This document shows, one piece after another, positions 1 to 41,800 of a stretch of 41,800 nucleotides of DNA. The DNA lies in the NCBI GenBank assembly GCA_019636815.1, contig JAHBWT010000033.1, positions 1 to 41,800 on the forward strand. The letters are read 5' to 3'. The notes beneath the pieces are model-generated. The model had not been told where the DNA came from. It made no database searches and worked only from the letters and a program-made list of their open reading frames with translations. Every line of letters starts with the position of its first letter. Position 1 is the first letter of the stretch. This DNA comes from Nitrospira sp. Lineage in GTDB: Bacteria; Nitrospirota; Nitrospiria; Nitrospirales; Nitrospiraceae. The position numbers and the translations under genes were made by a program.

Positions 1-630
1 GAATACATTGCCGAGTCACATGCGTGTCCGAGCTGCTATGTGGTCGAAGGCTATGGCGTAAAGGGAACGAATGACAAGGAAAGCCCGATGCCGGTCATTC
101 ATAAGCCACCAATTTCTCTTAGTCTTCCTGAGCTTGCAGCAGTCGACACCTGGATGTATGTGCGCGAAGGGGTGGAGCCTCCTTCATTTGAAGAGCTCGT
201 GAAGTCATACGAGAAGTTTATTCCAGAAGCTGACCGTCCTAAACAGGAAGAAGAAAAAGCTGCTGGAGCGACTTCACTGATGGCTGACGGGTCCGAACCG
301 GTCGACCAGATTTTTGCCAAGGCACAATGTGTTGCATGCCATACCATACCTGGAATTCCAGGGGCTATCGGGACGATCGGTCCAAAATTGGAAGAAGGGA
401 CAACCGCTTCCCTTCGCCTCAAGGATCCGGAATATAAGGGCACAGCCAAATCGGCAACGGACTATATCATGGAGTCCATCGTAGATCCCAGCGCCTACGT
501 TCTGAAACCGTTCCCAGACAACACGATGCCTAAAGTATTTGGGCAAAAACTAAGCGCTGGTGCGTTGAAAAAAATCGTAGATTACTTGTCGCAAGTCAAA
601 ACCGGGGCGCCGCCACCAAAGATTTCGTAG
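1..630 (+). CDS. c-type cytochrome, 5'-truncated by the window edge
   Basis: The reading frame is open from base 1, so the start lies upstream. The C-terminal half is a monoheme cytochrome c domain: a CVACH heme motif, then a segment containing DPSAYV and a Met in NTMPKVFG that fits as the distal heme ligand. The N-terminal visible part looks like the end of a second, related domain (ESHACPSCYVV aligns with ESIVDPSAYVL of the later domain, followed by SPMPV), so the full protein is probably a tandem cytochrome c whose first CxxCH is out of the window. It is probably periplasmic. It is followed after 40 bp by another cytochrome gene on the same strand, which suggests one electron-transfer operon. 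GTG at base 40 could be called as a start but would cut a domain in half. Confidence 0.85.
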   Translation, partial: EYIAESHACPSCYVVEGYGVKGTNDKESPMPVIHKPPISLSLPELAAVDTWMYVREGVEPPSFEELVKSYEKFIPEADRPKQEEEKAAGATSLMADGSEPVDQIFAKAQCVACHTIPGIPGAIGTIGPKLEEGTTASLRLKDPEYKGTAKSATDYIMESIVDPSAYVLKPFPDNTMPKVFGQKLSAGALKKIVDYLSQVKTGAPPPKIS

Positions 631-670
631 CCTCCGGCTGTCTTTTAGCGGAGAGTAAAGGGAGTTTTCG

Positions 671-1708
671 ATGAAAGCGTTGATGTCACTCGGTGCATTG
701 ATCGGAGTTGCAGGGCTGCTCCTTCTTGGCGGGATGACTTTTGATATTGTCCCGTCCACCACCATACGATTGGTGGAAGGCTATATGCCCATGCAGTTGT
801 TGGTTGAAGTGGGATGTTATGTTCTTGGATTTGCGGGGCTGAGTTATATCCTGAATGCAATGGGGATGGGTATTCCGCGGTTCTGGCAAGGTATCGGCTT
901 CTGGGTGTTCTTCCTGCTGTACCTCAAGTATCGCGTCTATCCACCTATTCCATTCAGTGTGCGAGCTATGTACGGAACTGTCGGACTGGTTGCCGTATTC
1001 ATGTGGGTATCGGCCAATGAAGACGACTGGAAAAAGTTTAAACAGCCCATCCTGAACGTGCTTGATGCACAGACGGGTATGAATAAGCTTTTGCGGTATG
1101 CTTATCTTGTTCTCCTGCCGATCCTCATCGGAGGATTTTCCTACAACGCGATGATGCCGAAATCGGAAGAGCCGATTGAGTTAAGGACCGTCCATCCAGC
1201 GCCACCGGCAAGCACGAAGGTCCATGGGAAGACCTACACATTGCAGACTTCTCAGAATCCTTATCGCGTAAATCAAGAGGGAAAATACGATCAGGGATAC
1301 ACAAACGCCAATATCGTCGAGCAGGGTATGGGGCGATTGATGAAGCCTAATGCCAATCCATGGGATGAGAAGAGTCAGGGGTATCTCAAATATGTGCGAG
1401 AGGGGGGCGAAATCTTTTTCCAGAACTGCCATTTCTGCCACGGAGATAATTTAAATGGTCGTGGTCTCCACGCTTTCGCCTTCAACCCGATTCCCGCAAA
1501 TTTTACCGATCCCGGTACGATTGCACAGCTTCAAGAAACCTTTATTTTCTGGCGTGTCGCGAAAGGTGGGATCGGGTTGCCCAACGAGGGGTTCCCTTGG
1601 GCCTCGGTTATGCCTCCTTGGGAACAACATTTGACAGTTGATGAAATCTGGAAGGTGATTTTGTTCGAATACTGGCATACTGGTTACTACCCACGAACTT
1701 GGGATTAA
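671..1708 (+). CDS. membrane-anchored cytochrome c (five predicted helices plus heme c domain)
   Basis: The 345-residue product has about five hydrophobic segments in its first 165 residues (near 5-25, 40-60, 76-92, 98-115 and 143-162). A soluble domain follows, with one heme-attachment motif, C253-H-F-C256-H257, and Met residues in a VMPPWE segment near the C-terminus that fit as distal ligand. The arrangement suggests a quinone- or membrane-complex-associated subunit that passes electrons to periplasmic cytochromes. The ATG at 671 follows a purine-rich GGAG-type ribosome site. It sits 40 bp after the preceding cytochrome gene and 64 bp before the next, consistent with an operon. The exact complex is not identifiable from this sequence; a subunit of a bc-type or bd-like complex is possible. 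Confidence 0.8.
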   Translation: MKALMSLGALIGVAGLLLLGGMTFDIVPSTTIRLVEGYMPMQLLVEVGCYVLGFAGLSYILNAMGMGIPRFWQGIGFWVFFLLYLKYRVYPPIPFSVRAMYGTVGLVAVFMWVSANEDDWKKFKQPILNVLDAQTGMNKLLRYAYLVLLPILIGGFSYNAMMPKSEEPIELRTVHPAPPASTKVHGKTYTLQTSQNPYRVNQEGKYDQGYTNANIVEQGMGRLMKPNANPWDEKSQGYLKYVREGGEIFFQNCHFCHGDNLNGRGLHAFAFNPIPANFTDPGTIAQLQETFIFWRVAKGGIGLPNEGFPWASVMPPWEQHLTVDEIWKVILFEYWHTGYYPRTWD

Positions 1709-1772
1709 CTCCTAGAGTATTGATTGCCAACACCGAAATTCGTATCTAATACATAGGAAGAAGAGGGTAATT

Positions 1773-3545
1773 ATGATGGACAGTATAACTCAGAAGGCAG
1801 GATTCGTGACGGCTGTTGCCTTCGGAGTCATTCTAAGCGCTGGCTTTGGAAGTGCGGTTGTATCGGCGCAAGGCTTGCCGGAAGGATTTAAGAAGGGAGA
1901 TTTGGCGCCACCTCCCTCTGCTGAAATGATCGAAGCAGGAAAGCGCGTATATTTCACTAAATGTGTGTGGTGTCATGGCGTCGATGGCGCCGGAGACGGA
2001 CCAGGCGCCGATCGACTTTGGCCCAGGCCTCGAAACTTCAATCAGGGGACTTTTAAGATTCGGCATACTGCAAGTGGCGAGCTTCCACTGTTTGATGCTA
2101 AGAAGCCGGTCGCAGGTCAAAATGACCTTTTTGAAACGGTTACGCATGGATTACCAGGCTCAGCGATGCCGCCATGGGAAGGCATTCTAACTGATGAGCA
2201 ACGCCTTCAGGTGCTTGCCTTTGTTACCACTGAGCTGGTGAAGGATCGTCAGTTTACAGATAAGGAGACGGAAACTCAGACAGTCCTTAACTTCGGAGAG
2301 TTGAATCCGAAGCAAGCGACCGAAGAAAGCATAAAGCGTGGATCGGAACTTGTTGTAGAAAAGAAGTGCGTTGAATGTCATGGGATGGAAGGGCGGGGGG
2401 ATGGGAATGCCTTTAATCTGAAGGATGACTGGGGTTTTTCTATTCAGCCGGCCGATTGGCACAAATGCTGGAACTTCCGTGGCAGCCGTCAGGACCCCTA
2501 CAACGTAAAGAACATCTTCCGGACGTTCTCGACCGGCATCAACGGAACACCGATGCCGTCATTCGCCGATAACACAACGGTCGATGAGCGGTGGGATATT
2601 GCCAATTTTGTCAGTTCTCTTTGCGAGCGAGATGCAGAGGGCAAGCCCCTCCCTATCGATCCTTTGACCGATAAGCCGAAGATCAATTTCGTGATTCCAT
2701 CTGATCCGGTTGAAGGAGAAATCCCGGCAGACATTGAAGACGAAGCATGGAAGAAGGCGTCAAAACGATATGTGGCGATGGGCGGCCAGATCACGCATAA
2801 GCCAAGAAACTTTGTGAATCGGATCGACGACATTTGGGTTCGGTCACTCTACAATGATCAACACATTGTTTATCTTCTTGAATGGGATGATCGGACTAAG
2901 AGTGTGGCAGAAGGAAAACTTCCGTGGGAACCGACCGAGGTTAATATTGATATCAAGGAGCAAGACCCGAGCACTGGTGAAGAAGGGTCAATAGCAGCTC
3001 AGCAAAATAATTACACTGTGTACAACGACGCGGTTGCCATCCAAACTGCGGTGAAATGGAAAGAGTTACCAGCTCCCATTAAACCTCGGTATTTGTTCGG
3101 CACTAATGAACAATTTCCAGTTGATATCGTCAAGTGGGAAGCCGATGGGTCTCTCCGTGCGTTCCTGGGTACAGGATGGGACCAGGATTTCGAGCAACGT
3201 GATAACTACGAAGAGAGCATGAAGCTCTTAATGGCCGAATGGAAGAATGGCCGCTGGTATGTCATGATTCAGCGCCCCGTTGGGAATAAGAAGGATCAGG
3301 ACTATGATGAAGATACCTTCTTTGAGGTGGGGCAATACATCCCAACAGTGTTCTTTGCATGGGATGGACACAATGGTGACGCAGGAAGAAAGATGGCGGT
3401 CTCGGCCTTCTATTATACCTTTATGAATCCGCCGATTCCTCAGGAGACATATATCTATCCCGTGGTCATAGCCGTGGGAGTCGTGCTTCTGGAAGGATGG
3501 GTATTGACCCGTCGCGCGAACAAGAAGAAGGGAAAGACGCTCTAG
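1773..3545 (+). CDS. diheme cytochrome c / EB_dh domain fusion with C-terminal membrane anchor
   Basis: The product has 590 residues. It starts with a signal-peptide-like segment ending near an SAQG site. Two cytochrome c domains follow, with heme motifs C64-V-W-C67-H68 and C199-V-E-C202-H203 and Met ligand candidates in AMPPWEG and TPMPSF. Residues of roughly 300-555 resemble the heme b subunit domain of DMSO-reductase type II enzymes (EB_dh family), and a helix near 562-580 followed by a basic tail should anchor it with the bulk outside. Compared with the two smaller EB_dh proteins in this window, the positions of the Met and Lys heme b ligands appear to be Phe and Gln here, so heme b binding is uncertain. 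It resembles candidate NxrC-type proteins; its partner is not visible. Start ATG at 1773 has an AGGAAGAAGAGGG purine tract upstream. Confidence 0.8.
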   Translation: MMDSITQKAGFVTAVAFGVILSAGFGSAVVSAQGLPEGFKKGDLAPPPSAEMIEAGKRVYFTKCVWCHGVDGAGDGPGADRLWPRPRNFNQGTFKIRHTASGELPLFDAKKPVAGQNDLFETVTHGLPGSAMPPWEGILTDEQRLQVLAFVTTELVKDRQFTDKETETQTVLNFGELNPKQATEESIKRGSELVVEKKCVECHGMEGRGDGNAFNLKDDWGFSIQPADWHKCWNFRGSRQDPYNVKNIFRTFSTGINGTPMPSFADNTTVDERWDIANFVSSLCERDAEGKPLPIDPLTDKPKINFVIPSDPVEGEIPADIEDEAWKKASKRYVAMGGQITHKPRNFVNRIDDIWVRSLYNDQHIVYLLEWDDRTKSVAEGKLPWEPTEVNIDIKEQDPSTGEEGSIAAQQNNYTVYNDAVAIQTAVKWKELPAPIKPRYLFGTNEQFPVDIVKWEADGSLRAFLGTGWDQDFEQRDNYEESMKLLMAEWKNGRWYVMIQRPVGNKKDQDYDEDTFFEVGQYIPTVFFAWDGHNGDAGRKMAVSAFYYTFMNPPIPQETYIYPVVIAVGVVLLEGWVLTRRANKKKGKTL

Positions 3546-3583
3546 TTTTTCAACATAATAAAAAGAGAAAAGCGGAATGAAAG

Positions 3584-3618
3584 AGAGGGGGTAGAGATAT
3601 CTACCCCCTCTTTTTTTT
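3584..3618 (+). terminator. Rho-independent terminator of the cytochrome operon
   Basis: A perfect 12-bp stem (3584-3595 with 3600-3611), a four-base loop and a run of eight T residues (3611-3618) lie 38 bp after the stop of the cytochrome/EB_dh fusion. The T run ends only 21 bp before the mobA start codon. Confidence 0.95.
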
Positions 3619-3639
3619 AGTAGAACCGGTACTCCTCAG

Positions 3640-4251
3640 ATGATTACTGATGTCACAGGTGTTCTCCTGGCTGGTGGAAAGAGCAACCGGATGGGACAGG
3701 ATAAGCGATTTCTACCCATCGGTGATAGCACTCTTCTTGAGCATGGGCTAAGTACTATGTGCGCGCTGTTGCAACATGTGTGTATTGTGATTGCGCAGGA
3801 CAGTCCGTTCCTCTCTGCCAACGTACCGGTTTTCCGAGATGTCGTTTCCAACTGCGGCAGTCTTGGTGGACTGTATACGGGCCTCCGTGAAGCCTCAACT
3901 CCACATGTATTCGTAGCAGCATGCGATATGCCATTTCTCAACGTGAATCTGATCAGGTATATGATCGGGTTAAAGGAACGGACGGATATTATCGTAGCGT
4001 CTTGGAATAATCGGCTCCAGCCAACGCACGCCGTCTATTCTAAGCGATGTACGCCGATCCTTGAAGACATGATTCGTAGGCGCGAGGTGAAAATTCAGAA
4101 CGCCTTTCAGGATCCTTCTCTTACCGTACGATTCGTTACGGAAGGTGAAGTGAGGCAAATCGATCCTGAAGGACGCTCATTCCTCAATATCAATAACCCC
4201 GCTGATCTTGAAGCCGCTCGGTTGCTGTATGACGACTCTATAGGCTCGTGA
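3640..4251 (+). CDS. mobA: molybdenum cofactor guanylyltransferase MobA
   Basis: The 203-residue protein attaches GMP to molybdopterin to make the bis-MGD form used by DMSO-reductase family enzymes, in the cytoplasm. The N-terminal nucleotide-binding signature is clear (LLAGGKSNRMGQDKR), followed by LGGLYTGL and the metal-binding CDMPFL segment. A LNINNPADLE-type end is typical of the family. Length matches MobA. It fits the neighbourhood of EB_dh, TorD-like and Tat genes, all linked to molybdoenzymes. No convincing Shine-Dalgarno precedes the ATG, and a strong terminator lies immediately upstream, so it needs either read-through or a promoter overlapping the terminator. MobA is preferred over CTP-type MocA on the basis of the signature. 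Confidence 0.9.
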   Translation: MITDVTGVLLAGGKSNRMGQDKRFLPIGDSTLLEHGLSTMCALLQHVCIVIAQDSPFLSANVPVFRDVVSNCGSLGGLYTGLREASTPHVFVAACDMPFLNVNLIRYMIGLKERTDIIVASWNNRLQPTHAVYSKRCTPILEDMIRRREVKIQNAFQDPSLTVRFVTEGEVRQIDPEGRSFLNINNPADLEAARLLYDDSIGS

Positions 4252-4275
4252 CCTGCAAGCCGTAAAGGCACCTAT

Positions 4276-5262
4276 ATGAACCGCAACATTGTGGCCATTC
4301 ATCCCGGTGCTTTAGGGGATGTGTTGCTAGCTGTCCCTGCCATCAAGAAATTGGCGTCACGGTTCCCTCGGCATAACATCTTGTTAATCGCTCGTGCGTC
4401 CGTCAGCCGATTGCTGACCGAGTGCCGTGTGATCGATGGATGGATACCTACTGAATCGCAGATATGCTCAGGATTGTTTGCAAAGTTTGGTGGTCAATCT
4501 ATTGAATTACGATCGCACTTAGAACGATGCGATGCGGCCGTGGCATGGGCCGAAGATGTTGATGGCTCTCTCGCCAAGGTGTTGCGTGAATACGGAGTGC
4601 TGAAGGTATGGATTCAATCGCCATTTTCTTCAGCATTGCGGAAGAAACATCAGCGTGACCGTTTCCTCGAAATAATTGGTGAAGACAGCGTTAATGGTCT
4701 TGGAGAGGACGCACTCCAGATTCCTGCCCATCTCATCGAAGAAGGTAGAATCTGTCTAGGGAGCAAGGGAATCATGAAGAGTCACTCACTGGTGCTTGTA
4801 CATCCAGGAAGTGGAAGTATTCACAAGTGTCTGAGACCTGAGAAATTGGCCAACATAATTGATCAGTTACAGTACCGAAAGATGTCTCCGGTTCTCTTGG
4901 AGGGACCGGCTGACCGAGATACGGTGGATGGTGTGCTGAGAGTACTGAGCAAGAGGCCGCCGGTTCTGCGAGACCTTGACCTCCCGCTGCTTGCCGGAGT
5001 CTTTGCGCATACAGACCTGTACCTTGGCCATGATTCAGGTATAACCCACCTGGCTGCTCTTTTGGGCGTGCGCACTGTTGCGGTATTTGGCCCGACCGAT
5101 CATCACCGTTGGGCACCGCAGGGTCGCCATGTGACGATATTACGCGGTGGTTCCTGTGTGTGTCCTACATGGCAGGCCGTGAAAAATTGCCATGAGAAGT
5201 CTTGTCTTGATCTTCGAATCGAGGAGCTTCTGACTGAGTTAGCATTTGGAGTAGGCCCATGA
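4276..5262 (+). CDS. glycosyltransferase family 9 (heptosyltransferase-like)
   Basis: The 328-residue protein resembles ADP-heptose:LPS heptosyltransferases, which extend the lipopolysaccharide inner core at the inner face of the cytoplasmic membrane. It has the N-terminal HPGALGDVLLAVPAIKKL segment, a central VHPGSGS segment that starts the nucleotide-sugar domain, and the C-terminal GHDSGITHLAALLG and FGPTDHHRWAP signatures. Two Rossmann-like halves fit GT-B fold. It starts 24 bp after mobA, possibly co-transcribed, although the functions are unrelated. The acceptor sugar cannot be deduced, so no waa symbol is given. Confidence 0.88.
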   Translation: MNRNIVAIHPGALGDVLLAVPAIKKLASRFPRHNILLIARASVSRLLTECRVIDGWIPTESQICSGLFAKFGGQSIELRSHLERCDAAVAWAEDVDGSLAKVLREYGVLKVWIQSPFSSALRKKHQRDRFLEIIGEDSVNGLGEDALQIPAHLIEEGRICLGSKGIMKSHSLVLVHPGSGSIHKCLRPEKLANIIDQLQYRKMSPVLLEGPADRDTVDGVLRVLSKRPPVLRDLDLPLLAGVFAHTDLYLGHDSGITHLAALLGVRTVAVFGPTDHHRWAPQGRHVTILRGGSCVCPTWQAVKNCHEKSCLDLRIEELLTELAFGVGP

Positions 5263-5372
5263 GTCTCGCAACCTACTGTAATACAATGACAAACAGCCTT
5301 GTCTCTCCAGACATCATATGTTAGAGTGCCCCGTTCATTTTCTTTTTTGGTTAAGGGTATGGGAGAGGCATT

Positions 5373-7097
5373 GTGTCGCAAGGTGTTGTACGGGAAAAGG
5401 TAGCGACCGCCTTGCTTAACGCGTTAGACGGTGCGAAGCAAAAGGGACAGTTGAAAGCCACGGCTTGGCCGGCGCTGACACTGGATGCGCCCAAACGTCC
5501 AGAATGGGGTGACTTAGCGTCGACGGTAGCCATGTCTTTGGCATCGTCCGAACAGAAAACACCACATGATATCGCGCAGATCATCGTCGAAAATCTTTCC
5601 CAACGGGATCAGCTTTTTGATCGGGTAGAAGTCGTGCGACCCGGTTTCTTGAACCTAACGATCAAGCCTGCTCTCTGGCAGGAAGTTCTCCGTGAAGTTG
5701 AACAGCAAGGGACTCGGTATGGTCACACAAGTATAGGAACCGGACGTCGAGTCTTGATCGAATATGTAAGCGCCAACCCGACCGGTCCGTTGCACGTCGG
5801 TCATGGGAGAGGCGCGGCAGTCGGGCAAGCAGTTGTCCGATTGCTGAGAGCGATCGGTTATGACGTTGTGGGTGAGTATTACATCAACGACGCCGGACGG
5901 CAGATGAAACTGTTAGGTGCGTCCGTCTATGCTCGTTACCGAGAGTTGTCCGGGCAGACCATCGAGTTTCCGGAGGATGGCTATCACGGTACCTATATCA
6001 CTGGGGTCGCTCAGCGGATCAAGGAACAGTTGGATCGAGTTGCAGGCGATGTGACTCCCGGTGATCTCGAAGCTCGCTGCCGGGCGCTTGCGTATCAGGA
6101 ACTCCTCGGACTCATTCGTGATGATCTCAAGGTATTTGGCATTGAGGTTCAATCTTGGTTCAGCGAGACCTCGCTCCTGGAGTCTCGGGCCGTTGAGCGG
6201 GCTCTGGACGAACTCAAGGCTCGTGAACTCTTGTTTGAACAAGACGGCGCGTGGTGGTTTCGGTCGTCGAAGTACGGTGACGAGAAAGACCGGGTCGTCA
6301 GGAAACAGGACGGGCAATTTACTTATCTAGCCTCCGACATTGCCTATCATCATGACAAGCTGCGACGCGGGTACGATCTGTTGATCGATGTTTTGGGTGC
6401 CGATCATCATGGGTACATTCATCGCATGGAAGCCGTGATGCAAGCCTACGGATATCCGAAAGAGCGGCTTCAGGTGGTGCTTGTTCAGTTGGTCAAGCTG
6501 CTGAGGGGTGGAATCGAAGTGAAGATGTCCAAGCGGACCGGTGAATTCATTACGATGCGGGAAGTCATCGACGAAGTCGGAGCGGACGCCGCGAAGTTCT
6601 ATTTTTTAATGCGCGATTCCAAGACTCATTTGGAATTCGACCTGGAGTTGGCCAAGCAGCGGTCAGCCGACAATCCGGTGTACTATGTTCAGTATGCGCA
6701 TGCCAGAATATGCAGCCTCTGGCGTGTGGCTTCCGAACGGGGAATCGCCCGTCCAACTACGGGTGGGGCGGACCTCACCGTCTTGACGGATCCCGATGAA
6801 TTGGGGCTGATCAAAAAACTGTCCTCCTACCCTGAGGTCATTCGAGGCAGCGCGTTGACCTTTGAGCCGCATCGTGTGACGTACTACCTCCAACAATTGG
6901 CAGCGCAGCTGCATACGTTTTATAACAAGCATCGGGTGTTGCCCTCTGCGATTGATCAAGAGAGTGATGGAACGGCGCCTGCTGAAACGATCACACCCCA
7001 GCGGACTGCAGCGAGACTCATTCTGATGGGGACAGTCCAACAAGTGCTCAGGAATGGGCTCGATGTACTCGGCATTTCGGCGCCTGAGCACATGTAG
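5373..7097 (+). CDS. argS: arginyl-tRNA synthetase
   Basis: The 574-residue class I enzyme charges tRNA-Arg in the cytoplasm. The N-terminal Add-1 domain is followed by the HIGH-type motif H141-V-G-H144 within ANPTGPLHVGHGRG, and the KMSKR loop is intact at residues 384-388 (many ArgS proteins have a degenerate one). The C-terminal all-helical anticodon-binding domain includes YVQYAHARICS, as expected for the family. The GTG start at 5373 follows a GGGAGAGG ribosome site at 5361-5368. tgt begins 20 bp downstream, so the two may share a transcript. Confidence 0.96.
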   Translation: MSQGVVREKVATALLNALDGAKQKGQLKATAWPALTLDAPKRPEWGDLASTVAMSLASSEQKTPHDIAQIIVENLSQRDQLFDRVEVVRPGFLNLTIKPALWQEVLREVEQQGTRYGHTSIGTGRRVLIEYVSANPTGPLHVGHGRGAAVGQAVVRLLRAIGYDVVGEYYINDAGRQMKLLGASVYARYRELSGQTIEFPEDGYHGTYITGVAQRIKEQLDRVAGDVTPGDLEARCRALAYQELLGLIRDDLKVFGIEVQSWFSETSLLESRAVERALDELKARELLFEQDGAWWFRSSKYGDEKDRVVRKQDGQFTYLASDIAYHHDKLRRGYDLLIDVLGADHHGYIHRMEAVMQAYGYPKERLQVVLVQLVKLLRGGIEVKMSKRTGEFITMREVIDEVGADAAKFYFLMRDSKTHLEFDLELAKQRSADNPVYYVQYAHARICSLWRVASERGIARPTTGGADLTVLTDPDELGLIKKLSSYPEVIRGSALTFEPHRVTYYLQQLAAQLHTFYNKHRVLPSAIDQESDGTAPAETITPQRTAARLILMGTVQQVLRNGLDVLGISAPEHM

Positions 7098-7117
7098 TAG
7101 ATGAGATCCTACACAAG

Positions 7118-8296
7118 ATGACGCAGTATCAGGTTGACCAGCCGGATCCGTACTGTAAGGGCCGTATCGGCCTGCTGACAACCGATCACGCGGTGATCGA
7201 GACACCGACGTTCATGCCGGTGGGGTCCTTGGGGCCTGTGAAGGGACTCGAGTCGGATGATCTCCAGAAGTTAGGGTTTCATCTCATCCTCAATAATGCG
7301 TATCATCTGTTCTTGCGACCCGGACACAAGGTCGTAGCTGAACTGGGAGGGCTCCATGCCTTCACCGGTTGGCCGGGGGCCATCCTTACGGATAGCGGGG
7401 GGTTTCAAATTTTCAGTTTGGCGAAGTTGTGTGAGATTACTGATGACGGTGTCACATTTCAGTCGCATATCGACGGGTCAACGCATTTCATTACGCCGGA
7501 AAAGGCGATAGAGATTCAGGAGTCGTTGGGGGCCGATGTCATCATGGTGTTGGATCAGTGTGTCGCGCTGCCGGCCGACCGAGGAGTGATTCAGGACAGC
7601 ATGCGGCGGACCAAGCTCTGGGCCGCGCGTTGTCAATCGGTGCGCCGCAGAACCGACCAGGCACTGTTCGGCATCGTTCAAGGCGGATTGGAAGCCGACT
7701 TGCGTGTCGCCTCAGCGAGGGAGCTGGTGGCATTAGGGCTCGAAGGATACGCCATCGGGGGGTTGTCGGTTGGGGAGGGAAAGGCCGACATGTATGCGAT
7801 GCTTGATGTGACGGTTCCAGAGTTGCCTGAGAAGAAGCCTCGGTACCTTATGGGCGTCGGGCTTCCTGAAGATCTGGTCGAAGGCGTGGCTCGTGGGATC
7901 GATCTGTTCGACTGCGTAGTCCCGTCCCGTCACGGCAGAACGGGCTCGTTGTTTACGGCATCAGGTCGGGTGGTCATCAAACAGGCACAATACGCCGATG
8001 ATGAACGACCCATCGACTCCGCGTGTGGTTGTCCAGTCTGCCGCCGGTACTCGCGAGCCTATTTGCATCACTTGTTCTTAGTCAAAGAAATGCTGGGAGC
8101 ACGGCTGAATACGATCCACAACCTTTGGTATTTTTCGGATTTGATGCGCCAGATGCGGGAAGCTCTGGCCGAGAGAAGGTTCGCGGCATTCCGCGAAACG
8201 TTCTACCACAATCGTGATCGACAGGCGAATCGGCCCGCTTTTTCGGACAGCGAGCTGGAACTGCACGGTGAATGTCACGGGAGCTTTCACACATAA
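7118..8296 (+). CDS. tgt: tRNA-guanine transglycosylase (queuosine pathway)
   Basis: The 392-residue TIM-barrel enzyme swaps guanine-34 for preQ1 in tRNAs with GUN anticodons. The first catalytic Asp is D92 in LTDSGGFQ and the nucleophile is D265 in FDCVVPSRHGRTG. The zinc site is C303-x-C305-x2-C308 plus a His in the YLHH segment at about 317-318. Gln and Gly residues of the substrate pocket (VQGG) are present. It lies 18 bp upstream of yajC; the order tgt-yajC-secD-secF is a widespread bacterial operon. Confidence 0.97.
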   Translation: MTQYQVDQPDPYCKGRIGLLTTDHAVIETPTFMPVGSLGPVKGLESDDLQKLGFHLILNNAYHLFLRPGHKVVAELGGLHAFTGWPGAILTDSGGFQIFSLAKLCEITDDGVTFQSHIDGSTHFITPEKAIEIQESLGADVIMVLDQCVALPADRGVIQDSMRRTKLWAARCQSVRRRTDQALFGIVQGGLEADLRVASARELVALGLEGYAIGGLSVGEGKADMYAMLDVTVPELPEKKPRYLMGVGLPEDLVEGVARGIDLFDCVVPSRHGRTGSLFTASGRVVIKQAQYADDERPIDSACGCPVCRRYSRAYLHHLFLVKEMLGARLNTIHNLWYFSDLMRQMREALAERRFAAFRETFYHNRDRQANRPAFSDSELELHGECHGSFHT

Positions 8297-8314
8297 GAGA
8301 AGGGGATTTGTTCG

Positions 8315-8656
8315 ATGTTGATGGAATCAATTGCATGGGCGCAAGAAACGAGTGGAGGGGGTGCATCTGCTCCCAGCGGAGCAGGAGGGATTTTGTCGCT
8401 GGTTCCCTTTCTCTTAATCTTTATCATTTTCTATTTTCTGCTGATCAGGCCGCAGCAGCAAAAGCAAAAGCAACAACGGGCCTTGTTGGACGCGTTGAAG
8501 AAGGGTGACAAAGTCGTGACCACTTCAGGGATCTGGGGCACGATCACGAATCTTGGGAAAGAGACGATCACGCTTCAGATCGCTGACAATACCAAGATCA
8601 AGATGCAGCGCGACAATGTCTCGCGAGTGCGCGGAGAAGACGACGAGAAAGACTAA
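8315..8656 (+). CDS. yajC: preprotein translocase accessory subunit YajC
   Basis: The 113-residue protein has one membrane helix (about residues 28-47, ending in FYFLLIRPQQQKQKQQ) and a small cytoplasmic C-terminal domain with GDKVVTTSGIWGTI, the family signature. It associates with SecDF and SecYEG. An AGAAGGGG ribosome site precedes the ATG. It is 39 bp from secD. Confidence 0.95.
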   Translation: MLMESIAWAQETSGGGASAPSGAGGILSLVPFLLIFIIFYFLLIRPQQQKQKQQRALLDALKKGDKVVTTSGIWGTITNLGKETITLQIADNTKIKMQRDNVSRVRGEDDEKD

Positions 8657-8695
8657 GGCCGTGTCGGTTACACGGGACAAGAGGTTGTAGACGAG

Positions 8696-10333
8696 ATGAA
8701 AAAAGTAAGTGGGCGCTTGTGGTTGTTGACATTGTTGTTTGTTGCATCGGTGGTCTTTTTTCTACCGTCCTATCAACCGGCATATCAAGCGATGCCGAGT
8801 TGGTTGAGAGAGATGTTGCCGAATAAGGGCATCACGCTGGGACTGGATTTGCAGGGCGGCATTCATATGGTGCTGGAGGTGGATGAGGACCGTGCCGTGG
8901 AGATTGCGGTCGACCGTTCTGTCACGGCTCTCCAGGACCTTGTCGCCGAGAGAAAACTGGCAATTGAATCGACGAAGAGAACGGCGCACGACCAAATCAC
9001 CATTCTGGCGCAGGATGCCGACGCAAAAACGTCGGCCCAAAAGTTGATCGATAACTTCCCCATCTTCGTCGAGAAGGAATCGGCGGGATCAGCCACGACC
9101 GCGGTGTGGGAGTTGCGTGAAGCGGAAACGAAGCGTATTAAGGACTCGGCGATCAACCAGGCTCTGGAAACCATTCGCAACAGGATCGATCAATTCGGCG
9201 TCACCGAACCCATTGTACAACGGCAAGGGCTGAAGCAGATCGTCGTCCAGCTGCCGGGTGTGAAAGACCCAAAGCGTGCCAAAGATCTCATTAAAGAAAC
9301 AGCGTTGCTTGAATTCAAAATGCTGAACGAAGATATCCGACTCGATTTGCCCGCGCGTGTGATGAGAGACAAAGAGGCCGAGGTGCTTCAGGAGTTCGCG
9401 AGCCAACTGTCTGAGGAGGATCAAATCTTGTTCGAGCGAGTGGTCGATAAAGATACCGGCGTCGAATTTCGTATGCCGTATGTGGTCAAAAAGCGGGTCA
9501 TGCTGACCGGTGACGTGTTGAGCGATGCGCGGGTGGCCATCGGGCAGTTCAACGATCCGTATGTGTCCATCGAATTTGACTCCAAAGGTGGGCAGGAATT
9601 CGAACGGATTACAGGGGAGAATGTCAAGAAACGCATGGCGGTGGTGCTCGACAACATCATCTACTCGGCACCGGTCATCCAGGAGCGAATTTCGGGAGGG
9701 CGCGCTCAGATTACCGGGACCTTCTCCACGCAGGAGGCCAATGATTTGGCGATTGTTCTGCGGGCCGGAGCTCTCCCGGCGCCGCTCAAGATCGTGCAGG
9801 ATCTTACCGTCGGTCCATCCCTCGGCCAAGATTCCATCGATAAAGGGATCAGAGCTACCCTCATTGCCGGGGGAGTGGTAGTGATCTTCATGATCGTGTA
9901 TTACCGTCTGTCCGGGCTGATCGCGGACTTTGCCCTGGTGTTGAACCTGGTGTGTCTGATGGGCGCACTGTCCGCCTTGACCGCCACGTTGACCTTGCCG
10001 GGGATTGCCGGCATCGTCCTGACGATAGGAATGGGTGTCGATTCGAACGTTTTGATTTTTGAGAGGATTCGAGAAGAACTGCGCGGGGGGAAGGCTGTCC
10101 GGTCCGCCATTGATGCGGGGTATGACAAAGCGTTACTGACGATCGTCGACTCGCACGTCACGACTCTGATCACCGGGGTTGCCCTCTTTCTCTTTGGGAC
10201 CGGACCGATCAAGGGTTTTGCCGTGACGCTGTGCCTTGGTATTGCCATTAATCTCTTCACGGCGTTGGTCGGGACGAAAGTGGTGTTTGATTTGTTATAC
10301 CAGCGGAAAAAAGTCGAGGCGCTGAGCATTTAA
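8696..10333 (+). CDS. secD: protein translocase subunit SecD
   Basis: The 545-residue inner-membrane protein uses the proton gradient with SecF to pull secreted proteins to the periplasmic side. An N-terminal helix is followed by the LGLDLQGG motif, a long periplasmic P1 domain (roughly residues 50-360) and five C-terminal helices with the GMGVDSNVLIFERIREE signature in helix TM4. Length is typical of a separate SecD rather than a SecDF fusion. It lies between yajC and secF on the same strand. Confidence 0.97.
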   Translation: MKKVSGRLWLLTLLFVASVVFFLPSYQPAYQAMPSWLREMLPNKGITLGLDLQGGIHMVLEVDEDRAVEIAVDRSVTALQDLVAERKLAIESTKRTAHDQITILAQDADAKTSAQKLIDNFPIFVEKESAGSATTAVWELREAETKRIKDSAINQALETIRNRIDQFGVTEPIVQRQGLKQIVVQLPGVKDPKRAKDLIKETALLEFKMLNEDIRLDLPARVMRDKEAEVLQEFASQLSEEDQILFERVVDKDTGVEFRMPYVVKKRVMLTGDVLSDARVAIGQFNDPYVSIEFDSKGGQEFERITGENVKKRMAVVLDNIIYSAPVIQERISGGRAQITGTFSTQEANDLAIVLRAGALPAPLKIVQDLTVGPSLGQDSIDKGIRATLIAGGVVVIFMIVYYRLSGLIADFALVLNLVCLMGALSALTATLTLPGIAGIVLTIGMGVDSNVLIFERIREELRGGKAVRSAIDAGYDKALLTIVDSHVTTLITGVALFLFGTGPIKGFAVTLCLGIAINLFTALVGTKVVFDLLYQRKKVEALSI

Positions 10334-10394
10334 CCATGAAGCCGTCAGTCAGGAGCCTGGAGGGAGAGGCCAGGATCATGAAAAGGGAGCGCAT

Positions 10395-11312
10395 ATGTTA
10401 GAGATTCTGGGAAAGACCAACATTGACTTCATGGGCAAGCGCAAGCTCGCATTTCTGCTTTCGGGGATGATGGTCTTACTCGGGCTTATCGGGCTGGTCC
10501 AGATTGCGCGGGGTGCTGCCAATCTTGGCATCGACTTTGCCGGGGGAACGGCGGTCCAGCTCAAGTTCGAGCAGCCGGTCCGGATCGATGAAGCCCGTAA
10601 AGCGTTGGAGACAAACGGCCTCGTCGATGCGGAGTTGCAGGAATTTGGACAGGACAACAAGCTCCTTGTCCGAGTGAAGACTTCCACGACGATCGAAGAG
10701 AAGATAGCGGAACGGGTAATGGGAATCTTTACCAAAGAGTTTCCGAGTAACGAATTCGTGGTCGACTCGACGACCGAAATCGGGCCGACCATCGGCAAAA
10801 AACTTCAACAAGATGCGCTCGTGGCCGTCGTCATTTCGTTCGCAGGCATTATCCTGTACATAGCGGCTCGATTCGAACTCCGATTCGGTGTCGCAGCCGC
10901 GTTGGCGACGTTTCATGACGTCCTGGCCGTGATCGGAACCTTCTATATCTTAGACAAAGAAATCACTCTCCTCGTCGTAACGGCGCTCTTGACACTGGCC
11001 GGATATTCCTTGACCGACACGGTCGTTGTGTTCGATCGGATCAGAGAGAATCTGAAGTTGCGGCGTCGAGAAAGCGAAGAAGCAACGATCAACACCGCCA
11101 TCAATCAGGTCCTGAGCCGCACGATCGTCACCAGTTTGACCGTTGTGCTCGTCCTCGTTCCACTGACCCTGGCGGGCGGAGAAGTCCTGCACGATTTCTC
11201 ATTGGCGCTGCTTTGGGGCGTGATCGTCGGCACCTTTTCATCCGTGTTCGTCGCCAGCCCACTCCTGCTTTTGTGGCCCGGAACGTCGGGTCGACTCTTG
11301 AAACGCGGCTGA
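10395..11312 (+). CDS. secF: protein translocase subunit SecF
   Basis: The 305-residue partner of SecD has an N-terminal helix, the LGIDFAGGTAVQL motif, a short periplasmic domain, then five helices with the SLTDTVVVFDRIRENL signature. The ATG at 10395 follows GGGAG at a normal distance. It is the last gene of the tgt-yajC-secDF run; 147 bp with no recognisable gene separate it from the sensor kinase gene. Confidence 0.97.
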   Translation: MLEILGKTNIDFMGKRKLAFLLSGMMVLLGLIGLVQIARGAANLGIDFAGGTAVQLKFEQPVRIDEARKALETNGLVDAELQEFGQDNKLLVRVKTSTTIEEKIAERVMGIFTKEFPSNEFVVDSTTEIGPTIGKKLQQDALVAVVISFAGIILYIAARFELRFGVAAALATFHDVLAVIGTFYILDKEITLLVVTALLTLAGYSLTDTVVVFDRIRENLKLRRRESEEATINTAINQVLSRTIVTSLTVVLVLVPLTLAGGEVLHDFSLALLWGVIVGTFSSVFVASPLLLLWPGTSGRLLKRG

Positions 11313-11459
11313 GCGAATGATGGAATGAGATGTCGTGTGTCGCTCGTCTGTCTCGTGTTGTCGGTGCTGAGCGGTGCTTAGAGCCCGCCTTCATCGTCGC
11401 TCGATACGCAAACGCGTTCTCGCAATGAAATACCGTTCCCGTGTTTCTGTGGTGTAGCC

Positions 11460-14400
11460 ATGGCACTCTGGAGCCGGTCTCACAGCCTCCAGCAGAAGAT
11501 CATCGCGGCGATCGTGATGGTCGGTCTCCTGCCGCTCGTCCTCCTCTTGGTTCTGATCTATGTAGAAGAACGACGCGCCTTACGTGAGTCCACAGGGGCA
11601 AATTTCAAGGAGGCGGCTGTCGAAGCAGCTCGTCGGATCGAATCGCACGTGAGCCGAAGTATGAACGAGGCTCAGCAGCTCGCGACCACGCCCTTTCTCC
11701 GAACCGCCGTCTCGGAAGCCAACCGCACCTATGAAGGCAAAGACGCACGGAGGATTTCGGAAATCATCCATGATTGGCAACAGCGATGGAAGCAACGGGA
11801 TAAGCGAAGCGAGTTTCCGCTCTTTGTCAACCAAATCGTGACCAATTACTTGATTCGGTGGCACGAGATTCGAAAGTCGGATTATGTCGGTATATTGATC
11901 ACCGACGGGCAGGGAGCCTTGGTCGTCAGTTCCATTCCGCAGGTGGAATACTCCTATGCGAAAACCGCGTGGTGGCAAGCGGTGGTTAAAGAGGGGAGTC
12001 GACAACCTTTCGTGAGTGAAATCGCTTTCGATCCGGCCTTTGGGACTCACGTCGTCGTGGTGGCGGCGCCGATTTTCGATGATCAACGTAGTGCCGTGAT
12101 CGGGGCTGTGACCGTTCTGCTTAGACGCGACACGTTGTTTCAGTCCATTACGGAGGGCTTGTTCGGTGCGACGGGTCATGCCATTCTGTTCGCCTCGGAC
12201 GGGGGAGTGGTGATTTGCCCAGTCCTTGGACCTGAAGCCCATTCCGTCGGTTCCGAACTATTCACCGCGCTGGAGGCATTGAAACCCGGATGGGCAGTCG
12301 TGGACGACGATTCGCATGGTCATGAGCAAGCGTTGATTGGGTATGCGTCGGTTCGGTTCGCCGATCGCCTTGCGAGCGGCAGTCTGGGTGGAAAACGCTG
12401 GATCACAGTCGTGCGTCAGGAGCCCAGCGAAACCTTTGCTCCGCTGGATGAGTTGATGATCAAGATTGTGGTTTTTGGTGTGGCGGTGTTGATCGGGCTT
12501 GGAGCGATCGGAACCCTCACTGCTCGCCGGATCGCGAAGCCCATTCGTTTGCTGCAAGATGGGGTTCAGCAGATCGGGAGCGGTCGCTTGGAACAGCGGT
12601 TAGACTTAAGAACCGGCGATGAGATCGAACGACTCGCCATTGCCTTCAATCGAATGGCCTCCAATCTACAACGCTCGTTCGGCCAGCTGGAACAGCGAGT
12701 GACAGAGGTTCGGCAATTGGAGGAGAAATATCGTGATCTGATCGAACATGCTCCCGAAATGATCTGCCAATTGGATCGAGGCGGTCGGCTCGTTCATGTC
12801 AATAAAACCGGCCTCGACAAACTTGGATATGCGCATGATGAAATCTTGGGTATGAAACTATGGGACATCGTTCCCGACGGGCAGGAATCGAAGGTCTTGC
12901 ATTATCTTGAACAGCTTGTCAGGCGCGGGCAGAGCTCAATTGAGACGGTGTTGCTGGCGAAGGATGGTCGTCATATCGAGGTAGAGATTCATGCGACGGC
13001 ACTGATCGATCACGATCGAGGGGGGTTGGTGCACTCGCGCGCCTTTGTCCGAGACGTGACCGAACGGCGTCGTTTGGAGCAGCAGCTGCAGCGGTACACG
13101 GCAGGATTAGAACAGGCGATTTCCGAACGCACGAAGGAGTTGACTGCTTCACAGGCGCGCTACAAAGCCTTGTTCGATTTCGTGGCTGATTCCGTCTTCA
13201 TGGTGAAGCCAACCGGGACGGTCGTCGCCGTGAATCAGCGGGAAGCGCAAGTGCTGGGCTATGTTGAATCGGATGTCATCGGAACCAATATCCTCGAGAT
13301 CATTCCCAGGGAGTACCATCAGACCTTTACAAGTTGGTTGTGTGATGTCAGCTCGGAAGAGCGGCGGGTTCCCACGCAGGAAATCACCGTATACCACGCG
13401 GATCGGCACGAGATGGCGGTGGAAATGGACTTGATTCGGGTGAGTGAAACCGATCCGTTGCTCGTGATGGTGCAGCTTCGCGATATTACCGATCGGAAAA
13501 AGCTTCAGCGCCAGTTGCAATCGTACCGCGAAGATCTCGAATTGAAAGTGCGGGAACGCACGAGAGAAATCGAAGAAACCAAACAGTATCTCGAAAATCT
13601 GCTCGAGAATGCCAATGACGTCATCTATATCCTCGATCTGGACCAACACTTTACCTATGTCAATAGCAAGGTCAATGCGTGGGGCTATCGTAAAGATGAT
13701 TTGGTAGGGCGCCCGTATCTCTCGCTCCTGTCTCGGCGCCACCGAGGACGTCGCCTGAAGAACACTTTGGATATTGGCGCCAAGCAGGTCTATGAAGTCG
13801 AGGTTATGACACGGCTGGGCGAACCGCGCGCCGTTATGGTCAGCGTGTCTCCTCTGCACGGGGTCGACGGCGAGATCCTTGGGGTGCTTGGCATCGCGCG
13901 TGATATGACGGAGACCAAGAAGCTGGAGCGACAAATTCGAAATGCTGAAAAACTGGCGTCCATTGGGAAGCTCGCTGCGGGTGTGGCGCATGAAATTAAT
14001 AACCCTCTCGGAGGGATCCTGAATTGTCTCTATAACCTTCGAAAGGGAACTCTGTCGGCGGCGCGCCAAGAGGAATATTGGGCCTCCATGGAGTCCGGCG
14101 TCCGGCGTGTTCAGAAGATCGTTCGGCAGTTGCTGGATTTTTCGCAACAACACGAACCAGAGTTCAGCCCGGGTGATATCAATCGCATTGTGGAGCAGGT
14201 GCTGGTGCTGACGACCCATCTCTTCGCTCCGAATCGAATCTGCTTGGAAGTGTTTCCAGGGCACGACTTGCCGAGTGTCATGGTTGATCGGCACATGATC
14301 GAACAGGTTTTGATGAACCTCATTTTGAACGCCGTGCAGGCTATGAAAAAGGGAGGAACGTTGACGATCCGGACATCCGTGCTTGAAGGAGTGTGCCGTG

Positions 14401-14639
14401 TGGATGTGACGGACACAGGATCGGGGATTCCTGCATCAGTGCTCCCGCGCGTCTTCGATCCCTTCTTTACGACCAAAGGGGAGGGAGAGGGGACGGGGCT
14501 CGGCCTGTCGGTAAATCTTGGTATCATGGAGCGTCATGGAGGAAAAATCCTAGTCGAGAGTGAGGTCGGCAAAGGAACGAGGTTCACGCTTTGCTTGCCG
14601 GTGTCTCGAGTGCGCGCCCTGGCAGAGAAGGAAGCATGA
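11460..14639 (+). CDS. multi-PAS sensor histidine kinase
   Basis: The 1059-residue inner-membrane kinase has a first helix at about residues 14-32, a periplasmic sensor region of about 300 residues resembling a Cache domain, a second helix near 335-357, a HAMP segment, and three PAS domains, each with a family-like opening (EKYRDLIEHAP, ARYKALFDFVA, QYLENLLENAN). A HisKA domain follows with phosphoacceptor H844 in GVAHEINNP, then an HATPase domain with N-box (LILNAVQAMKKGG), G1 (DTGSGIP), F-box (FDPFFTTK) and G2 (GTGLGLS). The class resembles NtrB/AtoS-type partners of sigma-54 activators. Its stop overlaps the start of the downstream regulator by four bases (ATGA), so the two are translationally coupled. 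The ligand is not known. Confidence 0.94.
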   Translation: MALWSRSHSLQQKIIAAIVMVGLLPLVLLLVLIYVEERRALRESTGANFKEAAVEAARRIESHVSRSMNEAQQLATTPFLRTAVSEANRTYEGKDARRISEIIHDWQQRWKQRDKRSEFPLFVNQIVTNYLIRWHEIRKSDYVGILITDGQGALVVSSIPQVEYSYAKTAWWQAVVKEGSRQPFVSEIAFDPAFGTHVVVVAAPIFDDQRSAVIGAVTVLLRRDTLFQSITEGLFGATGHAILFASDGGVVICPVLGPEAHSVGSELFTALEALKPGWAVVDDDSHGHEQALIGYASVRFADRLASGSLGGKRWITVVRQEPSETFAPLDELMIKIVVFGVAVLIGLGAIGTLTARRIAKPIRLLQDGVQQIGSGRLEQRLDLRTGDEIERLAIAFNRMASNLQRSFGQLEQRVTEVRQLEEKYRDLIEHAPEMICQLDRGGRLVHVNKTGLDKLGYAHDEILGMKLWDIVPDGQESKVLHYLEQLVRRGQSSIETVLLAKDGRHIEVEIHATALIDHDRGGLVHSRAFVRDVTERRRLEQQLQRYTAGLEQAISERTKELTASQARYKALFDFVADSVFMVKPTGTVVAVNQREAQVLGYVESDVIGTNILEIIPREYHQTFTSWLCDVSSEERRVPTQEITVYHADRHEMAVEMDLIRVSETDPLLVMVQLRDITDRKKLQRQLQSYREDLELKVRERTREIEETKQYLENLLENANDVIYILDLDQHFTYVNSKVNAWGYRKDDLVGRPYLSLLSRRHRGRRLKNTLDIGAKQVYEVEVMTRLGEPRAVMVSVSPLHGVDGEILGVLGIARDMTETKKLERQIRNAEKLASIGKLAAGVAHEINNPLGGILNCLYNLRKGTLSAARQEEYWASMESGVRRVQKIVRQLLDFSQQHEPEFSPGDINRIVEQVLVLTTHLFAPNRICLEVFPGHDLPSVMVDRHMIEQVLMNLILNAVQAMKKGGTLTIRTSVLEGVCRVDVTDTGSGIPASVLPRVFDPFFTTKGEGEGTGLGLSVNLGIMERHGGKILVESEVGKGTRFTLCLPVSRVRALAEKEA

Positions 14640-16081
14640 AGGGGTTGAGCATTTTGCTGGTGGACGATGAGCCGTTGATGCGCTTATCGATAATGGATGC
14701 TTTGGAGGCCGTCGGCTGCAACGTCCATGCGGCATCGACAGGTACGGAAGGGATTGAAGCGCTTCGCGCGAAAGCGTTTGATGTGGTGATTACCGACCTC
14801 CGGTTGCCGGGCGCGGATGGGCTAGCGGTGCTCAAGACGGTCAAAGAAAAGGATCCGCTGACAGAGGTGCTCGTCATTACCGCTCATGGCTCTGTAGAAA
14901 CAGCCGTGGGGGCCATGAAGCTGGGGGCCTTCGATTACGTGACGAAACCCTTTCAGATGGACGAATTGCTGTTGATCGTCGAGCGGGTCGGCGCTGTGAT
15001 TGCCTTGCGCCGAGAGAATCAGGATCTCAAACGTCAACTCGAAGATAAGTTTTGTTTCAATGGCATCTTAGGGGTCAACAGTCGCATGCGGGCCGTCCTT
15101 GAGAAGATCAAGTTGGTAGCCGAGACCGACTCGACGGTGCTGATCGTCGGTGAGAGCGGGACCGGTAAGGAACTTGTCGCGAACGCGTTGCATCAGAACA
15201 GTTCTCGTCGGGGGTATCCGTTGATCAAAGTGAGCTGTGCCGCCTTGCCGGAGGCGCTACTGGAGGCCGAACTCTTCGGCCATGAGAGGGGTGCGTTCAC
15301 AGGCGCACTGCGCCAACGGCGAGGCCGGTTCGAAATGGCCAACCGAGGGACTCTATTCCTTGACGAGATCGGCGAAATCTCGCCTGTCGTGCAGGTGAAA
15401 CTCTTGCGCGTGCTTCAGGAACGGACTTTTGAACGAGTCGGGAGCAATGAGACGATTGAAGCGGACGTGCGACTTGTGTGCGCCACGCAAAAAGACCTGC
15501 GCAAAGAAGTGGCGCAGGGTCGGTTCCGAGAAGATCTCTTTTATCGCCTCAACGTCGTGCCTATCGTGGTCCCACCGCTCAGGCAACGGCAGGAAGACAT
15601 CATGGTCATCGCCCAACATGTACTGGAAACGTGCTCGGAGAAGCTGAACAAGCCTCTGCGTGGGTTTTCGCAGCCGGCCCGTGAACTGTTGCTTCGCTAT
15701 TCGTACCCTGGAAATGTGCGGGAGCTGGAGAATATGGTTGAACGAGCCGTGGCGCTGAGCCGCGATCGAGCGACAGTGCAGCCGGCAGATCTGTGTGGTT
15801 TCCAATCCTGTCCCTATCTGGGCGGGGCGCCGCAGGAATCCTGCGGCTTTTGCAGCGAAGGCTTAACCGGAAGTCAAAAGAAAAGGGATGCGGCCCTGAC
15901 TTCGCTTGCCGCGGCGCGGGAAGGGTTCGAGAAGGACTACATCATCTCTGTGCTGGAGCGAGTCGAAGGGAGTCGCACGACCGCATCGAAGGTCTTGGGG
16001 TTGTCCAGAAAAGCTCTTTGGGAAAAGTGCAAACGCTACGGTATTCCATCGGCTCACAGTGACGGCGAAGAGGAGACGTAA
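14636..16081 (+). CDS. NtrC-family sigma-54-dependent response regulator
   Basis: The 481-residue regulator has a receiver domain with acidic pocket (VDDEP), phosphoacceptor D54 and conserved Lys in TKPFQ. Its AAA+ domain has Walker A GESGTGKE, the sigma-54-contacting GAFTGA loop and Walker B LFLDEIGEI. A C-terminal Fis-type helix-turn-helix ends in SRKALWEKCKRYGI. The ATG at 14636, overlapping the kinase stop, is chosen because the receiver begins directly there; an in-frame upstream start at 14591 would add an unrelated 15-residue tail. A linker between the ATPase and DNA-binding domains carries four cysteines (387, 392, 403, 406), which is unusual. It should activate sigma-54 promoters; targets are not identifiable here. 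Confidence 0.95.
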   Translation: MKGLSILLVDDEPLMRLSIMDALEAVGCNVHAASTGTEGIEALRAKAFDVVITDLRLPGADGLAVLKTVKEKDPLTEVLVITAHGSVETAVGAMKLGAFDYVTKPFQMDELLLIVERVGAVIALRRENQDLKRQLEDKFCFNGILGVNSRMRAVLEKIKLVAETDSTVLIVGESGTGKELVANALHQNSSRRGYPLIKVSCAALPEALLEAELFGHERGAFTGALRQRRGRFEMANRGTLFLDEIGEISPVVQVKLLRVLQERTFERVGSNETIEADVRLVCATQKDLRKEVAQGRFREDLFYRLNVVPIVVPPLRQRQEDIMVIAQHVLETCSEKLNKPLRGFSQPARELLLRYSYPGNVRELENMVERAVALSRDRATVQPADLCGFQSCPYLGGAPQESCGFCSEGLTGSQKKRDAALTSLAAAREGFEKDYIISVLERVEGSRTTASKVLGLSRKALWEKCKRYGIPSAHSDGEEET

Positions 16082-16153
16082 CGGTGGTCCGATGAGGAAG
16101 CAGGGTTACGGTGTTACGCTATTTCATTTTTGATTTGTAGGAGGATTGTGACG

Positions 16154-16561
16154 ATGAATGTGTGGAACCGAATCATCGCTATCTCATTGGGGATTGTTCT
16201 TTGTCTCGGAGTTGTTCACGCCGCCGAACCGGCCGAAGTGGAACGGTTCGTCAACGCAAGAATCGAGATCGGTGAAATGATGACGAATTATTTCAAGGGT
16301 GGGTCGGGTTACGGTGACGGCCAGCGTCCGTCACAAGAACAAATGCGCCAAATGGGCGCGGATATCAACGCGAAGCTCACAGCGCTCTTGGCGAAACATG
16401 ATCTGACCCTCGAGGAATATCGCCAACGCAGTCCGGACGTCTTTGCGGATGATGCGGCGGTCAAGCAGTATCTTGCTGAGCATCCAGACCTCAAACAACG
16501 CTACGAAGCTCTCCCTCTTGACCGGATGGGGCGTGGTGGGAGTACAGGGCGGGGATATTAG
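16154..16561 (+). CDS. small secreted protein of unknown function
   Basis: The 135-residue product has a Sec signal peptide (hydrophobic IIAISLGIVLCLGVV, probable cleavage after VHAA). A mainly helical, charged mature region follows, and the tail is Gly-rich (GRGGSTGRGY). I do not recognise the family. The ATG at 16154 is favoured over an earlier in-frame start at 16130 because an AGGAGG ribosome site lies eight bases upstream. It lies 72 bp after the sigma-54 activator. Confidence 0.8.
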   Translation: MNVWNRIIAISLGIVLCLGVVHAAEPAEVERFVNARIEIGEMMTNYFKGGSGYGDGQRPSQEQMRQMGADINAKLTALLAKHDLTLEEYRQRSPDVFADDAAVKQYLAEHPDLKQRYEALPLDRMGRGGSTGRGY

Positions 16562-16636
16562 GCCGATCGACTACTGTGTGAGCGCGATATTTCTGTAGGT
16601 TCTCCAGTAGGTGTATGGTCTCAAAGGCGGTTGCTC

Positions 16637-17608
16637 ATGGAATATAGACATCTTGGGCGGTCGGGAGTAAGGGTCAGTCGCTTCTGCCTCGGGACCATGA
16701 ATTTTGGGCCGCACACGACCGAGCCTGATAGCTTCGCCATGATGGACCGCGCCTTGGAGCTCGGCATCAACTTTTTCGATACCGCCAATGTGTATGGCTG
16801 GAAACTCGGTGAGGGATGGACGGAGCAGATTATCGGTCGGTGGTTCGCGCAAGGCGGAGGTCGCCGAGACAAGGTGGTGCTAGCCACCAAGGTGTACGGC
16901 CGGATGGGCGAGTGGCCGAATCAGTCTCGCCTCTCGGCCGTCCATATCAAACGCGCCTGTGAGGAAAGTCTTCGTCGGCTGCGGACAGACTGGATCGACG
17001 TGTATCAAATGCATCATGTGGACCGAGGTACGCCATGGGAAGAAATCTGGCAAGCGATGGAACAGTTAGTCAGAGAAGGAAAAGTTGTGTATGTCGGCAG
17101 CAGTAATTTCGCCGGATGGCATGTGGCTCAAGCTCAGGAGGCCGCGCGCAACCGGAACTTCTTGGGGTTGGTGTCGGAGCAGAGTCTCTATAATCTGGTC
17201 GATCGGATGATTGAGCTGGAAGTCATCCCTGCCTGTGAGGCTTATGGTATTGGTCTCATCCCATGGAGTCCACTGGGGCGTGGGTTGCTGGCTGGGGTTT
17301 TGCCATCTGCGGACAAGGGGCGTCGAGCGGATGCGGAGTTAAAACAGGAGGCGGCCAAGTCTCGTCCCGCACTCGAAGCCTATGAAGCGTTGTGTAAACG
17401 GATGGGTGAGCAGCCGGCCGATGTTGCGCTGGCTTGGCTCCTGCATCAACCAGTGGTCACCTCCCCGATCATCGGCCCTCGTACCATGGAACAACTTGAC
17501 GGGGCCATGCGGGCCCTGAGTCTTTCGCTAGGCGGCGACATTCTGAAACAACTGGACGAAATTTTTCCTGGACCGGGTGGCGCTGCACCTGAGGCCTACG
17601 CCTGGTAG
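16637..17608 (+). CDS. aldo/keto reductase
   Basis: The 323-residue NADPH-dependent TIM-barrel oxidoreductase shows the catalytic tetrad: Asp and Tyr in FFDTANVYG, Lys in VVLATKVYG and His in YQMHHVD. Cofactor-binding GSSNFAGW and the IPWSPLGRGLLAG segment are typical of the YajO/Tas-like branch. The substrate cannot be deduced. The ATG at 16637 is chosen because AGGCGG lies at a suitable distance; a TTG two codons earlier is less likely. A gene-free region of about 700 bp follows. Confidence 0.93.
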   Translation: MEYRHLGRSGVRVSRFCLGTMNFGPHTTEPDSFAMMDRALELGINFFDTANVYGWKLGEGWTEQIIGRWFAQGGGRRDKVVLATKVYGRMGEWPNQSRLSAVHIKRACEESLRRLRTDWIDVYQMHHVDRGTPWEEIWQAMEQLVREGKVVYVGSSNFAGWHVAQAQEAARNRNFLGLVSEQSLYNLVDRMIELEVIPACEAYGIGLIPWSPLGRGLLAGVLPSADKGRRADAELKQEAAKSRPALEAYEALCKRMGEQPADVALAWLLHQPVVTSPIIGPRTMEQLDGAMRALSLSLGGDILKQLDEIFPGPGGAAPEAYAW

Positions 17609-18312
17609 TCCGTTCGTTGATTCCAGACCCCCCTTCGTCACGCTTCTCTGTTTGAAGCACCCCTAAATGTCATGTGAAATACGGGCTCGAATGAGTTCAT
17701 TACGATCTCAGTGGCCGTTTGTCTTGCCCATGCGATCCCATATGGGATAGGTGGCTTGCCATTTGGCCCTGCGGTCGAGGCGTTAGTCTCTGGAGCTTTT
17801 TCGTGGTTAATGGAGTCTTATTTTTGATTCATAGCTCTTGACAGTTGCGAAACTCCGCTCCTAATGCTTGGAACCGTCATCCACAGGAATTTCTTATACC
17901 TGTGGATAGTAATCAGAATGATGGGTTTACGGAAGTCTTCAAAACGAAGCCCCCGTTGTGATAAGGGATATTCCTAGGAATATGCAAGAAAGTATTGAAC
18001 TTGTGATCATACTACTATTAGTTGTGGTTCAGCTCAGATGAAGCGGATGCCTAAAAAATAGGCAGTTTGATAAATAAACACGTCAAGGTGCATGCTTGCA
18101 TCAAAATGACGATCTATTCACAAGGTTATCCACAGAAGATGTGGAGCAAAAATTTTCATGCCAACCCCTCTCTTTATTTCTTGTAGGCCGTCAAAATTTG
18201 ATACCTCTTGCAATACGTATCAATCCTGAGAGGGAGAAGGAGAAAAATGGTCTATCGCTGAAGGGCGAGATGAGTAGGGGCGCAGGCGTAATTCAGGTGA
18301 AGAAAGCAGTCG
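17609..18312 (+). other. gene-free region of about 700 bp, relatively A+T-rich with palindromes
   Basis: No convincing gene is seen. Short open frames here lack homology-like features and ribosome sites. The stretch contains a 14-bp palindrome at 17735-17748 (ATCCCATATGGGAT), a 16-bp palindrome at 17968-17983 (ATATTCCTAGGAATAT), an A/T-rich tract near 18050-18080, and DnaA-box-like sites listed separately. Its function is open: origin-like, DnaA-titrating or simply regulatory DNA. Confidence 0.6.
17877..18134. promoter_or_regulatory. cluster of four DnaA-box-like sites
   Basis: A perfect consensus DnaA box, TTATCCACA, is at 18126-18134. Three 8-of-9 matches lie nearby: TCATCCACA at 17877-17885, CTATCCACA on the minus strand at 17901-17909, and CTATTCACA at 18114-18122. 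The last is tandem with the perfect box, 12 bp start to start. The first two sit in a 9-bp inverted repeat (17879-17887 with 17899-17907). The site matches are read directly; DnaA binding is inference. Confidence 0.4.
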
Positions 18313-18888
18313 TCATGCGTAGAGGGGAGCATTCCCCTGCTTCCACTTGATACTGCAGCCGATGCTAGGCCGTTGAGTACCGGCGATTGGTTTCCCATCG
18401 AGTACGGCTTGGATGGCGGCGCGCAGATCACGGCCGGTTACCGCCTTGCCATTGCCGGGACGACTGTCATCCAGCTGCCCGCGATATGCGAGCCGTCGGT
18501 CACGATCGAAAAGATAAAAGTCCGGAGTACAGGCTGCGCGATAAGCTTTCGCGACTTCCTGCGTCTCATCGTGACAGAACGGAAAGGTGAACCCGAGTCG
18601 CTGAGCCATTTCTTTCAGCTTTGGTGGCGCGTCATCGGGATATCCGACCTGGTCATTGCTGCTGATCGCGAGAATTCCTAAGCCCGTGTCCAGATAGTCG
18701 CGCCCAATCTTCGCCAGCTCCTGCTCGACATGTACCACATAAGGACAGTGCCGGCAGATAAACATGATCAGGAGCGCGGTCTTGTCTGAACATGAGCTGA
18801 GCGAATAGGTCTGCCCGCTTACCACATCGCGGAGTTCGAACGCAGGAGCCGGGGTGCCGAGAGGGAGCATGCTGGATGTCATAGCCAT
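18313..18888 (-). CDS. thioredoxin-like (AhpC/TSA-type) protein
   Basis: The protein has about 191 residues from the ATG at 18888. It has a redoxin fold with a CRHCPY motif (CxxC) after a hydrophobic strand (ALLIMFICRHCPYVVHVE), a typical opening LGTPAPAFELRDV, and a C-terminal region with AYRGQLDDSRPGN as in the small cytoplasmic HCPYV redoxin family. It probably reduces disulfides or peroxides. A longer TTG start at 18948 is possible but would add a non-conserved tail; the ATG at 18882 is also possible. It is the only minus-strand gene between the start of the window and the WD40 gene. Confidence 0.88.
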   Translation of the reverse strand: MAMTSSMLPLGTPAPAFELRDVVSGQTYSLSSCSDKTALLIMFICRHCPYVVHVEQELAKIGRDYLDTGLGILAISSNDQVGYPDDAPPKLKEMAQRLGFTFPFCHDETQEVAKAYRAACTPDFYLFDRDRRLAYRGQLDDSRPGNGKAVTGRDLRAAIQAVLDGKPIAGTQRPSIGCSIKWKQGNAPLYA

Positions 18889-19074
18889 ATGATCGCGTCT
18901 TGCCAGGACTTTCAGTGAGAGGATGCCGCATTGCTTCAGCTGGGTCAAGTCGCAGTGAGGTGGCTGCGTTTTCTTGCGCCATGGTTAAGGGAGAAGATAT
19001 GCTGTCACACAGCTCTGGAAGATGTGGACGGGCGATTACAGAAATGAGTTGTCAGACGATGAAAGGAGGACGGC

Positions 19075-19800
19075 ATGCGAATTGTCTGGCTATTGGCGCT
19101 GTTGCTTGGGTTGCCGGCTGTGACGCAGGCGCATGATGAGACAAGGCCAGAAACGCCAACCCTCACGGTCAGCGAAACCGCGACGGTGCCGCATGCACCG
19201 GATACGGCCTTCGTCACGTTCGGCATGGAGACTCCCGGCAAATCACTCGCCGAGACGCAGAGGCAGAATAGCGCTGGCATGAGTAAGGTCATGGACCGGC
19301 TGCGAGACTTGCGGATCGACAAGGAGCTGATCCAAACCTCATCCTTTACGGTGTCCCCGCAATATCGACTGCCGCCTAACCGTCCTACTGATGCGCCGCC
19401 TGCCACTCCGGAAATCATCGGTTATGTCGTCAGCAATGTGGTGACAGTGGAAATCCGTGTCCTCGACAGAGTCGGCGCCGTGATAGAAGAAGTCTTAAAG
19501 GCCGGCGCGAATAGCTTTCAGGGGTTGCACTGGGGATTGCGCGATGAACGATCGGTACGTCTGGAAGCATTGAAACAGGCTGCAGCCAAGGCGCGTGAGA
19601 AAGCAGCCGTGCTGAGCAAGGCTCTGCACGTAAAGCTCGTGCGGGTTCTATCAGCCAATGAGGGTGGCCATATGGTCAGGCCTGCCGCTCCTATGGCACA
19701 CATGGCGATGGAGGGAAGTGTCCGTGATGTACAGATCTCGCCAGGGGAGCTGAAGGTCGAAGCATCGGTGACGCTGATCTACGAAATTGCGCCGAATTGA
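19075..19800 (+). CDS. SIMPL-domain (DUF541) periplasmic protein
   Basis: The 241-residue protein has a signal peptide (cleavage probably after VTQA). The body matches the SIMPL/DUF541 family: an opening LTVSETATVPHAPDTAFVTF, then a central FTVSPQY segment, YVVSNVVTVEIRVLD, and a closing VEASVTLIYEI. Members, such as E. coli YggE, are periplasmic and linked to oxidative-stress tolerance without a known reaction. An AAAGGAGG ribosome site precedes the ATG at 19075. Confidence 0.9.
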   Translation: MRIVWLLALLLGLPAVTQAHDETRPETPTLTVSETATVPHAPDTAFVTFGMETPGKSLAETQRQNSAGMSKVMDRLRDLRIDKELIQTSSFTVSPQYRLPPNRPTDAPPATPEIIGYVVSNVVTVEIRVLDRVGAVIEEVLKAGANSFQGLHWGLRDERSVRLEALKQAAAKAREKAAVLSKALHVKLVRVLSANEGGHMVRPAAPMAHMAMEGSVRDVQISPGELKVEASVTLIYEIAPN

Positions 19801-19875
19801 TCGCGGCCCTTATTTGTGTAGCTTGATGCGGCGGGAGTGGTGTCATGACCGCATAGCTGAAACGCCTCAAGCTGG

Positions 19876-19917
19876 TTGACCCATAACTTGACTCATACTT
19901 GACTCATTTATTATGCT
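19876..19917 (+). promoter_or_regulatory. three direct repeats and candidate promoter of the Fic gene
   Basis: Three copies of TTGACYCAT begin at 19876, 19888 and 19899, spaced 12 and 11 bp, about one helical turn. The middle copy supplies a possible -35 (TTGACT, 19888-19893), 18 bp from a possible -10 (TATGCT, 19912-19917). That would place the transcription start at or beside the ATG at 19924, and no ribosome-binding site is seen. The repeats could be operators for autoregulation. Confidence 0.5.
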
Positions 19918-19923
19918 AACCGC

Positions 19924-20928
19924 ATGGGGTTTCAACCCAAGTTCAGCATTACTCCTGCTACAGTAAGGGAACTAGAAGTCATTGCAGGCATGCGCGAGCG
20001 CATCCTTGCAGCCACGATACAGGTGCCGTGGATTCCGAAACTGCAACGCGATGCACGAGTGCGGAATACCCACAGCTCTACAGCCATTGAAGGTAACCCG
20101 CTAACGCTGGAACAGGTGCGTCTCATCGAGGAGGGACATGGTCTAGCGACCGAACCGCCTCGGTCGCAACGTGAGATCCTCAACTACTTGGCGGGACTTC
20201 GTTTCATCGAACGGCACAACAAGAAGAAACGGATCGTCCATACAGACATCTTAAAGTTACATAAGCTGCTCGCCACAGAAGTAATGGATCAAGGTTCTGC
20301 AGGCCGATATCGAGATATACAGGTCTATGTGGGGCAATACACACCACCAGCGCCGGATATGGTCAGCGGGTTGATGAGCGAGCTTCTGGAGTGGTGGAAT
20401 GATCGTGCCCGAGAATGGTCACCGGTTGTTTCATCAGCCATACTCCATTACCAGTTTGAGGACATCCATCCGTTTGCCGACGGCAACGGCCGTACTGGCA
20501 GAGCTCTGGCATTGTGGGAACTCTACCGCCGAGGGTTTGACACTCACCATATCTTTTCAGTCGACGAAGTGTATTGGGAAGACAGGTCCGCCTACTACGC
20601 GGCGCTTGCCAATGTGCGGAAGCAGGGGAGTGATCTCACGGCTTGGGTTGAGTACTGTGCCAAGGCATTGCGAATCACATTGGAGCGTGTCTGGACCCGT
20701 ATCCAGCATCTCCAGGCTAGTTCTGGACCGAAAAAAATAGTCCTGCGCCCACGCCAAGAACAACTGCTTCGGTTGCTCAAGGACCGGGGAGCGATGACGC
20801 CCAGAGAGCTTCGTGAGGGCTTACGCGTTTCCAAACAAGGAGCAATGGATCTCTTGAATCCACTTTTGGAGGCTGGGTTGGTACAACGAAGTGGAACGAA
20901 GAAATCTGGACGATATAGCCTTGTCTGA
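19924..20928 (+). CDS. Fic-domain protein (predicted AMP transferase) with winged-helix tail
   Basis: The 334-residue protein carries the full Fic active-site motif HPFADGNGRTGR with catalytic H182, so AMPylation of a protein target is expected. An N-terminal inhibitory motif of the (S/T)xxxE(G/N) type is present at S52-T-A-I-E56-G57, the arrangement of class II Fic proteins that hold themselves inactive. After the Fic core comes a C-terminal winged-helix region (about residues 275-334, with MTPRELREGLRVSKQGAMDLL), common in this group and suggestive of DNA binding. Three direct repeats lie directly upstream. Its target is unknown; a stress or defence role is inferred from the accessory setting. 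Confidence 0.92.
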   Translation: MGFQPKFSITPATVRELEVIAGMRERILAATIQVPWIPKLQRDARVRNTHSSTAIEGNPLTLEQVRLIEEGHGLATEPPRSQREILNYLAGLRFIERHNKKKRIVHTDILKLHKLLATEVMDQGSAGRYRDIQVYVGQYTPPAPDMVSGLMSELLEWWNDRAREWSPVVSSAILHYQFEDIHPFADGNGRTGRALALWELYRRGFDTHHIFSVDEVYWEDRSAYYAALANVRKQGSDLTAWVEYCAKALRITLERVWTRIQHLQASSGPKKIVLRPRQEQLLRLLKDRGAMTPRELREGLRVSKQGAMDLLNPLLEAGLVQRSGTKKSGRYSLV

Positions 20929-21046
20929 ATGCGGTACCGATGCTGGACAGAACTCAGATCCCACCCACACCGCCCTTAAATAAATCAGATTTCTTGCGCA
21001 GTGCCTCGTCTGCAGCATTGAACCTACGTATGGGGAAATACAGGCA

Positions 21047-21163
21047 ATGACAAGATTGCTGGTTAAAAAACAGAAGGCCTCTTCGGACTCCTTCTTATTA
21101 TTCCAGCCAATGTTGGACGGGCTATTATCCAGGCCGGGGCTGTCCTCGCGTGCCCTTTGCTAG
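21047..21163 (+). pseudogene. likely displaced 5' end of the TOPRIM-protein gene
   Basis: A 38-codon frame opens with ATG at 21047 and ends at TAG 21161-21163. It reads plausibly as the N-terminus of the following protein (SFLLFQPMLDGLLSRPG), whereas the frame of the long downstream gene shows a low-complexity hydrophobic translation across the same stretch and no ATG or GTG. A single-base change in frame near 21150-21163 would join the two. It may be a true frameshift mutation or a sequence error; nothing resembles a programmed slippery site in the right phase. Confidence 0.4.
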
Positions 21164-22854
21164 GGACAGATTGCTTTGTCGAGTATTGTCGGCAACGCGG
21201 CCTTTGTATTGACCGAGAGCGATTGGTACGGTTCGAACGCCTGGGTTTGTTTGCTCCAGTCTTCCGAGTGCGGACGCCAGGAGCAAATGAGCCGCCATTT
21301 CATATTCCGCTGCGCAAAGGGAATAACTGGTTCAGGAAGAGATTGGCGTGGGACACCACAGAGATTCCACCCAGCTATGAAATTCCGAGCCACCTAGATC
21401 GAACCCAGGAGGGCTACTACTCAGTTTTTCAGCTCGATTATCTTAATGCTGTCCTTCAGGGGATGACGCTTCATGTGAAGTTGGATGCCTATCTTGATCG
21501 CGACAAAGAGGACGCCATCGACTGGACCAAGAATAGTGGAGTTTGGATGCGGCATGCAGAGGGCATGGCGGAAACTCTGCGCACTCATGAATATCGCCGT
21601 GGTGTGTCATTTTTGTGTCAATACATTTCTAACTGGTATTACCCGAGAACACAGGGGGATCAGAGGACAATTCAGATAGGTGCAGGAAGCTTTTTGGATC
21701 GATGGATCAGCATTAACGGTCATGGCTGGAACTGGCATGAGAAGGTTAAGGATTGGAAACCTCAAACTGCGGAGCGCCTATTTGATCTGACGCCCGAAAA
21801 ACTGCGCCACGCTTATGACGGACTGGCTGGTGAACAAGAGCACTGCGATCCCCTTCAGCACTGGTATCAACTTATGCAATTTATCTCTGTTCGTGAACGG
21901 GCCAGGCTGAAGGGTGATGCCTTACGAGCTGAGACGCTGCGTTCGGCGGCGCACATGCTGCGCTTTCTTCACAGAGACTTATATGGCGAGGAGCTGCCTC
22001 ATCCAAACGAAGTCACTGGGACGATCATCGTTCATGTGCCGGAATTGGCAGTTCGCCAGGATGCACGTCATTATCTGGAATTTGTTGTTAACCGTTTCGG
22101 GCTCAACCCTCAGCCTAAGCTTGCCCTAATTGTAGAAGGGCAGAGCGAAGAACGCGCAGTTGAAAAGATTTTTGAGAGATATTTTGGTGCTCATCATGGC
22201 ATCTATGGAATTGAAATTATCGTTCTTGGCGGAGTCGATAACGCCACGGGTGCAAGGGAAGATCGTTTCCGGGCAATTTTACGACTCGTTGACTATCTAC
22301 ACCACCACCAGACACTCACGTACGTTATTCTTGACAATGAAAATTACGCGAAACGGCTTAAAGAAGAGGCGAAAAGGGCCAAGTCTATCCATGGCAGCCA
22401 GCGTTACGTGACGCGGCCTGGATACATACGCATATGGAAAGATTCATTCGAGTTCGACAACTTTTCATGCAGTGAGATCGCTGCTGCGATGAGTATACAG
22501 GCACAGGGCCATACGACTTTTACCTCCGCTGAGGTCGCTGCCTGCAGGAAGGCAGGCCAAAATCCGGGTTCAAATTTGCAAGGGCTGTATAAGCAAAAGG
22601 CTTGCTACGGTCTCAATAAAGTCAGGCTGAGCGAGAATCTGGTTGAAATTATGATGTCGCAAGACTCAGAGCACACTATCCAGCGTCGCCCCATAGTTAA
22701 AACACTGGAGCATGTAGCGCGGCTAGCAGCCAGGAATCTGTTGCCAGCGATGTCTGAAGTTTGGGAAAGGAACCAAGTATCAAAATATTTTGGCAAGAAA
22801 CGCAAACCACCTCAATGCGCAGAAGATGGTAATGGCTTGAGTGGGGATGTTTAG
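21157..22854 (+). CDS. large protein with C-terminal TOPRIM domain (OLD-nuclease-like)
   Basis: The 565 residues are read from a TTG at 21157, the only candidate start in frame, which suggests the true start was lost upstream. The N-terminal half (to about residue 320) is unrecognised. The C-terminal part has TOPRIM features: LALIVEGQSEERA with glutamate 327, and VILDNEN with D393 and E395 in place of the usual DxD. No Walker A motif is visible, so it is not a complete OLD-type ATPase-nuclease. TOPRIM proteins of this kind cleave or process nucleic acids, often in phage defence; that role is inference. It lies 228 bp after fic. Confidence 0.65.
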   Translation: MLGTDCFVEYCRQRGLCIDRERLVRFERLGLFAPVFRVRTPGANEPPFHIPLRKGNNWFRKRLAWDTTEIPPSYEIPSHLDRTQEGYYSVFQLDYLNAVLQGMTLHVKLDAYLDRDKEDAIDWTKNSGVWMRHAEGMAETLRTHEYRRGVSFLCQYISNWYYPRTQGDQRTIQIGAGSFLDRWISINGHGWNWHEKVKDWKPQTAERLFDLTPEKLRHAYDGLAGEQEHCDPLQHWYQLMQFISVRERARLKGDALRAETLRSAAHMLRFLHRDLYGEELPHPNEVTGTIIVHVPELAVRQDARHYLEFVVNRFGLNPQPKLALIVEGQSEERAVEKIFERYFGAHHGIYGIEIIVLGGVDNATGAREDRFRAILRLVDYLHHHQTLTYVILDNENYAKRLKEEAKRAKSIHGSQRYVTRPGYIRIWKDSFEFDNFSCSEIAAAMSIQAQGHTTFTSAEVAACRKAGQNPGSNLQGLYKQKACYGLNKVRLSENLVEIMMSQDSEHTIQRRPIVKTLEHVARLAARNLLPAMSEVWERNQVSKYFGKKRKPPQCAEDGNGLSGDV

Positions 22855-22870
22855 AGTTCAGACTCTAAAC
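22849..22870. repeat. 9-bp perfect inverted repeat at the end of the TOPRIM gene
   Basis: GTTTAGAGT (22849-22857) and ACTCTAAAC (22862-22870) form a hairpin with a four-base loop that includes the stop codon. It lies between convergent genes (TOPRIM protein and WD40 protein), so a terminator-like role is possible, but there is no T run. Confidence 0.5.
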
Positions 22871-22914
22871 CAGAATGGATAGAACGTGAAGACCGTTCGA
22901 AGCAAGGACTTTAA

Positions 22915-24009
22915 TTACTCTTCCCTCTTCTCTCCCCCCTCCCACAGTTTCACCGTTCGATCCCACGAAGCGCTGGCGAGGCGTTTGCCGTCTGGAGAAA
23001 AGACGACGCAGCGTACACCTGCGCTATGGCTTTTGAGCGTCCGGAAATTTCGGCCGGTAGCGAGATCCCAAAACTTGATGGTTTGGTCGTCGCTTGCGCT
23101 GACCAAGACTTTTCCATCCGGTGATACGGCGAGACTGCGGACCCAGCCCTTGTGGCCGGTGAGGGATTTTTTCTCCACGACGGTCGGCATCTCGAACAGC
23201 TTGATGGTGGTATCTCGGCTTCCGGTAATGAGGAGTGAGGCATCGGGAGTGAAGGTCATGGCACCGATCCAGTAATCCATCGGCTTTTGAAATCCGCCGT
23301 CATCTTCAATGAAGTAGCCGCGAGTTTCGGTGGATTCTTGCTCGTCTTGCCGCCAGTGGCCGTCGTGAAGCACCTTTTCCTCGCCGCTCGGGAGCACCTC
23401 CCACACCTTGATCTTCCCGATATCCGTTCCACTGGCGAGGTGAATGCCGTCCGGAGAAAAAACCACGCAGACCGACCAGTGGTGGTCGTATTCGTCCTTG
23501 CCGAGCAAGGTCATCAGCTCAGTGCCGGTCGTGACTTCCCAAATCTTGATGTCTTTATTATGGCTGCCGCGCGCGAGCATGAGACCGTCCGGCGAAAGCG
23601 AGAGGCTGCACACGTTATGATCGTAACGAGTGAAGAGGAGTTTCGTCGGCGCCCCGGTCTTTCCGTCCCAGAGGCGGATGGTGCGGTCTTCGCTGCCGGT
23701 AGCTAAGGTCTGCCCGTCCGGTGTGAAGACGATGGCCCGGATATCGTTGGTGTGGCCGCGAAGGGAGCGCAGCAACCGACCGGTTTCGACGTCCCACATA
23801 CGGACAAGGCGTTCAGCGCCGCCGCTGGCGAGCATGGTTCCATCCGGTGAAAACGCGACGGCCCAGATTCCATGCGAATGACCACGAAACGTTTTCACCT
23901 CACGACACTCGGCACTCCAATGCTCCAAAAAGTCGAAAGGAGACGTCGATACTGGCGATGTTTCTGGAGAGACGGTTGGGAGCGAATGGGACATCATAGG
24001 TTCCGGCAT
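22915..24009 (-). CDS. WD40-repeat protein, single seven-bladed propeller
   Basis: The 364-residue protein has seven WD40 repeats (typical openings FRGHSHGIWAVAFSPDG, LRGHTNDIRAIVFTPDG, LTGHKGWVRSLAVSPDG), enough to close one beta-propeller. Repeats four and five are separated by an insertion of about 35 residues with HDGHWRQDEQ. No kinase, caspase or nuclease domain and no signal peptide are visible, so it is probably a cytoplasmic scaffold. Three ATG codons (24009, 23997, 23994) could be the start. It is divergent from the 24202 gene, with a 192-bp shared upstream region. Confidence 0.9.
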   Translation of the reverse strand: MPEPMMSHSLPTVSPETSPVSTSPFDFLEHWSAECREVKTFRGHSHGIWAVAFSPDGTMLASGGAERLVRMWDVETGRLLRSLRGHTNDIRAIVFTPDGQTLATGSEDRTIRLWDGKTGAPTKLLFTRYDHNVCSLSLSPDGLMLARGSHNKDIKIWEVTTGTELMTLLGKDEYDHHWSVCVVFSPDGIHLASGTDIGKIKVWEVLPSGEEKVLHDGHWRQDEQESTETRGYFIEDDGGFQKPMDYWIGAMTFTPDASLLITGSRDTTIKLFEMPTVVEKKSLTGHKGWVRSLAVSPDGKVLVSASDDQTIKFWDLATGRNFRTLKSHSAGVRCVVFSPDGKRLASASWDRTVKLWEGGEKREE

Positions 24010-24201
24010 GTGTCGTGTGTTCCCTTGGTTGTCTGGTCCTTGATTGGTCGACAGCCCGGCCAGTATAATTCTGTCGGTCGTTCGGATCGTAAGAGATGCC
24101 TCGCGGCCAAGTCAAGCCGGCTCCAGTACCCGTAATTGTGGAGTAAGGAGTCGAGCGTGTTGTTTTATGGTCATCCCCTCTAGCCGCGGAGGGTTCTTCA
24201 A

Positions 24202-25200
24202 ATGGAAATCAGATTCCAACCAGCCTTGCTCCAGGAAGTGATCGACTCGTTCGTCGAAAAGACGGAACGTGAAGGTGATCCGACCTACTTCAAGGAATTC
24301 CATGAACATGCCGACCCGATTTACGAGAAATTCATCCTCGAAGATCGGGAGGCGGAGTTCAAAAAACTGTATCAATATCTCTTCGGCATCTGGGGGTTTT
24401 CGGACATCGTTCGCGACTCGTTCAACGAATATCCGCTCTTGAAGCAAAAGGTGGGAATCGTTCTCGTCAAAGGTGTGCTAAAGGAGGATCAGGAGGGCGT
24501 CGACATCCTCAGAAAATGGGGGTCGGTCGAAAAAGACCTGGCCAAAGAATTCGAAGAGAAAGGCATGAAGGGCGTCGGGATCAAACTGATTCCCCGTCGT
24601 TTTTACGACCCGGCGTTGACCCGCTATTGCCGCCATGAGTTGATGCATATTTCGGACATGATCGATCCGCAATTCGGTTACGATCCTGATACCAAGATGG
24701 GACTCAATCCCGGTGAAGAGACGTTAATCTTACAGCGTTATCGCGTGCTCTGGAGTCTAAGTGTGGACAGTCGGTTGGTGGCGGTAGGCAAGGAACCTAT
24801 GTTGAGCAAGGAGGACCGGTTCAAGGAGTTTCGGTCGTGGTATCGAAAAATTCCACCGCCTCAACTCACGTCGGTGTTCGAAGGTCTGTGGCAAACCTCC
24901 TACTTCACTCATTCAGAGTTGATCGAAATGGCCGCCGACACGCTGCGCGTGATGGATCGAGCCGTGGATGTGGAAGGCGGAGAGGTGCCGGAGACGGAAA
25001 ACAAGATCATGCTCATGCCGGGTTTCCCTTGCCCCCTATGTCGGTTTCCAACCTATTCGTGGGTGGAGGATATGGGCACGAAATTGGAGCCGTATGTGCT
25101 CGACTTCATCCGTGAGAATCATCCGGGATGGGATATTGAATTCGGGGCCTGCGATCGTTGTGTGGAAGTCTATCAATTGCGAGCAGATGGAGTGATGTAG
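24202..25200 (+). CDS. unrecognised protein with HExxH motif and C-terminal zinc-ribbon cysteines
   Basis: The 332-residue soluble protein opens the cluster of redox-assembly genes. I do not recognise the family. The sequence shows H145-E-L-M-H149, the pattern of zinc metallopeptidases, in a CRHELMHISD context, and a C-terminal pair of CxxC motifs (C277/C280 and C317/C320) that could bind zinc or a metal centre. There is no signal peptide or membrane segment. A GGAGGG ribosome site precedes the ATG. It lies 16 bp before the Fe-S protein gene, so co-transcription is likely. A protease acting in enzyme maturation is one possibility; the HExxH may equally be a metal-binding or chance motif. Confidence 0.88.
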   Translation: MEIRFQPALLQEVIDSFVEKTEREGDPTYFKEFHEHADPIYEKFILEDREAEFKKLYQYLFGIWGFSDIVRDSFNEYPLLKQKVGIVLVKGVLKEDQEGVDILRKWGSVEKDLAKEFEEKGMKGVGIKLIPRRFYDPALTRYCRHELMHISDMIDPQFGYDPDTKMGLNPGEETLILQRYRVLWSLSVDSRLVAVGKEPMLSKEDRFKEFRSWYRKIPPPQLTSVFEGLWQTSYFTHSELIEMAADTLRVMDRAVDVEGGEVPETENKIMLMPGFPCPLCRFPTYSWVEDMGTKLEPYVLDFIRENHPGWDIEFGACDRCVEVYQLRADGVM

Positions 25201-25216
25201 AGGCGGGCGAAGGTTT

Positions 25217-25819
25217 ATGGCCACCAACCCTTCATACGGCCGGCGAGATTTTCTGAAAGATTCCGTTTTTTCCACGGTCAAAGCTGCGCAAGAGCTCGTC
25301 AGGGAGGCAGACGGCCTCTGCAAGGAGCAAACCCCGGCTCGGGTTCGGCTGGACTGGTTGCGTCCTCCCGGTGCGGTGGAAGAACAACTTTTTCTCGAGA
25401 GGTGTACGAAATGCCATGACTGCGTGAAGGCCTGTCCACCCCACGCCATCGTCGCCCATCCGAACGACGGCACGCCGGTTCTGTATGCCGATCAATCCCC
25501 TTGTCTCCTGTGTGAAGACTTTCCTTGCGCGACGGCCTGCGGGACGGACGCGCTCGTACCGGTCGAGCACAGCCGCCAGGTGGAAATGGGAGTGGCGGCG
25601 ATCTTACATCGGCTGTGTACGGCAGGCCAAGGATGCCATGCTTGTGTGTCGCGGTGTCCAACCGACGCCCTCGTCATGGATTTCGAGTCGTTATGTCTTT
25701 CAGTGGTGACGGAGGTTTGTGTGGGATGTGGTATGTGTGAGATGGTCTGCAAAACCGTCAACGATCATGTGGCGATTCGAGTGGTGCCTGCAAGGCATCT
25801 GACGGAGATCGACCGGTGA
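25217..25819 (+). CDS. four-cluster ferredoxin-type protein (NapG/NapF/MauM-like)
   Basis: The 200-residue protein has four cysteine groups for [4Fe-4S] clusters: CTKCHDCVKACPP, CLLCEDFPCATACG, GCHACVSRCP with an upstream Cys, and CVGCGMCEMVCK. The N-terminus has a twin-arginine pattern (RRDFLK) but a weakly hydrophobic stretch after it, so it may be Tat-exported like NapG or remain cytoplasmic like NapF. In periplasmic nitrate reductase systems such proteins pass electrons or help load Fe-S clusters. It is placed between the HExxH protein and the TorD-like chaperone, so a role in assembly of a molybdoenzyme is inferred. Confidence 0.9.
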   Translation: MATNPSYGRRDFLKDSVFSTVKAAQELVREADGLCKEQTPARVRLDWLRPPGAVEEQLFLERCTKCHDCVKACPPHAIVAHPNDGTPVLYADQSPCLLCEDFPCATACGTDALVPVEHSRQVEMGVAAILHRLCTAGQGCHACVSRCPTDALVMDFESLCLSVVTEVCVGCGMCEMVCKTVNDHVAIRVVPARHLTEIDR

Positions 25820-25955
25820 TGCCATCATTCCAAGACCAAGATCAACCCAATTCGCCCTTGACTTCGTACAAGCCTTTTCATATACATACATGGCTTCGCT
25901 TTTCGACCAGCATGAGGAAGCGTGTCGTAAGCGAAATGGCAAGGAGGCGGTGTCT

Positions 25956-26933
25956 GTGACAAGCCAACAACCGATAAAAGGGTCGTCCCTCGTAGCAACG
26001 GCCACGATGCCAACCCCTTCTGCTATCAAGGATTCTCCAGCGGTAGAACGTGCGCTTGGGCGCAGCAAGATCTACCTTTTAATTTCCTGGAGTCTTCTGT
26101 ACCCGGAAGATGAAGAATTTCTTGATTACCTTCGGTGCGGAGAGTTCGTTGAGGATGGCAGGGCAGCGCTTGATGCGCTGGAAGCTGCCTTTGGCTCGGA
26201 CGGTAATGAGCGAACGAAGGGGAAATTGAGTGCGCTTAGGAAGCAGATGGTCTTGATCGAAGACTTGGTTGCGTCAGAATGCGTCAATTGGCAACTCGGT
26301 GATCTTCAGTCTGAACATCGCCGAGTATTTAGTAACGTCATCACGCTCGATTGTCCTCCCTATGAAACCCTGTTCGGGAATGACCACGTATTCGCGCAAT
26401 CTCACGTGATGGGGGATATTTCAGGATTTTATAAGGCCTTCGGCGTTGAGTTATCCAAAGACATCCATGAGCGACTGGATCATCTGAGCGTCGAGTTCGA
26501 GTTCATGCACTTTCTCGCCTACAAAGAATCGTACTCGCGCTGTCATGACGGGATCGAAAAAACGCAAATCGTGGTGGATGCCCAGAAGAAGTTCGTCAAG
26601 AACCATATCGGCCGATGGGTGCCGCTTTTCTGTCGTATGCTGGCTAAGAAGGCGGATTCCGGACCCTTTAAATTGATAGCCGATCTCACCGCCGACTGGA
26701 TGGAGTTTGAGACCGTGTTTCTCGGTGTGGTGCCTCAGCCCTACACGGAAACCGATTATCGTCCGGCGACATTCAACTCTCCGGAAGGACAGACCTATGA
26801 ATGTGGTGCGCAAGATCAAGGCAATGAACTGAGCATGTTGCTGAATGAAGTGGGTGCGCAATCATACATGGATGTGAAAGAGAAAGAGAAGGATGCGGAT
26901 ATGGAGCAGAGAGGACCTGCGGGGAATGCCTGA
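25956..26933 (+). CDS. TorD/NarJ-family molybdoenzyme chaperone
   Basis: The product is an all-helical protein of about 325 residues in the TorD/DmsD/NarJ superfamily. Signs include SKIYLLISWSLLYPEDEEFLDYL at the start of the fold (read as two adjoining parts), a central EHRRVFSNVITLDCPPYET segment, typical of the family, and EFEFMHFLAYKE in the later helices. These chaperones hold the apo-molybdoenzyme until cofactor insertion and Tat export. I prefer GTG at 25956 because AGGAGG (25942-25947) lies eight bases upstream; the ATG at 25890 has no ribosome site and adds a disordered-looking 22 residues. The C-terminal extension past residue 290 is longer than in standard TorD. Confidence 0.85.
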   Translation: MTSQQPIKGSSLVATATMPTPSAIKDSPAVERALGRSKIYLLISWSLLYPEDEEFLDYLRCGEFVEDGRAALDALEAAFGSDGNERTKGKLSALRKQMVLIEDLVASECVNWQLGDLQSEHRRVFSNVITLDCPPYETLFGNDHVFAQSHVMGDISGFYKAFGVELSKDIHERLDHLSVEFEFMHFLAYKESYSRCHDGIEKTQIVVDAQKKFVKNHIGRWVPLFCRMLAKKADSGPFKLIADLTADWMEFETVFLGVVPQPYTETDYRPATFNSPEGQTYECGAQDQGNELSMLLNEVGAQSYMDVKEKEKDADMEQRGPAGNA

Positions 26934-26999
26934 CAGACTCGACAGCGAGAATTGAACGAAACGTTACCCTTACCATCATCGAGAGGAGGGATTAGCATT

Positions 27000-27950
27000 A
27001 TGAGCGTAGCGCAGACGACCAACAAGAAATTGGTGTTTGCCATTCTTCTCTCCGCCCTGACCGTCGGATTTCTGCTGACGATGGGGCGAGTACCACTAGC
27101 CGTCAGCCAACCGGTCACCATCCCGGCCAAGACGGTCAAGGGCCCGATTCCCATGGACGGCGCCAATCCCATTTGGGAAAGTGTCCCAGGTGTCGTTGTT
27201 CCGTTGAGCGGTCAGTTGATCACAACACCGATGCATCCCAATATTTCGGTTAAGTCGGTGTTCGTCAAGGCTATGACCAATGGGAAGGATATTGGGTTGC
27301 GTTTAGAGTGGATCGATCAGACGAAGAATGACACCGCGATTGGCCCACAGGACTTTCGTGACCAGGTGGCAGTGATGTTTCCCGTCAACACGGCAGGAGC
27401 TCCGCCGTTCCAGTGCATGGGGCAGTCCGGTGGAACGACCAACATCTGGCGGTGGAATGCCGAGTGGCAGAAGGACATCGGCAAGGATAGTGCCGGTATT
27501 TGGGATGTGGATGATCAATACCCAGGCATTTTCTGGGACTATTACTTTGAAGAGCCTGCCGGGGGTGTCACATATCCAGACCGCATCGGCCGAAGCCTCG
27601 GCCCATTCAATTCCGGCATTTGGTCGGGCAACATTATGTCTGATCCGACGCTTCGCGTAAGCTCAGTGGAAGATCTGAGCGCGAACGGCTTCAGCACCCT
27701 CACGACGCAAGCGCACCAGGATGTCATCGGAAACGGTGTGTGGGAACCGTCTGGGTCTATCAAGGGTGGAGGATATACGGGGCCGACATGGCGGGTTGTC
27801 GTGAAGCGGACATTAGAAACCGGCGACGCGAACGATGTGCAGTTTAAGGCGGGAATGTCGGTGCCGATCGCGTTTGCAGTGTGGGATGGCGCCAACATTG
27901 AACGAAACGGCATGAAGTCGCTTTCGACCTGGTTTACATTGAAGTTGTAG
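27000..27950 (+). CDS. EB_dh-type heme b subunit, NxrC-like (first copy)
   Basis: The 316-residue protein has an N-terminal signal or anchor segment (FAILLSALTVGFLLTMG) and one EB_dh domain, as in the gamma subunits of DMSO-reductase type II enzymes (ethylbenzene, chlorate, selenate, nitrite oxidoreductases). Heme b ligand candidates by family analogy are M140 in QCMGQ and K269 in VVVKRTL. The ATG at 27000 follows GAGAGGAGGG. It directly follows the TorD-like chaperone, fitting a candidate NxrC that links the catalytic subunits to periplasmic cytochromes. A strong terminator lies 60 bp downstream. It is clearly related to the 33611 product (shared TKND, FRD, CMGQ and NIW segments). Confidence 0.88.
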   Translation: MSVAQTTNKKLVFAILLSALTVGFLLTMGRVPLAVSQPVTIPAKTVKGPIPMDGANPIWESVPGVVVPLSGQLITTPMHPNISVKSVFVKAMTNGKDIGLRLEWIDQTKNDTAIGPQDFRDQVAVMFPVNTAGAPPFQCMGQSGGTTNIWRWNAEWQKDIGKDSAGIWDVDDQYPGIFWDYYFEEPAGGVTYPDRIGRSLGPFNSGIWSGNIMSDPTLRVSSVEDLSANGFSTLTTQAHQDVIGNGVWEPSGSIKGGGYTGPTWRVVVKRTLETGDANDVQFKAGMSVPIAFAVWDGANIERNGMKSLSTWFTLKL

Positions 27951-28010
27951 TCGCTCTGTACATGCTAGCGGCTTTGAAGCTCCGCGCTAGCGCAGGGATG
28001 ACAGATTGAG

Positions 28011-28058
28011 GCCTCGGATCGGTTCTCGAAGAGTGAGGGAACGATCCGAGGCTTTTTT
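28011..28058 (+). terminator. Rho-independent terminator after the first NxrC-like gene
   Basis: An 11-bp perfect stem (GCCTCGGATCG at 28011-28021 with CGATCCGAGGC at 28042-28052), a loop of about 20 bases and six T residues. It ends the 24202-27950 gene run and separates it from the radical SAM gene. A smaller hairpin (GCTAGCG at 27964-27970, CGCTAGC at 27985-27991) lies just before it. Confidence 0.92.
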
Positions 28059-28095
28059 CCATTTCGAGAGCTGGACGAATGATCATGGCATGGGA

Positions 28096-28125
28096 TTGCA
28101 TTTGACAAACTGCGGAGAGTATAAA
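28096..28125 (+). promoter_or_regulatory. possible sigma-70-type promoter of the radical SAM operon
   Basis: TTGCAT (28096-28101), an 18-bp spacer and TATAAA (28120-28125) lie between the terminator and the GTG at 28179. The neighbouring TTGACA at 28102 is only 12 bp from TATAAA and so is not a usable -35 with it. A promoter here is expected from context; the exact elements are uncertain. Confidence 0.35.
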
Positions 28126-28178
28126 GAGAACATTCGTCGAAATCGCTGATTTTCAAGACTAAAAGGACTTATCTTGCC

Positions 28179-29957
28179 GTGAAAGTCTCCTTGCTTTTCC
28201 CGCCGACATGGCATCCGTCTCAACCCTATCTCAGTTTGCCCTCCCTGACGGGATTTTTGCACCAGGGTGGGATTTCAGACGTTTCGCAGCGCGATCTCGG
28301 CATCGAATTGCTGGATACGATACTAACACGGGGGTACGCGGCTGAGATCTATCAACTGTTGATCGCGAAGCAACGAGACCTCGAGAGAACTCAAACAGGA
28401 GAGACCGGTGCAGGGAGCCGAGAGCACTACGCGAAGGTAACCGATTCTCTTGATCGCTTTGCCTATCTCGTCGACCGCATCGAGCTGGCGAAGGAGACCT
28501 TGCGCAGCGAGGAGTTTTACGATCTCGATGCCTATCGAGCCAGTTTGTTTGTGATCGATAAATGGTTGGAAGTTGTCTCGGCAGTCTACTTCCCAACACG
28601 GCTGACCGTTGTCGATAATCAGTTTGGGAACTATTCGATTTATTCCTCCAAAGATCTGATGAAAGTCGTTCGTGACGAGGAGCAGAATCCCTTTCTCAGC
28701 CTCTTCCGAAACCGGTTCCTTCCGTCAATCGTCAACAGCCGACCCGATCTCATCGGAGTCTCAATTACCGCGACGTCTCAGATCATTCCCGGCCTGACGC
28801 TCTGTCGGTTGATCAAAGAGGCCGCTCCTGATCTCCATGTGACGATCGGCGGCAGTATCTTTACTCGTCTCGTCGACAACATTCGTCGCTGTCCGAGTCT
28901 TTTTGATTTGACCGATGATATCGTCGTGTTCGAGGGGGAAACGGCTTTGTTGGAATTGGTGAACCAGTTGGCAGGCAAGAAGGATTACAGCAAAGTTCCG
29001 AACCTGATCTATCGCAACAACGGAAAAATTACGGTCAACCAGCCGTTCTATTCAGAACAGGTCGATCAACTCCCGGCGCCGAACTATGACGGCTTTCCGC
29101 TGGATCTTTATCTGTCACCGGAGCCGGTGCTTCCGGTTCAGTTTTCTCGAGGTTGTTACTATAAAGATTGTGCCTTCTGTGCATTGACTCTCGATCACCA
29201 GAATTTCCGCCAGAAGGACCCAGGACGGACCATCGAAGAGTTGCAGTGGCTCAAACAACGCTATGGCGCGCGGCATTTCTTTTTCACAGACGAGTGCTTC
29301 GCGCTGGCGCCGACGAAACGGCTGTGCCGGCAGATGATCGAGAAACACCTCGATGTGAAATGGACGTGCGAGATGCGGTTTGAGAAAAACCTTTCTCGCG
29401 AACTGTTGGCATCCATGCGGGATGCCGGGTGTTTGAAGATCGTCTTCGGATTGGAATCGTTCAACCAACGCATCATGGACTTTATGAAGAAGGGGATCAA
29501 GCAAGAGTGGGTCCGGCGAATTGCGGATGATTGCGTCGATCTCGGAATAGCCGTGCATTGCTATGTCATCGTCGGGTTCCCTACGGAAAAAGAGGAAGAA
29601 GCGCTCGAAACGATGAACTTCATCGTGGAAAATAAGAAATTGCATCGATCATACGGATTTTCTTGTCAGCCCTGCTTGTTCGATTTGGAAAAAGAAGCTC
29701 CGATCATGAGCGACCCCGGCGGATATGGGATTCGTCGCATCATGCGACCGTCGGCGGAGGACCTCAGTCTTGGTTTCTTCTATGAAGTGCAAGAGGGCAT
29801 GACCCCCGATGAAGCGGAACGGCTCTACCAATACGTGTATGAACGGATCAGCGAGGTCGTGTGCGAACTTCCGTTCAACTATGCCATGGCGGATGGATTG
29901 CTGTACATCTCCAGGGCCAGAGAAGGCGCCGAACAGGCCCCAGTGGCCGCACGTTGA
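28179..29957 (+). CDS. B12-binding-domain radical SAM protein
   Basis: The 592-residue protein has an N-terminal region fitting a cobalamin-binding domain (opening KVSLLFPPTWHPSQPYLSLP; later LIGVSITATSQIIPGL and VTIGGSIFTRL). A radical SAM core follows with cysteines C326, C331 and C334. The spacing is C-x4-C-x2-C, one residue longer than the classic CxxxCxxC, a variant I recall from some B12-binding radical SAM groups. FVFGLESFNQRIMDFM-type residues for SAM binding follow. The product and substrate are unknown. GTG at 28179 is the likely start. It leads the second half of the redox cluster, 49 bp before a membrane-protein gene. Confidence 0.9.
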   Translation: MKVSLLFPPTWHPSQPYLSLPSLTGFLHQGGISDVSQRDLGIELLDTILTRGYAAEIYQLLIAKQRDLERTQTGETGAGSREHYAKVTDSLDRFAYLVDRIELAKETLRSEEFYDLDAYRASLFVIDKWLEVVSAVYFPTRLTVVDNQFGNYSIYSSKDLMKVVRDEEQNPFLSLFRNRFLPSIVNSRPDLIGVSITATSQIIPGLTLCRLIKEAAPDLHVTIGGSIFTRLVDNIRRCPSLFDLTDDIVVFEGETALLELVNQLAGKKDYSKVPNLIYRNNGKITVNQPFYSEQVDQLPAPNYDGFPLDLYLSPEPVLPVQFSRGCYYKDCAFCALTLDHQNFRQKDPGRTIEELQWLKQRYGARHFFFTDECFALAPTKRLCRQMIEKHLDVKWTCEMRFEKNLSRELLASMRDAGCLKIVFGLESFNQRIMDFMKKGIKQEWVRRIADDCVDLGIAVHCYVIVGFPTEKEEEALETMNFIVENKKLHRSYGFSCQPCLFDLEKEAPIMSDPGGYGIRRIMRPSAEDLSLGFFYEVQEGMTPDEAERLYQYVYERISEVVCELPFNYAMADGLLYISRAREGAEQAPVAAR

Positions 29958-30006
29958 CCCTCTTTTTTTTCGACCGCTATAAGCACAGGTTGTCGTGGGT
30001 GGAGTC

Positions 30007-31131
30007 ATGAAAGCAGCAGTAGGGAGTGAGCGGTTGACGGGGAAAATTTCGGACTTTGGCCCGTTGTTCGAGTATGCCGTCAAGTTGGTTCTGCTGGCCT
30101 CCTTCCTTGAGCTGGTTCTGTATCGTCTGCTTTCCCGCCTTGGCATGCATCTGAGTAAGATGGCAGCGGAACATCCCTGGATTACGCCGACGTTCACCGC
30201 ATTGACAGAAGTCGGGACATGGCTCATCAACATCGTCGCCGTGTTGTTGTTTCTTGCTCTGGCGTTGGCCATGATCAACCGATGGAAAGGCCATGACACA
30301 AGTTGGCTGGTCAGGGGAGGAATCGCAGGCACGGTCCTGCTGTTGCTGTTGACCATCGTGTTTCTCGTTGTACAGCCGGGGATGTTGGGCGCCGTCATCT
30401 ATAACGGGTTGACGCTCGCCGTTCTCACGGCGTTCGTATCGGAGTACTGGATCACCCATCGCGAGTCGGCACAACGAGTGCTGGTTGCCGCCTACTATCT
30501 GGGCGTCTCGGGATGGTTGTACTATCAGATCGTGTCGAGCTTCTATAGTTGGATGGGGGCGGTCGCGGCACCTCCGTTGGTGTATGAATCGCACCGGACG
30601 GGTGAGGCGTTCATGCTGCTGGCCAGTTACCTGGTGTTTGTGGCGTACGGGAAGAGCAGGAGTGTCTCGCTTCGCACGAAGAATCGCCGCCAACTGAGCC
30701 GCGCCATGTGGTTTTGGGGGGTCACCGCGGTCGTATTCTCGGCGCTGATCGTCGCCGACTATCTTTTGGATCTGTACAGCCCGGCAGTTGCCTCAGCCTT
30801 TAGGAAGGCTTCGCAAGGCATCGGCTGGATCTTCCAATTCGGTATGGGCTACACGTTCTATCTGCCCTTCGCGATTTATGTCGGAGGACTGCTCTGTTGG
30901 TCTTACACGGTCGTGAAGTTGCTGATGACGGGTCGCTTGGCAGGGTATGGGATCGGTCTCATGTTCATCGCCGGCTATGCGCTTTTGTTCTCGAACCTTA
31001 CATTGATGGTCGTCCTTGGAGTGATGTTGCTCGCATTTGATCGAGCGAAGGCGGCCACACAGGAAGCCGTGTCGACAAGGGAAGGTTCTGTGATGCCGAC
31101 TGCGGAGAGGCTCATCACGGGGCAAGTGTAA
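30007..31131 (+). CDS. polytopic membrane protein, about nine to ten helices
   Basis: The 374-residue product is strongly hydrophobic. Helices appear near residues 14-33, 66-90, 103-121, 126-145, 155-180, 198-213, 236-255, 275-305 and 310-345. No CxxC, heme-ligand pattern or transporter signature that I recognise is present. The ATG at 30007 is preferred, although a GTG at 29995 is in frame. Its position between the radical SAM gene and the TPR gene suggests it belongs to the same functional module; a heme, quinone or cofactor-handling role would be speculation. Confidence 0.85.
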   Translation: MKAAVGSERLTGKISDFGPLFEYAVKLVLLASFLELVLYRLLSRLGMHLSKMAAEHPWITPTFTALTEVGTWLINIVAVLLFLALALAMINRWKGHDTSWLVRGGIAGTVLLLLLTIVFLVVQPGMLGAVIYNGLTLAVLTAFVSEYWITHRESAQRVLVAAYYLGVSGWLYYQIVSSFYSWMGAVAAPPLVYESHRTGEAFMLLASYLVFVAYGKSRSVSLRTKNRRQLSRAMWFWGVTAVVFSALIVADYLLDLYSPAVASAFRKASQGIGWIFQFGMGYTFYLPFAIYVGGLLCWSYTVVKLLMTGRLAGYGIGLMFIAGYALLFSNLTLMVVLGVMLLAFDRAKAATQEAVSTREGSVMPTAERLITGQV

Positions 31132-31151
31132 ACCAAAGAGCGAGTTGTGTT

Positions 31152-31958
31152 ATGGACACGCCTGGACAGACGACATCGCATGTAGACACCTCGGTTGATC
31201 CCGGAGATCTCACGCTTTCCCCCGAAGAAGAAATTGCCGGGATCGAAAAATTATTGGCAAGTGAGCCGGACGACTTTCAGGCGCGCTGTCGACTGGGTGA
31301 ATTGTACTTCAGCAAGGGGCGTCTCGACGATGCGTTGGCAGAGGTCAAAAAAGCGATCGAGATGGCCGAAGGCCTGCGCGCGGAGATGAATCGCTCGCTG
31401 GCCATGTACTATGCAAACCTCGGAACGATCTACGCGACCAAGAACATGAGCGACGAGGCCGAAGCCGAATTCCGGCGCGCGTTGGAGATTTTTCCGCATG
31501 ATGTCCTGGCCTTGTTCAACCTGGGGAGACTGTACGCGGACAAAAAGAACTATTTGGACGCGAAGAATTACTACGAGCGTCTCGTCGAGATCACTCCGGA
31601 TGATCCCATCGCGTGGTACAACTTGGCCGGGGTCTATGTCGAGTTAGATAACCCGCAAGTGTCCGATTACAACACAATCGACATGGGGATTCAGTGTTAC
31701 CTGCGCACCTTGGAGTTGGATCCCAAACACTTGGAGTCGAGCTTCAAGCTGATGGAAATCGCCCTCAATCACAAGAAAAGCGATTTGGCGATTCGGGTTA
31801 TGGAGAGCGCCGTGGAGCACAATCCTGACGAGCCTCTGGCGTATTACAATCTCATCAGTGTCTACGATAAATGTAAGATGTTCGATCAAGCGGAAGAGGC
31901 TCGCAAGCGGTTGAAAGAACGGTTTGCCAAGAAGGCAAAAGACAATCCTCGGTCCTGA
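31152..31958 (+). CDS. TPR-repeat protein
   Basis: The 268-residue soluble protein is made of about six tetratricopeptide repeats (segments such as FQARCRLGELYFSKGRLDDA, ALFNLGRLYADKKNYLDA and IAWYNLAGVYVELD). There is no signal peptide, so it probably acts in the cytoplasm as a protein-binding scaffold. It is 20 bp after the membrane-protein gene and 24 bp before tatA, so co-transcription is likely and a role in assembling exported complexes is plausible. Confidence 0.9.
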   Translation: MDTPGQTTSHVDTSVDPGDLTLSPEEEIAGIEKLLASEPDDFQARCRLGELYFSKGRLDDALAEVKKAIEMAEGLRAEMNRSLAMYYANLGTIYATKNMSDEAEAEFRRALEIFPHDVLALFNLGRLYADKKNYLDAKNYYERLVEITPDDPIAWYNLAGVYVELDNPQVSDYNTIDMGIQCYLRTLELDPKHLESSFKLMEIALNHKKSDLAIRVMESAVEHNPDEPLAYYNLISVYDKCKMFDQAEEARKRLKERFAKKAKDNPRS

Positions 31959-31982
31959 TCATTTTTTAGGAAGGGGGGTACT

Positions 31983-32258
31983 ATGTTTGGTAGCTTGGGG
32001 TTTACAGAACTTATTCTCATCCTCATGATCGTCTTGATCATTTTTGGTGCGGGGAAGCTTCCCCAATTAGGCGAAGGGCTCGGCAAGGCGATTAAGGGGT
32101 TCAAGAAGTCCGTGCATGAAGCGGACGCGATTGAGGCCGAAGCGCAAGCAGCAGCTCAACAGGGGACTTCGCCTCAAGCCGTAACCTCGACTGCAGCGCA
32201 GAACGCGTCGTTGACTCAGCCGGCTGGATCCACCGCCCAGCCTGCCCAGCGGTCCTAA
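31983..32258 (+). CDS. tatA: Tat translocase subunit TatA/TatE
   Basis: The 91-residue protein has the N-terminal membrane helix ([17 protein letters not shown]), the conserved [21 protein letters not shown] hinge and amphipathic helix (read with the preceding helix), and an Ala/Gln-rich tail. TatA forms the pore for folded proteins with twin-arginine signals. AGGAAGGGGGG precedes the ATG. No tatB or tatC is nearby, so this may be an extra copy serving the enzyme made by this cluster. Confidence 0.93.
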
Positions 32259-32269
32259 TCGGCTACACG

Positions 32270-33523
32270 ATGGATACTGAACTTGGGTTGGCCGCGGGTT
32301 ATATCGAGACTTTTGCTGGAAACGGCAAGGCCAGAAGCACCGGTGACGGCAAGCGAGCAGTCAAGGCGGGGATCCCCCTTCCACACCACCTCGCCATAGA
32401 CAGGGACCAGCAGTGGCTGTACTTCGCCGAATCCGGATCCGATCGAGTCCGCCGCGTTCATCTGCAAGATGGGACTATCCATAATTTTGCCGGTATCGGT
32501 GAGACCTGCTACAGCGGCGATGAAGGTCTCTGCGGTGAGGCCGGTCTCTATCTTCCTCTCGGTGTCGCGTTTGATTCCCAGAACAATTTGTACATCTGTG
32601 ATTCCGGGAGTAATCGGATTCGCAAGATCGATCATGAGACGGGCGTCATTACGACGGTGGTTGGAACCGGTCAACATGGGTTTAACGGAGACGGTCCGGC
32701 GCTGGAAGTCAATCTGACTTGGCCGGCGGCGATCGCGTTCGGGGAAAACGATGCCCTCTATATCGCCGATACCCAAGCGCATAAAATCCGGTGCTACGAT
32801 CCCAAGACCGGGATGGTCTCGACGATCGCAGGAACCTGGACGGGGGAGGATGAAGCGCGTGAGCAACCGTTGGTGGCGAGAAATTTGGTCGTGCTGTCCG
32901 GTGATGCGATCGGAATCGATTTTAGTGACGATCAGGGCTGGCTCATGCCGGTCTGTTCAGACGGGTTGGACATGTCGATGTATCTGGACGATAGAAAATC
33001 CGCGATGGACGCGCGTCTCTACGACATCGTCGGTCTTGCCGTGGATAGCAAGGGCGATCTGCATATGGTCGACAAGGGCAGCAATCGCGTCCGAAAGATC
33101 GACTCGCGGACCGGAATTATCTCGACCGTCGCGGGGATCTGCCGATACGGGTATGATGGTGACGACAAGCTGGCGATCAGGGCCATGCTCCACGCGCCGG
33201 AAGCCGTGATTGTTGACCGAGAGGACAATCTCTATATCTCCGACACGATGAATCATCGGGTCCGTAAAGTAGATGGGAAGACCGGTGCCATCACGACGGT
33301 GGCAGGGAACGGGGATAGTGGCTATGAGGACAAGAATATCGGCGGCTGCGGCGCCGCTCGATTTGTCGCCAAGGAATCGGCCGGAATGTTGAAACACGGC
33401 GACGGCCTGCTCGGGGTCGACGCCGTGGTGAATTCTCCTGTGGGTTTGGCGCTGGACTCCCAGGGCCATCTCTATATCTGCGAGCGCGGAGAAAACAAGA
33501 TCCGCCGACTCAAGCTTCTATAG
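32270..33523 (+). CDS. NHL-repeat beta-propeller protein
   Basis: The 417-residue protein consists of about six NHL blades, each with a pattern like LYICDSGSNRIRKIDHETG followed by ITTVVGTG-type strands and a GDG-containing loop. No signal peptide is visible and no heme motif is present. A stretch with fewer repeat features (about residues 190-250) interrupts the propeller. The gene starts 11 bp after tatA, with no clear ribosome site, suggesting coupled translation. Function is unknown; such propellers bind proteins or small ligands. Confidence 0.88.
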   Translation: MDTELGLAAGYIETFAGNGKARSTGDGKRAVKAGIPLPHHLAIDRDQQWLYFAESGSDRVRRVHLQDGTIHNFAGIGETCYSGDEGLCGEAGLYLPLGVAFDSQNNLYICDSGSNRIRKIDHETGVITTVVGTGQHGFNGDGPALEVNLTWPAAIAFGENDALYIADTQAHKIRCYDPKTGMVSTIAGTWTGEDEAREQPLVARNLVVLSGDAIGIDFSDDQGWLMPVCSDGLDMSMYLDDRKSAMDARLYDIVGLAVDSKGDLHMVDKGSNRVRKIDSRTGIISTVAGICRYGYDGDDKLAIRAMLHAPEAVIVDREDNLYISDTMNHRVRKVDGKTGAITTVAGNGDSGYEDKNIGGCGAARFVAKESAGMLKHGDGLLGVDAVVNSPVGLALDSQGHLYICERGENKIRRLKLL

Positions 33524-33610
33524 TCAACGCCTCCTCCTCGTCACGTTTGTCTCGTACCAGTTTTGTGGTAATCTGAATCCGATTCGTTCTCGGAGTATCA
33601 GGCTGTGCAT

Positions 33611-34429
33611 ATGGTTTTGATTGCCAACTCCCGCTCTCATCTCCTTGGTTTTTTATCCGGATTGATCGTCCTCGCCAGTGTCCTCGGGGCGTTCGGGATT
33701 CCCCTGGTCAGTTCCGAGGGAATGAGCATCAGATCATATTTGGTCCGAGGAGATCTGCCGAAGGCTGCCGACGCCGCCGCTTGGCAACACGTTTCGCCGA
33801 CCACCATTCCTCTAAGCGGCCAGGTCATTACGAGACCGGTCTGGCCCGAGCCCACGGTGCGCGCGTTGACCGTGCGGTCCATGCACAACGGGACCGATAT
33901 TGCCTTTCTCCTAGAGTGGCAAGACAACACGAAGAATGATCGACTGACTCCAGGCACCTTCCGGGATGGGGTTGCGATCGGCCTTCCCCTCGGTGATGCT
34001 CCGGCTTTTTTCTGTATGGGACAGCTGGATCATTACATCAACATCTGGCATTGGAAGGCGGATTGGCAGAGTGACATCGATCGGCGCGCGGCTCGTGCTT
34101 CGGAAAGGAAAGAGGGTGGTGTGCGGACCTTCGAAGTCATTCCACGGCGGGTTTCTTCCGTGGAAGATCTGATCGGTGGGGGATTCAGTACCCTGACCAC
34201 GAAAGAAAAACAGGGGCGAGTCCAGGGGCACGCGTTCTGGAAGGACGGTATCTGGCATGTCGTAATGCGCCGGCCACTTCAGAGTGAAGAGCAAGAGAGT
34301 GAAGCGAAACTTGTTCCAGGGCGCGTCCAAGCCATTTCGTTTTCCGTCTGGAACGGCGAAAATAAAGAGCGAAATGGACAGAAGGCCGTGGCCCCGTGGT
34401 TTCATCTTCGCCTCGATCCAATGACGTAA
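33611..34429 (+). CDS. EB_dh-type protein, NxrC-like (second copy)
   Basis: The 272-residue protein has an N-terminal hydrophobic signal or anchor (LGFLSGLIVLASVLGAFG) and an EB_dh domain related to the 27000 product. Shared segments include IPLSGQVIT, LEWQDNTKND, FRDGVAIG and CMGQ. M136 matches the Met ligand, but the position of the Lys ligand (K269 in the other copy) is R220 here (HVVMRRPL). It is about 40 residues shorter, mostly in the middle. GTG at 33605 is an alternative start two codons upstream. It may be a second electron-transfer subunit or a diverged duplicate. Confidence 0.85.
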   Translation: MVLIANSRSHLLGFLSGLIVLASVLGAFGIPLVSSEGMSIRSYLVRGDLPKAADAAAWQHVSPTTIPLSGQVITRPVWPEPTVRALTVRSMHNGTDIAFLLEWQDNTKNDRLTPGTFRDGVAIGLPLGDAPAFFCMGQLDHYINIWHWKADWQSDIDRRAARASERKEGGVRTFEVIPRRVSSVEDLIGGGFSTLTTKEKQGRVQGHAFWKDGIWHVVMRRPLQSEEQESEAKLVPGRVQAISFSVWNGENKERNGQKAVAPWFHLRLDPMT

Positions 34430-34493
34430 TCACAGAACGTCAGCGGTCATTTGTTTCTCGACGCGAGGCCGTTCCCTCAGTTGGAGAGCAAGA

Positions 34494-34931
34494 ATGTTGA
34501 ACGTGCCACTGCTAGTGGGAATCGTGCTGTCGTGCGGGCTCGCTTTCTTCGCGCAAGAGTTCGTATGTGCAACCACGGAGAGCGGCTCCATGACGGAGGA
34601 CGAGGCGTCGAGTCTTGGAGAGGAGTTTGGCATCGTGGTGGGGCCGGTGGATGAAGAAATCCAGAGGGAGCTGAAGTTGCAGCGGCCACAGGGCGTTGCG
34701 GTGTTCGAGGTGATCGGGAATTCACGAGCGGACGATGCGGGGATCAAGGTTCGGTCCGTCGTCAAGGAAATTGACAAACAGGAGATCCGCAACATGGCGG
34801 ATTTCGGTCGAGCCTTGAAGAAAGCCATGACAGGCTGCAACTTTACCGTCGGAACCTATGAGCCGGCAGAGCCGGGCGAGCCCGTCAGCTGGGGCGTCAA
34901 TTTCCATTTCGTCGGGTGCAAGCGGGATTAG
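34494..34931 (+). CDS. small exported PDZ-like protein
   Basis: The 145-residue product has a signal peptide (VPLLVGIVLSCGLAFFAQE) and a PDZ-like core: a GVAVFEVIGNSRADDAGIK peptide-binding region followed by VVKEIDKQEIRNMADF. It has no protease domain. A GGAG ribosome site precedes the ATG. It lies 64 bp after the second NxrC-like gene and 19 bp before the first multiheme cytochrome, so a helper role in the periplasm is inferred. Two cysteines (in TGCNF and VGCKRD) sit near the end. Confidence 0.85.
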   Translation: MLNVPLLVGIVLSCGLAFFAQEFVCATTESGSMTEDEASSLGEEFGIVVGPVDEEIQRELKLQRPQGVAVFEVIGNSRADDAGIKVRSVVKEIDKQEIRNMADFGRALKKAMTGCNFTVGTYEPAEPGEPVSWGVNFHFVGCKRD

Positions 34932-34950
34932 GGAGCGAAGGTCGATCGAC

Positions 34951-36264
34951 ATGACAGCAGCGCGATTCATGCGCACGGTCAGAGCGGTGATCATGTTGAG
35001 CTGCCTCAGCGGCCTGTCTGACAAGGCCGCGATTGCTCAAGGGCTAGAGGGTCAAGCTTCCACTGATCACGCGTCGTCTGATTGGGCAGCAGAAATCGAA
35101 CGTGTATTTATTCGGTCGGAGGATTGTAAGCAATGTCATGTTCGCCACTATGAAGAGTGGAAGGGGGCGAGAGAGCAGACTCCTGACCTGAAGACGTTTG
35201 GCCGTGTGGATGCGGCACTTCTGCATGGCATGTCGCTGGAGTCCCCTGTTTTTCGAACCGTCTTAGGTCTCTGGAAACAGACGAATCCGACGCCCGATGA
35301 GCAGCGGGCATGCCTTTCGTGCCATGTGCCGTCCGTGACGATATTCCCCCAGCATGCCGAGCGGATTGTGGCGAGCGTCCTGGCTGGAAAGCCGAGCGTG
35401 GAGGGAATCGGCTGTGCGGCGTGCCATTTGATGAACGGGATCGTTCGAAGCGAGAGCTCGCACCCGAGCTTCAACGTGCAACCAGGCAAGACTCTCTATG
35501 GCCCCTATCCCAATCCCGAAGAGAACTTGGTTCACCAGGCCGCGCAGTCTGATCAGTTTCGTGAAGTCAGTTTTTGTGCCTCCTGCCACTTCGATAAAGT
35601 GAAAGATGTGGGTCAGAAGGACCTGCCCGGAGAAATTCTTCAGGGGACCGTTTGCCAAGATTGTCACATGGAACCGTCGACCGGCAGTTCCACCTCCCGG
35701 CGAGGGGCGATGACCAGACCAATCGGGCGTCACTGGTTTCGCGGGGTGGTCGTTTCCGGCACGATGTTAAAGAACCGGAACGTCCAAGCCGAATGGATGC
35801 CTCGCATCGACATCGGGGTGACGAAAAGCGACGCGATCGTGGAAGGAATCGGGGCTGTGAAGGTCGGGAGTCTCCCGCATAGTTTTCCGGACGGTGATCC
35901 CGTCCTGAAACAGTTCTTTCTGACTCTGACGGTGAAGGATGTGAAAGGTCGGACATTAGCAGAAGAAACAAAGCAGTTTGGATCGTCATATGAGAAGATT
36001 CTTCGCGGTCCGATTCCCGATCCTTTCGTAAAAGGGGGTACGACGCGGAAGGTTCCCTTTGCGCTCACGCTTCCCGCTGGGGCCGTTGCTTCATCCATTG
36101 AGGCCGTGCTTACTTACTCGCTGATCCCGATGCCGACACCGGAATTACAACAAACGTATCTCGATTCGCTGGCGACGGATGTAGAGCGAGAAGAGGCGAA
36201 GAAGATCATTCGGGAATATACACAGCGGCACTTTTTGACGTATCGTGTCACATCACTTTCCTAG
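34951..36264 (+). CDS. pentaheme c-type cytochrome (c554-like), first of a tandem pair
   Basis: The protein has about 437 residues: a signal peptide ending near AIAQG, then five CxxCH motifs in order: CKQCH (from C59), CLSCH, CAACH, CASCH and CQDCH. A heme-free beta-rich C-terminal third of about 190 residues follows. The pattern resembles cytochrome c554 and related multiheme proteins. The ATG at 34951 is chosen because the signal peptide begins there; an open frame further upstream overlaps the PDZ gene. It aligns along its length with the next gene product, sharing GKTLYGPY and the heme spacing, so the pair arose by duplication. Confidence 0.88.
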   Translation: MTAARFMRTVRAVIMLSCLSGLSDKAAIAQGLEGQASTDHASSDWAAEIERVFIRSEDCKQCHVRHYEEWKGAREQTPDLKTFGRVDAALLHGMSLESPVFRTVLGLWKQTNPTPDEQRACLSCHVPSVTIFPQHAERIVASVLAGKPSVEGIGCAACHLMNGIVRSESSHPSFNVQPGKTLYGPYPNPEENLVHQAAQSDQFREVSFCASCHFDKVKDVGQKDLPGEILQGTVCQDCHMEPSTGSSTSRRGAMTRPIGRHWFRGVVVSGTMLKNRNVQAEWMPRIDIGVTKSDAIVEGIGAVKVGSLPHSFPDGDPVLKQFFLTLTVKDVKGRTLAEETKQFGSSYEKILRGPIPDPFVKGGTTRKVPFALTLPAGAVASSIEAVLTYSLIPMPTPELQQTYLDSLATDVEREEAKKIIREYTQRHFLTYRVTSLS

Positions 36265-36301
36265 AAAAACAGCGACGGCCGACGTTGCGTATCCCACAGT
36301 C

Positions 36302-37519
36302 ATGATCGTGCGCGCCTTCTTCATGCTCACCTGCGTGGTTGTGTTATCCATCGGCACGGTTACGCCCGTCGCGGCACAGACTGTCCCCAACCAGCCGTTG
36401 ATCGAAAAGGCCTTTCCCCATTCCAACAAATGTAAGCGGTGTCACGAACGGGTCTATGAAGAATGGGAAACCTCGCCCTTGGCGAAGTCCATCCATTCTC
36501 CTGCCTTTCGGGCGTCTCTCGATGCCTACCTGAAGTCGGCCGGTGGAAAAGATCAGACGCTGTGTTTCCGTTGCCACGCCCCTCATGTGCGGGAGTTTCC
36601 GGATCATGTGCAGCTCTTCATCGATCAAGCGAAGGAGGGTGATCCCTCCTTGGATGGCGTCGCCTGCAGCCAGTGCCATTTGATCAAACACGTGGATCGA
36701 GCCAAGCATCCTCCAGAGCCGCAATACGAGATCGGCGGAAAGACGCTCTATGGGCCATATAAAGACTTTGTTCAGAATCTGGCCCATCAGTCGATGGAAT
36801 TGAGCCTGTTTCAGAAGTCCGATCTTTGCCTGAATTGTCACCAGTCGGTGCCGTCCGTCGCAAACTTGGGCAAAGCCAACGATTTGCTTGGGAACTGGGA
36901 CCAGAGCCGGGCGGTCAAGTCCGGCAAAGAATGCCAGACCTGCCACATGCCGCAGCAGGTCGGAGAGTCGTCCAATGGAGAAAAGAAGAGGACGATCGCG
37001 AATCATAGTTTCCCCGGACGCATCGGCAAGCTTCGTCAAGAAGCGGCGAAGCTGAATGTGCAGACCAAGGTCGATGGTGAGAAGACGACGGTCAGGGTCA
37101 AGGTTCAGAGCCTGGTGCCTCACAATCTGCCGACTACCCATCCGGCCTGGGCCACAGTTGTTTTGAACCTGGACATCAAGGGAAAGAATCTCAAAACCGT
37201 GTTTTCCGATAAACGTGCTTATGGCCGGACATATCTGGATGCGCAGGGCCAGCCCACAATTTTCGACTTCGAAGCCGTGAAAGTGGGGGAAGACACGGTC
37301 CTGAAGCCCGAGGAGACACGAGAGGAAACCTTCACCTTCCCGACGCCCAAAGATACCAAGACATTCGACGTTGAAGTCGCGCTCAATTATGGTCCCTTGA
37401 ACGGCCCTGCCTCATTCCTCCAGCGTGTCGAAGCCGAGTCATCCCAAGGCTCACAAGATCCCGTCTTTCAGCCGATCGAGATCGTGAAGCGGGCAGAGAA
37501 TATTCCGGTCGGGAAGTAG
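36302..37519 (+). CDS. pentaheme c-type cytochrome, second of a tandem pair
   Basis: The protein has about 405 residues from the ATG at 36302: a signal peptide ending near PVAAQ, five heme motifs (CKRCH, CFRCH, CSQCH, CLNCH, CQTCH), and a beta-rich C-terminal part with PHNLPTTHPAW. It has the same architecture as the preceding cytochrome. The start is uncertain: GTG at 36245 would overlap the upstream gene, and no strong ribosome site is seen for either. The pair would supply a periplasmic electron wire at the end of the cluster. Confidence 0.87.
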   Translation: MIVRAFFMLTCVVVLSIGTVTPVAAQTVPNQPLIEKAFPHSNKCKRCHERVYEEWETSPLAKSIHSPAFRASLDAYLKSAGGKDQTLCFRCHAPHVREFPDHVQLFIDQAKEGDPSLDGVACSQCHLIKHVDRAKHPPEPQYEIGGKTLYGPYKDFVQNLAHQSMELSLFQKSDLCLNCHQSVPSVANLGKANDLLGNWDQSRAVKSGKECQTCHMPQQVGESSNGEKKRTIANHSFPGRIGKLRQEAAKLNVQTKVDGEKTTVRVKVQSLVPHNLPTTHPAWATVVLNLDIKGKNLKTVFSDKRAYGRTYLDAQGQPTIFDFEAVKVGEDTVLKPEETREETFTFPTPKDTKTFDVEVALNYGPLNGPASFLQRVEAESSQGSQDPVFQPIEIVKRAENIPVGK

Positions 37520-37566
37520 CCGGGCAGACGTGAAAGGTAAAAGCTAAGACGCGAAATCTGATGGTT

Positions 37567-37594
37567 TTGAATCTCTTTGGCGCTGAGGTATACT
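37567..37594 (+). promoter_or_regulatory. candidate promoter of the toxin-antitoxin operon
   Basis: TTGAAT (37567-37572), a 16-bp spacer and TATACT (37589-37594) lie just before the antitoxin ATG at 37601. Transcription would begin at or beside the start codon, and no Shine-Dalgarno is visible, so the mRNA may be leaderless. Confidence 0.5.
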
Positions 37595-37600
37595 GAATCC

Positions 37601-37819
37601 ATGTCCTTCAACTTCCCTCTCAAAGATATGAGTCTCCACGAGAAACTTGCTGCGATGGAGTTGCTGTGGGAGGACATCGCCCGTACTCCGGAAGCCATCG
37701 AGTCCCCTGCCTGGCATAAAGACATCCTTGATGAGCGCCACCAACGAGTCACCAATGGTCAATCCCAATTCGTCGATTGGGAGACCGCCAAAGCGGACAT
37801 CCGAAACAAGGTCTTGTGA
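37601..37819 (+). CDS. antitoxin, addiction-module component family
   Basis: The 72-residue protein is of the short RelB-like addiction-module type (LHEKLAAMELLWEDIARTP, then SPAWHKDILDERHQRV). In this family the antitoxin neutralises a RelE/ParE-like toxin and represses the operon. Its stop overlaps the toxin start by four bases, the usual coupled arrangement. The ATG at 37601 is preferred over a TTG at 37577, since that TTG would lie within the candidate promoter. Confidence 0.87.
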   Translation: MSFNFPLKDMSLHEKLAAMELLWEDIARTPEAIESPAWHKDILDERHQRVTNGQSQFVDWETAKADIRNKVL

Positions 37820-38115
37820 AAATCAGGATCCTGGACGAAGCCCAGGATGATTTAATCCAGGGTTTCCGCTTCTATGAAGGTCGGGAGGCTGGTCTTGGGT
37901 CCTACTTCCTAGACTGCTTGTTCTCAGATATAGATTCTCTTCTCATGTATGGCGGAATCCATCAAGTCGTATATGGTCATCACCGTTGCCTCTCCAAGCG
38001 CTTCCCGTTCGCCATATACTACAGCGTGGAGGAAAACATCGTTCATGTGCATGGCGTATTGGATTGTCGACGAAATCCATTGTGGATCAGGAAACGACTA
38101 AAGAGAGAGGGCTAA
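37816..38115 (+). CDS. RelE/ParE-family toxin
   Basis: The 99-residue protein fits the RelE/ParE fold: an opening VKIRILDEAQDDLIQGFRFY, a central FPFAIYYSVEENIVHVHGVL strand pair and a basic end (RRNPLWIRKRLKREG). RelE members cleave ribosome-bound mRNA and ParE members poison gyrase; the motif does not settle which. It starts at GTG 37816, overlapping the antitoxin stop (GTGA). Confidence 0.87.
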   Translation: MKIRILDEAQDDLIQGFRFYEGREAGLGSYFLDCLFSDIDSLLMYGGIHQVVYGHHRCLSKRFPFAIYYSVEENIVHVHGVLDCRRNPLWIRKRLKREG

Positions 38116-38247
38116 TCCGGTTCTTCTGCCATGAACAGAACTCATGCCCAGACTGAAAAGATCCAGGAACCATAGATTGCTCTTCGGGCGAGAGTCGCTG
38201 CTGACGTGATTTCCTCACGAACCGTCATGAATAATGCGAAATGGAGT

Positions 38248-38280
38248 AAAGGCACTGGTTCTGGCACAGCTAGTGCCTTT
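38248..38280. repeat. 9-bp inverted repeat, possible terminator
   Basis: AAAGGCACT (38248-38256) and AGTGCCTTT (38272-38280) form a stem with a 15-base loop, downstream of the toxin gene. The T run is only three bases, so termination is uncertain. The rest of the 296-bp gap (38116-38411) shows no gene. Confidence 0.4.
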
Positions 38281-38411
38281 CCCGGGTTTTCCAATGGCTT
38301 GACACGTCCTTAGGAAGGCAGGAGAATCGCCGAACTGTCTGGAATGTGGTCACGATAATATCCTGACCAAGATACTCACGAATTGGCCCGCACAGCTACG
38401 CGCTATCTGCT

Positions 38412-39329
38412 ATGTTCGATGTCTTCACTGAGGAAGTGGAAGTCCTTATCAAGGATGGCATTGCCAACCTGTATTGGTATAAAGGCGATCTGCACAAGGC
38501 TTGGCTTCGGTCAGGCGTTCCGAACGCGGTAAAGGAGCGCATTTTGCGGCTACGCACCGATGATGGGCAAGAACTGACCAAACGGAAACAGATGGACTCT
38601 CTCTACGAGCGCTTGCGCTCAGGCGAGTATGATCGTCGTCTCGAGGTTTCCCGCAACTTTGTCCGTATCCTTATCGAGCAGGACGGGTTTACGCCGCAGA
38701 ATGAGAAGCATAGAATCGAAGTGGCGGAGCGCTGCGCACTCAAACTTCGCGAGATCATTCGTCGGCAAGATGCTGATCGCGAGTATCGCGAGTCCATCCG
38801 AACCAGCGCAGCAAAGGCAACCCGAGAAACCTACGATTCAAAGCTCGCTGAACTTCGCATCGGATTCGCTGAAGCCCACGAGCTTGAACCGCAGAAGAAG
38901 GGTTACGCCCTCGAATCAATCTTCATAGAATTGATGCGGATCAGTGGAATTCCAGTTGAAGAACCGTTTCGCCTAGTTGGTGAGCAGATTGATGGGGCCA
39001 TCAAGTATGACGGACACTACTATTTGATTGAGTTGAAGTGGACTGGAGACAAATCAGAGCCCAAAGAGATCGGGCACTTCTACTATAAGGTCGAGGGCAA
39101 GTTGCAGGCACGTGGGCTCTTCGTCTCCATGAATGGCTTCACAGAAGGTGCAATTACCACCCTACCGAAGGGCAAGGAGCTAAAGATTCTGCTTCTCGAT
39201 GGGCAACACCTCGCAAACATCATATTTGGCATGTACAGGTTCCAGGAACTTCTTGAACACGCCATTCGACAGGCCTCGCTCAAGGGTGAGATTTATTGTA
39301 CACATAACCTTGGTACGAGTACAGCCTAA
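38412..39329 (+). CDS. PD-(D/E)XK nuclease-like protein
   Basis: The 305-residue protein has a C-terminal restriction-endonuclease-like core: GYALESIFIELM helix, then D194 in GEQIDGAIK, and E207-L-K209 in YLIELKW, the D...ExK catalytic pattern. The N-terminal 150 residues are helical and charged, and I do not recognise them. No methyltransferase or ATPase partner is adjacent, so it is not a standard restriction system; a standalone defence nuclease or a mobile-element remnant is possible. No Shine-Dalgarno is seen before the ATG at 38412. Confidence 0.78.
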   Translation: MFDVFTEEVEVLIKDGIANLYWYKGDLHKAWLRSGVPNAVKERILRLRTDDGQELTKRKQMDSLYERLRSGEYDRRLEVSRNFVRILIEQDGFTPQNEKHRIEVAERCALKLREIIRRQDADREYRESIRTSAAKATRETYDSKLAELRIGFAEAHELEPQKKGYALESIFIELMRISGIPVEEPFRLVGEQIDGAIKYDGHYYLIELKWTGDKSEPKEIGHFYYKVEGKLQARGLFVSMNGFTEGAITTLPKGKELKILLLDGQHLANIIFGMYRFQELLEHAIRQASLKGEIYCTHNLGTSTA

Positions 39330-39443
39330 CCTTTCGGTGCACCCGACATACGCCTGCCTGCGGCTGGTGCATGCGGATGTATAGCAGGATGGTTGACCCT
39401 GAACTACTATGACGGTCTGCCATGCAATTGAGGAGTCGAAGGC

Positions 39444-39683
39444 ATGAAGGAAAGCGCACGTTATGCAAAGATCGTTGAGTGGTCCGAAGAAGACCAGTGT
39501 TACGTCGACAGTTCACCCAGTCGTATCTATAGCGGTTGCTACGGCCCCGACGAAAAAGCAGTATTTAACGAGCTTTGTCAAGTGGTTGAAGAAACCATTG
39601 CTCTCTACCACGAAGACGGCAAGCCGCTTCTGTGGTCGACACCCGGTCGGGACTGTGCCAACAAGATGCAAGACGTCGCATAG
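39444..39683 (+). CDS. orphan HicB-like antitoxin
   Basis: The 79-residue protein matches the N-terminal HicB fold (RYAKIVEWSEEDQCYVDSSP and VFNELCQVVEETIALYHEDGKPL, as two segments). No HicA toxin gene is seen on either side, and no C-terminal DNA-binding helix follows; the last residues look degenerate. A GAGGAG ribosome site precedes the ATG. It may be a remnant or a solitary regulator. Confidence 0.75.
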   Translation: MKESARYAKIVEWSEEDQCYVDSSPSRIYSGCYGPDEKAVFNELCQVVEETIALYHEDGKPLLWSTPGRDCANKMQDVA

Positions 39684-39932
39684 CAATGCAACGGGCCGCC
39701 CCCGGCCAAAGCGGTATAGATTTATGGGGTCTGACCCCCATTGACATCCCAAGAGCACAATTACCCGAGTGCCTAACCGAATACTGTCAATTCCTCTACA
39801 AGGAGTCTCTGTTATACATATCCGTCCCCAAGGATTTGCCCTTCTATTCACCGCCAACTTACTTCGGGCACACCTCGAGCAGATCTCGAAAAGATCCCCC
39901 GCTAGGGGTGTTTCTCACCGGAGGCCCGCCAT
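39684..39932 (+). repeat. gene-free stretch with a GGGGTC/GACCCC hairpin
   Basis: GGGGTC-T-GACCCC at 39726-39738 forms a short near-palindrome of a type often repeated in bacterial intergenic DNA. A second small hairpin, CCCC(C)-GCTA-GGGG at about 39896-39908, lies downstream of ftsH on the minus strand and could be a weak terminator. No gene is supported here. Confidence 0.4.
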
Positions 39933-41741
39933 TTAGGCAAGAACCGCGAGGGGGCATGCGTTTGAGATGATCTGGTCTATTTCCAGCCCATCCAGCGTCT
40001 CTTTTTCCAACAGAGCGTCCGCCAGCGCCTTCAAGCTCGCCATCTGTTCGGTGAGGATTCGCTTGGCCCGCTCATAGTTTTCGGTGACCAGGCGCTTGAT
40101 TTCCAGATCGATTTCTAACGCCATGACATCACTGACATCACGCTTACTCCCAAAGGAGCGCCCCAGAAACGTCGATTCCTCTTTCTGCCCAAACACAACC
40201 GGCCCAAGTGTTTCACTCATGCCCCATTCGCAAACCATTTTACGCGCAAGGTCCGTTGCACGCTCCAAATCGTTGCCTGCGCCGGTTGTGACATGTTTGA
40301 ACACCAGTTCTTCTGCGACTCTGCCGCCCATGAGAATCGCCAGTGTGTTGTACAAAAATTCTTTGGAATGATTGTGGCGGTCGTCGGTCGGCAGCTGCAT
40401 AGTTACTCCCAATGCCCGGCCTCTCGGAATAATCGACACTTTGTGAACCGGATCGGTACCCGACAAAAGTTTGGCCATCAAAGCATGGCCCGCCTCGTGA
40501 TAGGCGGTAACCCGCTTTTCCTCGTCCGTCAGCATCATGCTCTTGCGCTCGGGCCCCATCATGATCTTGTCTTTGGCCATTTCGAAGTCTACGATTCCGA
40601 CTTCATGTTTATTCTGACGAGCAGCCCAGAGGGCAGCCTCATTCACCAAGTTTTCCAAGTCGGCACCTGAAAAACCAGGAGTCCCTCTCGCAATCTTCTC
40701 TAGCTCTACGTCGGCTGCGACCGGGACATTCTTCGCGTGCACCTTCAGGATCTCCGAACGGCCTCGAAGGTCCGGATGATTCACCGTCACTTGCCGGTCG
40801 AATCGGCCTGGCCTGAGCAAGGCCGGGTCGAGCACATCAGGCCGATTGGTCGCGGCAACCAGAATGACACCCTCCGCCGTATCAAATCCATCCATTTCGA
40901 CCAGCAACTGGTTGAGCGTTTGCTCCCGTTCATCGTTGCCACCGCCGAGCCCCGCTCCTCGTGATCGTCCGACGGCATCGATCTCATCGATGAAAATAAT
41001 ACAGGGCGCATGCTTTTTCCCCTGCTCGAACATATCCCGCACGCGAGAGGCTCCGACGCCCACGAACATTTCGACAAAATCCGACCCGCTGATGCTGAAG
41101 AAGGGGACGCCCGCCTCGCCGGCAATCGCCTTGGCCAGCAATGTTTTCCCGGTCCCAGGCGGACCCACGACCAACACCCCCTTGGGAATGCGGCCACCGA
41201 GTTTCTGAAACTTGCGCGGGTCCTTCAGAAACTCAACCGTTTCCTGGACCTCCTCTTTCACTTCATCAATGCCCGCCACATCGGCAAACGTCACCTTTTT
41301 CCGGTCATCTGTCAGCATGCGGGCCCTGCTCTTCACAAGGGATAGGGCCGCATTCCCAGTCTGCATCCGGCGCATGAAAAACATAAACAGGCCGAGAAAG
41401 AGCACGAGCGGCCCCCAGGTCATAAGAAATTGGATATACCAGGGGTGTGCAGCAGGTGGTTTGACCTCGATCTGAACGTGCTTCTCTCGCAGCACCTGGA
41501 CGAGATCGGGATAGTCCGCCGCGTAGGTGCGAAGCTTGGAGTTATCCTTCAGCACACCGCTGATGTGATGGCCCTTGATGATGACCTTCTCGATGCCGCC
41601 CTGGTCGAGTTTCGCCATAAAGTCGCTAAAAATAACCTGTTCCTCTAGGGCATGTGTAGGCATACTCCACAGGTTGAAGAGAAATATCAGGGACAGGCCC
41701 ACCACTGCCCAAAACAGTATGGTTTGTGTCTTGGTTTTCAC
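39933..41741 (-). CDS. ftsH: ATP-dependent zinc metalloprotease FtsH
   Basis: The 602-residue membrane protease has two N-terminal helices (near residues 8-25 and about 105-123) around a periplasmic domain, an AAA+ domain with Walker A GPPGTGKT and Walker [12 protein letters not shown], the second region of homology ([20 protein letters not shown]), and the zinc-protease motif HEAGH. It degrades misfolded and regulatory membrane proteins. The start is GTG at 41741 with a GAGGG site upstream on the minus strand. Length is near the family norm, with a short C-terminal tail. It points back into the accessory patch; only 59 bp of upstream DNA is visible. Confidence 0.97.
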
Positions 41742-41800
41742 GAGTAGCCCTCACAATGAGTCCACAGCCAAGATCTATCTCCGTGACCGTTGAAAGACGG

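What the first reader, a model, noticed from the sequence alone, without database searches (positions are those of the whole stretch)
24202..25200. Unrecognised protein with HELMH and two CxxC pairs at the head of the redox cluster
H145-E-L-M-H149 fits a zinc peptidase motif and C277/C280 with C317/C320 fits a zinc ribbon or metal site, in a protein I cannot assign. Its position 16 bp from an Fe-S protein gene and next to a TorD chaperone suggests a maturation factor, perhaps a processing protease.
Basis: partly seen in the sequence, partly recalled or inferred. Interest (0 to 1): 0.55.

Follow-up and report, generated by a model that had tools for sequence, protein, structure and literature searches.

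The report
Conserved two-metal-site nitrite-oxidase accessory protein
A nitrite-oxidising Nitrospira carries, at the start of a gene cluster for its key enzyme nitrite oxidoreductase, an uncharacterised, strongly conserved protein with a possible zinc-protease motif and a separate four-cysteine metal-binding module, which is probably a dedicated helper for assembling that enzyme.

Summary
A 332-aa ORF (24202-25200) carries H145-E-L-M-H149, C277/C280 and C317/C320. It starts an operon 16 bp upstream of a 4Fe-4S protein, followed by a TorD-type chaperone and an nxrC-like gene. No Pfam, NCBIfam or PDB sequence match was found. All seven named residues are invariant in 98 of 99 distinct homologues (the 99th, broken at its C-terminus, lacks only C317 and C320) and survive in a relative 34% identical (G092).

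The gene follows the nitrite-oxidoreductase (NXR) lineage: 137 of 140 sampled genomes of three Nitrospirales families have it, and the misses coincide with cut or missing loci. Outside the order only G092 (1 of 252) has it, also the only outsider with a close NxrB; there it sits in an nxrB-torD-nxrC-[gene]-FeS-membrane-protein block followed by an Fe-S carrier ATPase. The four cysteines form a module that also occurs as stand-alone ~60-aa proteins.

An NXR-dedicated cytoplasmic maturation factor is well supported. Protease activity is not: both AlphaFold models were unusable (pLDDT 55 and 52), profile comparison with two HExxH families found nothing significant, and no third ligand is established.

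The parts
24202..25200 (+). The 332-aa protein (P0001), first gene of the operon; no known family
24634..24648 (+). HELMH motif, residues 145-149
   Evidence: H145, E146, H149 invariant in 99 of 99 homologues and in G092 as HELVH
25018..25197 (+). C-terminal Cys4 module, residues 273-332, with C277/C280 and C317/C320
   Evidence: aligned with stand-alone 59-60 aa proteins
24040..24069 (+). Promoter-like site TTGATT-18-TATAAT for the operon
   Evidence: TATAA in all 19 rows printed
24086..24115 (-). Divergent promoter-like site TTGACT-18-TACGAT, toward the WD40 gene
   Evidence: conserved element
22915..24009 (-). WD40 beta-propeller protein, divergent neighbour
   Evidence: adjacent in 93 of 94 loci with room upstream
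25217..25819 (+). 4Fe-4S protein related to NapG/MauM, with an RRDFLK Tat-like start but no hydrophobic stretch after it
25890..26933 (+). TorD-type chaperone (PF02613; TIGR03482 below its cut-off)
26952..27950 (+). NxrC-like heme b subunit (PF09459), counterpart of nxrC_2
   Evidence: layout of N. moscoviensis in PMC6606698 passages
28179..29957 (+). B12-binding radical SAM protein, downstream, conserved in order-level loci that reach it
29995..31131 (+). Membrane protein without family; a homologue lies in the G092 block

Best explanation
The protein is a cytoplasmic accessory (maturation) factor dedicated to the Nitrospira-type nitrite oxidoreductase. Most likely mechanism (inferred): a two-domain metalloprotein. 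The C-terminal Cys4 module binds Zn or Fe and serves for docking or metal/redox sensing. The large N-terminal domain has an HExxH helix and probably binds a metal through H145 and H149 plus a third ligand, E172/E173 or H237. It acts with the TorD-like chaperone and the 4Fe-4S protein on the cofactor-loading NxrA/NxrB before Tat export, as a checkpoint or cofactor-insertion aid, or by cutting one bond of a precursor. Shown: the gene, strong purifying selection, invariant motifs, conserved synteny, NXR-linked distribution. Inferred: metal binding, partner proteins, the assembly role. Protease activity is a sub-hypothesis at about 0.25.
For: Distribution: 137 of 140 genomes of three Nitrospirales families, 0 of 3 of family f4, 1 of 252 outside the order (counts by kinship label are mine). 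The three misses have a cut or missing locus. The one outsider, G092, is the only outsider with a close NxrB. Its gene lies after nxrB-torD-nxrC and before a 4Fe-4S protein, a membrane protein homologous to window 29995-31131 and a NUBPL-type iron-transfer NTPase. Synteny: Fe-S gene next in 96 of 97, and in the 97th on inspection. Invariant motif residues. Identity across order-level loci like that of NxrC, 73.8 against 74.9%, and above TorD, 60.8%. No signal peptide or membrane stretch.
Against: NxrB was not found in the window's own genome nor in many other members of the order that carry the gene; I infer assembly loss of near-identical copies. nxrAB lie elsewhere in Nitrospira, so the operon link in this order is to nxrC, not nxrAB (PMC6606698 passages). 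Other genomes of the phylum with NxrC-family and type II beta subunits do without it. No fold, no biochemistry.
Confidence: 0.55

Rival explanations
1. It is an active gluzincin-like processing protease that cuts an NXR precursor or the Tat-like N-terminus of the Fe-S protein, comparable in logic to Atp23 or to hydrogenase maturation proteases (both recalled).
For: H145, E146 and H149 invariant, the catalytic-type Glu included, and kept at 34% identity in a hydrophobic LLLHELVHL setting. E172/E173 stand 23-24 residues after H149 and are invariant, as a third gluzincin ligand might. Weak Pfam matches of the G092 N-half to two HExxH families, SprT-like E 0.026 and M76 E 0.14.
Against: Those matches are below the curated cut-offs; the SprT one falls to 0.093 in the joined protein. 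hhalign with SprT and M78 sequences gave 0.8% and 7% probability, the latter away from the motif. AlphaFold models unusable. No substrate is known.
Confidence: 0.25
2. It is a metal- or redox-sensing regulator of the cluster rather than an assembly factor, the Cys4 module binding DNA, RNA or a partner protein.
For: Cys4 modules often mediate binding; stand-alone copies lie in unrelated-looking neighbourhoods; the operon has a conserved divergent promoter.
Against: No DNA-binding family match. Regulation would not explain why it sits between nxrC and Fe-S genes in G092.
Confidence: 0.1
3. It is unrelated to NXR and only shares the operon; its distribution reflects vertical descent in Nitrospirales.
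For: NxrB is not seen in several genomes that have the gene, the window's own included. nxrAB lie elsewhere in Nitrospira (PMC6606698 passages).
Against: Absent together with TorD from family f4, 0 of 4 genomes. In G092 it lies in an nxrB-torD-nxrC block. Synteny holds across the order.
Confidence: 0.1

Closest known systems
TorD/NarJ-type chaperones and type II DMSO-reductase chaperones (TIGR03482)
   Same: Works like: a cytoplasmic enzyme-specific factor encoded with its client's genes; the neighbour 25890-26933 is of this kind.
   Different: No sequence similarity to that family was reported for P0001; it has HExxH and Cys4 motifs.
FdhE, formate dehydrogenase accessory protein (recalled)
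   Same: Works like: a soluble accessory protein of a Mo/Fe-S enzyme with CxxC pairs (recalled, not compared here).
   Different: No FdhE family was reported for P0001. FdhE has no HExxH that I know of.
SprT-like (PF10263) and Atp23/Peptidase_M76 (PF09768) HExxH metalloproteins
   Same: HExxH helix; SprT proteins also carry a C-terminal zinc ribbon and Atp23 is both processing protease and assembly factor (recalled).
   Different: Matches below cut-off; hhalign with SprT 0.8%; no His downstream at SprT spacing; 127 residues lie between H149 and C277.
'Putative zinc finger' protein of the Nitrospina/Kuenenia/Nitrospira NXR gene set (PMC3578206, passages)
   Same: Conserved unassigned protein with a predicted zinc site in the same gene set as NXR and the TorD-like chaperone.
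   Different: The text gives no accession or sequence, so identity with P0001 could not be checked.

Membership tests
Zincin metalloprotease (HExxH superfamily) | HExxH conserved across the family | tested here: met
   99 of 99 distinct homologues and G092
Zincin metalloprotease (HExxH superfamily) | Zincin fold with a third metal ligand | tested here: inconclusive
   AlphaFold pLDDT 55.1 and 51.5; candidates E172, E173, H237 invariant
Zincin metalloprotease (HExxH superfamily) | Significant profile similarity to a known HExxH family | tested here: not met
   No Pfam hit for P0001; SprT E 0.026 and M76 E 0.14 for the G092 N-half, below cut-offs; hhalign 0.8% and 7%
Zincin metalloprotease (HExxH superfamily) | Metal content and peptidase activity | not testable with these tools
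   needs purified protein
Zinc-ribbon-like Cys4 module | Two CxxC pairs that form a self-contained domain | tested here: met
   Stand-alone 59- and 60-aa ORFs and a tandem copy share the eight invariant positions; metal itself not tested
Zinc-ribbon-like Cys4 module | Match to a named zinc-finger family over its cut-off | tested here: not met
   best zf-Di19, E 0.00027, 21.5 bits against 27.5, for the G092 stand-alone protein
NXR-dedicated accessory factor | Conserved neighbourhood with NXR-associated genes | tested here: met
NXR-dedicated accessory factor | Occurs with NXR and not without it | tested here: inconclusive
NXR-dedicated accessory factor | Loss of the gene impairs NXR assembly | not testable with these tools
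   needs genetics or heterologous expression

The most novel reading that the evidence does not exclude
Nitrite oxidoreductase of the Nitrospira type requires its own dedicated metalloprotease: a two-metal protein that proteolytically licenses a cofactor-loaded NXR precursor for export, a step with no precedent that I know of among type II DMSO-reductase-family enzymes.
Probability: 0.2. Interest if true: 0.75.

Novelty: new variant of a known kind. Interest (0 to 1): 0.5.

Why it matters
[quoted passage not shown] A near-universal, strongly conserved second factor with a testable catalytic-type glutamate (E146) and a Cys4 site gives a concrete target, and may be a missing component when functional Nitrospira NXR is to be made in another host.

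Tried and rejected
Structure: two AlphaFold runs, the full protein with 50 sequences and residues 78-262 with 31 sequences, gave pLDDT 55.1 and 51.5. Only window sequences and loci from the listed fetching tools are admitted there; I used window and the search for related loci sequences, all at least 85% identical to the query, so the alignments were shallow. One Foldseek search with the full-length model found nothing at E <= 0.001, and I drew no conclusion from its rows. Viral contigs and plasmids gave no relative. PDB: no hit for P0001; with the A1 profile two uricase sequences at E 0.2 with no alignment of the motif to an HExxH. The stand-alone module gave weak RING/CHY zinc-finger hits in the PDB (best E 0.0092) and zf-Di19 at E 0.00027, below cut-off; I treat these as Cys-pattern matches.

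The conserved intergenic element GATCGTAAGAGA-N11-CAAGTCAA looked at first like a regulatory motif. It occurs once in each of 6 genomes and coincides with the minus-strand promoter-like site toward the WD40 gene. No Rfam family reached its gathering score in 22000-35000 (one sub-threshold match at 33384-33492).

TIGR03477 (NxrC family) as a marker for NXR was rejected: it matches 210 of 395 genomes, among them many outside the order. Papers: the locus tag expected for the N. moscoviensis orthologue (NITMOv2_3627, inferred by counting) is in no held paper; the searches gave no description of the protein that I recognised in listings and the passages read. I did not look into supplementary files (the cap was 0).

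Full report
Observation. The ORF at 24202-25200 (+) encodes 332 residues with the stated motifs at the stated positions. GGAGG lies 9 bases before the ATG, and dN/dS against four relatives is 0.015-0.021, saturated against two more. It starts an operon. A promoter-like TTGATT-18-TATAAT lies at 24040-24069, with a divergent site toward the WD40 gene on the other strand; TATAA is present in all 19 rows printed. The highest 19-residue Kyte-Doolittle mean is 0.61, against 2.3 at the NxrC leader, so the protein is most likely cytoplasmic.

Identity. No Pfam or NCBIfam family up to E 1 and no PDB sequence up to E 10 matches P0001. The window belongs to a Nitrospira genome: nearly all of the 80 closest loci carry Nitrospira or Nitrospiraceae/Nitrospirae titles. 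The neighbourhood matches the N. moscoviensis layout read in passages of PMC6606698, where nxrC_2 is NITMOv2_3624 and the TorD-like chaperone NITMOv2_3625. PMC6131200 marks NITMOv2_3626 as a periplasmic nitrate reductase (passage), which fits the NapG-like Fe-S protein. By counting, the orthologue of P0001 would be NITMOv2_3627; that is an inference.

Conservation. Of the 128 loci held at that point, 99 distinct sequences longer than 310 aa were aligned; duplicates and shorter pieces were dropped. H34, H145, E146, H149, E172, E173, D189, H237, E239, D246, C277, C280 and H307 do not vary. C317 and C320 are missing only in L105, broken at its C-terminus. One relative lies outside the order, in G092, 34% identical overall, split over two contigs. 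It keeps H34, H145, E146, H149, E172, E173, D189, H237 and all four cysteines of the finding, and loses H36, C143, H307, E239 and D246.

Distribution. The first scan found the protein in 54 of 59 relatives. In 395 genomes of the phylum, 138 matched. From the kinship labels I count 143 genomes of the order: three families have 137 of 140, family f4 has 0 of 3 (0 of 4). Outside the order 1 of 252 matched with the whole protein. Of the misses, G295 and G383 keep TorD close to a contig end and G225 has no TorD; I did not follow in G383 on which side the gene should lie beyond noting that TorD starts at base 272. All four f4 genomes lack TorD too. With the 250-residue NxrB fragment of G092 as query, no genome outside the order except G092 itself scored better than 1e-75; the next outsiders, from 5.2e-73, have related beta subunits but not P0001. 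Against this, nxrB was not found in the window's own genome or in many other members of the order that carry P0001. PMC6606698 describes multiple, highly similar nxrAB copies (passages), and I infer assembly loss. Two of the three misses do have NxrB (G295, G383). Nitrite oxidisers and anammox bacteria of other phyla could not be reached with the tools.

Synteny. Among 97 loci with more than 900 bases downstream, the Fe-S gene follows in 96; in the 97th (L083) its start stands next to the gene and runs into an assembly gap. Among 80 with more than 2800 bases, gene > Fe-S > TorD > NxrC holds in 78. The other two are L065, where two NxrC hits change the printed order, and G092. The divergent WD40 gene is adjacent in 93 of 94. 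Over 13 order-level loci the mean identity is 73.8% for this protein, 74.9 for NxrC, 60.8 for TorD and 51.1 for the Fe-S protein. In G092 the order is NxrB, TorD (PF02613), NxrC (PF09459), the HELVH protein, a 4Fe-4S protein with an SRRELLLG start, a membrane protein homologous to window 29995-31131 (25% over 327, E 5e-5), and a NUBPL-type iron-transfer P-loop NTPase (PF10609 1.8e-82). The join of the two contigs rests on an overlap of about 45 bases with at least one mismatch, so it is inferred. The block combines nxr structural genes with Mo-enzyme and Fe-S maturation genes, and this protein lies inside it.

The Cys4 module. A profile including G092 found weak matches to residues 272-327 only, in G121 (1.2e-6), a second place in G092 (8.8e-6), G205 (5.3e-5) and, with a stop inside, G037 (0.001). 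The G092 and G205 matches are ORFs of 59 and 60 residues and the G121 ORF holds two copies. In G037 I saw no matching ORF of at least 45 aa. Eight aligned rows share C, P, C, P, W, G, C and C. C277/C280 and C317/C320 therefore most likely form one site in an independent module. No Pfam family reached its cut-off.

The HExxH region. The motif is invariant, but similarity to characterised HExxH families is not significant. The G092 N-half gives SprT-like at E 0.026 and M76 at 0.14. hhalign against 16 SprT-family and 13 M78-family sequences from this phylum gave 0.8% and 7% probability, the latter over a different region, whereas SprT against M78 gave 53%. AlphaFold failed, I think for lack of diversity, so the fold and the third ligand remain open.

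Interpretation. A dedicated NXR accessory protein is the simplest reading, at 0.55. Within it a non-proteolytic cofactor or checkpoint role and a processing protease are both open. I lean slightly to the former, because enzyme-specific accessory proteins with Cys motifs such as FdhE are the commoner precedent (recalled), while conservation of E146 keeps the latter alive. I found no description of the family in the libraries and papers searched here, except that PMC3578206 mentions an unnamed 'putative zinc finger' protein in the gene set shared by Nitrospina, Kuenenia and Nitrospira (passages), which may be the same protein.

Noticed in passing
L206:362-541 (+); L207:6250-6432 (-); L205:5442-5921 (+): Small stand-alone Cys4 proteins (59-60 aa, or a tandem of two) related to the C-terminal module of P0001, in Nitrospirota outside the order; no Pfam family over cut-off.
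   Followed up: partly
window 24085-24115: Intergenic element GATCGTAAGAGA-N11-CAAGTCAA, found once in each of 6 genomes; it coincides with the promoter-like site toward the WD40 gene.
   Followed up: yes
window 25217-25819: The NapG-like 4Fe-4S protein begins with RRDFLK like a Tat signal but has no hydrophobic stretch after it; perhaps a decayed or chaperone-recognised Tat start.
   Followed up: no
window 29995-31131: Membrane protein without any family match, conserved downstream in the order and in the G092 NXR block: another candidate NXR-associated protein.
   Followed up: partly
window 28179-29957: B12-binding radical SAM protein in the same cluster, 70.8% identical on average in 9 order-level loci; its substrate is unknown.
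   Followed up: no
L159:1930-2709 (+): In G092 a NUBPL/Mrp-type Fe-S carrier ATPase follows the NXR accessory block.
   Followed up: partly
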